This document shows, one piece after another, positions 1 to 38,400 of a stretch of 38,400 bases of DNA (positions are counted from its first letter, which is position 1; each line of letters starts with the position of its first letter). The stretch lies in IMG/VR virus record IMGVR_UViG_3300045120_000222, positions 1 to 38,400 of that record, one strand, 5' to 3'. The notes under the pieces are model-generated. The model searched no databases and had not been told where the DNA came from. It saw only the letters and a list, made by a program, of their open reading frames with translations. The position numbers and the translations under genes are program-made. The DNA comes from a virus.

Positions 1-105
1 ACCACCATGACACCAGCATGAGCAGGACTCTCGGGTGCATTCATCGTGGTGCTCACTGGCACAGAGCAGGGTCAGGCCCTCGGCATATAGGTCACGTTCA
101 GCCAT
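1..105 (-). CDS. Small Cys/His-rich protein, cut by the window edge
   Basis: The ORF starts at ATG 105, directly after the HNH stop (TAG then ATG), and stays open to position 1 (35 codons). The visible part ends in a metal-ligand-rich stretch with H-H-D-E-C, then C-S-C-W-C-H, the kind of Zn-binding tail found in very small actinophage proteins. Function is unknown. If position 1 is joined to 38400, the frame continues for 11 codons to TGA at 38367-38365, giving a 46-aa protein with a basic end (ARARAKK). That continuity is consistent with a circular genome but does not prove it. Confidence 0.55.
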   Translation of the reverse strand, partial: MAERDLYAEGLTLLCASEHHDECTRESCSCWCHGG

Positions 106-405
106 CTATCGCTTCTTCCCGAGCTCACGATCACTGTGGTTCTTCTCAGCAGCGCAGCGAGCACAGAGGCTCATGAGGTTGGAGGGTGCATCCGTACCAC
201 CGAACGCCCGTGCCTTGATGTGGTCCACGGTGGTGGCCTTGGCTCCACATCGTTGGCATCGAGGGTTGCGCTCGAGCTTGTGCTTGCGGATCGTGGGCCA
301 GGATCCACCCATGGATGGGCGTGGTCCCCAACCCTTATGCACAGAGCAGGTAGCGGGAGGACGGTAGAGCCGCCCACACTTCAGGCAAGGGCGAAGGCTG
401 GGCAC
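106..405 (-). CDS. HNH endonuclease
   Basis: This is a 99-aa phage HNH nuclease with a GTG start and weak Shine-Dalgarno. Zn ligands form a CxxC/CxxC pair (C50, C53, C81, C84) around the nuclease core: D61-H62 (general base) and N76 in S-N-L-M-S-L-C. An extra CxxC sits at residues 7-10. The third HNH position is unusual: the residue after C84 is Ala where 'CH' is typical, although N89 and H90 follow. In HK97-type phages such HNH proteins lie next to the terminase genes and can be needed for DNA packaging. Here it would be adjacent to TerS/TerL only if the window is circular. Confidence 0.85.
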   Translation of the reverse strand: MPSLRPCLKCGRLYRPPATCSVHKGWGPRPSMGGSWPTIRKHKLERNPRCQRCGAKATTVDHIKARAFGGTDAPSNLMSLCARCAAEKNHSDRELGKKR

Positions 406-427
406 GAGCTAAGGATGCTGGGTGGTT

Positions 428-634
428 CTAGGTTCCTGTTTGCTTCTGAGCAAGCTTGATGAGCAGCGGCCCTCCTGAGATACCTCGCACCGGAACCGTG
501 CCAGAGAACTGATAGGCCGCCGAACGAGGCTCCTTCATCCATAGCTCAAGGCCATGTTCGAGATAGTCGGCCATTCTCCGGGCATCCCGAACCCAAGCCT
601 CTGCTTCTTCGAAGGTCATCGTTTGCTGGGTCAT
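428..634 (-). CDS. Hypothetical protein, 68 aa
   Basis: The start is ATG 634, inside an ATGA overlap with the stop of the upstream gene, which argues for translational coupling. The N-terminal half is a predicted amphipathic helix rich in E, A and R (TFEEAEAWVRDARRM), a pattern common in small phage early proteins. The C-terminal half (GISGGPLLIKLAQ) is uncharged. I recognise no family. It lies between a 103-aa unknown and the HNH gene at the end of the early operon. Confidence 0.6.
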   Translation of the reverse strand: MTQQTMTFEEAEAWVRDARRMADYLEHGLELWMKEPRSAAYQFSGTVPVRGISGGPLLIKLAQKQTGT

Positions 635-942
635 CCCGTCTCCTGCTCCTGCCACCCTGAATCTACCTCTTCGGCACTCAGATACCGGGTCACCTTCAGG
701 GAGTTCGTTACCGGTACTGCCTGCCAGGTCTCTTCCACGTCTCCGAGTTCTCCTTGGTTATCGATCGGGGCTTTGGGTTGACGGGTCAAGCGGTAGAAGA
801 CCGTGACCCAGATCCCGTCTCCGGTCGTGGGCTCGGTGCCTTGGGGGATGTAGGACCGAAGTGCGAGCTTTTTATCCACACCTGGGATCTTGAGGTATTC
901 CGCTTGTACCTCGTAGCCATCGAAGAGTCTGGGTTGGGTCAC
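631..942 (-). CDS. Hypothetical protein, 103 aa
   Basis: The start is taken as GTG 942 because it forms a GTGA overlap with the upstream gene; an earlier in-frame start would overlap that gene by about 75 nt. The sequence reads as a small mixed alpha/beta protein (a WVTVFYRLTR strand, then a charged C-terminal helix). No Cys cluster, membrane segment or known motif is visible. Function is unknown; it belongs to the distal early operon. Confidence 0.6.
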   Translation of the reverse strand: MTQPRLFDGYEVQAEYLKIPGVDKKLALRSYIPQGTEPTTGDGIWVTVFYRLTRQPKAPIDNQGELGDVEETWQAVPVTNSLKVTRYLSAEEVDSGWQEQETG

Positions 943-1148
943 GGCTTCCCTCCATAGTTCGGCTGCACTTGTCGATAGAGCAGGATCTTGCCTTCCGCGC
1001 CCTTCCTCGCATACCAATCGTCACGAACGAAGTCGCTTTGCCATAGGCGCTCGATCCAGACCTCGTCATAACCCACGATGGGCTGCATTCCACCGGGAAG
1101 CCAAATTCCGCCATCCAGTTGAGGAACGCGGATACGCTCAAACGCCAC
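939..1148 (-). CDS. Hypothetical protein, 69 aa
   Basis: The start is GTG 1148, overlapping the upstream Cys-rich gene by 11 nt; the stop overlaps the next gene's GTG (GTGA). The protein has many aromatic residues (W16, Y27, W31, W36, W45, Y46) and ends in a KILLYRQVQPNYGG stretch. It has no metal-binding or membrane motif. I recognise no family. The tight overlaps on both sides are the main support. Confidence 0.6.
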   Translation of the reverse strand: MAFERIRVPQLDGGIWLPGGMQPIVGYDEVWIERLWQSDFVRDDWYARKGAEGKILLYRQVQPNYGGKP

Positions 1149-1308
1149 TCGTCGCTCCTATCCTCGGTTCCACGGCACTCCACCAGTTGGGTTTGCCTCG
1201 TTTGGTCTTCGGTCTTCGTTCGGCGCAGTTGCACGCTCGATCGCTTCTCTTGGGGTAGTGGCACTTATGGCATGTATAGCAGTGGGAGGGCCATCCGTGG
1301 CCGCACAT
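1138..1308 (-). CDS. Cys/His-rich small zinc-ribbon-like protein, 56 aa
   Basis: ATG 1308 shares its A with the TGA of the WhiB gene (TGATG). Seven of the first 40 residues are Cys or His in closely spaced groups (MCGHGW, HCYTCHKCH, CNC), typical of a compact zinc-binding fold. The C-terminus is basic (RRPKTKRGKPNWW), suggesting nucleic-acid contact. It directly follows the WhiB-like regulator and may work with it, but that is only inferred from position. Longer starts (TTG 1341) are less likely because of the TGATG coupling. Confidence 0.65.
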   Translation of the reverse strand: MCGHGWPSHCYTCHKCHYPKRSDRACNCAERRPKTKRGKPNWWSAVEPRIGATSGV

Positions 1309-1889
1309 CAGGCAGTCGCTTCTTTCGTCCACGTCACCCAACCCTTCTCGATCGCTAGCGCGTTGAACCAGGCCAACCCGACCTCAACCCGGTCCGCAAG
1401 GTCTTGGAACCGGGTCCTCGTGGCTCCATCGACACCGCCCAAGATCCCGTAGCGCGGGGAGTTGTCCGCTTCTTCGTAGGCGTAGGTCAGACATTCACGT
1501 CTCACCGGACAAGGGGCGCAGGCATCACGTTGGAAGGCTTGGGCTGATGCTTCGGGCATATCGGTTATGGGGTCGTCGGGGCCGATGTCGTCACAGAACG
1601 CTGGGGAGACCTGCCGGCCATCGGCTCGATAGAGCTGGCCCACGGTCTGAGCTCCGACGCCTCCGAGTTGGGCGGATCGGCAGTTCGCGTCCTTCGTCCA
1701 ATCGGGCATCCAGGAGTCCTCGAAGACGAGGCGGAGCATCACTCGCATCTTCGGAGGGAGGATCAGTCTCGATCCGCGGTAACCGGTGCAAGAGCAGAAC
1801 TCCATCCCGAGCTTCGTCTGATAGAGCGCCTCGCAACTCGGGCGGTGGTGCTCTTCATCATGCGAGCAGAGACAGACCTGCTCGCTCAC
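1308..1889 (-). CDS. WhiB-family Fe-S transcriptional regulator with extra N-terminal Cys-rich domain
   Basis: The 193-aa protein starts at GTG 1889 after the SD AAGGAG. The WhiB core spans about residues 60-160. The four cluster ligands are C70, C124, C127 and C133 (C-x53-C-x2-C-x5-C), followed by the G[V/I]xGG turn (GILGGVDGATR, residues 148-157). WhiB proteins bind a 4Fe-4S cluster and act as redox- or NO-sensing partners of the primary sigma factor; they are restricted to Actinobacteria and their phages. Unusual here is a second Cys/His set at residues 6-34 (CLC, HDEEHH, C19, CSC) ahead of the core, resembling free-standing small phage Zn proteins, so this may be a fusion. It sits in the early operon and could redirect host transcription. 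Confidence 0.88.
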   Translation of the reverse strand: MSEQVCLCSHDEEHHRPSCEALYQTKLGMEFCSCTGYRGSRLILPPKMRVMLRLVFEDSWMPDWTKDANCRSAQLGGVGAQTVGQLYRADGRQVSPAFCDDIGPDDPITDMPEASAQAFQRDACAPCPVRRECLTYAYEEADNSPRYGILGGVDGATRTRFQDLADRVEVGLAWFNALAIEKGWVTWTKEATA

Positions 1890-1954
1890 TTCGGCTCTCC
1901 TTGTTGGGCTATTGGGGGAGGACGCTTACAAAGACACCACGGAGGACAGGTCAC
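1886..1954 (-). CDS. Tiny Cys-rich ORF, 22 aa
   Basis: A 22-codon ORF fills the gap between the coiled-coil gene and WhiB. It starts at GTG 1954 in a GTGA overlap with the upstream stop and ends at TGA 1886, overlapping the WhiB GTG. It begins with a CPPWCLC motif and ends in QQGEPK, the same six residues that end the upstream protein. The shared ending comes from a 23-bp duplication. The ORF may be a translated leader coupling WhiB to the upstream gene rather than a functional peptide. Confidence 0.4.
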   Translation of the reverse strand: MTCPPWCLCKRPPPIAQQGEPK

Positions 1955-1973
1955 TTCGGCTCTCCTTGTTGGG
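1886..1973 (-). repeat. 23-bp direct repeat carrying SD and GTGA junction (copies 1886-1908 and 1951-1973)
   Basis: Read on the minus strand, both copies contain CCCAACAAGGAGAGCC followed by GAAGTGA. Each copy supplies the last codons of one ORF, an SD-like AAGGAG and an overlapping GTG start for the next ORF. The copies are 65 bp apart, an exact duplication of a complete stop/restart module. Confidence 0.85.
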
Positions 1974-2325
1974 TGGGGGGTTGGAGGGCTTGACGGGCCA
2001 GTTCTAAGGCGTTCTCAACGGTGAGAAGCTCGGTATCGCCGCCGATGCGGATCGCGTTCAGCGCATCCCTCAGCCTCTCTAGTTCCTCGGCTTGAGTGGA
2101 GAGTTCAGATTCCTCGTCCTGCCGTATCTGAGCGAATATCTTGAGTGAACCCTTCATCCTCTCGTTCTCGCGCATGTAGTCGCGGGTGTTCTCTCGGTAC
2201 TCAGCGAACTCTTCGGTGAGGGAGCGGAGTTGGGATTCGGCTTCAACGGCTCGCTGGCGTTGGCGTTCCCCGGCTTGCGTTGCTACTTCTGCCCGAAGCC
2301 GTAGCGCCTCTAGATCGTCCGTCAT
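1951..2325 (-). CDS. Coiled-coil protein, 124 aa
   Basis: ATG 2325 forms an ATGA overlap with the methyltransferase stop. From residue 3 to about 115 the sequence is almost entirely helical and charged with heptad-like Leu/Ala spacing (LEALRLRAEVATQ, ELERLRDALNAIR), so an extended coiled coil is the best structural call. No Cys and no membrane segment. The C-terminus (PPTQQGEPK) is encoded within the 23-bp duplicated element. Function unknown. Confidence 0.65.
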   Translation of the reverse strand: MTDDLEALRLRAEVATQAGERQRQRAVEAESQLRSLTEEFAEYRENTRDYMRENERMKGSLKIFAQIRQDEESELSTQAEELERLRDALNAIRIGGDTELLTVENALELARQALQPPTQQGEPK

Positions 2326-3878
2326 AGACCCTCCACGTTGAAGAGCGGAGCATCCCCGAGGATGCGATCCCTGGCGATGCTCACGTACTCGGGCTCTCTC
2401 TCGATACCGATGAACTCGAACCCCTCACGCAACGCTGCGATGCCGGTCGAACCGGATCCCGTGAACGGGTCGAGGATCGTTCCCTTCGGCGGCGTGATGA
2501 GCCGGCAGAGCCATTGCATCAGCTCTACGGGTTTCACGGTGGGGTGGTTGTTGGCTCGGTGCATCGACTTCGACCCAGGGATGTCCCAGACGCGGCCGTC
2601 ACCGCTCGGCGGATGCACGCTCTTCTCGGCGTGATGCTCTAGCCCTCGGTTCCGTTCCTCTCTATCTGCTTTGGCTATGTAGAAGAATCGGGAGGCACCG
2701 CCGGAATCTCCGTAGAACGGCACGTCAAACCGTTGGCCGTCAGCCTTCCCATAGATGCCGCTATCACCGAGATGAGCAAGCGTCGGCCCCGATGCCCGAC
2801 CCGAACCGCCCCTCTCCCCACTCTGTTCATCCAGCATCGCTGCTGCTTCTTCATCGAGTAGGACGTTAGGGGGCCATCTACCGCCAGCGTTCACGGTTGA
2901 CGGTTCGGGTTCATCTCGCCAATGGCCGTAGACCTCGCCCTGCCGTGATGACACGCCATGCACCGTTTGCGGAACCTCTCCCTCGATCCTCGTCCCGTCT
3001 ATGTTCAACGCTCCTGTTCCATGCTCTAGGACGTTCTGAGCTACTGAACCGATCAGGGGTTTACGGGCGAGGACGATGGGCTCGAAGGCCGGCTTGAGAG
3101 CGGTTCCCCAGCCTTGCCAGCGTTCGGCATCGGGAGTGGCGGGAGCGGTAGCCGGTGGGCGTGTTCCGGTTTCCGATCCATTGTCGGTGCCGTAGATCTG
3201 GCTAGCTGGGTTGTGCGGATATGGCTTGGTATCACCTAGTCGGATCCGCTGCCCGACGACCTGCCGCTCCGCTCCCGCTGCCTTATCGATCGCCTTCGAC
3301 ACATCCAGCGATTTGGGGAATCCCGATCCATAGAGCCATGCGAGACAGTCGCGGATCTCGAAACCTGCATCTTCGAGGGCGCAGGCTAAGCGGTGATACG
3401 TCCTGGTTCCTCCGAAGGCGAGGAGATGGCCTCCTGGTTTGAGGACTCGGAGGGCTTCGGTAGCCCATGCTTGATGCCAGCGTTGCATCCGAACCATCCC
3501 CGAAGGAGGCCCCGCGGGATATTCCAGGACCCATTCCGGCTCATCGCAGTTACAAGGCGTTCCGCTGAACTGCCGCTTTCCGCATTTCACACATCTTTTG
3601 CCGGGCGTGCGCTTGCCGCCATATGACGTTCGCCCAGACGGCATCGACCGGCCGCCATCCTTGCTCCACCGTTCGGTTGGGTCGCCTTCTGTTGAGCCGC
3701 CCTTACCGTGGCGACCCTTCCAGACATTCTCCTGCGGAAGACCGGCGTCCAACCTGTCCCATTCCTTCCCCATGAACTCCAACCCATAGGGCGGGTCGGT
3801 GACAATCGCATCTACCGATGCTTCATCCATCGAAGCCATCGCCTCGATGCAGTCGGCTTCTATCAGACGGAAGGCCAT
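2322..3878 (-). CDS. DNA methyltransferase (DPPY / DPFTGSGSTG type)
   Basis: A 518-aa SAM-dependent amino-methyltransferase of the N6-adenine/N4-cytosine group. The catalytic motif IV DPPYG (residues 28-32) comes before the SAM-binding motif I DPFTGSGSTG near residue 466, the beta-type order. Other core pieces are LKPGGHLLAF (motif V region) and HPTVKPVELMQWL just before motif I. The middle (about residues 200-440) is a long, Gly/Pro-rich insert that may hold the target recognition region, including a CVKCGK-type Cys cluster around residue 95. ATG 3878 directly follows the resolvase stop (TAG ATG). No restriction enzyme is recognisable next to it, so it is probably an orphan methylase masking phage DNA from host restriction. 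Confidence 0.9.
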   Translation of the reverse strand: MAFRLIEADCIEAMASMDEASVDAIVTDPPYGLEFMGKEWDRLDAGLPQENVWKGRHGKGGSTEGDPTERWSKDGGRSMPSGRTSYGGKRTPGKRCVKCGKRQFSGTPCNCDEPEWVLEYPAGPPSGMVRMQRWHQAWATEALRVLKPGGHLLAFGGTRTYHRLACALEDAGFEIRDCLAWLYGSGFPKSLDVSKAIDKAAGAERQVVGQRIRLGDTKPYPHNPASQIYGTDNGSETGTRPPATAPATPDAERWQGWGTALKPAFEPIVLARKPLIGSVAQNVLEHGTGALNIDGTRIEGEVPQTVHGVSSRQGEVYGHWRDEPEPSTVNAGGRWPPNVLLDEEAAAMLDEQSGERGGSGRASGPTLAHLGDSGIYGKADGQRFDVPFYGDSGGASRFFYIAKADREERNRGLEHHAEKSVHPPSGDGRVWDIPGSKSMHRANNHPTVKPVELMQWLCRLITPPKGTILDPFTGSGSTGIAALREGFEFIGIEREPEYVSIARDRILGDAPLFNVEGL

Positions 3879-4385
3879 CTATCTGGCCTCTGTGGACTCT
3901 CCACAAAGCGGAGCATCGCTGCCATCGAAGCAATCTCGTCGATGGCGATGCGGCACCAGCCTATCTGTGGGTCCTATCGCCTTGCAATCAACGATGAGCC
4001 AACGGCCGTCGATCATCACCGCGGGATGTGAACCATCTCCGACACGCACCGCACGCTCCGCCTGCGATAAGGCACGTCGGAACCAATCGAGTGCGATGAA
4101 CTTCCTGAACGACGCCGGCACTTGATCGCCGCCCTTGTGTTCGACCTGGCATCGGATGTCGTAGCCACCGTGACTCTCTTCGTTGGATGGTGTGAATCCG
4201 ATCCCACCGAGGGCGCGATGACCGGTGGCCTGGGTGCGCTTCCCGCGTTTCTGGTTCCGCTTGTTCCGATGAGAGATGCAGTTACATCCCACGAGATGCC
4301 CATCTTTGTTGAGCTTGGTTCCTACGATCAGACAGGCGATATCTCCGCAGGGGCATTCACCGAGAGGTTGGAAGACCGCGTTCAA
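3879..4385 (-). CDS. Putative PD-(D/E)XK nuclease, Holliday-junction-resolvase-like
   Basis: The start is taken as TTG 4385 (TTGA overlap with the upstream small membrane ORF), giving 168 aa. An N-terminal Cys region (CPCGDIAC, GCNC) precedes a basic stretch (HRNKRNQKRGKRTQ). Then comes GGYDIRCQVEHK, which fits the D-x6-E-x-K core of PD-(D/E)XK enzymes, with later helix WFRRALSQAERA and strands around AVMIDGRWLIVD. That order matches phage Hjc-like resolvases, which process branched recombination and packaging intermediates. It lies next to the methyltransferase in the DNA-metabolism block. Exact family not proven; the upstream boundary is the least certain part. Confidence 0.55.
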   Translation of the reverse strand: MNAVFQPLGECPCGDIACLIVGTKLNKDGHLVGCNCISHRNKRNQKRGKRTQATGHRALGGIGFTPSNEESHGGYDIRCQVEHKGGDQVPASFRKFIALDWFRRALSQAERAVRVGDGSHPAVMIDGRWLIVDCKAIGPTDRLVPHRHRRDCFDGSDAPLCGESTEAR

Positions 4386-4501
4386 TGCATCAACCCGAAG
4401 CCATAGCCGAGGATGAAGCCGATCCCCATCGCAGAGATGAACATGCCGAGACGAGGCACCCAGGATGGGGCGGGATCTTGACGCCACCAGGGGATGCTCA
4501 A
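4382..4501 (-). CDS. Small membrane protein, 39 aa (TTG start)
   Basis: The ORF begins at TTG 4501 in a TTGA overlap with the upstream gene and ends at TGA 4382 in another TTGA overlap with the resolvase-like gene. Residues 20-38 form a Gly-rich hydrophobic helix (MFISAMGIGFILGYGFGLM). The preceding W-W-R and P-R-L residues fit a short cytoplasmic tail. Two consecutive TTGA couplings are unusual. A start at the internal ATG (M20) is possible but would leave almost only the membrane segment. Confidence 0.45.
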   Translation of the reverse strand: MSIPWWRQDPAPSWVPRLGMFISAMGIGFILGYGFGLMH

Positions 4502-4779
4502 GCTTCCATCACATCTCTCGGTGGCCGTTGGGTATAGCGGCGGTGGAGCTCCTCCCAGATCGGGATGTCACCGCGCAATGCAGCCAGCTTCTTCTCGCGG
4601 TCACCATCCACGAACCGAAGGTCTTCGGGATGCTTGCCCTCAAGCTCTTCCTGTCGGCGCTTCCGTAAGGCCCGATGGACGTTCGGACCCCACCTCGGTA
4701 AGACGTGGACAAAGCATCGATCTTCGGAGTTGTAGGTACTGAGGATCGTTCGGCAGCCGGGTTCTTTGCAGAACCTCAT
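4498..4779 (-). CDS. Small zinc-finger-like protein, 93 aa
   Basis: ATG 4779 lies in an ATGA overlap with the winged-helix gene. The N-terminus has CKEPGC and then CFVH, a plausible C-x4-C ... C-x2-H zinc site. The rest is a highly charged helical region (RALRKRRQEELEGK, DREKKLAALRG) ending in RRYTQRPPRDVMEA. The composition suggests nucleic-acid binding. No named family recognised. Confidence 0.6.
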   Translation of the reverse strand: MRFCKEPGCRTILSTYNSEDRCFVHVLPRWGPNVHRALRKRRQEELEGKHPEDLRFVDGDREKKLAALRGDIPIWEELHRRYTQRPPRDVMEA

Positions 4780-5174
4780 GCCGAGAGTCCCCACTCGACT
4801 ACAGCTCGGCCCTTCTCGGTGATACGAAGAACGCGTTGTTGCCGCCCCGAGGTCCCCGGCCGAGTCTCGCCCGTTGGCTCAATCAGGCCATCATTCAGAA
4901 GATCCGAGACACGCTTCCACGCCCCATCGGCTGCTGTGAAATCGGTATGGAACGCCGCTTCCTCAGCCGTGTATTCGTTGAATTTAAAGACCCAAAGCAA
5001 CCGAAAGCGCATCGTTCCGGCCTTCCCTGAGAGCATCCGGGCTGCGGCGTGCGAGGTATCAGGATCGCTCGAGCGAGCCAGCTTCCGCGGCTCGGGGTCG
5101 AACAGGTTCGGGCGCGGTTCGTCGTGTTCTGCCGTCCCGTGGTTCGGAGAGCCGCAGCGATAGCAGAAGCTCAT
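4776..5174 (-). CDS. Winged-helix DNA-binding protein with N-terminal Zn ribbon-like motif
   Basis: A 132-aa protein starting at ATG 5174 (ATGA overlap). The N-terminus has CYRCGSPNHGTAEH, a small metal knuckle. It is followed by the phrase SSDPDTSHAAARML, characteristic of a widespread class of phage HTH proteins. The C-terminal half fits a winged helix: AAFHTDFTAADGAWKRVSDLLNDGL (recognition helices), then LIEPTGETRPGTSGRQQRVL (wing) and ITEKGRAVVEW. It is probably an early transcriptional or replication-control protein; the target is unknown. Confidence 0.65.
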   Translation of the reverse strand: MSFCYRCGSPNHGTAEHDEPRPNLFDPEPRKLARSSDPDTSHAAARMLSGKAGTMRFRLLWVFKFNEYTAEEAAFHTDFTAADGAWKRVSDLLNDGLIEPTGETRPGTSGRQQRVLRITEKGRAVVEWGLSA

Positions 5175-5425
5175 GCTCCACCCCGGATACGGGCATAGAT
5201 CTCACGGGCCTTGTCCACGGTCTCTACGGAGGCAACGCCCCAGTGGTTGATGGAGGCCAAGACTTCTGCCATTTCCGGTGCCGCGGCGATGAGGCGGGCA
5301 TCGGCTCGTTGCATGTCAGGATCCGGTTCATCCACCGTAGCGATTGGTTCCTCTGTGCCCGCGACGTTCACGTATCGCCGTCCGTAAGTTGCCCACGGTC
5401 CCGGCGTCCACGGTGCATCGCTCAT
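5171..5425 (-). CDS. Phage protein with WTPGPW / DARLIAAAPEM motif, 84 aa
   Basis: The start ATG 5425 forms an ATGA overlap with the upstream gene. It carries two signatures seen in many phage early proteins of the Ead/Ea22-like sort: W-T-P-G-P-W at residues 6-11 and A-D-A-R-L-I-A-A-A-P-E-M around residues 41-52. The biochemical role of this family is not established; members sit in early, non-essential regions. Confidence 0.7.
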   Translation of the reverse strand: MSDAPWTPGPWATYGRRYVNVAGTEEPIATVDEPDPDMQRADARLIAAAPEMAEVLASINHWGVASVETVDKAREIYARIRGGA

Positions 5426-5604
5426 GGCACCAGCTCCCGTTCGATCGCCGCAACTAACCGAGGGAACGAGACCCGAACCCGTCGCTTCATGTATTCGGGC
5501 TGGCCTTTGAACCATTCAGCGAAACGAGATGCATCGTCGGCCGGCGGGGTCTCGAAGTAGATCAGGTCGAGGTCGTCTTCCTCATCGAACCAGGGATCGA
5601 TCAT
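5422..5604 (-). CDS. Hypothetical acidic protein, 60 aa
   Basis: ATG 5604 overlaps the replisome organiser stop (ATGA). The first 25 residues are strongly acidic (DEEDDLDL), while the C-terminal half is basic with arginines at K40-R41-R42-R44. This polar charge distribution is visible, but no family is recognised. The coupling to the replication gene suggests an accessory role. Confidence 0.6.
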   Translation of the reverse strand: MIDPWFDEEDDLDLIYFETPPADDASRFAEWFKGQPEYMKRRVRVSFPRLVAAIERELVP

Positions 5605-6218
5605 GCGGGGACCTCGAGTTGGCAGAGGGATTCGACGTAGGCGTAGACGCTTCCGATCGGGTCGGGTGGTGGGAAGCCGTGCAATCGCCGAAGAGCGGAA
5701 GTGACGGCAGCGGTGGAGAACCGGCGGTTGAGTTTCTGTATCGCTGCTGGTGAAAGATGTTTCCCCTCGCTATCGGTGATCCGTTCGGCGAGGTAGAGCT
5801 CGTCATGGGTTACCGGTTGCGTAGCGTTCCCCACCGTAGGTGGGGCTTTTGGAAGTACCTCTACCTCTCCTTCTACCTCTACCTCTACCTCTGTATTGGG
5901 TTCCGCATTGCCCTTCGCATTGGGTGACCCATTGCCCCACCTAATGCCAGCCGCTTTGCGTCCTGCAATGCGTTTGGCATCGACCTCGGCCTTGCTCCGC
6001 TGACGGTTCAGCCAGCCGTGGATGAAGCCAGAATCCTCCACGAGACCCGCGTCTCTTAGTTCCTGCGTGGTGCGATCCTGGGGCCAGACCGCCCAGCCAT
6101 CGGTCTCGTGGAACCCGGAATAGCACATGCCCTCGATGTATCGGCGGAAGGCTTTATCGCTCAGTCCAACGACCTTCGGATCGGTCGCGAACGTCGCGTA
6201 GAGTTTCACCCAATCCAC
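5601..6218 (-). CDS. Phage replisome organiser / replication initiation-like protein
   Basis: The 205-aa protein starts at GTG 6218 immediately after the preceding TAG. Its N-terminal 60 residues (WVKLYATFATDPKVVGLSD, then AFRRYIEGMCYS and ETDGWAVWP) match the winged-helix N-terminus of phage replisome organisers, which bind the phage origin and recruit host replication machinery. A Glu/Val repeat (TEVEVEVEGEVEV, about residues 109-121) forms a low-complexity linker. The C-terminal domain (TAAVTSALRRLHGFPPPDP) may contact a helicase loader. No phage helicase, primase or polymerase is seen in the window, so this protein probably hijacks the host replisome. Confidence 0.6.
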   Translation of the reverse strand: MDWVKLYATFATDPKVVGLSDKAFRRYIEGMCYSGFHETDGWAVWPQDRTTQELRDAGLVEDSGFIHGWLNRQRSKAEVDAKRIAGRKAAGIRWGNGSPNAKGNAEPNTEVEVEVEGEVEVLPKAPPTVGNATQPVTHDELYLAERITDSEGKHLSPAAIQKLNRRFSTAAVTSALRRLHGFPPPDPIGSVYAYVESLCQLEVPA

Positions 6219-6461
6219 CTAGACGAGCCCTACCTCTAGCGCCCGCAACCTCACCAATGGTTCGAGCTGTTCAAGGTGTTTCGCACAAGCCAGCAACGAC
6301 CGTTCTCCGGGGATCGAGATGTAGGCCGCGATGGGTCGAGCGCACCAGTTGCAAGACATGGCCGGGGGGACCGCTGGACGGGCTTCGAGTTCGTACAGCG
6401 GCGCTCGGAGCCCCCCGGCCTCATCTGCCGGCGAGCGGATCAGCTCAAGCCGGACAGACAT
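6219..6461 (-). CDS. Hypothetical protein with CxxC motif, 80 aa
   Basis: ATG 6461 shares its A with the TGA of the upstream membrane gene (TGATG). A central CNWC motif (residues 37-40) and a C59-A-K-H62 further on could bind one zinc. Flanking regions are Leu/Arg/Glu-rich (YELEARPAVPP, HLEQLEPLVRLRALEVG). Function unknown. It directly precedes the replication gene. Confidence 0.6.
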   Translation of the reverse strand: MSVRLELIRSPADEAGGLRAPLYELEARPAVPPAMSCNWCARPIAAYISIPGERSLLACAKHLEQLEPLVRLRALEVGLV

Positions 6462-6625
6462 CACAGTTCTCCTCGATGGTCTTCGAGCCACTTCTTCTCA
6501 ACCCAACGCTGGTCCATCCACTCGTCGCTTCTCTTCGCTGTCTTCATCAGCGCATAGATCCAGACGAAGAACGCGACGAGGAACAGGACGATGGCCCAGG
6601 ACAGGAACGGCGAGATGGCAAACAT
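6461..6625 (-). CDS. Single-pass membrane protein, 54 aa
   Basis: ATG 6625 is coupled to the upstream gene by TGATG. Residues 5-27 form one hydrophobic helix (PFLSWAIVLFLVAFFVWIYAL). The remainder is charged and aromatic (KTAKRSDEWMDQRWVEKKW), most likely a cytoplasmic tail. Role unknown; small early membrane proteins like this can act in superinfection exclusion or host takeover, but nothing here identifies which. Confidence 0.6.
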   Translation of the reverse strand: MFAISPFLSWAIVLFLVAFFVWIYALMKTAKRSDEWMDQRWVEKKWLEDHRGEL

Positions 6626-6777
6626 CAATCGCTCACCCGATAGAGATCTTCTTCCTCTTGTAACTCTGCTTCGGCCAAGGTCAGATAGGCCTTGGCAACG
6701 GCAAGCTGACGCTCGAGTTTCTCCACGTCGCGCTTCGCTTCTAGGACGCGCTCTTCTTTGAACGAGGTGTAGCTCAC
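6625..6777 (-). CDS. Short coiled-coil protein, 50 aa
   Basis: The start is GTG 6777 in a GTGA overlap with the recombination-like gene. Residues 5-45 form one continuous charged helix with heptad spacing (VLEAKRDVEKLERQLAVAK), ending in an acidic tail (ELQEEEDLYRVSD). It is probably an oligomerising accessory factor. Translational coupling to the upstream gene hints at a shared role. Confidence 0.6.
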   Translation of the reverse strand: MSYTSFKEERVLEAKRDVEKLERQLAVAKAYLTLAEAELQEEEDLYRVSD

Positions 6778-7472
6778 GCGACCCCTTCCCGCTGCATGAA
6801 CGCCTTGAGCGTGTGCTCGAGATCGTCCTCGGGGATGTCGCTGATGTGGCCCTCGGTCCAGCTCGCCTTCATCGTCGTGTTGACGGCGTTCAGTGCTTTG
6901 CGCTTCGTACCGGCGAACTGAACGAGTTGGTTCCAAAGAGCATCACGGCGTGATGTCGGGAGGTTCGGGTCGCCACCTTCCCCCGAGAGACGTCCCTCAC
7001 CCCCCGACGTGCCTGCAGCGTTAGGGGCCGCAGACGATGAGGGGGCCGCGTCGGTATTGGCACCCGGGAGGGTAAGAGGTTCCGACGCGGCCCCCGTATC
7101 AGAGACCGGGACCGCCCGCTCAGACCTCCCCGGCTCTGACGCCTTGCGCATCTCTTCTCGGCTCGGTCGTTTGCCCTTCGGTGCGTATCCGAGGTTCGCG
7201 AGGGCTCGACCGATCGCGGATGTCTCGCAGTTCTCGAGCGCTGATGTGGAGTTGACGCCGCGGTCCGTCACAGCCTCTTGGGCATAGCCGGTAGCGGTCG
7301 CAGAGACGTTGGAGGGAAAGTAGATGTTCTCGATCCACACGGACGCTTTGACGATGTATCCGTCGCTGCCGATGTGAACGAGCTCGGTGCCGATGCGCCC
7401 GGCCGGATGATCCGCCCAGAACTTCGCGAGGCGATCCTCGACGGGTTCGTAATTGCTCAGGTCGAACGGCAT
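6774..7472 (-). CDS. Putative phage recombination / ssDNA-annealing-like protein
   Basis: The 232-aa protein starts at ATG 7472 (ATGA overlap). The N-terminal domain (residues 1-100) has the conserved phrase SALENCETSAIGRALANLGY (residues 77-96), a hallmark of a phage early-protein family found in recombination/replication blocks and often linked to single-strand annealing. Residues 105-175 are a disordered Ser/Ala/Pro/Gly linker. The C-terminal domain (RRDALWNQLVQFAGTKRKALNAV to LKAFMQREG) is helical and may be a partner-binding module. No exonuclease gene is next to it. Assignment to a specific annealase family is uncertain. Confidence 0.5.
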   Translation of the reverse strand: MPFDLSNYEPVEDRLAKFWADHPAGRIGTELVHIGSDGYIVKASVWIENIYFPSNVSATATGYAQEAVTDRGVNSTSALENCETSAIGRALANLGYAPKGKRPSREEMRKASEPGRSERAVPVSDTGAASEPLTLPGANTDAAPSSSAAPNAAGTSGGEGRLSGEGGDPNLPTSRRDALWNQLVQFAGTKRKALNAVNTTMKASWTEGHISDIPEDDLEHTLKAFMQREGVA

Positions 7473-7663
7473 CAGTCGATCACCGGAGTCCTGAGATCCC
7501 GCCACCGGAAGGTCCGCTTCTTCCCCGCCGGATGACGGTCCATCGCCTCTGCCACGGGCGTGGTTCGGGCGATGTTCGCCTTGCGGCAGGCTTCACAGAT
7601 CGTCAGGGTGCGACCTCCGACCCGCGCCGGCGGGGCATCATGTCCACAGCGGAGGACGATCAC
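7472..7663 (-). CDS. Small Cys-containing protein, 63 aa
   Basis: The start is GTG 7663 in a GTGA overlap; the stop overlaps the next ATG (ATGA). The Cys/His residues (C6-G-H8, C23-E-A-C26) could form a single zinc site. The C-terminal half is basic (KKRTFRWRDLR). I recognise no family. Position suggests a nucleic-acid-binding accessory for the adjacent recombination-like protein. Confidence 0.6.
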   Translation of the reverse strand: MIVLRCGHDAPPARVGGRTLTICEACRKANIARTTPVAEAMDRHPAGKKRTFRWRDLRTPVID

Positions 7664-8037
7664 TCGTCCACCACCAAGGCAGCAGAACCGCAGACGGTGC
7701 AGATCTCGAACCGCTGCCAGACATGGAACGGCTCATCACAGATCGGACCGAGGATGCCCCCCTCGGCGTCTTGGTCGTAAAGCTCGGAAGGCGGGAGCGA
7801 AGTGATTTCGGCTGGGTCCAGCGTCGTCTCGCCTGCAGGTCCTGTATAGCCCGGGTCAGCCTGCGCATGCGCTCCGCTTAGACGAGTCCCCCCGCCTTCC
7901 GAGTCCTGGTCATAGAGCTCATGGGTCTCTAAGACTTCATCGACGTGAGCCGCTATGGCGTGCTCTCGGGCGAGTTCCTGAAGCTCCCGAGCCACGGTCT
8001 CATGGTCGATCTTGCGGATGAGCTTGAGTTCGTTCAT
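7660..8037 (-). CDS. Hypothetical protein with duplicated ELYDQD-EGG motif, 125 aa
   Basis: ATG 8037 is in an ATGA overlap. Residues 1-40 form a helical N-terminus. Then a motif occurs twice: ELYDQDSEGG near residue 41 and ELYDQDAEGG near residue 85, separated by a Gly/Ala/Pro-rich linker. The C-terminus ends with ICTVCGSAALVVDE, a CxxCG knuckle. The repeats are acidic and could bind metal or a protein partner. No family recognised. Confidence 0.6.
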   Translation of the reverse strand: MNELKLIRKIDHETVARELQELAREHAIAAHVDEVLETHELYDQDSEGGGTRLSGAHAQADPGYTGPAGETTLDPAEITSLPPSELYDQDAEGGILGPICDEPFHVWQRFEICTVCGSAALVVDE

Positions 8038-8465
8038 GCCGAGACCATCCGCGCATCGAGATAGCGCTCGGCCTTGGAGCCCCAGATGGCTCCTGGGATC
8101 TCCTCGCCGTTCGTCATCACGAGGACGTTCCCCGACGTGAGGACGGACGCTGCGACGAGCGGCTCCGAAAGACGGACCGGCGCTCGGGGATCGCTCGGTC
8201 GCGTGGTCAGGAACTCTTGGAACCGCTCACGACTCAGGAGGTAGAAGCCCTCAGGACCCGAAGCGATGCCCTTGCGGACCCTGTACCACCAACCGTCCTG
8301 ATCGGTGTCCGGGGTGTTCAAGAGCAGAGCGCCGGCGCAGGGCCGCTCACCCTCGAACGCTACGAACAGCTCCCCGTTCTCGAGGATCGCCACATGACGT
8401 ACACCCGGCTCGTTGAAGACGGCCTCCGGGTCGGTGCCTGGATCCGCGATCACGTACCCGTCCAT
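8034..8465 (-). CDS. Hypothetical protein, 143 aa
   Basis: The start is ATG 8465, preceded by an SD-like AGGAAGAG; it lies 1 nt after the upstream stop. The sequence looks like a compact alpha/beta protein with strands HVAILENGELFVAFEG and SVLTSGNVLVMTNGEEI and a central WWYRVRKG. No transmembrane segment or Cys cluster. No family recognised. The 4-nt overlap with the next gene supports the reading. Confidence 0.6.
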   Translation of the reverse strand: MDGYVIADPGTDPEAVFNEPGVRHVAILENGELFVAFEGERPCAGALLLNTPDTDQDGWWYRVRKGIASGPEGFYLLSRERFQEFLTTRPSDPRAPVRLSEPLVAASVLTSGNVLVMTNGEEIPGAIWGSKAERYLDARMVSA

Positions 8466-8466
8466 C

Positions 8467-8703
8467 TCAGTCTCTCTTCCTCGGGGTCCAGAACTGAACC
8501 CCGCACCAACGGCAGAACCGGTCACCTAGATGCACGACGGCCTGACAGTCGGAGCACTCGAACCAGGCTCGGAAGACCTCTCCCACGGCGTTCAGCCGCT
8601 TCTGGGGGATGACTCTGGCGAAGCCCGTACGGACCGCCATACCGTTCCGCGCCTCCGGGGGCATACTTGCCCGGGTGAGCGTTCCTGGGGCTTCCTGTGC
8701 CAT
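8467..8703 (-). CDS. Zinc-ribbon protein, 78 aa
   Basis: ATG 8703 shares its A with the surface protein stop (TGATG). The C-terminal third is a clear zinc ribbon: FECSDCQAVVHLGDRFCRWCG, two CxxC pairs 13 residues apart. The N-terminus is basic and probably disordered (TLTRASMPPEARNGMAVR). Such ribbons in phage early operons bind nucleic acid or RNA polymerase, but the target is unknown. Confidence 0.65.
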   Translation of the reverse strand: MAQEAPGTLTRASMPPEARNGMAVRTGFARVIPQKRLNAVGEVFRAWFECSDCQAVVHLGDRFCRWCGVQFWTPRKRD

Positions 8704-9311
8704 CAGACGGCCTTCCTGGTGACCACCCGGAGCACCAGGGCCACGCCACCGAGCATCAGGAGGATCCCCATCGCGATCAGCGGGGCCGTGAACGACCCAC
8801 CCGTGAAGGCGGTAGGCGAAGGCCCGCCACCGGGGTGAGTGCCCAGGACACTGGCAGAGGGGCTCGTGGTCTTGGTTCCTGAGGTCGGCGGAATCACGCT
8901 GGTCGTCTGGGATTCAGAGGGTGACTCACTCGGGCTCTCGCTCGGGCTCTCGCTCGGAGAAGGACTCTCCGAAGGCGAAGGGCTGGTATCGGTGCAGTGG
9001 GAGAGCTGTAGGTGGTCCCGCTCGTCGCCCTCGCCCGTGTAGGTGACGTAGGCGGTGGTGTTCTCAGCCAGGGCACCGGAGGAATCCGCGGACCACGATC
9101 CGTTGCCGTTCTGGGTCATCACGTAATCGGTCCCGTTCACGGTGAGAACCGCGGAGTCGATCCCGAAGGCGGGCGCGAGGACCCAATGGCCCCCGGTCTC
9201 ACACGGCAGGTTGTCGGAACCGTTCCCGGTCCATTCGATGACTCCGCCGCTCGCGTGCGCCGCGGTCGCGGTCATCAAGGCGATGCCGATCCCCAGCAGG
9301 AGTGCTTTCAC
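8703..9311 (-). CDS. Exported cell-surface protein with Ser/Pro/Glu stalk and C-terminal membrane anchor
   Basis: The 202-aa protein has a GTG start at 9311. Residues 1-20 are a signal peptide (LLLGIGIALMTATAAHA). Residues 21-106 form a small exported domain with two Cys (C37, C106) likely joined by a disulphide. Residues 110-134 are a low-complexity stalk of SPSE repeats, encoded by tandem 12-bp repeats. The end has PTAFTGGS, then a 20-residue hydrophobic helix (175-196) and RVVTRKAV. This resembles the sortase-anchored layout of actinobacterial surface proteins, although the LPxTG motif is not canonical. It lies third in the operon starting with the HTH gene. Superinfection exclusion or early modification of the host surface is a plausible inference. 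Confidence 0.75.
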   Translation of the reverse strand: MKALLLGIGIALMTATAAHASGGVIEWTGNGSDNLPCETGGHWVLAPAFGIDSAVLTVNGTDYVMTQNGNGSWSADSSGALAENTTAYVTYTGEGDERDHLQLSHCTDTSPSPSESPSPSESPSESPSESPSESQTTSVIPPTSGTKTTSPSASVLGTHPGGGPSPTAFTGGSFTAPLIAMGILLMLGGVALVLRVVTRKAV

Positions 9312-9315
9312 GGTC

Positions 9316-9393
9316 CTATCCCTTCGCTCGGTACGTGCGGATGAACAGGAACGCGATAGCGATCCCTGCGAGAACGAACAGGTCGAAGATCAT
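9316..9393 (-). CDS. 25-aa single-span membrane peptide
   Basis: ATG 9393 forms an ATGA overlap with the HTH regulator stop; it ends at TAG 9316, 4 nt before the GTG of the surface protein. Residues 2-18 are a hydrophobic helix (IFDLFVLAGIAIAFLFI), followed by a basic RTYRAKG tail that predicts a cytoplasmic C-terminus. It may be a small regulator or chaperone for the surface protein, or a coupling leader. Support is the overlap and composition. Confidence 0.5.
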   Translation of the reverse strand: MIFDLFVLAGIAIAFLFIRTYRAKG

Positions 9394-9584
9394 GCGGAGG
9401 CCTCCTCGTCGAACAGATCGCCCACGGTCACGTCGAGCGCTTTAGCGATCGCGACGAGGGTCGAGGCGTTCACACCGAGACCGACCTCGGCGCGGTAGAT
9501 CGTCTTCTCCGTCAGGTCTGCCCGAGCCGCGAGCTTCTGGCGAGACAGGCCCTGGGCCTTCCGGATCTCCTTGAGTCGAAGCAC
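9390..9584 (-). CDS. HTH (XRE/Cro-CI) regulator, first gene of the minus-strand early operon
   Basis: The 64-aa protein is almost a bare helix-turn-helix: LKEIRKAQGLSRQKLAARADLT, then EKTIYRAEVGLGVNASTLVAIAKALDVTVGDLF. The start is taken as GTG 9584 because a good promoter (TTGACC, 17 bp, TAGAGT) ends 7 nt before it, implying a leaderless mRNA. The alternative start at 9620 would lie inside that promoter. Operator-like ACCCGG repeats overlap the promoter, so it is probably autoregulated. As first gene of the early operon it could be Cro-like; it could also be the immunity repressor. Confidence 0.85.
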   Translation of the reverse strand: MLRLKEIRKAQGLSRQKLAARADLTEKTIYRAEVGLGVNASTLVAIAKALDVTVGDLFDEEASA

Positions 9585-9591
9585 GGGGGGG

Positions 9592-9620
9592 ACTCTACCC
9601 GGTGGTGATGACCCGGTCAA
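9592..9620 (-). promoter_or_regulatory. Early promoter, leaderless type
   Basis: On the minus strand: -35 TTGACC (9620-9615), 17-bp spacer, -10 TAGAGT (9597-9592), then seven C residues and GTG at 9584. Matches to the sigma-70 consensus are 5/6 and 4/6. The start site would coincide with the GTG, so no leader or SD is needed. Confidence 0.65.
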
Positions 9621-9632
9621 GAGTACCCGGGT
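9597..9632. promoter_or_regulatory. Operator-like array: ACCCGG repeats at 14-bp spacing
   Basis: ACCCGG occurs at 9597, 9611 and 9625, each exactly 14 bp apart; a related ACCCGA is at 9674. The third copy lies in the perfect palindrome GTACCCGGGTAC (9623-9634). The first copy overlaps the -10 and the second abuts the -35 of the minus-strand promoter. These are probable binding sites for one or both flanking HTH proteins. Confidence 0.6.
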
Positions 9633-9688
9633 ACGCTATCCGACGTATCTTTTCCTCGGCCGGATGGGGGACTACCCGAATGGGGGAC

Positions 9689-9717
9689 GGGACAGGTCAC
9701 GAATGTCCGGTCATACT
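9689..9717 (+). promoter_or_regulatory. Divergent promoter for the plus-strand HTH gene, leaderless type
   Basis: Weak -35 GGGACA (9689-9694), 17-bp spacer, -10 CATACT (9712-9717), then 7 nt and ATG 9725. The geometry mirrors the divergent early promoter. An inverted repeat GGACA/TGTCC overlaps the -35 region. Confidence 0.5.
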
Positions 9718-9724
9718 CGCCCCC

Positions 9725-9988
9725 ATGTCTGAGGACAGAAACTCAGCGGGTGCTCCGCCGCTGAGGCTGGAAGTGTGGATCAAGATGCAGCGGCGCAGGC
9801 TCGGCTATTCGCAGGCCAAGCTGGCGCGCCTGCTCGAGACCGATGAGAAGAACGTCCGCAATTGGGAGAAGGGTCGGAACCATCCGAGCCTGCCTCTGTT
9901 GCTGCGGCTCCATGTGCTCTTCGGGGTTCCTCTTCCGTATTCGTTGGACGATTCACCCACGCGGGTGAGGTTGAAGGGCGTCGCGTAA
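9725..9988 (+). CDS. HTH (XRE) regulator next to the integrase
   Basis: An 87-aa DNA-binding protein. HTH signature at residues 16-60: EVWIKMQRRRLGYSQAKLAR, LLETDEKNVRNWEKGRNHPS, typical of XRE repressors with the W-E-x-G recognition-helix end. The C-terminus (LHVLFGVPLPYSLDD) is short, with no protease or dimerisation domain. ATG 9725 was chosen over an earlier in-frame start (9602) because that would begin inside the opposite promoter; a -10 hexamer ends 7 nt upstream. It is on the strand of the integrase, so it is a candidate lysogeny repressor. Confidence 0.82.
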   Translation: MSEDRNSAGAPPLRLEVWIKMQRRRLGYSQAKLARLLETDEKNVRNWEKGRNHPSLPLLLRLHVLFGVPLPYSLDDSPTRVRLKGVA

Positions 9989-10076
9989 CGCCTTTGGTCC
10001 TAACCGTTCTGCGCTACAGAGAAATAACCGCGGGGGGGACTGTTCCACGTCTGGCAAACGGCCGACGCTCCATAGT
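9989..10076. other. 88-bp gap between HTH gene and integrase
   Basis: No ORF, tRNA-like structure or strong promoter was found. A G-run (CGCGGGGGGG) and a short AT-rich patch are present. It could hold att or arm sites, but nothing specific supports this. Confidence 0.3.
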
Positions 10077-10937
10077 GTGCATCTCCCCGTTCCAGATGCC
10101 GACGACTTCCCGGCGATATTCGCCGCGTTCGCAGCATTCATGATCGCAAGCGGTTTGGCAGAAACGACCTGCCATAAGTACCGATACGAGCTCATGTGCT
10201 TCGTTGCCGATTTCGCCTGGCTGAACGAGATCGACCCGGTTCACATCACCGAGCAGGAGTTGACCCGCTACATCATCGGCCTCCCTGCTCAGGGGAAGAA
10301 ACGGGGAGATGCGACCCGAGCCCTCAAGGCGTTCTATCGCTGGTGCGACGGCCGCTATCGAACAGATGATCCTGCGGCGGAGATGAGGATCCCCCGAGAT
10401 AAGGCTCCGCCGGCCCCGGAGCTCTCGGATGAAGCCTGCCAGCGGTTGCTCGCCGCGGCCTTCCGGCAGGAACCCAGAAGAGGATGGGCCATGATGCTCG
10501 CACTCGCGACCGGTGCGCGGGTCTCTTCCCTGACCGCGGTCCGACGCGAGGACGTGCATCTCGATGATGCCCAAGGCCCCTGGTTATGGTTCCGCGAAGC
10601 GAAAGGCTCGAAGCCCTACGCCGTCCCGCTGAACGTCCGGGGAAGGACCGCTGCACGGCATCTGCTCGACGGCGGTCTCGACCCGATCATCGGGGTGGGT
10701 CCCGCGAGGTTCCGGCAGTGGGTCCACGCCGCCGAGCAATCCGCCCACCTCGACCGGATCTGGCCCCACCTCCTGCGGCATACGTTCGCCTCGAAGGTGG
10801 CGCGATCAGGCGATGTCGAGGCCTGGCGGAGATTGATGAACCATTCTGATCTGAGCCAGTGGCCTCGATATGTGAGGGCATCGGATGAACGCCTACGAGC
10901 AGCGATAGAAACGGGAGACCGCCCCCAGGTCCGGTAG
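10077..10937 (+). CDS. int: Tyrosine recombinase / phage integrase
   Basis: A 286-aa tyrosine recombinase with a GTG start. Residues 10-105 form the SAM-like core-binding domain (ETTCHKYRYELMCFVADF). The catalytic domain carries R148 (TGARVSSLTAV), K176/K179 (REAKGSKPY), H231-x-x-R234 (HLLRHTFAS), H256 (MNHSDLS) and the nucleophile Y265 (QWPRYV). All active-site residues are present. It lacks a long N-terminal arm-binding domain, so it may be of a simple type. It follows the HTH gene on the same strand after an 88-bp gap. Start choice is uncertain: ATG at 10140 is possible but would trim the core-binding domain. No attP core could be identified. Confidence 0.93.
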   Translation: MHLPVPDADDFPAIFAAFAAFMIASGLAETTCHKYRYELMCFVADFAWLNEIDPVHITEQELTRYIIGLPAQGKKRGDATRALKAFYRWCDGRYRTDDPAAEMRIPRDKAPPAPELSDEACQRLLAAAFRQEPRRGWAMMLALATGARVSSLTAVRREDVHLDDAQGPWLWFREAKGSKPYAVPLNVRGRTAARHLLDGGLDPIIGVGPARFRQWVHAAEQSAHLDRIWPHLLRHTFASKVARSGDVEAWRRLMNHSDLSQWPRYVRASDERLRAAIETGDRPQVR

Positions 10938-10969
10938 GGCGGTCTCCCAAAGGCTCCTCGCGAGAGGAG
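10913..10969. terminator. Two stem-loops between the convergent integrase and 93-aa genes
   Basis: The first is a perfect 12-bp inverted repeat GGGAGACCGCCC / GGGCGGTCTCCC (10913-10924, 10937-10948) with a 12-nt loop that holds the integrase stop. The second is CTCCTC-GCGA-GAGGAG (10954-10969). There is no U-tract, so they may act as bidirectional barriers rather than classic rho-independent terminators. Confidence 0.55.
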
Positions 10970-10977
10970 AGGATAGC

Positions 10978-11259
10978 CTAAACGCTTGTCCTAAGCGTTG
11001 CAACCGGATTGACCGCGGCCCGGTCCAGCACGATCCGCTCCACGATGGATGCGTTCCAGACATGGGTCACGGCTCGGGACCAACCGTGGGAGATCCGCTC
11101 CGAAGCAACCGAGGTGACATCGGCGAACTGCGATGGCATCTCCCAGCCCACGACCACCGCCACGCAGGGCTCGTCGGAATCCCCCGCGTTCACGTCGAAC
11201 CATGCATCCCGGTAGGTGATCTGCACCAATGGTCCGTGTTCGTCCACCTGCTCACCCAC
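10978..11259 (-). CDS. Hypothetical protein, 93 aa, last gene of the late operon
   Basis: The start is GTG 11259, overlapping the CAP gene stop by 8 nt; the longer ORF from 11430 would lie almost wholly inside that gene. The protein shows strands PLVQITYRDAWFDVNAG and CVAVVVGWEMP, then helix/strand VTSVASERISHGW and IVERIVLDRAAV. No signal peptide or known motif. Function unknown. Confidence 0.55.
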   Translation of the reverse strand: MGEQVDEHGPLVQITYRDAWFDVNAGDSDEPCVAVVVGWEMPSQFADVTSVASERISHGWSRAVTHVWNASIVERIVLDRAAVNPVATLRTSV

Positions 11260-11656
11260 AGAAGATCTCCGTCGCCCAGAGATCGTGAGCCTGATCTCGC
11301 ATGGTTCCCACGCCGAGACGATGGAACTGCGGGTCCAAGATGTTGATCCGGTGCGACGGTGAAGCCATCCATGCTTCGTGCATGGCCTTGATCGTGTTCG
11401 AGACGCCGACGTTCGCGCCCTGGTAGGCACAGTAGAGCTTCTCGGGGTCCGCGAGATGGTGGAACTTCGCGAGGTGGATCGACCAGGATCGCGCTACGCG
11501 GTGGAGGTTCTTCGCCCAGCGGACCTTCCCGATGCTGCGGATCACCCGTTCGTGGTTCGTGAGATTGAACAGGCCCCGCTCCGCTCGAGTAGGGGTAGCC
11601 CAGACGTTCGCGGTGAGGAGCAGGGTCAGGAACACGACCAGCACCCCATGGCGCAT
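11252..11656 (-). CDS. Secreted CAP-domain (SCP-like) protein
   Basis: A 134-aa protein with an N-terminal signal peptide (residues 1-22, LVVFLTLLLTANVWA). The mature part fits a compact CAP/SCP fold: FNLTNHERVIRSIGKVRW, LHRVARSWSIHLAKFHHL, YQGANVGVS (normally GEN-V/I), then HEAWMASPSHRINIL and RLGVG, ending with WATEIFCG. Two Cys (C76, C133) may pair. Bacterial CAP proteins are exported and of mostly unknown activity. A CAP domain in a phage lysis region is uncommon; the Ala in place of the Glu of the GEN motif suggests altered chemistry. Confidence 0.8.
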   Translation of the reverse strand: MRHGVLVVFLTLLLTANVWATPTRAERGLFNLTNHERVIRSIGKVRWAKNLHRVARSWSIHLAKFHHLADPEKLYCAYQGANVGVSNTIKAMHEAWMASPSHRINILDPQFHRLGVGTMRDQAHDLWATEIFCG

Positions 11657-11657
11657 C

Positions 11658-11819
11658 TCACTCCGTTTTGCGTCCCATCGCTGGGAGAACGACGTTCAGC
11701 GTGTTGAACGAGATCGCCGCGACGAACCACACGAGCGAGTCGAACAGGATCGGCTTGTCTGTGAAGCCGGAGACGAAGCCCAAGATGATGCAGATGAGCG
11801 CTGCTAGGAAGGTAACCAT
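11658..11819 (-). CDS. Two-span membrane protein, 53 aa
   Basis: The ORF starts at ATG 11819 after a GA-rich SD (GAGGGGGA) and ends 1 nt before the CAP ATG. Hydrophobic segments span residues 3-19 (TFLAALICIILGFVSGF) and 30-46 (VWFVAAISFNTLNVVLP), with a short DKP turn between. The size and hairpin topology fit a small holin or pinholin, but other membrane roles are possible. Confidence 0.6.
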   Translation of the reverse strand: MVTFLAALICIILGFVSGFTDKPILFDSLVWFVAAISFNTLNVVLPAMGRKTE

Positions 11820-11833
11820 GTTGGAATCGTCCC

Positions 11834-11849
11834 CCTCAGGTCAAAGGCT
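11834..11849 (-). repeat. Lysis-region repeated element, copy D
   Basis: Plus-strand CCTCAGGTCAAAGGCT, matching the copies at 14686-14700 and 15319-15333 except for one extra A and one or two substitutions. It overlaps the end of the DUF1996 gene and lies just upstream of the 53-aa membrane gene. Confidence 0.5.
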
Positions 11850-12578
11850 CGGGTTCGTCCCACACGCCTTGCCTGGTATCACGCACTGATCGAGGAACCG
11901 TTGGAACACGTCCCGATCCCAGGCCCAGAAGTAGTCCCCGTGCATAGTGGTCGGACCCAACGCCCCATCCACACCGTTCACTGGACCACCAAGCGTGATG
12001 TTCCCGATGGGACCCGTTCCGATGGCGAGCCGGATATACGCCTGAACCGTGGGGAAGCATCCCGCACCGGGAAGGTCCCGAGCAGCACGCCAGAATAGGG
12101 TCACGACGAGATAGCCGCTCGAGCTCGATGCCGGCGGTGTCAGCGAGAATGCCCCGCCGCCGATCGTGTTCCGGTAGCCGTACTCGTGGGTCACGCCCGC
12201 CGTGTTGTCGGGTGGGACCTGCTCGGTGCAAGAGATGGGCTTGTAGTAGGCAAGGATGTGCTTCGACGTGGCGGGCTGAACGAGGACGCCGTCTTCGTAG
12301 ACGCATGGGATCCAGATCGCCGAGTGGTTGCTAGGTTCAATCCAGGTCGTTGGCTTCAACCTAAGGTCCGCGGAAGTTTCATTGGTCTCCACCCCCACCG
12401 CGCCGTAGAAGCAATGCTCATGGGCACTCGGAACACCGGGCGAGACGATCGGGTCGATGTGTCCGCGTTGACCGGTTGACTGGGCCGTGAAGATGGCCGC
12501 CGGCGCAGCCACGGCAGATGGAGCCGCCACGATCCCGACGAGGACAGCGGCGAACAGCGCGAGAAGCAGACGTTTCAT
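11841..12578 (-). CDS. Secreted DUF1996-family protein
   Basis: A 245-aa protein starting at ATG 12578 (ATGA overlap with the transglycosylase; SD GGGAGGTG). Signal peptide residues 1-25 (LLLALFAAVLVGIVAAPSAVA). The mature N-terminus has the family signature H-I-D-P-I-V-S-P-G, then S-A-H-E-H-C-F-Y-G, followed by SADLRLKPTTWIEPSNHSAIW. DUF1996 proteins are exported and found in fungi and Actinobacteria; their activity is unknown. The clustered His residues suggest a metal or carbohydrate site. Coupling to a transglycosylase hints at action on the cell envelope. Its presence in a phage lysis cassette is notable. Confidence 0.8.
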   Translation of the reverse strand: MKRLLLALFAAVLVGIVAAPSAVAAPAAIFTAQSTGQRGHIDPIVSPGVPSAHEHCFYGAVGVETNETSADLRLKPTTWIEPSNHSAIWIPCVYEDGVLVQPATSKHILAYYKPISCTEQVPPDNTAGVTHEYGYRNTIGGGAFSLTPPASSSSGYLVVTLFWRAARDLPGAGCFPTVQAYIRLAIGTGPIGNITLGGPVNGVDGALGPTTMHGDYFWAWDRDVFQRFLDQCVIPGKACGTNPSL

Positions 12579-13042
12579 GGAGCACCTCCCCAGGGTGCGA
12601 GACCGGATGCTTGGTACTTGATGTAGGCAAGTTCGGCGTTGACCATCGGACCGAGCGCGGCGATGCCGGGACACGGGTAGAGCTGCCACAGTCCACACGC
12701 GCCGGAAGACAGATTGATCGCGTGCGCGTTCCAATGAGACTCGCGATACGCGATCGCGACCATCGTCGGGATAACGGACTCAGGGAACCCGGCGGTGCGT
12801 GCATAACTACCGACCTGAGCTGCGGTCAGCCAGTAGATCCCGCCGCCTTGTGCTCCTGTCGGTAACGCGGCGGGAGCAGGTGAGGGCGCAGCGAGGATGC
12901 CGGTCTGCTGCTTGAGCGCATGACCGGGCTTCGGAGGGTTCGCGTGGTACCCGACTTCACCGACGAGGTGAGCGTCTGCGGCGCTTGCCCCGCCGAGTGT
13001 GATGAGGGCTGCCATGCACGCGGCCGCTAAGGCTCGTCTCAT
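12575..13042 (-). CDS. Exported lytic transglycosylase-like enzyme
   Basis: Called at ATG 13042 (155 aa), giving a clean signal peptide (residues 1-24, LAAACMAALITLGGASAADA). A Pro/Ala linker follows, then a compact SLT/lysozyme-like domain from residue 69: VGSYARTAGFPESVIPTMVA, IAYRESHWNAHAIN with catalytic Glu101, SSGACGLWQLYP, and NAELAYIKYQASGLAPWGG. The enzyme would cut the glycan strands of peptidoglycan. GTG 13069 is an alternative start with weak SD; a perfect hairpin sits just upstream of the ATG. With the M15 endolysin this gives two wall-cutting activities, one with its own export signal. Confidence 0.85.
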   Translation of the reverse strand: MRRALAAACMAALITLGGASAADAHLVGEVGYHANPPKPGHALKQQTGILAAPSPAPAALPTGAQGGGIYWLTAAQVGSYARTAGFPESVIPTMVAIAYRESHWNAHAINLSSGACGLWQLYPCPGIAALGPMVNAELAYIKYQASGLAPWGGAP

Positions 13043-13046
13043 GGGT

Positions 13047-13066
13047 GTGCCGACGAACGTCGGCAC
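13047..13066 (-). promoter_or_regulatory. Perfect hairpin 4 nt upstream of the transglycosylase ATG
   Basis: GTGCCGAC-GAAC-GTCGGCAC: 8-bp stem, 4-nt loop, located where an SD would be expected. If GTG 13069 is used it lies in the coding sequence instead. It could gate translation of the lysis enzyme. Confidence 0.5.
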
Positions 13067-13079
13067 CACCCACGCTCAA

Positions 13080-13095
13080 GGATGGGTCAAAGATT
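13080..13095 (-). repeat. Lysis-region repeated element, copy C (divergent)
   Basis: Plus-strand GGATGGGTCAAAGATT keeps the GGTCAA core but is the least similar copy. On the minus strand it reads TTGACC followed by TTGAGC, as in the copy upstream of 15304. Confidence 0.35.
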
Positions 13096-13298
13096 CAGCG
13101 TTCGTTGCCCTTGTTCTTCTCAGCCGAAGTGAAATGCGCCAGGACCCAAGCCGCCGCGAGTAGGACCCATGTCCCTGGGAAGTGCGTAACGATCGTGGCG
13201 GTTAACGTGTCGTTAGGGGTCGAGTTGTAGAGCGCGATGATCTCCATCCCGAGACCGACCAACGCCCATAAACCCCATGCCCAGAACGGGATGCTCAT
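13095..13298 (-). CDS. Small two-span membrane protein (holin-like), 67 aa
   Basis: ATG 13298 lies in an ATGA overlap with the holin gene. Hydrophobic spans at residues 4-24 (PFWAWGLWALVGLGMEIIALY) and 40-56 (FPGTWVLLAAAWVLAHF) flank a polar loop (NSTPNDTLTATIVTH). The C-terminus is charged (SAEKNKGNER). This layout is common next to holins in actinophage lysis cassettes and may be a second holin or antiholin. Confidence 0.7.
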   Translation of the reverse strand: MSIPFWAWGLWALVGLGMEIIALYNSTPNDTLTATIVTHFPGTWVLLAAAWVLAHFTSAEKNKGNER

Positions 13299-13519
13299 TT
13301 GAGGGCGGAACGATCCTTCAACACCGCGTTCTTCACTGCGCTCAACCCCGCTGCTACCGCGGCAACCGCCAGGACATACGCCGCCTGCTTCGCATCGCTG
13401 ACGCTCTTGGGGAGCTGCGATTGCGACGAGAGTGCCACGATCAAGCCGCCTAATGCAGCCTGAAGGAACGTATGGATGACGCGCTTCGCATCATCCGCGG
13501 TGAACGACAGTTGGAACAT
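13295..13519 (-). CDS. Holin (r1t-like)
   Basis: A 74-aa membrane protein, start ATG 13519 with SD GGAGG. Residues 12-30 (RVIHTFLQAALGGLIVALS) and 44-64 (KQAAYVLAVAAVAAGLSAVKN) are the two spans; the phrase AAVAAGLSAVKNAVLK near the end is typical of small r1t-type holins. Such holins accumulate in the membrane and form the lesion that releases endolysin. The M15 endolysin lacks a signal peptide, so it would depend on this protein. Confidence 0.75.
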   Translation of the reverse strand: MFQLSFTADDAKRVIHTFLQAALGGLIVALSSQSQLPKSVSDAKQAAYVLAVAAVAAGLSAVKNAVLKDRSALK

Positions 13520-13528
13520 GGAGCCTCC

Positions 13529-13597
13529 TCACATATGTCGGGCGATGAACAGAACGGCGAGAACGATCAAGCAGATGATGAGGATGGTCCAGAGCAT
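13529..13597 (-). CDS. 22-aa hydrophobic membrane peptide
   Basis: ATG 13597 directly follows the stop of the coiled-coil membrane gene (TAG ATG) and is preceded by an SD-like GAGGGGG inside that gene. The peptide is one hydrophobic helix rich in I, L and V, ending in ARHM. Actinobacterial genomes and phages hold many similar tiny hydrophobic proteins. Role unknown; possibly a lysis regulator. Confidence 0.5.
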   Translation of the reverse strand: MLWTILIICLIVLAVLFIARHM

Positions 13598-14185
13598 CTA
13601 TCCCCCTCTCGCAGCGAAGACGGCGGCGATGGCGATCCCGAGGAAGATGAGTGTCGTGATGATGCCGATGGCCGCGTAGAGCCCGGTGCGGTCGGTGGTC
13701 GCGCCGACCTTCTGTGAGACGACATCCACCACGCGACGATCCACCTCCACGATCCGTTCCTTCACCTCATCGTTCGCACGCCGCAGGTTCTCGATGGCGG
13801 TATCGAGGCGTGTGCCGAGCTCCTCGAGCGCCTTGTTGGTCGAGGTCTCGGTCTTCCCGATCGCTTCCTTCTGGGCGGTCAATGCCGCGTCCACTGCATT
13901 CTTCGTGTCACCCTTCTGTTCGATGCGCTGCTGTTCCACGAGCCGGAACTGCAGGTCGGTTCGGAGTTGCACCTCTTTGTCGAGGCTGTCACGCGCCGTG
14001 ATGGCCGCGTTGATCGTGTTCGATATTGCGTCGATGCGCTGCTCGATCAGTTCCTTCAGCGCCGCGACCTCACGGTAGAGAGCTTGGGTGGTGAGGACGG
14101 TCGGATCAGGGATGGGCCGAGACGTATAGCCGCCGATCGGTCCTCCGATGTTCGGCCCGCTTCCATCATCAGGGGTATCAGGCAT
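13598..14185 (-). CDS. Coiled-coil protein with C-terminal membrane anchor
   Basis: A 195-aa protein; ATG 14185 is preferred over GTG 14191 because the SD GGGAAGG is spaced 5 nt from it. Residues 30-165 are a long coiled coil (YREVAALKELIEQRIDAI, ALEELGTRLDTAIENLRRANDEV). Residues 173-193 form one membrane helix (YAAIGIITTLIFLGIAIAAVF), ending AARGG. It lies between the endolysin and the tiny membrane peptide. It is perhaps a spanin-like or holin-accessory protein, but the family is not certain. Confidence 0.7.
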   Translation of the reverse strand: MPDTPDDGSGPNIGGPIGGYTSRPIPDPTVLTTQALYREVAALKELIEQRIDAISNTINAAITARDSLDKEVQLRTDLQFRLVEQQRIEQKGDTKNAVDAALTAQKEAIGKTETSTNKALEELGTRLDTAIENLRRANDEVKERIVEVDRRVVDVVSQKVGATTDRTGLYAAIGIITTLIFLGIAIAAVFAARGG

Positions 14186-14203
14186 CGCCACCTTCCCGGG
14201 GGG

Positions 14204-14671
14204 TCATACCTGGATGCCGAAGCTGTAGTGCCAGGGCTCATCGGAGCGGGCCTGGTGCCACCCTCGGCCCTCGAGCGCCGCGTCGATCGCGGTGAGCTTG
14301 AGCTTCGGGAGGTCTTGATTCACATCGATGGCGAGACCGCGGGTGTGGGCGGTCTTGGCCGGATCCGCGTACCGCTGGGAGTCGGTCGCGAAGAGTGCCT
14401 TCTGCGTCGAGCACGCCCGCCATGACCCGGTACAGATGACCTTGAACCCCAACGCCCGCTCGGCGGATTCGATGGAGTTGATCGCCGCCTGCTGCAACTT
14501 CAGGAAGTGTTGGGCATCTTGAACGTGGACCTTGATCCGGGCGTAATCGTCTTTGCATGGCCCGCCGCAACGGATCTCACCCCAGGAATCATCGGGGTCC
14601 ATGGTTCCCGTTCGAGGGATGACGAAGCGAGTATCGGTGGGCGGCATGCCCACGAAGACCGGAGTGCTCAC
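14204..14671 (-). CDS. M15-family peptidase endolysin (VanY-like)
   Basis: A 155-aa enzyme, GTG start at 14671. The zinc and catalytic residues of M15 peptidases are visible: TGSWR (81-85), H109-x6-D116 (AHTRGLAIDV) and E145-P-W-H148 (EPWHYSFG). The family cleaves peptide cross-links in peptidoglycan (D-Ala-D-Ala carboxypeptidase or L-Ala-D-Glu endopeptidase). No signal peptide and no separate wall-binding domain, so it is a holin-dependent endolysin acting alone. It sits between the minor tail genes and the holin group. Confidence 0.92.
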   Translation of the reverse strand: MSTPVFVGMPPTDTRFVIPRTGTMDPDDSWGEIRCGGPCKDDYARIKVHVQDAQHFLKLQQAAINSIESAERALGFKVICTGSWRACSTQKALFATDSQRYADPAKTAHTRGLAIDVNQDLPKLKLTAIDAALEGRGWHQARSDEPWHYSFGIQV

Positions 14672-14685
14672 CCCTGCAGGCTCAG

Positions 14686-14700
14686 CCGCAGGTCAAGGCT
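14686..14700 (-). repeat. Lysis-region repeated element, copy B
   Basis: Plus-strand CCGCAGGTCAAGGCT, 13 of 15 matches to copy A. It lies just upstream of the endolysin GTG; on the minus strand its 3' half pairs with the following bases (CCTGCGGC / GCC-T-GCAGG) to form a hairpin reaching the start codon. Confidence 0.5.
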
Positions 14701-14711
14701 AAGATGGCGAC

Positions 14712-14810
14712 ATGAGGCGTCTAGCGCTGTGGGCGATAGCCATCGAGCTCGTAGTCGGTGGCTGGGAGATCTTCTTCCATCATCCCGAGTGGGCGCTTCC
14801 TGTGCGTTAG
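14712..14810 (+). CDS. 32-aa membrane peptide on the plus strand
   Basis: ATG 14712 follows a -10-like TAAGAT (14700-14705) by 6 nt, suggesting a leaderless mRNA; no SD is visible. Residues 4-22 form a membrane helix containing one Glu (LALWAIAIELVVGGWEIFF). Its TAG overlaps the TAA of the convergent secreted-protein gene. It is the only gene of its orientation here. It may be chance. Confidence 0.35.
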   Translation: MRRLALWAIAIELVVGGWEIFFHHPEWALPVR

Positions 14811-15304
14811 GTCAGGATGCAGCCTGCTCCGATCGTGTCCGTAGTGGGGCTGTTGAGATCCGGTGAGCTCGTACCGCCACCGGGCCATTGGATGAACGTA
14901 TCGGCTTCTCCATGCATCGAGCAGTAATGCTCCGAAGGGAAGAGGTCGTCCGTGTCGAGCACGATCGGGATGCCGGCCGTGACCGAAGCGTTGCCGCCAC
15001 CACCGCAGCCCGGAGCTCGGCCGTTACACCAGGGATCGCTGCCGTTCCTCGATGTCCAATCCCGAAGCTGGATGTTGACGAGGTTCGGGTTCTGGAACCC
15101 ATTGACATGTGCGGCCGTGGCCCTCACCCAGACCAGGTCGTTGCCGTTGTCCTGGTAGGCGTAGACGCAGAGCTTGACCTCCGCATTGCCGTTGAACGAG
15201 TGATAGGTCTTGCAGGTGTGAACCTCGGTGATGCTCGCCCACGCCGGAGGCATCAGGCAAAAGACGGCGACGAGGACCGCGGCAGGAATCAGTAGGCGTC
15301 TCAT
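14807..15304 (-). CDS. Secreted Cys-rich protein, 165 aa
   Basis: ATG 15304 gives a signal peptide (residues 1-23, LLIPAAVLVAVFCLMPPAWA). The mature protein has about seven Cys (C31, C46, C93, C100, C128 and others), suggesting disulphides, and strands such as KLCVYAYQDNGNDLVWVRATAAHV and QNPNLVNIQLRDW. No known fold recognised. It is exported and lies between the minor tail proteins and the endolysin; it could be a host-surface or virion-associated factor. A hairpin replaces a normal SD. Confidence 0.7.
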   Translation of the reverse strand: MRRLLIPAAVLVAVFCLMPPAWASITEVHTCKTYHSFNGNAEVKLCVYAYQDNGNDLVWVRATAAHVNGFQNPNLVNIQLRDWTSRNGSDPWCNGRAPGCGGGGNASVTAGIPIVLDTDDLFPSEHYCSMHGEADTFIQWPGGGTSSPDLNSPTTDTIGAGCILT

Positions 15305-15306
15305 GG

Positions 15307-15325
15307 CCCGAGGCTCAACCTCGGG
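15307..15325 (-). promoter_or_regulatory. Hairpin immediately upstream of the secreted-protein ATG
   Basis: CCCGAGG-CTCAA-CCTCGGG: 7-bp perfect stem, 5-nt loop, 2 nt from ATG 15304. It overlaps repeat copy A. No SD is visible outside the stem, so translation may be structure-controlled. Confidence 0.5.
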
Positions 15326-15333
15326 TCAAGGCT
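15319..15333 (-). repeat. Lysis-region repeated element, copy A
   Basis: Plus-strand CCTCGGGTCAAGGCT directly after the stop of the minor tail gene. Same core as the copies at 11834 and 14686. It marks the boundary between the tail module and the lysis cassette. Confidence 0.5.
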
Positions 15334-17007
15334 CTATCCGAGACCCCTCCGCCGCGCTCCCCGCTGCAGCTTCCGCATCACGATCCCGAGGTCGAAGCTC
15401 CGCTCGAGCGAGATATCCACGGTGCCATCGGGGTTATAGGTGCATTGGGTGATCCTTTGGGGCGGGATCTTCGGGGTGAAGTCGGTGATGTTCAACGTGT
15501 CGCCGGCCCGCATATCGAAGGGCTGCCCGTTATGCAATCGGGTCACCTTCACCGTTCCCTGAACCCGCTGTTTCGTGAGCCTCCGGAGCAACGTGGCTCC
15601 CACGGACGCCGCCAGGTTATTGTTGAATTGCGGCACCGCGATCCGGAATGGGGTTGGATACTCCGAAACGTAGCCCTTCCGCGCCAATGGGTCATCGAGA
15701 TCGGCCACATCCGAGACATCGACCGTCAACGCCTGAGACACACCAGGGGGAGACTCGTAGTAGACCGTCACCCGGTTGTAGAGGGGAAGCAACGTCAGGT
15801 CTTCCACGATGCCCTTGTGGATCTGGCCCTTCCACTCACCCTCACCATCGCGGCCCCAGGAGTTGTAGCGCATCCCTCCGAAATACTGCATCCGCCCGCC
15901 GCGCTTCAGGGCGGAGTCTTCCTCCACGATCCAGACCCAATCATCCAGACCTGCGAGGTAGTCCGCGAGCTGGTCCCAGGAGGAATCCCAATCCAGCGGG
16001 AGCGCGGCGAGGGATGAATCCGCGATGGCGTCGGGGTCGTAGTCGGAGCGGTTGGAGAGATCCACCATGATGTCGGAGGTCGTGGCCTCGTCATCGATGC
16101 CGACACCATTGATATGCAGATCTGCGATCCAGAACTTCTCTTTCGCTCCAGGAGTGGCGGTGTTCGTGGATTCGAGGACGAGGGAGAGCGTGTCGGCCGG
16201 CGCGATCGCGGTATCGATAGAGGTCGGGTCGGGGTTGCCAGACCCCATACTCCACGATCTGAGCTCGGCCAATGCACCGAGCGCATCGGACGTATAGAGC
16301 TTCAACGCGAAGTTCGAATCGTCGGTGCTCTTATGGATCGTGAACGAGATACGCCGGAACGGCCAGTCCCTCGCGTAGAGCGCGTAGCCCGACTTGAACC
16401 CGCTGGTGTACGAAGTCGCATTGTCAACGGCCCAACCCAGCGCCGGACCCTTCGAGAACAGCGTGAACTTCTCCGAGTTGTTGTAACCGAACGGGTCGCT
16501 TTCTCTGTCGGACCAGTACGTCCCGCCCCAGAGCTGATAGGGCAGACGTTCGGCTCGGAGCTCGAGGACGGACTTCGGTCCTGCGGCATCGAACTGCGCG
16601 ATACCCTCTCGGACCTTCGGCGGTGCGATGATGCGACCGAGCCAGAGGATCTGTCCGTTCGGCCTCCGAGCGAGAACGATGGAGCCCTGCCCGGCGTTCC
16701 TCGGGAACCTCCGTGCGGCAACGCGGCCACGCATCTGGTCGAATCCACCAGGCGCGATCATCGTCGGGGGATCCCAATCCAAGGGAACGGCACGCCCGTC
16801 GATGCTCCATTCGGCTAGCGGGGTGCCTTTGCCCGAGACCGGGATCCGTCCACGCCGTACCGCACCGCCGCCGCTACCGGGGGGATTCGAGGCGACCTCG
16901 GCCGGCGTATAGGAAATCTCGAGGATCGCTTGCGTGACGTTCGTATTCGTCGTCGAGGGAGATTCCGCAACCTCAGCGATCGTTTGGGTGGTTTGGGTAT
17001 CGGTCAT
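15334..17007 (-). CDS. Minor tail protein (baseplate/hub-like)
   Basis: Called from ATG 17007 (557 aa); the longer ORF start at 17178 overlaps the upstream gene and is Arg-rich out-of-frame sequence. The N-terminus (TQTTQTIAEVAESPS, then TQAILEISYTPAEVASNPP) is typical of actinophage minor tail proteins. The body has beta-rich segments and a hub-like C-terminal region (YNRVTVYYESPPGVSQALTVDV; LRRLTKQRVQGTVKVTRLHNGQPFDMRAGDTLNITDF) like siphovirus tail-tip proteins. It is the last structural gene before the lysis cassette. Confidence 0.7.
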   Translation of the reverse strand: MTDTQTTQTIAEVAESPSTTNTNVTQAILEISYTPAEVASNPPGSGGGAVRRGRIPVSGKGTPLAEWSIDGRAVPLDWDPPTMIAPGGFDQMRGRVAARRFPRNAGQGSIVLARRPNGQILWLGRIIAPPKVREGIAQFDAAGPKSVLELRAERLPYQLWGGTYWSDRESDPFGYNNSEKFTLFSKGPALGWAVDNATSYTSGFKSGYALYARDWPFRRISFTIHKSTDDSNFALKLYTSDALGALAELRSWSMGSGNPDPTSIDTAIAPADTLSLVLESTNTATPGAKEKFWIADLHINGVGIDDEATTSDIMVDLSNRSDYDPDAIADSSLAALPLDWDSSWDQLADYLAGLDDWVWIVEEDSALKRGGRMQYFGGMRYNSWGRDGEGEWKGQIHKGIVEDLTLLPLYNRVTVYYESPPGVSQALTVDVSDVADLDDPLARKGYVSEYPTPFRIAVPQFNNNLAASVGATLLRRLTKQRVQGTVKVTRLHNGQPFDMRAGDTLNITDFTPKIPPQRITQCTYNPDGTVDISLERSFDLGIVMRKLQRGARRRGLG

Positions 17008-17032
17008 GGTCTCGAGCGGAGGTCTGCCACGC

Positions 17033-18010
17033 CTACCGCGCTTTCTGACCGATCTGCAAGTTGTCGATCTTGCTGGGCGTCCACGCAGCGCTGTCGGTTG
17101 GATCGACGTTATAGTTCTTCCGGTAGTAGGCCCAGGTCGTTGAGAGCGTCTGGTCCGCGGCTTGATTCTCCGTCGCACCCGATTTGATCATCGGCGCGAT
17201 GGATTTCGCGCCGGCATCGGACTTCTGTGCTCTGAGCCAGAGGGTCGCGGCCTGAACCGTGGCAACCCCGGACGTGTTCGGGATGTTGTAGAGGTCGTAG
17301 AGAGTGGTTCCCGTGGCGGCAACGATGGTGGTTGCATCATCGGGAGGGACCTCATCCACGTTCGTGTAGTTCGCGCCGGAGGTCGGAGTCATCCCCGTCA
17401 CATCGCCCGCCGCGCTCGGGATATAGCCCTTGATCCTGATGTCCCCGGAGTACGCCGCGTTGGTCGCCGTGGTCGTGTCGTTCACGTAGTGATCATCGAT
17501 GTAGAACTGCGCCTGGTTCACCCAGAGCTCACGGTCCACCGTCGCTGAACCCGCATCACCTTTGGTATCGGCGGCGGTCGCATTGATCTGCTGGATGCCG
17601 TTCTGCTTGACCTCGAACACGCCAACCGTGGCGGAGATGATGACGTGGTACTCGATCCAATACCAGACACCGGTGGTCATCGCGGTCGTGGAAGTTCCGA
17701 GGAGCGTGCCGCCATTCGACTTCCGCGCTTCCCAGAGCTGCCCGGCCGTGTACTTCAAGGAGCATTGCACCACGGCACCGGGAGACTCGAACCAGATGAG
17801 GTCACTCGCTGTCGTACCGGTGACATAGAAACCGAACCCGCCATAGAACTCCGAGACCGCTGAATCCCAGGCCATCACCGCGTTCGCATTGAGCTGCATC
17901 GAATAGGTGGACCATGCGCCGCGGGTGAACGATGTTGAGACGCCCGGAGCGCCGGAGAGTAGGAACTTATCCGAGCCCATCTCCATGCCGGTCTGGAAGA
18001 TGCGTGCCAT
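17033..18010 (-). CDS. Minor tail protein with lectin-like beta-sandwich; possible receptor-binding protein
   Basis: The start is ATG 18010, coupled by TGATG to the upstream minor tail gene (325 aa); the ORF upstream of this overlaps that gene. Strand-rich sequence such as GGFGFYVTGTTASDLIWFES, VQCSLKYTAGQLWEARKSNGG and VWYWIEYHVIISATVGVFEVKQNG resembles a concanavalin/laminin-G-type domain (residues 20-170). The C-terminal half carries LYDLYNIPNTSGVATVQAATLWLRAQKS and YYRKNYNVDPTDSAAWTPS, seen in phage tail proteins. A host-binding role is inferred. Confidence 0.65.
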   Translation of the reverse strand: MARIFQTGMEMGSDKFLLSGAPGVSTSFTRGAWSTYSMQLNANAVMAWDSAVSEFYGGFGFYVTGTTASDLIWFESPGAVVQCSLKYTAGQLWEARKSNGGTLLGTSTTAMTTGVWYWIEYHVIISATVGVFEVKQNGIQQINATAADTKGDAGSATVDRELWVNQAQFYIDDHYVNDTTTATNAAYSGDIRIKGYIPSAAGDVTGMTPTSGANYTNVDEVPPDDATTIVAATGTTLYDLYNIPNTSGVATVQAATLWLRAQKSDAGAKSIAPMIKSGATENQAADQTLSTTWAYYRKNYNVDPTDSAAWTPSKIDNLQIGQKAR

Positions 18011-20361
18011 CAGATCCACCACCTCGGATAGACGGCAGGCGTCACCGTCAGCGTTCGCGTGAGTACGGACGTGTTCTCGTTGTAGCCGATGTTTGCCGCG
18101 TCCCAGCATTCGATATAGAGCAGCGAGAGACCGGGCGGAGCCCAGAACGGGACCTGTGTGGATTCCCACTCCCCCATCAGGTTGTTCGAGCTATCGATCT
18201 TCTCCACGACGTACCGTGTAGTTCGGGAGCCCGGGTCCGTGCGGATCGCTTCGTTTTGGATCACCACCGGGATGAACGAGTCTTTGACCGAGCGCAGGTA
18301 GACGTTCCTCTTGGTGATCGTGGAAACTCCCCCGGGGTTCAAGACCTGAGCCTGATAGGTCTTCCCCGCTACCGCGTCCCATTGGATCAGCTTCTCCACG
18401 CGGTTCGTGTTTCCCATCACCGCCACGGTCTTGGTTTTGACCGTCGTGGAGTCGGTTCGGTTGCGGATGCGGATGTCGATGTTCCGAGCGCTCGCGTAGC
18501 CGTTGCCCAACCGGAACCGTGTGATGTGATGTCCCGCCTGGACGATCCCGCCCGCGACCGGAGCAGTGCCCGCGCTGTCGGTGGTGTCATCGAAGAACAG
18601 GAGATGTCCGAGCGTGGTCGGGTTCGTACCCGATTCCACGCCTTTCTTCATCTCATCCCCAAGCCAGACCGTCGAATCTCCATCCGGTCCGGTGACCGAT
18701 GCCTTCTGCACGGGGACCAGGGAAAGGTAATCGATGTCGAGGTTGGATGCGGTCGCGCCCTGCTCGAGCGCGGCCCACAGTTCCAGTCTCAGGGTTCCAA
18801 GTGTGACGTTGGTCTCGGTGGGCAGGTCGATGGGTCCGAGATAGATCGTGGACCACTGTCCGCCCGATACGGAATCGGTCGTGTCGTGAACCGCTTCGTC
18901 GTTCGAGTAAAACGCCGGGTCCGCATTGCCAGGAGACCAGCGAAGCTGCAGACGATGTTGGTGCAGACTCGCGGCTTTCACGCGAACGTAGACATCCAAC
19001 TCCCCACGTAGAGAATCCAGCAGCGTGGTCCGGCTCCAGGTGATGCGCTTCGTGATGTCCGAGATCGCCGTGGCAAAGGTGCAGCGGGCCACGTTGTTCC
19101 CACCGCCCGAGGCTCCCGTCCCCGCTGCAGCCGAGGTATCGGTGCCAAGGGTGACCGTCCAGTTCCCGCCGGTCGCTTCGGCCTGGGCGTAGCTCGGGCC
19201 GTTCAGATAGTCCGCAAGTAAGAGCTTCCCGGTGACGGCATCGGAAGCACGGAGCCCATAAAGGAACTCCACCGTAGCTGGGGTCACGTCGGGAACCTTC
19301 GCGGTGATCTCCACCGGGGCCGGTGCGGAGCTCGGGTTGTAGATCGGGATGATGCGAGCGAAGCCCGACGCCGCAGGATCGATATTGACGGTCTCCGCCA
19401 CGACCCGGAACGGGGTGGGCGTGGCCGACTGCTCTGCCTGGCAATTGCGAACATCGAACGTCGCAGCGGCACCGGAGGACTCGAGCCTCACCTTGATGTG
19501 GTCCGTGGTTCCCGGCGCGACCCCCGTTGCCGAGATCCGGGTCCAGGTCGTTGAGGTTGACGTAGTCGTGACCGTCGAGATGGTGGCGTCCGCGGCCGTG
19601 CGCCAATCGAGGATCAAGGCCGCGGTTCCCGAAGCCACCAGAACATCGACGGCCACCGTCCAGGTCTGCCCCGATGATGCAGAAGCCGTCACGGTGTTCT
19701 GTGAGACACCTCTAGTGGCTGCTCCGGCCACGACGTGAAGTGACTCCTGCGCGGCGGAGATGGTCAGCGTCGGGGTGCTGACGATCGTCCAACCGTCCGG
19801 GGTTCCGTCTCCGTTGGAATCTCTCAGGAGTGTCGGATTCGACACCATCTTGTTCGTAGCCGGGTCGAGACGAGCGGAGCGCATGTAGGGCTGGCGCTCG
19901 AAGGTGAGCTCCACGCCATCGGGGGAATCGAAGATGACCGTGGCCTGGAACATCCCGTAGGTCTGTCCGTGCAACAGAACCGGTGTAGGAGCCGGCTCGA
20001 AGTCGATGAGCCGCGTATCAGATGACCCGTTCGCGATCCACTTCAGCACCCCGCCGCGGGAGAGAAGATCCGCGAGGCGGGCGGTGGCCTTCGCCATGTT
20101 GTCGTAGCTCGAGGCGTTCGAGATACGGAGCTTCAGCTTCACCGAGGCCAAGGCCCTGCGGCTGAACGTCGAATAACCGATGTCCAGCGTGGAGTCCTGC
20201 ACGATGCTTCGATCCAGCTCTGGGGAACCCCAATCCACATCGGAGAGCAGGTCCGTTCTCACTCCCCCGTAGAGACCAGAGTTCGCGGAGGTTGGATCGT
20301 TCAAGTCGAAGAGGATCGCGTTCGTATTCTCGGGATCGACGATCTGAAGTGTGGTAGCCAT
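18010..20361 (-). CDS. Large minor tail protein (distal-tail-like with carbohydrate-binding module)
   Basis: 783 aa, ATG 20361 coupled by TGATG to the tape measure stop. The N-terminal 180 residues (NAILFDLNDPTSANSGLYGG, ALASVKLKLRISNASSYDNM, QATVIFDSPDGVELTFERQPY) fit a distal tail (Dit-like) protein. A DSNGDGTPDGW motif starts a CBM-like jelly-roll (about residues 180-320), as in many actinophage tails. The remaining sequence has further beta-sandwich segments, likely for surface sugar binding. Position right after the tape measure is the classic Dit slot. Confidence 0.75.
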   Translation of the reverse strand: MATTLQIVDPENTNAILFDLNDPTSANSGLYGGVRTDLLSDVDWGSPELDRSIVQDSTLDIGYSTFSRRALASVKLKLRISNASSYDNMAKATARLADLLSRGGVLKWIANGSSDTRLIDFEPAPTPVLLHGQTYGMFQATVIFDSPDGVELTFERQPYMRSARLDPATNKMVSNPTLLRDSNGDGTPDGWTIVSTPTLTISAAQESLHVVAGAATRGVSQNTVTASASSGQTWTVAVDVLVASGTAALILDWRTAADATISTVTTTSTSTTWTRISATGVAPGTTDHIKVRLESSGAAATFDVRNCQAEQSATPTPFRVVAETVNIDPAASGFARIIPIYNPSSAPAPVEITAKVPDVTPATVEFLYGLRASDAVTGKLLLADYLNGPSYAQAEATGGNWTVTLGTDTSAAAGTGASGGGNNVARCTFATAISDITKRITWSRTTLLDSLRGELDVYVRVKAASLHQHRLQLRWSPGNADPAFYSNDEAVHDTTDSVSGGQWSTIYLGPIDLPTETNVTLGTLRLELWAALEQGATASNLDIDYLSLVPVQKASVTGPDGDSTVWLGDEMKKGVESGTNPTTLGHLLFFDDTTDSAGTAPVAGGIVQAGHHITRFRLGNGYASARNIDIRIRNRTDSTTVKTKTVAVMGNTNRVEKLIQWDAVAGKTYQAQVLNPGGVSTITKRNVYLRSVKDSFIPVVIQNEAIRTDPGSRTTRYVVEKIDSSNNLMGEWESTQVPFWAPPGLSLLYIECWDAANIGYNENTSVLTRTLTVTPAVYPRWWI

Positions 20362-22328
20362 CAGGTCAACTGCTTCTGGAAGACCCCGCCGCCGGGACCG
20401 ACGATGGATGTATGGATCTCTACGTTCACGCGCTGCACATCCTTCGGGACGGCCTGAGCAATCGTCTGACTAACCGCCTTCGACGCTTGCTGCCAATCAC
20501 GGATCCACTGCTGCTGTCGGGCTTGTGACGCACGAACGAACGCATCTACGAAACCCGGTCCCTGCTGTTGCATGAAAACCTCGAACTGCTGAAGATCCGT
20601 CTTCGATAGGCCGAAAGTGCCCGGCTTCAACGCCAGCAACTCGGCGAGATCGGTCTTGAATCGAAGAGCGTTAGCAAGCATCGTCTGGAAGTCCTTGTCG
20701 AGCTCCTTCACGGTGACGTTGAAGATGTCCTTCGTCTTCGACTGCAGCGTGAGGAAAGTGGAGGTGATGCTGTCGGAGACGGTGTTCTTCCAGTCGGTGA
20801 GTTCCTTCTTCGTCATATCGGCAAAGTTCTTTACGCGATGGCCTGCGGCGTCGAGGTGCTCGCTGTACTTGTCGAGCGCGGCACTGGCGATGAAGAAGAC
20901 ATCCTTGTGATTGATCCCGAACCCGATCAGGTCCTGCGTGAAGTCATGGAGCGAGAGCTGCCCCTTACCGTAGGACTCCGCAAGAGCAGCGATGCTATCG
21001 ATCTGGATGCCCGTGTCATGGATCCACTGATCGATGCTTCCGCTCGATCCATCGAGTTCTCCCGCGTATGTTCCGAGGATCGCCGTTGCTGATCCCGTGG
21101 AGAATCCCAACTTGTCCATCTGCTCGATGAGCGGCTGCGCTTTGTCCGTTGCCTCCTGCAAGTTGTCCCGGACGCCGTCGAGCGAGGCGACGAACCCCGA
21201 AAAGCTATGCCCCTCGAACGCGGAACCGGCGAGGTCCATCCGATCGCGGAGGAACTTGAGCAGGTCGGCATTGATCTTGGTTTGCTTCGCCATCTTCGTG
21301 AAGTTGGTCGTGGCGTCCTGGATCTGGCCGGCGACCAATTCAGCAGTCGCCGCGATGGCGGTTAGCAACGGAAGGATGCCGACGAGGCCGCTCAGGCTAC
21401 CTTCCGTGGTGGAATACTTCAGAGCGACGAATGCCTTCTGTGCGACCAAGACTCCCGCGCCCAACACCACGAACGCCGCACCCAATGCCAAGACAGGCTT
21501 CGGGACGAGCTGCACCAACTCCACGAGCTTCGTCAGGGCCTCGGCTACCACCGTCATCACCGGGATGAAAGCCGTTCCAAGCTGGATCGCCGCTCCCTTG
21601 AAGGCATCCCCGAGCTCACGCTGCGCGATGCTCAAGTTCTTCGATGCATCAACGGCGTCTTGGGACATGACCAGGCCCGCGTCTTTGGCTTTCTGCTCTA
21701 GTTCCGCGAGACCATCACGCCCACGGGCCAGGATGGGGATGAGCTCCTTCCCCGATCTACCGAACACGTTCATCGCGAATGCGGTCTGTTCGGCACCCTT
21801 CGGAAGAGTATTGAACTTGTCTTGAACGAGGCCTAACACCTCGCTGAATGGCTTGATCTGTCCCGAGGCATCGCGTGTGGCGATCCCATACTTCACGAGG
21901 TTCGCTGAGTTGTTGACGATGTTCTTCGAGAGGAGCCCGAATCCGGTATTGAGCTTGGACGTATCGAGATTCAGAAGATTGGCTGCACCTGCCAACGCAG
22001 ATGTCTTCTCGGCGCTTTCACCGGTCACCCGTTGAAGCACGCGGATCTGCGCGGCCCAATCCTGTGTGGCCTTGATCCCCTTCGCTATGCCGATCGCAGC
22101 AACCGCACCGAGGCCGATGAAGGCCGTCTGAGCACCAGTGAGCGAAGATTTGACGCTCTGCTGGAACTTGGCGAAGCCCCCGCCCATGGCCGTCGTGCTG
22201 GCCTTCGTCTTCGCTTCCGACGCAGCGAGTTGCTCATTGTAGAGCGTGTTATTCAAGACGAGATCGACTGAAGCACGGCCGATAGAACCTCCACCGAAAC
22301 CCGCGAAACCGCCGAGGAGGCTAGCCAT
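20361..22328 (-). CDS. Tail tape measure protein
   Basis: 655 aa, ATG 22328. It has the expected position after the two chaperone ORFs and a TP901-type core (residues about 80-260: IKATQDWAAQIRVLQRVTGES, AFAMNVFGRSGKELIPILARG, SIAQRELGDAFKGAAIQLGT). Hydrophobic helices lie at 67-85 and 270-300 (VLALGAAFVVLGAGVLVAQ). The tape measure sets tail length; at about 0.15 nm per residue this predicts a tail near 100 nm. The C-terminal part is helical and ends in GPGGGVFQKQLT. No peptidase domain seen. Confidence 0.9.
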   Translation of the reverse strand: MASLLGGFAGFGGGSIGRASVDLVLNNTLYNEQLAASEAKTKASTTAMGGGFAKFQQSVKSSLTGAQTAFIGLGAVAAIGIAKGIKATQDWAAQIRVLQRVTGESAEKTSALAGAANLLNLDTSKLNTGFGLLSKNIVNNSANLVKYGIATRDASGQIKPFSEVLGLVQDKFNTLPKGAEQTAFAMNVFGRSGKELIPILARGRDGLAELEQKAKDAGLVMSQDAVDASKNLSIAQRELGDAFKGAAIQLGTAFIPVMTVVAEALTKLVELVQLVPKPVLALGAAFVVLGAGVLVAQKAFVALKYSTTEGSLSGLVGILPLLTAIAATAELVAGQIQDATTNFTKMAKQTKINADLLKFLRDRMDLAGSAFEGHSFSGFVASLDGVRDNLQEATDKAQPLIEQMDKLGFSTGSATAILGTYAGELDGSSGSIDQWIHDTGIQIDSIAALAESYGKGQLSLHDFTQDLIGFGINHKDVFFIASAALDKYSEHLDAAGHRVKNFADMTKKELTDWKNTVSDSITSTFLTLQSKTKDIFNVTVKELDKDFQTMLANALRFKTDLAELLALKPGTFGLSKTDLQQFEVFMQQQGPGFVDAFVRASQARQQQWIRDWQQASKAVSQTIAQAVPKDVQRVNVEIHTSIVGPGGGVFQKQLT

Positions 22329-22356
22329 CCGTCATCGCACCTCGTACAGTGCGACC

Positions 22357-22521
22357 ATGAAGAGACGCATCGAAGGCTGGAGCTTTCTGGTTGGGGGAGC
22401 TGTGCTCGCCACGTTCGGGCTCCTGAGCGATGCGAACCTTTGGATGCTCATCGGTGGCGGAGTGGTCGTTCTCATCGGCATCTTCACCCTTGAGCGCCGG
22501 CCAGCCACGCTGCCTCGTTAG
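22357..22521 (+). CDS. 54-aa two-span membrane ORF on the plus strand
   Basis: ATG 22357 lies 6 nt after a -10-like TACAGT (22345-22350) with a weak -35 TAGCCA 17 bp further up, suggesting a leaderless mRNA. Spans: FLVGGAVLATFGLLS and LWMLIGGGVVVLIGIFTL, separated by DAN; basic ends (MKRRIEGW, ERRPATLPR) fit the positive-inside rule. It overlaps the end of the convergent chaperone ORF by 38 nt and fills most of the 155-bp gap before the tape measure gene. It may be a lysogeny-expressed gene; chance is possible. Confidence 0.42.
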   Translation: MKRRIEGWSFLVGGAVLATFGLLSDANLWMLIGGGVVVLIGIFTLERRPATLPR

Positions 22522-22720
22522 CCCTACCCGCCGTCTCCAGGTCCGCCTCGAGCCCACTCGGAACCTCAACGGGCTGAGCCGCCATCAACGCGGCGCGCAG
22601 ATTGAACGCGACCACATCGTCAGAGAACCGCGCCCCCGGATCGATGCCCCACCGATCGCAGACCGTCGCATAGAGTCGGCCCTGATCCGACCGAGCGAAG
22701 GCCGCTACCGCGGCCATCAT
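22484..22720 (-). CDS. Tail assembly chaperone, second (frameshift) ORF
   Basis: A 78-aa ORF starting at ATG 22720, overlapping the first chaperone ORF stop. Its frame is -1 relative to that ORF, and a slippery heptamer lies just upstream, so it is probably made mostly as the C-terminal part of a fusion (about 208 aa), as with lambda gpG/gpGT. The sequence (MMAAVAAFARSDQGRLYATVC, then RAALMAAQPVEVPSG) is helical. The fusion binds the tape measure during tail assembly. Confidence 0.75.
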   Translation of the reverse strand: MMAAVAAFARSDQGRLYATVCDRWGIDPGARFSDDVVAFNLRAALMAAQPVEVPSGLEADLETAGRANEAAWLAGAQG

Positions 22721-23109
22721 GCTTCCCCCGGGTTCGCCCCGTTGGGGTTCTGCTGGCGGGTTGCGATCAGGAAGAGCGTTTGACGGTCCTCGGGCTCGAG
22801 CGCCATAACGATGGCCTCACGATCATCATCCGCGGTGACCTCTTCCCCATCGATGTCATCGAGCATCGAGGCGACGACCTTCCGAGTGAACTCAAGGCTG
22901 CGGCGCATCTCGTCGGGATGCTGCGTTACAACCTCGAGCGCCTGTTCCTCGGTGGGTTGCTCCCCAGCGGCGAGGGCAGGAAGTGGGATCTGCCCGAGGT
23001 CGAGGATGAAGTCCTCGATATCCGGGTAGTGGAATCCGACCTTGAGGCCCGAGCGAAGCACGGTTTCATGACGCCTACGGAGCTTGAGTTGTTCAACGAT
23101 GTTCGACAT
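22717..23109 (-). CDS. Tail assembly chaperone, first ORF
   Basis: A 130-aa protein, ATG 23109 with SD GAGAAAGG. Position between the tail tube and tape measure is decisive. Sequence: basic N-terminus (LKLRRRHETVLRSG), KVGFHYPDIEDFILDLGQIP, helical middle (RRSLEFTRKVVASMLDDIDGE) and ending QQNPNGANPGEA. It acts as a scaffold coating the tape measure before tube polymerisation. A fraction would be extended by -1 frameshifting near its C-terminus. Confidence 0.8.
   Translation of the reverse strand: MSNIVEQLKLRRRHETVLRSGLKVGFHYPDIEDFILDLGQIPLPALAAGEQPTEEQALEVVTQHPDEMRRSLEFTRKVVASMLDDIDGEEVTADDDREAIVMALEPEDRQTLFLIATRQQNPNGANPGEA
22726..22732 (-). other. Candidate -1 programmed frameshift site (C CCG GGG)
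   Basis: Minus-strand reading AAC CCG GGG GAA GCA TGA contains the perfect heptamer X XXY YYZ with X=C, Y=G, Z=G, four codons from the stop. A -1 slip leads through GGA AGC directly into the ATG of the second ORF. Location and direction match siphovirus tail chaperone frameshifts. Confidence 0.7.
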
Positions 23110-23146
23110 AGCACCCTTTCTCTCGTTTCAGCTATGGAGTTGGGTG

Positions 23147-23165
23147 CCAGTCTTGGGAAGACCGG
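23147..23165 (-). terminator. Hairpin just after the major tail protein stop
   Basis: Minus-strand CCGGTCTT-CCC-AAGACTGG: 8-bp stem with one G-U pair, 3-nt loop, beginning 3 nt past the TAG. No U-tract. It may stabilise or attenuate the tail-tube mRNA, like the hairpin after the capsid gene. Confidence 0.45.
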
Positions 23166-23168
23166 GCG

Positions 23169-24179
23169 CTAGTAAGCCGGAGTCACGTTGTTGGTGAGGA
23201 GCATCTTGCAATGGTCACCGGCCGCGGGCTTGTTCACTAGCAGGTCGATATCCATGAGCAGCGGCGAAGCTTGTGGATCCGGAGCCGGTGCGGTGGTCGA
23301 GAACAAACACTTGTCGAGCTTGATCTCGAAGAGCGATGTCGCCGAAGTCGTGTGGCCGAACAGGAGATCCACGGAGCCCGCAGGCCACGTCGCGCCTGCA
23401 GTCGTGCCCGCCGCAGCCTGGTAATAGGTCGTCTTGAAAGCGTCCCAATCCGTCCACACGACCTGAAGATGCCCGGAGACGACCAGGAGCCCTTGTGCCA
23501 AGAAGTTGACCGTCGCTCCATCAGCTGTCATCAGCGGCGTCACGTCCCGCATCACCGAGATCTTTCCGCTGACGATGTTGGTGTGCGTCGCTGGGGTAGA
23601 CGTGTCTTCATCGAACTTCAGGAGCGTGTTCGCCGGAGCGAGTGGGGCGAAGAATCCATCGAGCAACGTCTGAGCCACGGTCACGGTAAATGCAGCGACC
23701 GAAGGCGTCTCACCCACCATGTGGTAGGTCACCCGCAGCGGTCGGGTGGTGTCGAACTCGAACTCGATCCCCGAACAGATCCCCTTGGCGAACGTCTGCG
23801 ACAAGGAGGCCGACGCGAAGTTTTCGTACATCGACATCCATGGAGGCGTGGAACCCAAGCCCGTGAAGGTGTGCAGCCGCGAGGGCGCGACACCGGACGG
23901 CGTATCGGTCGGCCACATCGAGACCAGCATTGTCCCGAGCATCGCGTCGAAGGCCGGGGTAACGACCATGCCCTCCCAATGCTCACCGGCATTCTTGAAG
24001 CTGTCCCCGACGATCGATGCGGCGTCTGTGACCTGGATCGCAGCCGTGTCCTGAACCGGAGCCATGTGATCTCCGGTCAAGAGCGGGAAGGAATAGTCCG
24101 CAACCGTTCCGACCGTTGCCTCGTTCGTCTGCTTGTGCAGCCCGATGATGTCGTTGTTCGATGCAAGCGAAAGAGGCAT
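23169..24179 (-). CDS. Major tail protein (tail tube)
   Basis: 336 aa, ATG 24179 coupled by TGATG to the 60-aa gene. It has the tail-tube position (before the chaperone pair) and tube-like beta sequence: GICSGIEFEFDTTRPLRVTY, GKISVMRDVTPLMTADG, GLLVVSGHLQVVWTDWDAF. The length suits a tube protein with an extra surface domain; residues 250-336 include a Thr/Ala-rich part possibly exposed. Its own 3' hairpin fits high expression. Confidence 0.78.
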   Translation of the reverse strand: MPLSLASNNDIIGLHKQTNEATVGTVADYSFPLLTGDHMAPVQDTAAIQVTDAASIVGDSFKNAGEHWEGMVVTPAFDAMLGTMLVSMWPTDTPSGVAPSRLHTFTGLGSTPPWMSMYENFASASLSQTFAKGICSGIEFEFDTTRPLRVTYHMVGETPSVAAFTVTVAQTLLDGFFAPLAPANTLLKFDEDTSTPATHTNIVSGKISVMRDVTPLMTADGATVNFLAQGLLVVSGHLQVVWTDWDAFKTTYYQAAAGTTAGATWPAGSVDLLFGHTTSATSLFEIKLDKCLFSTTAPAPDPQASPLLMDIDLLVNKPAAGDHCKMLLTNNVTPAY

Positions 24180-24361
24180 CAGCCACTACCCTTCACGGCT
24201 CGGATGGGATGGTCAGGCAAAGCGGCGAGCCCCTCTAACGTCTCGGAGATCTCTGCGTCTTTCACCTCTGCGGTTCCGTTGGCATTGAACTTCACGTGCC
24301 ACGTCTCCCCATTGCGATAGACGCCCGATACCTCGCCGTTCGGCTCGTGGCGGAACTTCAC
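24179..24361 (-). CDS. Small tail-module protein, 60 aa
   Basis: ATG 24361. Compact beta protein: VYRNGETWHVKFNANGTAEVKDAEISETLEGLAALPDHPI. The pattern 'V-x-F-N-x-x-G-x-A-E-V-x-D-x-x-I-x-x-x-L' recurs in small phage proteins placed just before tail-tube genes. Its function is not established, probably in tail assembly. Confidence 0.65.
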   Translation of the reverse strand: MKFRHEPNGEVSGVYRNGETWHVKFNANGTAEVKDAEISETLEGLAALPDHPIRAVKGSG

Positions 24362-24373
24362 ATCTCACTTTCC

Positions 24374-24841
24374 CTAGGCGGTAAAGGTTCGGGACTCCTG
24401 CACGGTGAAACCGAACTCCATCACCCGGACGGTTCCTGCGATGTAGGCATCCCACTCTCTGTAGACGGTGTAACCGCCGACCGTCCCGAGGGAAGTCGAG
24501 GACTGGATCATGAGGCGTGCCTTGACGGTCTCGTACAGATCCAGCCAGGCTCCATTCGCCTCGTCGTCATCTTGGAGCCGGGTCACTTCGGACATCGCGG
24601 CTTCCCAGATGATCCCCCGGAAGTAGTTCTCCTCGAGGTTCGCTGGAAGAGAGCCCACGGTCCAAGGCACGGAGGTCGAGTTGCGGGGAACGGGGAAGAC
24701 CGCGATATGCCGACCCGAGGCAGCATCCCCGAGCATCTCCAAGCTCCACATCGCATAGCGGTGCTGGGTGGCGTCGGCAAGCTCGGAGACGTGGGTCTGG
24801 ATGTCTATGAGCCAGGCATCAACGATGTTGCGGAGACTCAC
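24374..24841 (-). CDS. Tail terminator-like protein
   Basis: 155 aa with GTG start at 24841, a GTGA-like junction after the previous gene's TAG. It lies in the tail-completion slot before the tail-tube gene. Sequence segments LRNIVDAWLIDIQTHV, RHIAVFPVPRNSTSVPWTVG and TVYREWDAYIAGTVRVMEFGFTVQE suggest the alpha/beta fold of tail terminators (gpU-like), which cap the tube and join it to the head. Identity rests on position and size. Confidence 0.6.
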   Translation of the reverse strand: MSLRNIVDAWLIDIQTHVSELADATQHRYAMWSLEMLGDAASGRHIAVFPVPRNSTSVPWTVGSLPANLEENYFRGIIWEAAMSEVTRLQDDDEANGAWLDLYETVKARLMIQSSTSLGTVGGYTVYREWDAYIAGTVRVMEFGFTVQESRTFTA

Positions 24842-25216
24842 CTAGAACCCCGATGCGGCCAGGGATGCCTTAGCCGTGGACTGGAAGCCACCATTGGCCC
24901 ACCGTGCAGCGGCGGGATGGATGAACGGCTTGGGAGCCATCGCTCCGCCTCTGACGACCTCCGCGAAGATGCCACCGGGGAGCTTCAGGGCTTGGGCGCT
25001 CTTCGGCTTGATCTCATAGCCGCCCTGCCGGCCTTCCTCGAAGACCGTTCCCAATCCTGTAGGAACGAGCGCGTTGCCCTCGAGCCGCACACCGGCCTTG
25101 TCGGGATCCGGGGAGTGAGCCTTCGCATCGGCCTCGGCTCGAACCAGGCTCTCGAGATAGGCCCGCTGGATCGCTGCGTTCAATCGCTCGGGAGCCCAGA
25201 CGAAGGTCCCGGTCAT
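24842..25216 (-). CDS. HK97 gp10-like head-tail joining protein
   Basis: 124 aa, ATG 25216 in an ATGA overlap with the connector. Helical N-terminus (LNAAIQRAYLESLVRAEADA) followed by beta region and the typical end phrase PKPFIHPAAARWANGG, found in HK97 gp10-like tail-completion proteins. It likely seals the head-tail interface. Position between connector and terminator supports this. Confidence 0.65.
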   Translation of the reverse strand: MTGTFVWAPERLNAAIQRAYLESLVRAEADAKAHSPDPDKAGVRLEGNALVPTGLGTVFEEGRQGGYEIKPKSAQALKLPGGIFAEVVRGGAMAPKPFIHPAAARWANGGFQSTAKASLAASGF

Positions 25217-25869
25217 CCGATCATCACCGGGCTCTGCCGCATGTAGCGGCTCAGGATCTCGTCTGCCTCAGGGACGCCATCCGCCAGCTCGATCCGTGCA
25301 TCGCCGCGGGAGAACGCCTTGGCCCGTTGGAGATCACCGGCTTGACGGAAGAACAGATCCCAGACGTAGAGCGCGGTCGCCCGCTTGATATCTCCGGGAG
25401 TCACGGTCCAACCGAATGTCCCGGTCACTTGAACGGCTTGGGTGCCCAGCGGCCAGTTCCATGGACCCCAGTAGGTCCCCGAGAGCCCGACCCCCCAATA
25501 GGTGAGATCGAGGTAGTCGGAGCCCTGGATCTCCACCGCTCCCGTTGAATCCAGCGAGGAATGCAGCCGGTAGGCATTGGCGTCTTGGGTGACGAGGGTC
25601 CCGTCGAAGTAGCGGGTCTTCACGGCAGTCACCGCCGTACAACGCCGCATCAGGTAGAGCCGAGGAGAGGGCGCGTAGACATCGTGCTCGAGGACGAGGC
25701 CCACGGTCGCCTCGAAGAAGTCGTTCGTCTTGTCGTTGATCCTCTGCGTGACCGATGCGATCGCGACGGTGAGATCCGCATCGGGAGCTTGGGATGCGGT
25801 GAGCTCGAGGCCGGCACACCATGAGGCGTGGGTCTGCGGTCGGAAGTCTGCGGGTGCGACATAGACCAT
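25213..25869 (-). CDS. Head-tail connector (adaptor, gp6-like)
   Basis: 218 aa, ATG 25869 coupled by TGATG. Helical N-terminal domain (DADLTVAIASVTQRINDKTNDFFEA), a central beta insertion (YLMRRCTAVTAVKTRYFDG, TYWGPWNWPLG), then the diagnostic connector end VQVTGTFGWTVTPGDIKRATALYVWDLFFRQAGD. These adaptors dock under the portal. Normally the gene is close to the capsid gene; here 6.3 kb lie between. Confidence 0.8.
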   Translation of the reverse strand: MVYVAPADFRPQTHASWCAGLELTASQAPDADLTVAIASVTQRINDKTNDFFEATVGLVLEHDVYAPSPRLYLMRRCTAVTAVKTRYFDGTLVTQDANAYRLHSSLDSTGAVEIQGSDYLDLTYWGVGLSGTYWGPWNWPLGTQAVQVTGTFGWTVTPGDIKRATALYVWDLFFRQAGDLQRAKAFSRGDARIELADGVPEADEILSRYMRQSPVMIG

Positions 25870-26207
25870 CAGTAGATCTCCAAGGTGGCGAAGGAACCAT
25901 CGGGGTTCGTGGCTTGCAATACGGCGGTCTCGGGTGAATGAATGACCTTCACCCAGATGTCATAGAGGCCTGCGGTTAATGTCACAGTGCCGGCGGGACC
26001 AACCAGACAGCGGGCGAGATAGCGGGTCGGGGTCGCGGTCGCATCGGTTTCCCAGGTCGCGGCTTTGAAATCTCCGCCCGCAGGAGCGACCTCGGATACC
26101 GGGAACGCCATCGTCACGACATCCCCGGAGACGTTCACGGTGAGTCCCGAATCCCTCAAGGTGACTTCTGCGGGGACGTATTGCAGGTCTTGCGATGACA
26201 TCCTCAC
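25869..26207 (-). CDS. Hypothetical virion-module protein, 112 aa
   Basis: GTG 26207 forms a GTGA overlap with the acidic-repeat gene (ATG 26201 is an alternative). Beta-rich: LTVNVSGDVVTMAFPVSEV, TRYLARCLVGPAGTVTLTAGLYDIWVKVIHSPETAVLQ. This last phrase occurs in small actinophage structural proteins. It may decorate or connect the head. Family not confirmed. Confidence 0.55.
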   Translation of the reverse strand: MRMSSQDLQYVPAEVTLRDSGLTVNVSGDVVTMAFPVSEVAPAGGDFKAATWETDATATPTRYLARCLVGPAGTVTLTAGLYDIWVKVIHSPETAVLQATNPDGSFATLEIY

Positions 26208-28174
26208 GAGAACCTGCTCCTACCTGTTGCCTGCCAACGCGTCCGTCCATAACTCGCCCACCGCTTCTTCGATGATGCCGTCCACCGCAAGGCTAGGGTG
26301 AGTTCCCAACGAGGCCGAACGACAGCGGTGAAGAAGTCGGGACCGGTTCCCGAAGGCGGTGGAGGCGCGGAGAACTGCCCAACGACCTCAAGGTTCGGCG
26401 GCTGGAAGTAGTCCTCGGTCTCTTGCTCCGGATACCACCATTGCTCCGCGAGTGGTTGGGTCGCAGCGATGACCGTGTTATCGATCGGGACGGCTTGGAA
26501 CCAATCGACATCGAGCGGTGTCTGTGGCTGTTCGGGTTGTTCCGGATCGGTGAACTCGAAAATCTGATCTGGCAGATCTTGCGCCGCGTACTGCCCGTCG
26601 TCCCCGGCGAGGAATGCGGTAACGCCGTCGCGGAGCCATGACGGTCCCCAATCGAAAGCGTCATCCTCGGTGGGCCATTGCAGATCCGTGGGGATGTCCA
26701 GCGCCGCGATGTAGGAGTCATCCGCAGCGATCCCCGAGAGCGCCTCGACCTGATCCGTCGCGGCATCAGGGATGAAGTCGGGCTCGGGCTCCGGATGCTC
26801 GGGAAGGAACCACGTTGCAGCGGTGGTGACATCCGGGGCATCGTTCGGGGATAGGTAGCCCTCGATCTGATCCGCGAACTGCTGGTAATCCTCGAGTTCC
26901 GGATCGGGGTAAGCCTGGTAAGGCTCGAGGAGCGGCTGCGCGGCGAGGATCTCGTCCGGGGCGAACTGCGAAGGCGAGAGGTAGCCCTCATTCTGTTCGA
27001 CGTATGGCGTATCGAACTGCGAGAGGTCGTCGGGGAACTCGGGGAACTCCGCGAGCGGCTGGGTCGCGATCGTGATCTCATCGCCCGAGGCGAAGTCCAT
27101 CGACCACGACGTATCGACCGTGGAGTCGTTGGCGTAGTCCTCGGTCTCTTGGTCCGGATACCAAGGCTGTTCAGCGAGGGGTTGGGTAGCCAGGAAGTCG
27201 GTAGTGACATCCGGCGGGAAGAACTGCGCGATCGTCTCGAGCGTGGAATCGTTCTGAAGCTCGGTATCGATGTCCTGGTCTGGGAACCAAGGCTGCTCAG
27301 CCAGGGGGTATTGCGTCGAGATGGTGACATCGAAGGCGTCGTTCGGAGAGAGGAAACCTTCGTTCTGCTCGAGGAACGGAGCCCATTCGAATTCCGGTTC
27401 GGGGTCGAACGTCTGGTCCGACTGCAGCGCCGTGGTGCCGATATATCCGTCATCAACAGCAACCGGCGGGAAGAACGCCGCCGTTACATCGAGGCTTGAG
27501 TCTTGCTGATAGTCCTCGGTCTCTTGCTCGGGGAACCAGGGCTGTTCGCTAAGGGGTTGCGTGGCGATGCTGATCTCATCGCCGGAAGCGAAATCCATCG
27601 ACCAAGCGACATCGATGGTGCTATCGGCTTGGTAGTCCTCGGTCTGTGGCTCGAGGTATTGGTCGTCCTGGCCTATCGAGGGATCGAGCTGTGTTGCGAG
27701 GAAATCGGTGGTGACATCGGGCGGGAAGAGCGCGGGCACCGGATCGAGGGCTTGATCGGGGAATCCGAAGACGCTCGCGGACCAATCCTCGTCCAGCAAT
27801 GTCCATTGATAGTCCTCGTCGTACCGCTGCGCGGCGGGGATCTCATCGCCGGCCACGATCAGCGGGAAGAAGAACGGCGTGATATCCAGACTCGATATAT
27901 GCGCTACATCAACAGCCCAGAATGCTTCCTCGGGCGGTTCCCACCAGTCGTAGAACTCACCGAAGTTCGGTTGCGACAAGACGACGATCCCGGCGAGCGT
28001 CTGGAACGCTTCTGGCTCTTGGAACGCATTGGGTTGGAAAGCAGGAGTTACGACGACTGCTGCAACGGCAAGACCGAATGCTTCGAGGCCGATCTCATCC
28101 GTGACGGTGAAGACACGGACACCGACTTCATCGATGCCTCCGGCGGTATAGCGGCCTACCTCGTTGAGGGCCAA
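26204..28174 (-). CDS. Large acidic, aromatic-rich repeat protein, 656 aa
   Basis: TTG 28174 is the only upstream start (a TGA precedes it) and has SD GGAGGG. N-terminus carries an AFQPNAFQEPEAFQ motif (residues 45-58). Residues 75-600 are repeats around ATQPLAEQPW-x-P-x-QETEDY (near 204, 289, 329, 370, 571), alternating with FFPPDVTTDFLA, DFASGDEI and EQNEGYLSP. Between residues 21 and 619 there are only two Arg and no Lys or Cys; the last 37 residues are strongly basic (KKRWASYGRTRW). No known family. It is probably a virion protein, given its place between capsid and connector; the charge pattern suggests binding to a positive surface or DNA mimicry, with the tail docking elsewhere. Confidence 0.7.
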   Translation of the reverse strand: MALNEVGRYTAGGIDEVGVRVFTVTDEIGLEAFGLAVAAVVVTPAFQPNAFQEPEAFQTLAGIVVLSQPNFGEFYDWWEPPEEAFWAVDVAHISSLDITPFFFPLIVAGDEIPAAQRYDEDYQWTLLDEDWSASVFGFPDQALDPVPALFPPDVTTDFLATQLDPSIGQDDQYLEPQTEDYQADSTIDVAWSMDFASGDEISIATQPLSEQPWFPEQETEDYQQDSSLDVTAAFFPPVAVDDGYIGTTALQSDQTFDPEPEFEWAPFLEQNEGFLSPNDAFDVTISTQYPLAEQPWFPDQDIDTELQNDSTLETIAQFFPPDVTTDFLATQPLAEQPWYPDQETEDYANDSTVDTSWSMDFASGDEITIATQPLAEFPEFPDDLSQFDTPYVEQNEGYLSPSQFAPDEILAAQPLLEPYQAYPDPELEDYQQFADQIEGYLSPNDAPDVTTAATWFLPEHPEPEPDFIPDAATDQVEALSGIAADDSYIAALDIPTDLQWPTEDDAFDWGPSWLRDGVTAFLAGDDGQYAAQDLPDQIFEFTDPEQPEQPQTPLDVDWFQAVPIDNTVIAATQPLAEQWWYPEQETEDYFQPPNLEVVGQFSAPPPPSGTGPDFFTAVVRPRWELTLALRWTASSKKRWASYGRTRWQATGRSRFS

Positions 28175-28188
28175 TCAGCCCTCCGTTC

Positions 28189-28800
28189 CTACGCGCTCAT
28201 CTGACAGGACAGAGCGTTGACCGTCCAGGCCGCGGACGCCCCCGTGGTAACCGTAAGCCCAACGAATTGCCCCGCTAGCGCGGTGTTGTCGAAGGTCGCA
28301 GATGCGCCCGAGCCTCCGCCGCCGAAGGGAGCGGGGCCGGTTCCACCGCTTCCCGCAACCACACCTGTAGCCGAAACGCTCCGTACCGTCAGGAAGGCCG
28401 TAAGCACACCATCCCCGACCGCTGCGGTCTGGATCTGACCCGATGTGAGCGCGAGCCGCGAGGTATCCGCGATGGTTCCCGCCGCACCGATCCGGAACGT
28501 CCAGATGGGAGCAGCAACGCCAGCAGCCGTCTTCGAAGCAGAGATCCACCACTGGAAGACCTGGCCTGCCTCCATGCCGAACGACGGGATCTGTAGGTTG
28601 GAGTTCGTCAGATAGACCTCGGTAGTCGCAAGGGCTCCCTGAGCTGCCGTTGCCGCGTTCGATGAGAGCAAGCCGCCATGGCGTTTGCCGCTGTCATCGG
28701 TATACATGAACTTCTTGGTAGTCGAATCCACCCAGAGGACCGTCTTGGATGCTGCAGGGGTCGCCGGCGCGGTTTCGTTGTCGATGAGGATGTCGGCCAT
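28189..28800 (-). CDS. Gly/Ala-rich virion-module protein, 203 aa
   Basis: ATG 28800 follows SD AAGGAAGG. The N-terminus has ADILIDNETAPATPAASKTVLWVDSTTKKFMYTDDSGK, a phrase frequent in phage fibre and appendage proteins. The rest is beta-rich with a Gly-rich hinge (GSGGTGPAPFGGGGSG) near residue 155. It is likely an external head or tail appendage. No catalytic motif. Confidence 0.55.
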   Translation of the reverse strand: MADILIDNETAPATPAASKTVLWVDSTTKKFMYTDDSGKRHGGLLSSNAATAAQGALATTEVYLTNSNLQIPSFGMEAGQVFQWWISASKTAAGVAAPIWTFRIGAAGTIADTSRLALTSGQIQTAAVGDGVLTAFLTVRSVSATGVVAGSGGTGPAPFGGGGSGASATFDNTALAGQFVGLTVTTGASAAWTVNALSCQMSA

Positions 28801-28814
28801 GTGCTTACCTTCCT

Positions 28815-29201
28815 TTATCCGGCTAGGACGATGCGCTGGCGAGTCTTGAAATCATCGGACATCACTATCTGGCCCGTCCCCAGGACGCTCATCCGTTGAG
28901 AACCCGGAAGGGCCAGCTGCGCGATCACATCGAGGTCATATCCGCTCGGAACCATCTGATTGATACGCGGCTGCCGAGGCACGCCGCTGATGACGTGATC
29001 CACGCCCGAGATGTTGTCCGTGAGGAGGAGCTGGGTCTGCTGCATCAGCGTCAGCGTCGATGTGCTCGTGAGCGTGGCTCTGTTGATCGCCAGCAGGAAC
29101 CCATCGACCACATGATCGCTGTTCCAATCCACCGGCCGAACGAGCGAGGTATCGGTCGAATCGGTGACCGTGGACACGTAGGGATGAGAGGCGAGCGGCA
29201 T
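28815..29201 (-). CDS. Hypothetical virion-module protein, 128 aa
   Basis: ATG 29201 shares its A with the upstream stop (TGATG). N-terminus SHPYVSTVTDSTDTSLVRPVDWNSDHVVDG resembles the start of short phage fibre proteins that attach to a partner. Thr-rich segment (TLTSTSTLTLMQQ) near residue 45. Function unknown. Confidence 0.5.
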   Translation of the reverse strand: MPLASHPYVSTVTDSTDTSLVRPVDWNSDHVVDGFLLAINRATLTSTSTLTLMQQTQLLLTDNISGVDHVISGVPRQPRINQMVPSGYDLDVIAQLALPGSQRMSVLGTGQIVMSDDFKTRQRIVLAG

Positions 29202-29494
29202 CAGGTCTTCCCCAGGTTCGAGAGGAGATCAGCCATGGCTTCTAGGAGCTTCCCGAGCCTCAGGAATGTAGTCGCCATCGCGGCATCACGTTGCGCGGCG
29301 TTCTGCCCGGCCCACGCTGTTGACTCCGCTGTAGCGTCCGCGGCCCACTGGCGAAGGGTCTGATATTGGTTCCTGAGCTTGTCCGATGAGAGGAAAGCGA
29401 ATTCACGTTCACCGGTGAGGTCGAACGAGATCACTTCCTGATCGATGAACCCCTGATCCCCGTAGTGCTTCACCGTCGTCTGATACGTAGTCAT
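29201..29494 (-). CDS. Hypothetical protein, 97 aa
   Basis: Start ATG 29494 in an ATGA overlap; the longer ORF would begin inside the upstream gene. Beta start (TYQTTVKHYGDQGFIDQEVISFDLTGEREF) then a helical C-terminal part rich in Ala (QWAADATAESTAWAGQNAAQ, LRLGKLLEAMADLL). Unknown family; part of the virion accessory block. Confidence 0.5.
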   Translation of the reverse strand: MTTYQTTVKHYGDQGFIDQEVISFDLTGEREFAFLSSDKLRNQYQTLRQWAADATAESTAWAGQNAAQRDAAMATTFLRLGKLLEAMADLLSNLGKT

Positions 29495-30084
29495 GGTTTG
29501 GTTATCCGGTAGTACACATAGTGCTCCACCCCTTGCGAGATCCCAGTGGAAGTCGTCCAAGCGGTGCCGGGGGTCGGGAACGCAGCGAACGCTCGACCCA
29601 CAAACATCTCCCGCAAAGTTGGCGAAGCACCAAGGGACGGATCGAACGATGATCCAATGATGGCTCCCCTGGCGGTTCGCAAACTTGACTGTGACGATTG
29701 ATTCATCACCGAGAGGTACCGGCCTCTCGAGAGGATGATCGGGGTACCTGGCGTATACGTGAGCACCGCAGCACTCGATGTGATGCTGCCGCTATCGGCG
29801 AGCGGGGCACCAATAGGTTGCCAATCAGTATCGGCGGCATAGAACCCGAAGCGGATGTTCCCCGCCACCAGGCTTGATATCTCGATAACCAATTGATCGA
29901 TGACGATAGGAGTGGATGTGAACCATGGCGCATAATTGTCTTGATTCGCAGGTGGATTGAACGTCTGTCCTCCTGCACCGACATAGATGCCCGGGATACT
30001 GAGATATGTCGTCCCTGCGCTTTTCGCGCGGCCAAGCTTGAACGTTGGGTCTCTCTCGGGTGCGAGGAAGGGAGCATTAGGCAT
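29491..30084 (-). CDS. Hypothetical virion-module protein, 197 aa
   Basis: ATG 30084. It looks like a beta-sandwich surface protein: TTYLSIPGIYVGAGGQTFNPP, IVIDQLVIEISSLVAGNIRFGFYAAD, AVLTYTPGTPIILSRGRYLSVMNQSS. No Cys. It resembles phage head or tail decoration proteins in style but is not assigned to a family. It overlaps the preceding gene by 8 nt. Confidence 0.5.
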   Translation of the reverse strand: MPNAPFLAPERDPTFKLGRAKSAGTTYLSIPGIYVGAGGQTFNPPANQDNYAPWFTSTPIVIDQLVIEISSLVAGNIRFGFYAADTDWQPIGAPLADSGSITSSAAVLTYTPGTPIILSRGRYLSVMNQSSQSSLRTARGAIIGSSFDPSLGASPTLREMFVGRAFAAFPTPGTAWTTSTGISQGVEHYVYYRITKP

Positions 30085-30373
30085 GGGTGATCATCCCGTC
30101 CACGGCCATGTAGATAGTCGAACCACTGACGTTCTTCAGCGTCAGGTATTGCGTGTTCGTCACGTGGATCTGCAGGTTATAGCGGCCCGTCACGGCGTCG
30201 CTATCTATCTTGATGGGGTTCGTGCCATCAGTGCGGTAGAGCTCCCATGCCGAGCCAGCAGGAACGTAGATGTTGTGAACGACCGCCTCAACGGTTCCTG
30301 CTGGCTGGATCGTCAGGGAGGAGTTGTTCGTCTCCTGGGTCAGTCCGACCGAATAGGTATCACCGACCGCCAC
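30077..30373 (-). CDS. Hypothetical virion-module protein, 98 aa
   Basis: GTG 30373 overlaps the upstream gene by 14 nt. Small all-beta protein (SLTIQPAGTVEAVVHNIYV, AWELYRTDG, YNLQIHVTNTQYLTLKNVSGSTIYMAVDG), the type of fold used by decoration proteins. Unknown family. Confidence 0.5.
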   Translation of the reverse strand: MAVGDTYSVGLTQETNNSSLTIQPAGTVEAVVHNIYVPAGSAWELYRTDGTNPIKIDSDAVTGRYNLQIHVTNTQYLTLKNVSGSTIYMAVDGMITHA

Positions 30374-30734
30374 TCGGCTTCACCAGCTTCGGAGGATGCG
30401 TCAGCACCGGAGGAGACGCCCGCCACGGAGCCCAGAGATCCGGCAGCTCTTGGAACTCATCAACGGAACGCCTCGTAACTTCGGCGAGGTGTTGCTCGCA
30501 GAACTTCACCCGCGTCCAGACGTTCTGCGGGAGTCGCTTGAGGAGCCGTGAGTACCAATCCATCGCAGGCGGATACTCATCGACGTAGAGTTCCATCGAT
30601 CCGTAGACCTGCGAGGAGCAGCCCTCGATGCCGCATCCGGGCCAGGGTGCCGTCGCCTCGCGGTGAGGCGTCTCACGGAACCCCGGCCCGTACGCTTTCT
30701 CAACGAGGGTCTTCCCCCGAAGGATCCCGGTCAC
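30360..30734 (-). CDS. Cys-containing hypothetical protein, about 124 aa
   Basis: GTG 30734 gives a GTGA overlap and is preferred over ATG 30767. It contains GCGIEGC and later KFCEQHLAEV, plausible Zn ligands, plus a middle region PPAMDWYSRLLKRLPQNVWTRV. The end is Pro-rich (PPVLTHPPKLVKPSGG). Unlike its neighbours it does not look like a virion beta-protein. Unknown. Confidence 0.55.
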   Translation of the reverse strand: MTGILRGKTLVEKAYGPGFRETPHREATAPWPGCGIEGCSSQVYGSMELYVDEYPPAMDWYSRLLKRLPQNVWTRVKFCEQHLAEVTRRSVDEFQELPDLWAPWRASPPVLTHPPKLVKPSGGR

Positions 30735-30916
30735 CGGATCTCCCTCGGGAGCTCGCCTGGCTTCCATCCCGCAGCGTCCTTGGCTGCGTCATACCAAGCG
30801 AGCGCGTCGATCTTCGTCGTGAAGCTCGCCACGCGCCGCTTGTTCTGACCATCGGGATCCGCGGTCCAGCCTTCCCAGACCGAACCGCGTCGGTAGACCG
30901 CGTAGTGCTCTTTCAC
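30731..30916 (-). CDS. Small hypothetical protein, about 61 aa
   Basis: GTG 30916 forms a GTGA overlap (ATG 30934 also possible, 67 aa). Sequence YAVYRRGSVWEGWTADPDGQNKRRVASFTTKIDALAWYDAAKD has the look of a small alpha/beta fold that recurs in actinophage genomes. Function unknown. Confidence 0.55.
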   Translation of the reverse strand: MKEHYAVYRRGSVWEGWTADPDGQNKRRVASFTTKIDALAWYDAAKDAAGWKPGELPREIR

Positions 30917-31080
30917 TTCTTCGCCTTCTGGCACCGCAGACAGGTCACATCGGCCTTATTCGACGTGACACCGAGAGTCTCTTGATCCAGCCGCTTCCCG
31001 CAGCGCGTCTCCCAATAGGGGAACGTGCCATCGGTCGGGATCGTCGGTGAAGCAGCGACGAAGTGAACCGCTGCCGCCAT
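30913..31080 (-). CDS. Small Zn-binding protein, 55 aa
   Basis: ATG 31080 is coupled to the upstream stop by TGATG. Pattern AVHFVAASP, then ETRCGK, then VTCLRCQKAKK: a compact Zn site (H, C and CxxC) as in many small actinophage proteins. Its presence inside the virion block is unexpected. Confidence 0.6.
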   Translation of the reverse strand: MAAAVHFVAASPTIPTDGTFPYWETRCGKRLDQETLGVTSNKADVTCLRCQKAKK

Positions 31081-31529
31081 CAGTCTTCGGACCAGTACAG
31101 CGTTCCGGCCCACACGTCGGTATCCGCGCCGATCGTCTTCGAGAGCCCGAGCCGGCCGGTGGTGGTGACGAAGGGCTCAACACCAGGCGGGAACCAGAGG
31201 ATGTAGGTCCCGACCCGGTCGAATCCCACATCTGCCTGGATCACGCCTGTGGTGGGTTCGGTCGAGGTGAACGTCGATGTAGCCACGGTGACGGGGGAGG
31301 CCGAGTTCAGGTCAAGCTTCGTGTTCGCCGCGGTGATGGTCACCGCCGTTCCTGCGGTGGTCTGACGGTCGAGCACGAATCTGACTCCACCCGCGGTGGT
31401 CGAGGCCGTGTCACCGATGGTGAAGCCTCTCACCCTGGCCCTCACGGTTGCGGCCAAGAGCTGGATCTGTGTACGGGTCGCGGCAGAACCAACCGTCGAG
31501 TTGATCGCCGAGAACGCTGCGCCTGCCAT
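31080..31529 (-). CDS. Hypothetical virion-module protein, 149 aa
   Basis: ATG 31529. Beta-rich with many Thr/Ala: RGFTIGDTASTTAGGVRFVLDRQTTAGTAVTITAANTKLDL, VGFDRVGTYILWFPPGVEPFVTTTGRLGLSK. This phrasing is typical of phage decoration or minor structural proteins. No Cys. Unknown family. Confidence 0.55.
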   Translation of the reverse strand: MAGAAFSAINSTVGSAATRTQIQLLAATVRARVRGFTIGDTASTTAGGVRFVLDRQTTAGTAVTITAANTKLDLNSASPVTVATSTFTSTEPTTGVIQADVGFDRVGTYILWFPPGVEPFVTTTGRLGLSKTIGADTDVWAGTLYWSED

Positions 31530-31531
31530 GT

Positions 31532-31660
31532 TCAGTTACCCCCTTCGGTTGCCAGCGCCGCGATCACGGCGAGGGTTGGGTCGATGTTCTGTACCTGGAT
31601 CTCTTCGAGAGGGTCCGGGTCTTCATCCGGCTCGACCGGTGGCTTCGGTCGGTCGGTCAT
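31532..31660 (-). CDS. Small acidic/Pro-rich protein, 42 aa
   Basis: ATG 31660 lies in an ATGA overlap with the upstream gene. N-terminal half [19 protein letters not shown] is acidic and Pro-rich; C-terminal half is a short hydrophobic helix ([14 protein letters not shown]). It resembles a small tail or head accessory, or a coupling ORF. Unknown. Confidence 0.5.
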
Positions 31661-32004
31661 CCGTCCCTCAAGGCTTCAACGAGCTCGTCTTTAGTCATCG
31701 TTGAGAACCCGACGATCTCAAGCTCCCGCGCCCGGTTCTTCAATTCTTCGAGGGTGCGATTCTCGTAAGGGCCGGATCCCGTATCGCCGCGCTTCTCACC
31801 GGGTGCCGCGGTAGCGGCCTCTACGTCCCAATGTCCGAACGAGCTGACTTCTTCGAAGTGCTCCTCCACAGCGGCCTTCCCGATCTGCTTCAATAGCGGT
31901 GAGCCCTTCGGGACGATCTCGCCCGCGGGAACGGTGACCTGCTCACCCTCGAACCTGACCCCGAAGGCGTGCTTCGCCCGGTAGTAGTCCGCCTTCTTGG
32001 TCAT
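31657..32004 (-). CDS. Protein with C-terminal Rho-N/SAP-like domain, 115 aa
   Basis: ATG 32004 (ATGA overlap). N-terminal beta part ([24 protein letters not shown]) is common in the gene just after phage capsid genes. C-terminal 33 residues [33 protein letters not shown] fit the LEKL-SAP/Rho-N type helical motif, which binds nucleic acid or protein. It may contact packaged DNA near the portal; this is an inference. Confidence 0.6.
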
Positions 32005-32093
32005 GACAGCGGCTTCTCCTTCACGGGGTTCAGCGGCCCGCGAGGGGTCGGCGGAACCCCCTTCGGTGCCGGGTGAGGCGTCTTGTTCGCCAT
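32001..32093 (-). CDS. 30-aa Pro-rich protein
   Basis: ATG 32093 with a strong SD (GGAAGGAG, 6 nt spacing), and TGA overlapping the next ATG. Sequence rich in Pro and Lys ([17 protein letters not shown]). The strong SD after the capsid gene's hairpin suggests real translation; it may mainly feed ribosomes into the next gene. Confidence 0.5.
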
Positions 32094-32111
32094 CTCTGCT
32101 CCTTCCCCCGT

Positions 32112-32141
32112 GGGACCGGGGAGGTACGGCTCCCCGGTCCC
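32112..32141 (-). terminator. Perfect 12-bp hairpin after the major capsid gene
   Basis: GGGACCGGGGAG - 6 nt - CTCCCCGGTCCC, starting 16 nt past the capsid stop. No U-tract. It is likely an mRNA-stabilising or partial-attenuation element setting high capsid expression. Confidence 0.6.
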
Positions 32142-32157
32142 TTGCGGAGGGTCCTGT

Positions 32158-33654
32158 TTACGTGGTTCCTGTACCTGCGCGGAATCCAACCGGGTCCAGC
32201 ACCTTGGAACCGTTCCGCCACCAGGCGAAGAGCCCGCGCTGTCCGGTCGGGAATCCGAACCCAGCACCTGCAACCGCTTGCTGCGTCAGGTTCTGCACCA
32301 GCTCGATGTTCATCCCGACGCGGTCGATGATCTTGAACATGGAGAAGTCACCCAACAGGATGTCCTTCACGCCGTTCACGATCGTCGCCGGGCAGGTCGA
32401 GAGCTCGTTCACCGGGTAGCCCAGCAAACGGAGCCCCGTGTTCCCGTTCCCGCCGTCGCTGCGCGGGTTGTTGTCCAGCAGTTCACCGATGCGGAGCCAC
32501 AGCTGCGCGCCGCCGGCGGTGTCCAGGGCTCGGATGATGTTGTAGATGGCCCGGTTGGCCACCCACTGCGCCCTCGGACGGAATCGCGGTGCGAGTGCCG
32601 CCTCGATCGAGTAGAGGTTCGCTGCCGTGATCGTCAGACCGGTGGACAGTGCCGTCGTACCGGTAGCTCCGGTGAACACACCGAAGGGGTTCGGCGGCGT
32701 GCCGTTCCCGGTGTTGAACGCCGTGGCCTCTTCATCGTCCTTCGCGTCCGCGAACAGACGGGCGAGCGCCGCATCCATCCCGGTCCAGTCCCCCTCGGCC
32801 TCGACCGAGAACGGAACGAACGCCTGCACACGCGAGCAGACGATCGCCGGCTGGGCGAGCGTCGGGGTGTTGTCCGTCGTGACCGCGGCCTCTGCGGCAC
32901 GCGATGCGGTGATCGCCGCCGCCGTGACCCCGCGCCACTCGTTCGCTCCCACGATCTGCTCGACGTTCGAGATCGCCCTCAGCGGGTTCACCACGGATGC
33001 CGAGACGGGGATGATCGTCGGGTCGAGCACGAAGGTGAGCGGGATACCGGTGGTCGAGAGCGAGAATGCACGCTGCTCCTCGTTCGTCATCGGAACGCCG
33101 CTCATCCACTTGCGGAACGCCGACCGGTACTGAGGGGAACCGGTCTTCAGGATCCGGCGGGCGACCTGCCCGTCGGGGGTGTCCATCTGGTCGAGCAGGT
33201 AGGCGACGTGATCCTGGGCACGCTCCGTCGTCCACCCGTACTTCGAGTAGTCGGGGAAGTGCGTGATCTCCACCGCCCGCATCGCACGATCGCGGTATTC
33301 CTGCCGGCCCCTGTCGGGGTTGTCGGGGTCGATCCTCACGGAGGACGTGTCGTAGATGTCCCGCTCTTTGATCGAGACCCGCTCCTCGCGCCGCGGTTCG
33401 AAGACCATCGCCCTCGTCTGACCGTTGTCCTGCGAGAGCCCTTCCAGGTACTTCTGGCGCTTGTCCAACTCCACGACGCGGCTGTCAATCTCGTCGTTCG
33501 TCTCGCGGAGTTCCGCGTACTTCTCCCGAGCGTCCTGCGGGAACGGGAGACCCGCGTACTCCTCCTCGAGCGCGGCGATCTCGCTCTTCACGCCCTTCTG
33601 ATAGTTGCTCAGCTCCTCGACGGAGCGGAGCTCGTCTAGCTTCTCGAAACCCAT
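32158..33654 (-). CDS. HK97-type major capsid protein
   Basis: 498 aa, ATG 33654 with SD GGAGGAG. Residues 1-75 are a coiled-coil delta/scaffold domain (SNYQKGVKSEIAALEEEYAG, YAELRETNDEIDSRVVELDKRQ). The HK97 fold follows: TGIPLTFVLDPTIIP, NPLRAISNVEQIVGANEWRGV, ASRAAEAAVTTDNTPTLAQP, LLGYPVNELSTCP, ILLGDFSMFKIIDRVGMNIEL. The delta region should be removed by the adjacent protease during maturation; the exact cleavage site is not visible. It overlaps the protease gene by 19 nt. Confidence 0.93.
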   Translation of the reverse strand: MGFEKLDELRSVEELSNYQKGVKSEIAALEEEYAGLPFPQDAREKYAELRETNDEIDSRVVELDKRQKYLEGLSQDNGQTRAMVFEPRREERVSIKERDIYDTSSVRIDPDNPDRGRQEYRDRAMRAVEITHFPDYSKYGWTTERAQDHVAYLLDQMDTPDGQVARRILKTGSPQYRSAFRKWMSGVPMTNEEQRAFSLSTTGIPLTFVLDPTIIPVSASVVNPLRAISNVEQIVGANEWRGVTAAAITASRAAEAAVTTDNTPTLAQPAIVCSRVQAFVPFSVEAEGDWTGMDAALARLFADAKDDEEATAFNTGNGTPPNPFGVFTGATGTTALSTGLTITAANLYSIEAALAPRFRPRAQWVANRAIYNIIRALDTAGGAQLWLRIGELLDNNPRSDGGNGNTGLRLLGYPVNELSTCPATIVNGVKDILLGDFSMFKIIDRVGMNIELVQNLTQQAVAGAGFGFPTGQRGLFAWWRNGSKVLDPVGFRAGTGTT

Positions 33655-34715
33655 TCCAAGAACTCCTCTCGGGAACGGAACCGTTGCGGGACGGGTTCAG
33701 GCTTCGCCCGAGGCTGCCCGTCCTCCTCACCCTTCAATGCCCGCTCGATGACCGCAGCGAGATGTTTCGGTTGTTCGCGGGCGAGCCTGGCGAGCTCATC
33801 CTCGAAGGTCGGTGGCTGATACCAATCGGTCATCGAACGCACTGCCGCGGTCGCGGTCGCATACGCCGGGAACGTGACCGGGCCGAACTCATGCACGGTC
33901 GCTTTCGTGATCGTCCGCTCTGGGAGTCCTTTCGGGTTATGCTCGGAAACGCCGGGCTTCCGGTTCACGTCTTGCCCGTCCACGCTGAATCGATACGACA
34001 TCCCGTATGCGTGATTGCGGAGCCCCGACATCACCAAGGGCGGGATTCCATCGAACAATGGCACTTCCGTGTAGGCGTCGGAACGAAGGACCGTGGGGAT
34101 CCCCAAGACCTGATCGCCCATCGATGGATCGCGTCCATGTTGGAAGGTCACCTTCGGGATCGAGCGCTGGAAGGACTCATCCGCGAAGCCTTCTACGCTC
34201 CGTTCCATGAACTGACCTTCTCGCTCCGAGTTGATCTCGGCCCATTCACCGACTGGGGTGAAATGCCCGAAGAGCGTCGGTGCGCCCGTGTCCGTTTCGC
34301 GAAGCTCGTAGTCTGCCGGCGCGATCACCCGGACGAGGTTCTCCCGCAGCGTCCCGCTGGGCTCTGCGCTCAACAGGCCCGTGATCGGATAGAGATCCTC
34401 ATGCCCGTGATTCTTCGGATTCTCTTTGTGATCGAGGACGTGCACGGAGATCAGATCGGTGGCCGACATCCCCGTGAGGTCTTCGGGATCCATCCCATGC
34501 CCATCTGGGCTCACCGCCACGAGATGTGCATGAAGCTCCGAAGCGCTGGTTGGAGCCGGACCCTTATCCATACGAGCCGCCCTCACATTGATGTTGAGCG
34601 CAGCGAGCTGCGCTTGGGCTTTCGCTTTCGTGGGATGACAGCCAACCGTCTTGCCGTTGGAGTTCTGGACCACGGCGAACGGTTTGGAAGCCGGGCAACT
34701 GGCGCTGTTGGGCAC
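33636..34715 (-). CDS. Prohead protease (HK97 U35-type)
   Basis: 359 aa, ATG 34715. N-terminal add-on (residues 12-41, PFAVVQNSNGKTVGCHPTKAKAQAQLAAL) recurs in actinophage proteases. Core: GHFTPVGEWAEINSEREGQFMERS, then H193 (VTFQHGRDPSMG) and S240 (YGMSYRFSV), with IPTVLRSDAYTEVPLFDG between and KATVHEFGPVTFPAY after. The His/Ser pair fits U35 proteases that mature the capsid. C-terminal charged tail. It follows the portal and overlaps the capsid gene. Confidence 0.87.
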   Translation of the reverse strand: MPNSASCPASKPFAVVQNSNGKTVGCHPTKAKAQAQLAALNINVRAARMDKGPAPTSASELHAHLVAVSPDGHGMDPEDLTGMSATDLISVHVLDHKENPKNHGHEDLYPITGLLSAEPSGTLRENLVRVIAPADYELRETDTGAPTLFGHFTPVGEWAEINSEREGQFMERSVEGFADESFQRSIPKVTFQHGRDPSMGDQVLGIPTVLRSDAYTEVPLFDGIPPLVMSGLRNHAYGMSYRFSVDGQDVNRKPGVSEHNPKGLPERTITKATVHEFGPVTFPAYATATAAVRSMTDWYQPPTFEDELARLAREQPKHLAAVIERALKGEEDGQPRAKPEPVPQRFRSREEFLEWVSRS

Positions 34716-34733
34716 GATGTGCCAAGACGTAGG

Positions 34734-36221
34734 TCATCCCCCCGATGGTTTCCCCGGAGGCAAGGAAGCTGGTTTCCCTGCACCGTTACCGACTGCCGCT
34801 GGATTGACCGGAGGCTTCTCCGGTCCGGTTCCCTCGCCGACCGGCGTCTCCCCCGGCGTCTCGCCCTGCGGCATCTTCGTTGAACCAGGGGCTTGAAGCT
34901 GAACGGAGAACAGCCCGGTGTGCTCACCCTTGAGAACCGAATCGTCTCCGCTCAGAACCGCATCGATGACCGCGTCGGCCTTGAACCCCGCCTCGAGCAG
35001 TTGGCGGATGTGCTGCGCATTGGTGAATCCGATGTCGGCCTGGTCCTTCGCGTCCTCCCGAAGGAACCCAACATCCGAGTCGTCATACCAGAGGTCCGAA
35101 TCGGGCGGGGTCGTGATGATCCGCTCGAGGGAGCCGCAGTAATTCCGCCAGAGGGGTCTGATGGTCCCATCCGCGAACCGCCGGCGGGCCGCGGAGTAGT
35201 TCCCAGTGTTCAGGCTCGAGCCCTGCAATCCCTCCGAGAGTCCGACGAGGACGGGTGGGGTCTCGAAGGCTTCCGCGATGCGGGTCTCCCCCGCGCCTTG
35301 GATCGCCTTGAAGTCGGACTGTTGGAGGTTGGAGCCGAGAACCTTCGCATCTGCGCCGTTGGCGAAGAACAGCACATCGAACGCATCCGTGGTGGCCTTG
35401 TGGCGGGCGTGGAAGTCGGAGACCAGCTTGTTGAACTTGTCGGGGTCGTTCAGCGCGGGGTTGTCGATCTTCACGACCATCGTCCCGGTCGCCCCGTGCT
35501 CGAACCACTCGAGCTTGTGCTGGGTCGCCTTATCGTCCGAACGGATCTCATCCACGATCGGCGAGAGGCAGGCCATGCCCTTCCACGGAGAGATGGGGTC
35601 CGGGGTCGGCGCGTAGTGCGCCATGTCCTTCACGTCGATCAGGATCGGGTCCTTCTGGGAATGCCTCCCACCGGGCTGGTAGACGTAGCCCTGGATCTCC
35701 CAATCGACCCCGTCGAGGTCTCCGGTGAAGATGATCGAGATCCAATCCGGCCGCAGGATGTAGAGCCGAGAGGAAGAGGGCCGGTAGACGAAGGCGTTCC
35801 CGGCCAGCATCCCGTGCTGCTCCGAACGCATCAGCAGATCGCCGGAGGTGGCCCCGGGCCATGGATGCTTCAAGAGCTGCAGGTCTCGGTTCCCGGGAGA
35901 GCGCTTGTCCGAGCTCCCGATCATCTGCGTCGTGTGGAGATCCATCTCCTTGCGGAACGCGAAGCGGACCTCCGAGAACACCCGGGAGCGGAGCGCCATG
36001 CACGCGAAGACGATCGGGTTCGCCCGCATCGCCGCGGCCATCCCGGGGAAGTCGTTCGGGATCTCATCTGCCGGCGTGGAGGGATATGCCGTCATCAACG
36101 GGTACCGGATCCCGTTGAACATCATCGATTGGTCGTAGATCCACTGATTGACGGAATACGGATAACCCGACCGGGTCTCAGGCCAGAGATTGAGGTCTTG
36201 CAGGAACGACTTCACGCCCAC
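34734..36221 (-). CDS. Portal protein (HK97-type)
   Basis: 495 aa with GTG start at 36221. Portal features: NPIVFACMALRSRVFSEVRFAFR (early), GDLLMRSEQHGMLAGNAFVYR, LYILRPDWISII, then the crown/stem region AHYAPTPDPISPWKGMACLSPIVDEI, RIAEAFETPPVLVGLSEGLQGSSLNTGNYSAARRRFADGTIRPLWRNY. The last 40 residues are a Gly/Pro-rich disordered tail. It forms the dodecameric DNA gateway. A separate plus-strand gene pair sits directly upstream. Confidence 0.93.
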   Translation of the reverse strand: MGVKSFLQDLNLWPETRSGYPYSVNQWIYDQSMMFNGIRYPLMTAYPSTPADEIPNDFPGMAAAMRANPIVFACMALRSRVFSEVRFAFRKEMDLHTTQMIGSSDKRSPGNRDLQLLKHPWPGATSGDLLMRSEQHGMLAGNAFVYRPSSSRLYILRPDWISIIFTGDLDGVDWEIQGYVYQPGGRHSQKDPILIDVKDMAHYAPTPDPISPWKGMACLSPIVDEIRSDDKATQHKLEWFEHGATGTMVVKIDNPALNDPDKFNKLVSDFHARHKATTDAFDVLFFANGADAKVLGSNLQQSDFKAIQGAGETRIAEAFETPPVLVGLSEGLQGSSLNTGNYSAARRRFADGTIRPLWRNYCGSLERIITTPPDSDLWYDDSDVGFLREDAKDQADIGFTNAQHIRQLLEAGFKADAVIDAVLSGDDSVLKGEHTGLFSVQLQAPGSTKMPQGETPGETPVGEGTGPEKPPVNPAAVGNGAGKPASLPPGKPSGG

Positions 36222-36251
36222 GGAAACAGCGTGCTTTATGCCGCAAGGCTA

Positions 36252-36280
36252 TTGACTTCCCAACCCCAGAGGGCCAGAAT
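36252..36280 (+). promoter_or_regulatory. Sigma-70-type promoter for the plus-strand gene pair
   Basis: -35 TTGACT (36252-36257), 17-bp spacer, -10 CAGAAT (36275-36280). It drives 36312 and 36535, opposite to the late operon. Confidence 0.65.
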
Positions 36281-36311
36281 CGGGGTGTCAGAGAGAGAAG
36301 GAGGCAAGGTC

Positions 36312-36491
36312 ATGGAGCACATCACCGAGACGATCACCCTCGATCCCGCCTACGCGGACGGCGACGAGGGAGCCTACTCTTTCTGCTCTTGCGGATGGAC
36401 GGGTCTGCTCTGGCCCACCACCCAAGCCGCCATCGAGGACCGTAGGGACCACGAAGCCCTCCACACGCCGTCCGACGTGAAGCACGCCTAA
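36312..36491 (+). CDS. Small plus-strand protein with CxC motif, 59 aa (moron candidate)
   Basis: ATG 36312, SD AAGGAGG 7-8 nt upstream. Acidic N-terminus (ITLDPAYADGDEGAYSF) followed by CSCGWTGLLWPTT and a His/Asp-rich end (EDRRDHEALHTPSDVKHA). The CSC with later His residues suggests one Zn site. It sits between TerL and portal on the opposite strand with its own promoter and terminator, so it can be expressed independently, probably in the lysogen. Unknown family. Confidence 0.75.
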   Translation: MEHITETITLDPAYADGDEGAYSFCSCGWTGLLWPTTQAAIEDRRDHEALHTPSDVKHA

Positions 36492-36534
36492 GAGCCGCCC
36501 TCGGCCCCCGCCTCCCTCTAGAAAGGAACACGAC

Positions 36535-36744
36535 ATGGCCGCGACACCAAGGTTCAAGGTCTACACCGGAGCGGGTGAGTACGTCGGCGCGGTGAAATAC
36601 GCCGAGGACGCCGCCGCGCTTGCGAGCCTGCACGGTTCCGGGTCAACGGTTCGGGATGGCCACCGCAAGGTCGTATGGACCGCTGCGGATACCCTCGATT
36701 CCTACGACGAAGCCGCCGAAGCGATCTACGCCGCGCTCGGTTGA
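36535..36744 (+). CDS. Small plus-strand protein, 69 aa (moron candidate)
   Basis: ATG 36535 after SD AAAGGA. Sequence RFKVYTGAGEYVGAVKYAEDAAALASLHGSG, then TVRDGHRKVVWTAAD and a helical end (SYDEAAEAIYAAL). The 'KVY..GEYV...KYAEDAAAL' pattern recurs in small actinobacterial and actinophage proteins of unknown function. It shares the transcript with 36312 and is followed 5 nt later by a strong terminator. Confidence 0.78.
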   Translation: MAATPRFKVYTGAGEYVGAVKYAEDAAALASLHGSGSTVRDGHRKVVWTAADTLDSYDEAAEAIYAALG

Positions 36745-36749
36745 CAAGC

Positions 36750-36810
36750 AGCCTCCGGCCCCCGCCTCCCTCTCTCTGACAAGTCAGGGACTAGGGGGCC
36801 GGGGGCTTTT
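36750..36810 (+). terminator. Rho-independent terminator for the plus-strand pair
   Basis: 14-bp GC-rich stem AGCCTCCGGCCCCC / GGGGGCCGGGGGCT (36750-36763, 36794-36807; one G-U pair) with inner pairing, then TTTT. It ends at the TerL stop. Confidence 0.85.
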
Positions 36811-38237
36811 CAGGCCCACCCGAACATCACATCGCCAACGGGAACGACCTGCGTCATCTCGCATCCAGCCGCGAGGGCCAGGAGCCCGGTGATCGGCCGC
36901 TGGGTCGCCGGGTCGAACCGCCAGCCCTTCCCTGTCTGCTTCGTGGTCGCTCCCATCACATGGGACCTCAGGACCGGATCGCCGTCGTGGTGGAACTTCC
37001 CGTCCTCGAGAAGCTTCCAGAACGTCGCGGAAGCCATCTCCATCCGCTGCTCCGAGAGGGGCTGTTGGATGACCTGCAACCCCTCGGCTTCGAGCTCGTC
37101 CGCAGCGTGCTCGAACGACTTCGAGACGTACACCATCCCCAACACATCGAACTTCGCGACCAGGGCACGGACCGCGTCCTGGATCTGCTGGTAGGTCACG
37201 TTCCCCTCGAGGATCTGGACCTTGGAGTCGATCCGCTCCGGCTGGAACCGCAAGGTTGCGATGGCCGTCGATTCGCGCTTGATGCCTAAGGCCACGGCCA
37301 CCCAGACCTGGGAGCCGGCAGGGATCTCCTCGGCGTCACCCAGCGGATCCCACAGCTCGGGCGGGACGGCCGGCTCTTCGCCCTCCGTCCAGATCCCGCA
37401 TCCGAACCGGAGCCATTGCCAGGGAGTCACGGCTGCCTGCTCCTTCGCCAGCATGGTCAGGGTCTTCCAGGGAGCCGGGTTCACGAGCTTCACGGTCTTC
37501 AGGTCGTTCGGGTCGTCATCGAGGTTCAGGCACCATTCGATGAAGGCGAACGACCCGTCCGGGGAGCGCACGAACGAGCGCCGCTTCTTCTGATCCCGCT
37601 TGAACCCCGGCATCTCGTAGGCCCGCCGACGCTTATCTCCCAAGGGTGTGTCCATCGAGGAGCCGGCTGTCGAGATCGTGATCATCCGGCCTCCCGTCGT
37701 TCCAACAGCCAATCGAAGGACGGCATAGAGCTCCGAGGTCTTATGGCGGTGCAGCTCGTCCACGATCGCCAAGGTGGGCAAGACCCCATCCGCGGTGTCC
37801 TCATCGGAGGCCAACACCCGAGCCCTGCCTTCGTCCTGCAGGGACAGGATCTCCCGCCGCATCACTCGAAGATGGGGAGCCAAGCCCGGCGTCTGCCGGA
37901 TAAACTTCCGAGCCTGCCTCAAGATGATCTCCGCCTGCTCCCTCGAGGCCGCTACCACGATGCATTCGGCGTCCGGGGTGACCAGGACGTGATAGACCAC
38001 AAGCGCCGCGATCAGGGTGGACTTCCCGTTCTTCTTCGGCAGGATCACGATCGTCTCCTCGGCCCCGTCGAAGTAGGGCGCGAGGATGTCGAGCTGCTCG
38101 GGGTAGACCTTGAAGGGCTTCAGGTCGATCTGAAGTTCGCTACAGAAGGCCTCGAACTGCCGAAGTTCAGGCGGTCTTCGCCCTCTTGACCGCGAGTTGG
38201 TCGATGACGCTCTCGGTTTGGCCCGTGTTGTCACCAT
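36810..38237 (-). CDS. Terminase large subunit with degenerate nuclease domain
   Basis: 475 aa. ATPase domain: Walker A PKKNGKST (67-74), Walker B LAIVDE (156-161), motif III TISTAG (188-192, coupling). The C-terminal RNase H-like nuclease is recognisable (VWVAVALGIKRESTAIATL; FEHAADELEAEGL; HHDGDPVLRSHV; PITGLLALAAG), but the three usual catalytic Asp are replaced: A316 where V-D-x-G is normal, V371 where Y-D-P is normal, T450 where I-D-A is normal. So the packaging motor looks intact while cleavage may be lost or shifted to another protein. The ATG 38237 start overlaps the TerS candidate by 71 nt. Confidence 0.9.
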   Translation of the reverse strand: MVTTRAKPRASSTNSRSRGRRPPELRQFEAFCSELQIDLKPFKVYPEQLDILAPYFDGAEETIVILPKKNGKSTLIAALVVYHVLVTPDAECIVVAASREQAEIILRQARKFIRQTPGLAPHLRVMRREILSLQDEGRARVLASDEDTADGVLPTLAIVDELHRHKTSELYAVLRLAVGTTGGRMITISTAGSSMDTPLGDKRRRAYEMPGFKRDQKKRRSFVRSPDGSFAFIEWCLNLDDDPNDLKTVKLVNPAPWKTLTMLAKEQAAVTPWQWLRFGCGIWTEGEEPAVPPELWDPLGDAEEIPAGSQVWVAVALGIKRESTAIATLRFQPERIDSKVQILEGNVTYQQIQDAVRALVAKFDVLGMVYVSKSFEHAADELEAEGLQVIQQPLSEQRMEMASATFWKLLEDGKFHHDGDPVLRSHVMGATTKQTGKGWRFDPATQRPITGLLALAAGCEMTQVVPVGDVMFGWA

Positions 38238-38343
38238 CTCTGCGGAGTTCCGTCATGAGGATCCGCATCGCAGGCACATTGCCCTTGCGAGCGGCTTTCC
38301 AGAGCAATTCCGTGAGTTCCTCGAGGTCGCCGGTCTCCGCCAT
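38167..38343 (-). CDS. Candidate small terminase or terminase-linked protein, 58 aa
   Basis: ATG 38343, with an in-frame stop only 21 nt upstream, so the ORF is complete. Sequence is two helices (ETGDLEELTELLWKAARKGN and VPAMRILMTELRRDG) then a tail (VIDQLAVKRAKTA). Location directly before TerL and the helical, partly basic content fit a small terminase, but 58 aa is well below the usual 100-170 aa. No HTH is clearly visible. It could be a truncated or alternative partner. Confidence 0.45.
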   Translation of the reverse strand: MAETGDLEELTELLWKAARKGNVPAMRILMTELRRDGDNTGQTESVIDQLAVKRAKTA

Positions 38344-38364
38344 GGCCCCAGAGTACGCCGTAGG

Positions 38365-38400
38365 TCATTTTTTCGCCCTGGCGCGCGCCGTGAGCAAGAG
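38365..38400 (-). CDS. C-terminal end of an upstream gene, cut by the window edge
   Basis: Twelve codons (LLLTARARAKK and TGA) open to the right edge. In a circular reading they continue the Cys/His-rich ORF that runs off position 1. Confidence 0.4.
   Translation of the reverse strand, partial: LLLTARARAKK

What the first reader, a model, noticed from the sequence alone, without database searches (positions are those of the whole stretch)
36810..38237. Large terminase has lost all three usual nuclease carboxylates
The ATPase motifs are intact, but the RNase H-like nuclease has Ala316 (normally V-D-x-G), Val371 in Y-V-S-K-S-F (normally Y-D-P-x-x-F) and Thr450 (normally I-D-A). I checked the first directly in the DNA: the codon is GCC. 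Three independent losses with the surrounding motifs kept argue against a sequencing error. The virus may use a different nuclease to cut concatemers, or package DNA without sequence-specific cutting, like a gene-transfer-agent-like particle. The HNH protein (106-405) is the obvious candidate partner if the genome is circular.
Basis: partly seen in the sequence, partly recalled or inferred. Interest (0 to 1): 0.72.

Follow-up and report, generated by a model that had tools for sequence, protein, structure and literature searches.

The report
Virus packaging motor with dead scissors
A soil phage carries a DNA-packaging motor whose cutting domain has lost all its catalytic acids. About two dozen relatives have the same kind of damaged domain, yet their genomes still end at the same defined sites, so something else, most likely a small neighbouring HNH nuclease, seems to cut the DNA.

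Summary
The window TerL has Ala316, Val371 and Thr450 exactly where HK97 TerL has its catalytic Asp302/388/471, with an intact ATPase. It is not a one-off: about 24 of about 80 related TerLs, nearly all from metagenomic phage contigs, lack one to three of these Asp. The degenerate nuclease domains are under purifying selection. All but one form a single clade, although their ATPase domains are scattered among intact relatives, so the domain looks like a cassette swapped by recombination. The window joins an ATPase 82% identical to an intact relative to a nuclease domain only 32% identical to it. An HNH gene lies across that end and is the best candidate cutter. That is inferred: the window's own HNH lacks its helix H/N ligand (Ala85), and two degenerate relatives show no adjacent HNH. 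Known precedent for a vestigial TerL nuclease is phi29 gp16, which needs no cut.

The parts
36810..38237 (-). TerL: intact packaging ATPase (residues ~25-290) plus catalytically degenerate RNase H-like nuclease domain (~288-475)
   Evidence: Pfam/PHROG; AF2 model pLDDT 91.3; matches HK97 TerL 6z6d Z 27.9 and G20c nuclease 5m1f Z 18.1, rmsd 3.0 over 171 residues
37290..37292 (-). Ala316 codon GCC, at HK97 D302 (motif I)
37125..37127 (-). Val371 codon GTC, at HK97 D388 (motif II, YVSKSF instead of YDPWxF)
36888..36890 (-). Thr450 codon ACC, at HK97 D471 (motif III, PITGL instead of PIDAL)
38167..38343 (-). 58-aa mini-TerS-like ORF overlapping the TerL start; resembles only the C-terminal part of full TerS, without the helix-turn-helix
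   Evidence: tblastn relatives in L003, L014, L015, L017, L021, L008, L010; full-length form in L018
38368..38400 (-). left genome end (cos-like): 11 nt, then GGCGCGCGCC (38380-38389), then GGGCGAAAAAA (A-tract 38368-38373)
   Evidence: same motif at the ends of independent intact and dead contigs
106..405 (-). HNH endonuclease gene at the other genome end; keeps VDH and SNL, but the helix H/N ligand is Ala85
   Evidence: Pfam HNH 1.5e-09; nearest isolate homologues include the right-end HNHs of SfV/SfI/SfII; alignment
1..105 (-). putative right genome end, with a short ORF running off the record
   Evidence: sequence; inferred from the cos layout, not tested directly
34734..36221 (-). portal protein
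   Evidence: Pfam Phage_portal 2.7e-30
33636..34715 (-). prohead protease
   Evidence: Pfam Peptidase_S78 2.6e-4
32158..33654 (-). HK97-fold major capsid protein
   Evidence: Pfam Phage_capsid 3.4e-30
10077..10937 (+). tyrosine integrase (temperate phage)
   Evidence: Pfam Phage_integrase 4.9e-14

Best explanation
This is a cos-type temperate phage of the HK97/phiC31 layout ([end]-mini-TerS-TerL-portal-protease-capsid ... HNH-[end]). Its TerL is a translocating ATPase with a non-catalytic RNase H-like domain, kept for structural or DNA-, portal- or TerS-binding work. The cos site is still cut precisely, by a separate endonuclease, most probably the HNH protein encoded across the cos site. TerL catalysis could be lost because the HNH was already present, and the degenerate domain then spread between phages by recombination at the ATPase/nuclease boundary. 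Shown: active-site loss, conserved fold, purifying selection, mosaicism, coincident contig ends. Inferred: that those ends are cut cos sites in virions, that the HNH cuts both strands, and that the domain keeps a binding role.
For: Loss at the exact HK97 catalytic columns; about 24 degenerate loci; dN/dS 0.006-0.25 between close pairs of degenerate domains; ATPase tree needs at least 6 state changes and one clade is rejected (p-AU 2.5e-108), while 23 of 24 nuclease domains form one clade at 98/92; window ATPase 82% to intact L002 but nuclease 32%, versus 51% to dead L023/L026. Defined ends: contigs end within 350 nt upstream of TerL in 17 of 23 dead and 30 of 58 intact rows, expected 1.6 and 3.0; dead L014/L015/L017 end 12 nt before GGCGCGCGCC or its close variant, and dead L032/L033/L056/L068/L080 all end at (C)GTCAGCACA; terminal motifs shared by dead and intact. 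HNH just upstream of TerL in dead L016, L067, L082, L057 and in many intact relatives; EndoVII-like in L073. phiC31 has the same layout with its HNH at the right end.
Against: The window's HNH has Ala85 where the other aligned HNHs have His/Asn, so it may itself be weak. L018 and L019 have degenerate TerL and a full TerS but no HNH in the 1.6-2.3 kb upstream. HNH also accompanies intact TerL, so it does not by itself predict loss. Ends are inferred from assemblies, not from mapped virion ends. No assay exists for any member.
Confidence: 0.6

Rival explanations
1. The cut is made by another nuclease, not the HNH: a host enzyme or an unrecognised phage protein acting in trans.
For: Window HNH lacks its helix ligand; L018 and L019 have no adjacent HNH; most early genes of the window have no informative family match.
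Against: HNH is the only recognisable endonuclease found among the window proteins scanned and lies at the cos-side genome end, as in SfV and phiC31.
Confidence: 0.22
2. TerL still cuts, with other acids (E322, D418, D420) or remaining groups supplying the metal site.
For: E322 remains at a motif-I acid position; some relatives keep one or two catalytic Asp (L015-L017, L027, L049).
Against: D418/D420 are ancestral in intact relatives and have no acidic counterpart in HK97; no new conserved acid near the site; the Lys before D442 and Trp373 are lost too.
Confidence: 0.08
3. Packaging without sequence-specific cutting (headful-like or gene-transfer-agent-like particle).
For: No catalytic TerL nuclease; the only TerS-like ORF lacks the DNA-binding helix-turn-helix.
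Against: Independent dead contigs end at the same nucleotide with conserved motifs; window keeps integrase, methyltransferase and head genes.
Confidence: 0.04
4. phi29-like packaging of a unit-length, protein-capped genome, so no cut is needed.
For: phi29 gp16 is the known vestigial TerL nuclease (PMC7672431).
Against: No DNA polymerase B or terminal protein matched in the proteins scanned; tyrosine integrase implies a circular intermediate; relatives L016 and L067 run continuously across the end.
Confidence: 0.03

Closest known systems
HK97 TerL / HNH gp74 cos system
   Same: TerL fold (6z6d, Z 27.9), HNH partner, cos-type ends with an A-tract near the end
   Different: HK97 TerL keeps D302/D388/D471; gp74 stimulates cos cleavage by TerL rather than being known to replace it (PMC9410871, PMC11331095)
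Streptomyces phages phiC31 / phiBT1 (Lomovskayavirus)
   Same: Gene order TerS-TerL-portal-protease-capsid, HNH (gp30) at the right end, left-end motif CTCGGAAAACGCGCGC
   Different: TerL nuclease intact (DDD); full-length TerS
phi29 gp16 packaging ATPase
   Same: ATPase with a vestigial, non-catalytic RNase H-like domain
   Different: phi29 packages a protein-capped unit genome and has no TerS; its domain is also structurally reduced, whereas this one keeps the full fold
Shigella phages SfV, SfI, SfII right-end HNH
   Same: Among the nearest isolate homologues of the window HNH, also at the right genome end
   Different: SfV keeps the helix His in CxxCH; window has Ala

Membership tests
TerL (terminase large subunit) | Walker A/B packaging ATPase | tested here: met
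   PKKNGKST, IVDE, STAG; Pfam 2.4e-19
TerL (terminase large subunit) | C-terminal RNase H-like nuclease fold | tested here: met
   AF2 pLDDT 91; 5m1f Z 18.1, rmsd 3.0 over 171 residues
TerL (terminase large subunit) | catalytic Asp triad of the nuclease | tested here: not met
   A316/V371/T450 at D302/D388/D471. A TerL by descent and fold, not by nuclease chemistry
HK97/phiC31-type cos packaging with HNH | defined genome ends at a cos site upstream of TerS/TerL | tested here: met
   coincident contig ends and motifs; from assemblies only
HK97/phiC31-type cos packaging with HNH | HNH gene across the cos site | tested here: met
   HNH 106-405 at the other end of the record; adjacent in L016, L067, L082, L057
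HK97/phiC31-type cos packaging with HNH | complete HNH catalytic site in the window protein | tested here: inconclusive
   VDH and SNL kept, helix H/N is Ala85
HK97/phiC31-type cos packaging with HNH | HNH needed for cos cleavage | not testable with these tools
   needs genetics or biochemistry
phi29-like vestigial-nuclease motor | protein-primed replication (DNA polymerase B, terminal protein) | tested here: inconclusive
   no such family hit among the window proteins scanned, not an exhaustive test
Gene transfer agent | no defined genome ends, random DNA packaged | tested here: not met
   coincident defined ends in dead relatives

The most novel reading that the evidence does not exclude
A division of packaging labour in which TerL is only a motor and the HNH protein is the sole cos endonuclease, cutting both strands, with the non-catalytic RNase H domain exchanged between phages as a cassette and TerS reduced to a stub.
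Probability: 0.5. Interest if true: 0.8.

Novelty: new variant of a known kind. Interest (0 to 1): 0.66.

Why it matters
Published overviews state that the TerL nuclease domain is universal in tailed phages (PMC7824862) and that every packaging ATPase outside the phi29 group has a working nuclease (PMC7672431). These phages appear to break that rule while still making defined ends. They are a natural experiment on an open question in HK97: whether TerL cuts one strand and the HNH the other, or TerL cuts both (PMC11331095).

Tried and rejected
Sequencing error: rejected. Misalignment or a shifted Asp: the only acids close to the three sites are E322 (six residues after A316) and E376 (five after V371). 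Compensating acids: none conserved. Pseudogene: rejected by dN/dS in related pairs. GTA-like packaging: see rivals. Portal tree: the dead state is not linked to one portal clade, weakly resolved. Small + strand ORF 36535-36744 between TerL and portal: no relatives, dropped. Named bacterial genomes: 7 relatives in MAGs, mostly Solirubrobacterales and other actinobacteria; the motif set was intact (DDD) in the six where it could be read; an earlier genome scan found none. Kala 2014 and Quiles-Puchalt 2014 were not held. Two paper searches for nuclease-deficient TerL found nothing.

Full report
Observation. ORF 36810-38237 (-) is a 475-aa TerL. Codons for residues 316, 371 and 450 are GCC, GTC and ACC. 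A profile of the family aligned to HK97 TerL 6z6d puts these columns on the HK97 catalytic Asp302, Asp388 and Asp471. In 31 intact DPW-type relatives these Asp, the motif-I acid at 322 and Trp373 never vary. The ATPase motifs are intact.

Recurrent, not unique. Scans of viral contigs with TerL queries gave about 80 related TerL loci. Aligned, about 24 lack one to three catalytic Asp: window AVT, L003/L004 GGD, L014 HVA, L015-L017 DDA, L023 HTA, L026 VTS, L027 DDG, L018 SPR, L047 KVD, L049/L057 DDR, L069 SDR, L073/L082 RGE, L019 -DE, and an RDA group (L032, L033, L037, L056, L067, L068, L080). L004 was left out of the tree rows as a near copy of L003, so the trees hold 24 degenerate rows including the window.

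Mosaic origin. In a tree of the ATPase domain the degenerate TerLs need at least 6 changes of state, and holding 23 of them as one clade is rejected (p-AU 2.5e-108). In a tree of the nuclease domain, with the catalytic columns removed, 23 of 24 form one clade (98/92), L019 apart; all 20 degenerate rows tallied have Thr405 and none keeps Trp373. Long branches could help to group them, so a single origin is likely, not proven. The window ATPase is 82% identical to intact L002, its nuclease domain 32%; the nuclease domain is 51% identical to dead L023/L026, whose ATPases are 50-52% identical. The drop against L002 starts near residue 295.

Still under selection. Within related pairs of degenerate domains the nuclease part has dN/dS 0.006-0.25 (L056/L068 0.006, L032/L037 0.022, L003/L004 0.06, L023/L026 0.25). 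The predicted structure is confident (pLDDT 91.3) and keeps the RNase H fold. The domain therefore has a non-catalytic use; which one is inferred (the phi29 gp16 C-terminal domain still binds DNA).

Cos ends. Contigs end within 350 nt upstream of TerL far more often than chance (in that tally L004 was counted as intact by mistake, a shift of one). Ends coincide: L014, L015, L017 each end 12 nt before GGCGCGCGCC (L015: CGCGCGCGCC), the window 11 nt before it; L032, L033, L056, L068, L080 end at (C)GTCAGCACA; L023, L026, L027 end 10 nt before CCGGG(G)AA. GCGCGCGCC lies in the first 35 nt of 11 of 58 contigs, expected 0.01; a GGGAGAAAA-type motif in 22, expected 0.28. These patterns were chosen after inspection; as an unbiased check, the commonest 7-mer occurred in 12 contig ends and in at most 7 contigs in control slices. 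Dead and intact phages share these motifs. phiC31 has the same layout: left end CCCGGCCCCAGCTCGGAAAACGCGCGC and HNH gp30 at 41099-41446 of 41491.

Candidate cutter. HNH lies upstream of TerL, across the end, in dead L016, L067, L082 and (cut by the contig end) L057, and in intact L006, L009, L035, L045, L055, L058, L077; L073 has an EndoVII-like gene there. In HK97 the HNH gp74 stimulates cos cleavage and may cut one strand. Among the nearest isolate relatives of the window HNH are the right-end HNHs of SfV, SfI and SfII, but the window protein has Ala85 in place of the helix His/Asn. No other nuclease was recognised among the window proteins scanned.

Limits. All sequences except the isolates are metagenomic; ends come from assemblies; nothing has been assayed; the PNAS papers on HNH packaging could not be read. 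That two motif-I acids and an Asp triad form the two-metal site in other TerLs, and that the HNH helix H/N is a metal ligand, rests on general knowledge of these families.

Noticed in passing
window 106-405 (-): The HNH protein keeps VDH and SNL but has Ala85 where relatives have the His/Asn of CxxC[HN]xxK; Asn89/His90 lie about one helical turn on.
   Followed up: partly
window 38167-38343 (-): A 58-aa TerS stub without helix-turn-helix, overlapping TerL; similar stubs in L003, L014, L015, L017, L021, L008, L010, whereas L018, L038 and L077 have full TerS.
   Followed up: partly
L018 1195-1701, L019 1690-2334: Two degenerate-TerL contigs have full TerS-like ORFs and no adjacent HNH; in L018 a methyltransferase-like ORF precedes it.
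   Followed up: partly
L073 3-560: EndoVII-like (HNH superfamily) nuclease upstream of TerL instead of the short HNH seen in its close relative L082.
   Followed up: no
window 26387-27652: Imperfect direct repeats of 50-125 nt inside the large ORF 26204-28174 (-).
   Followed up: no
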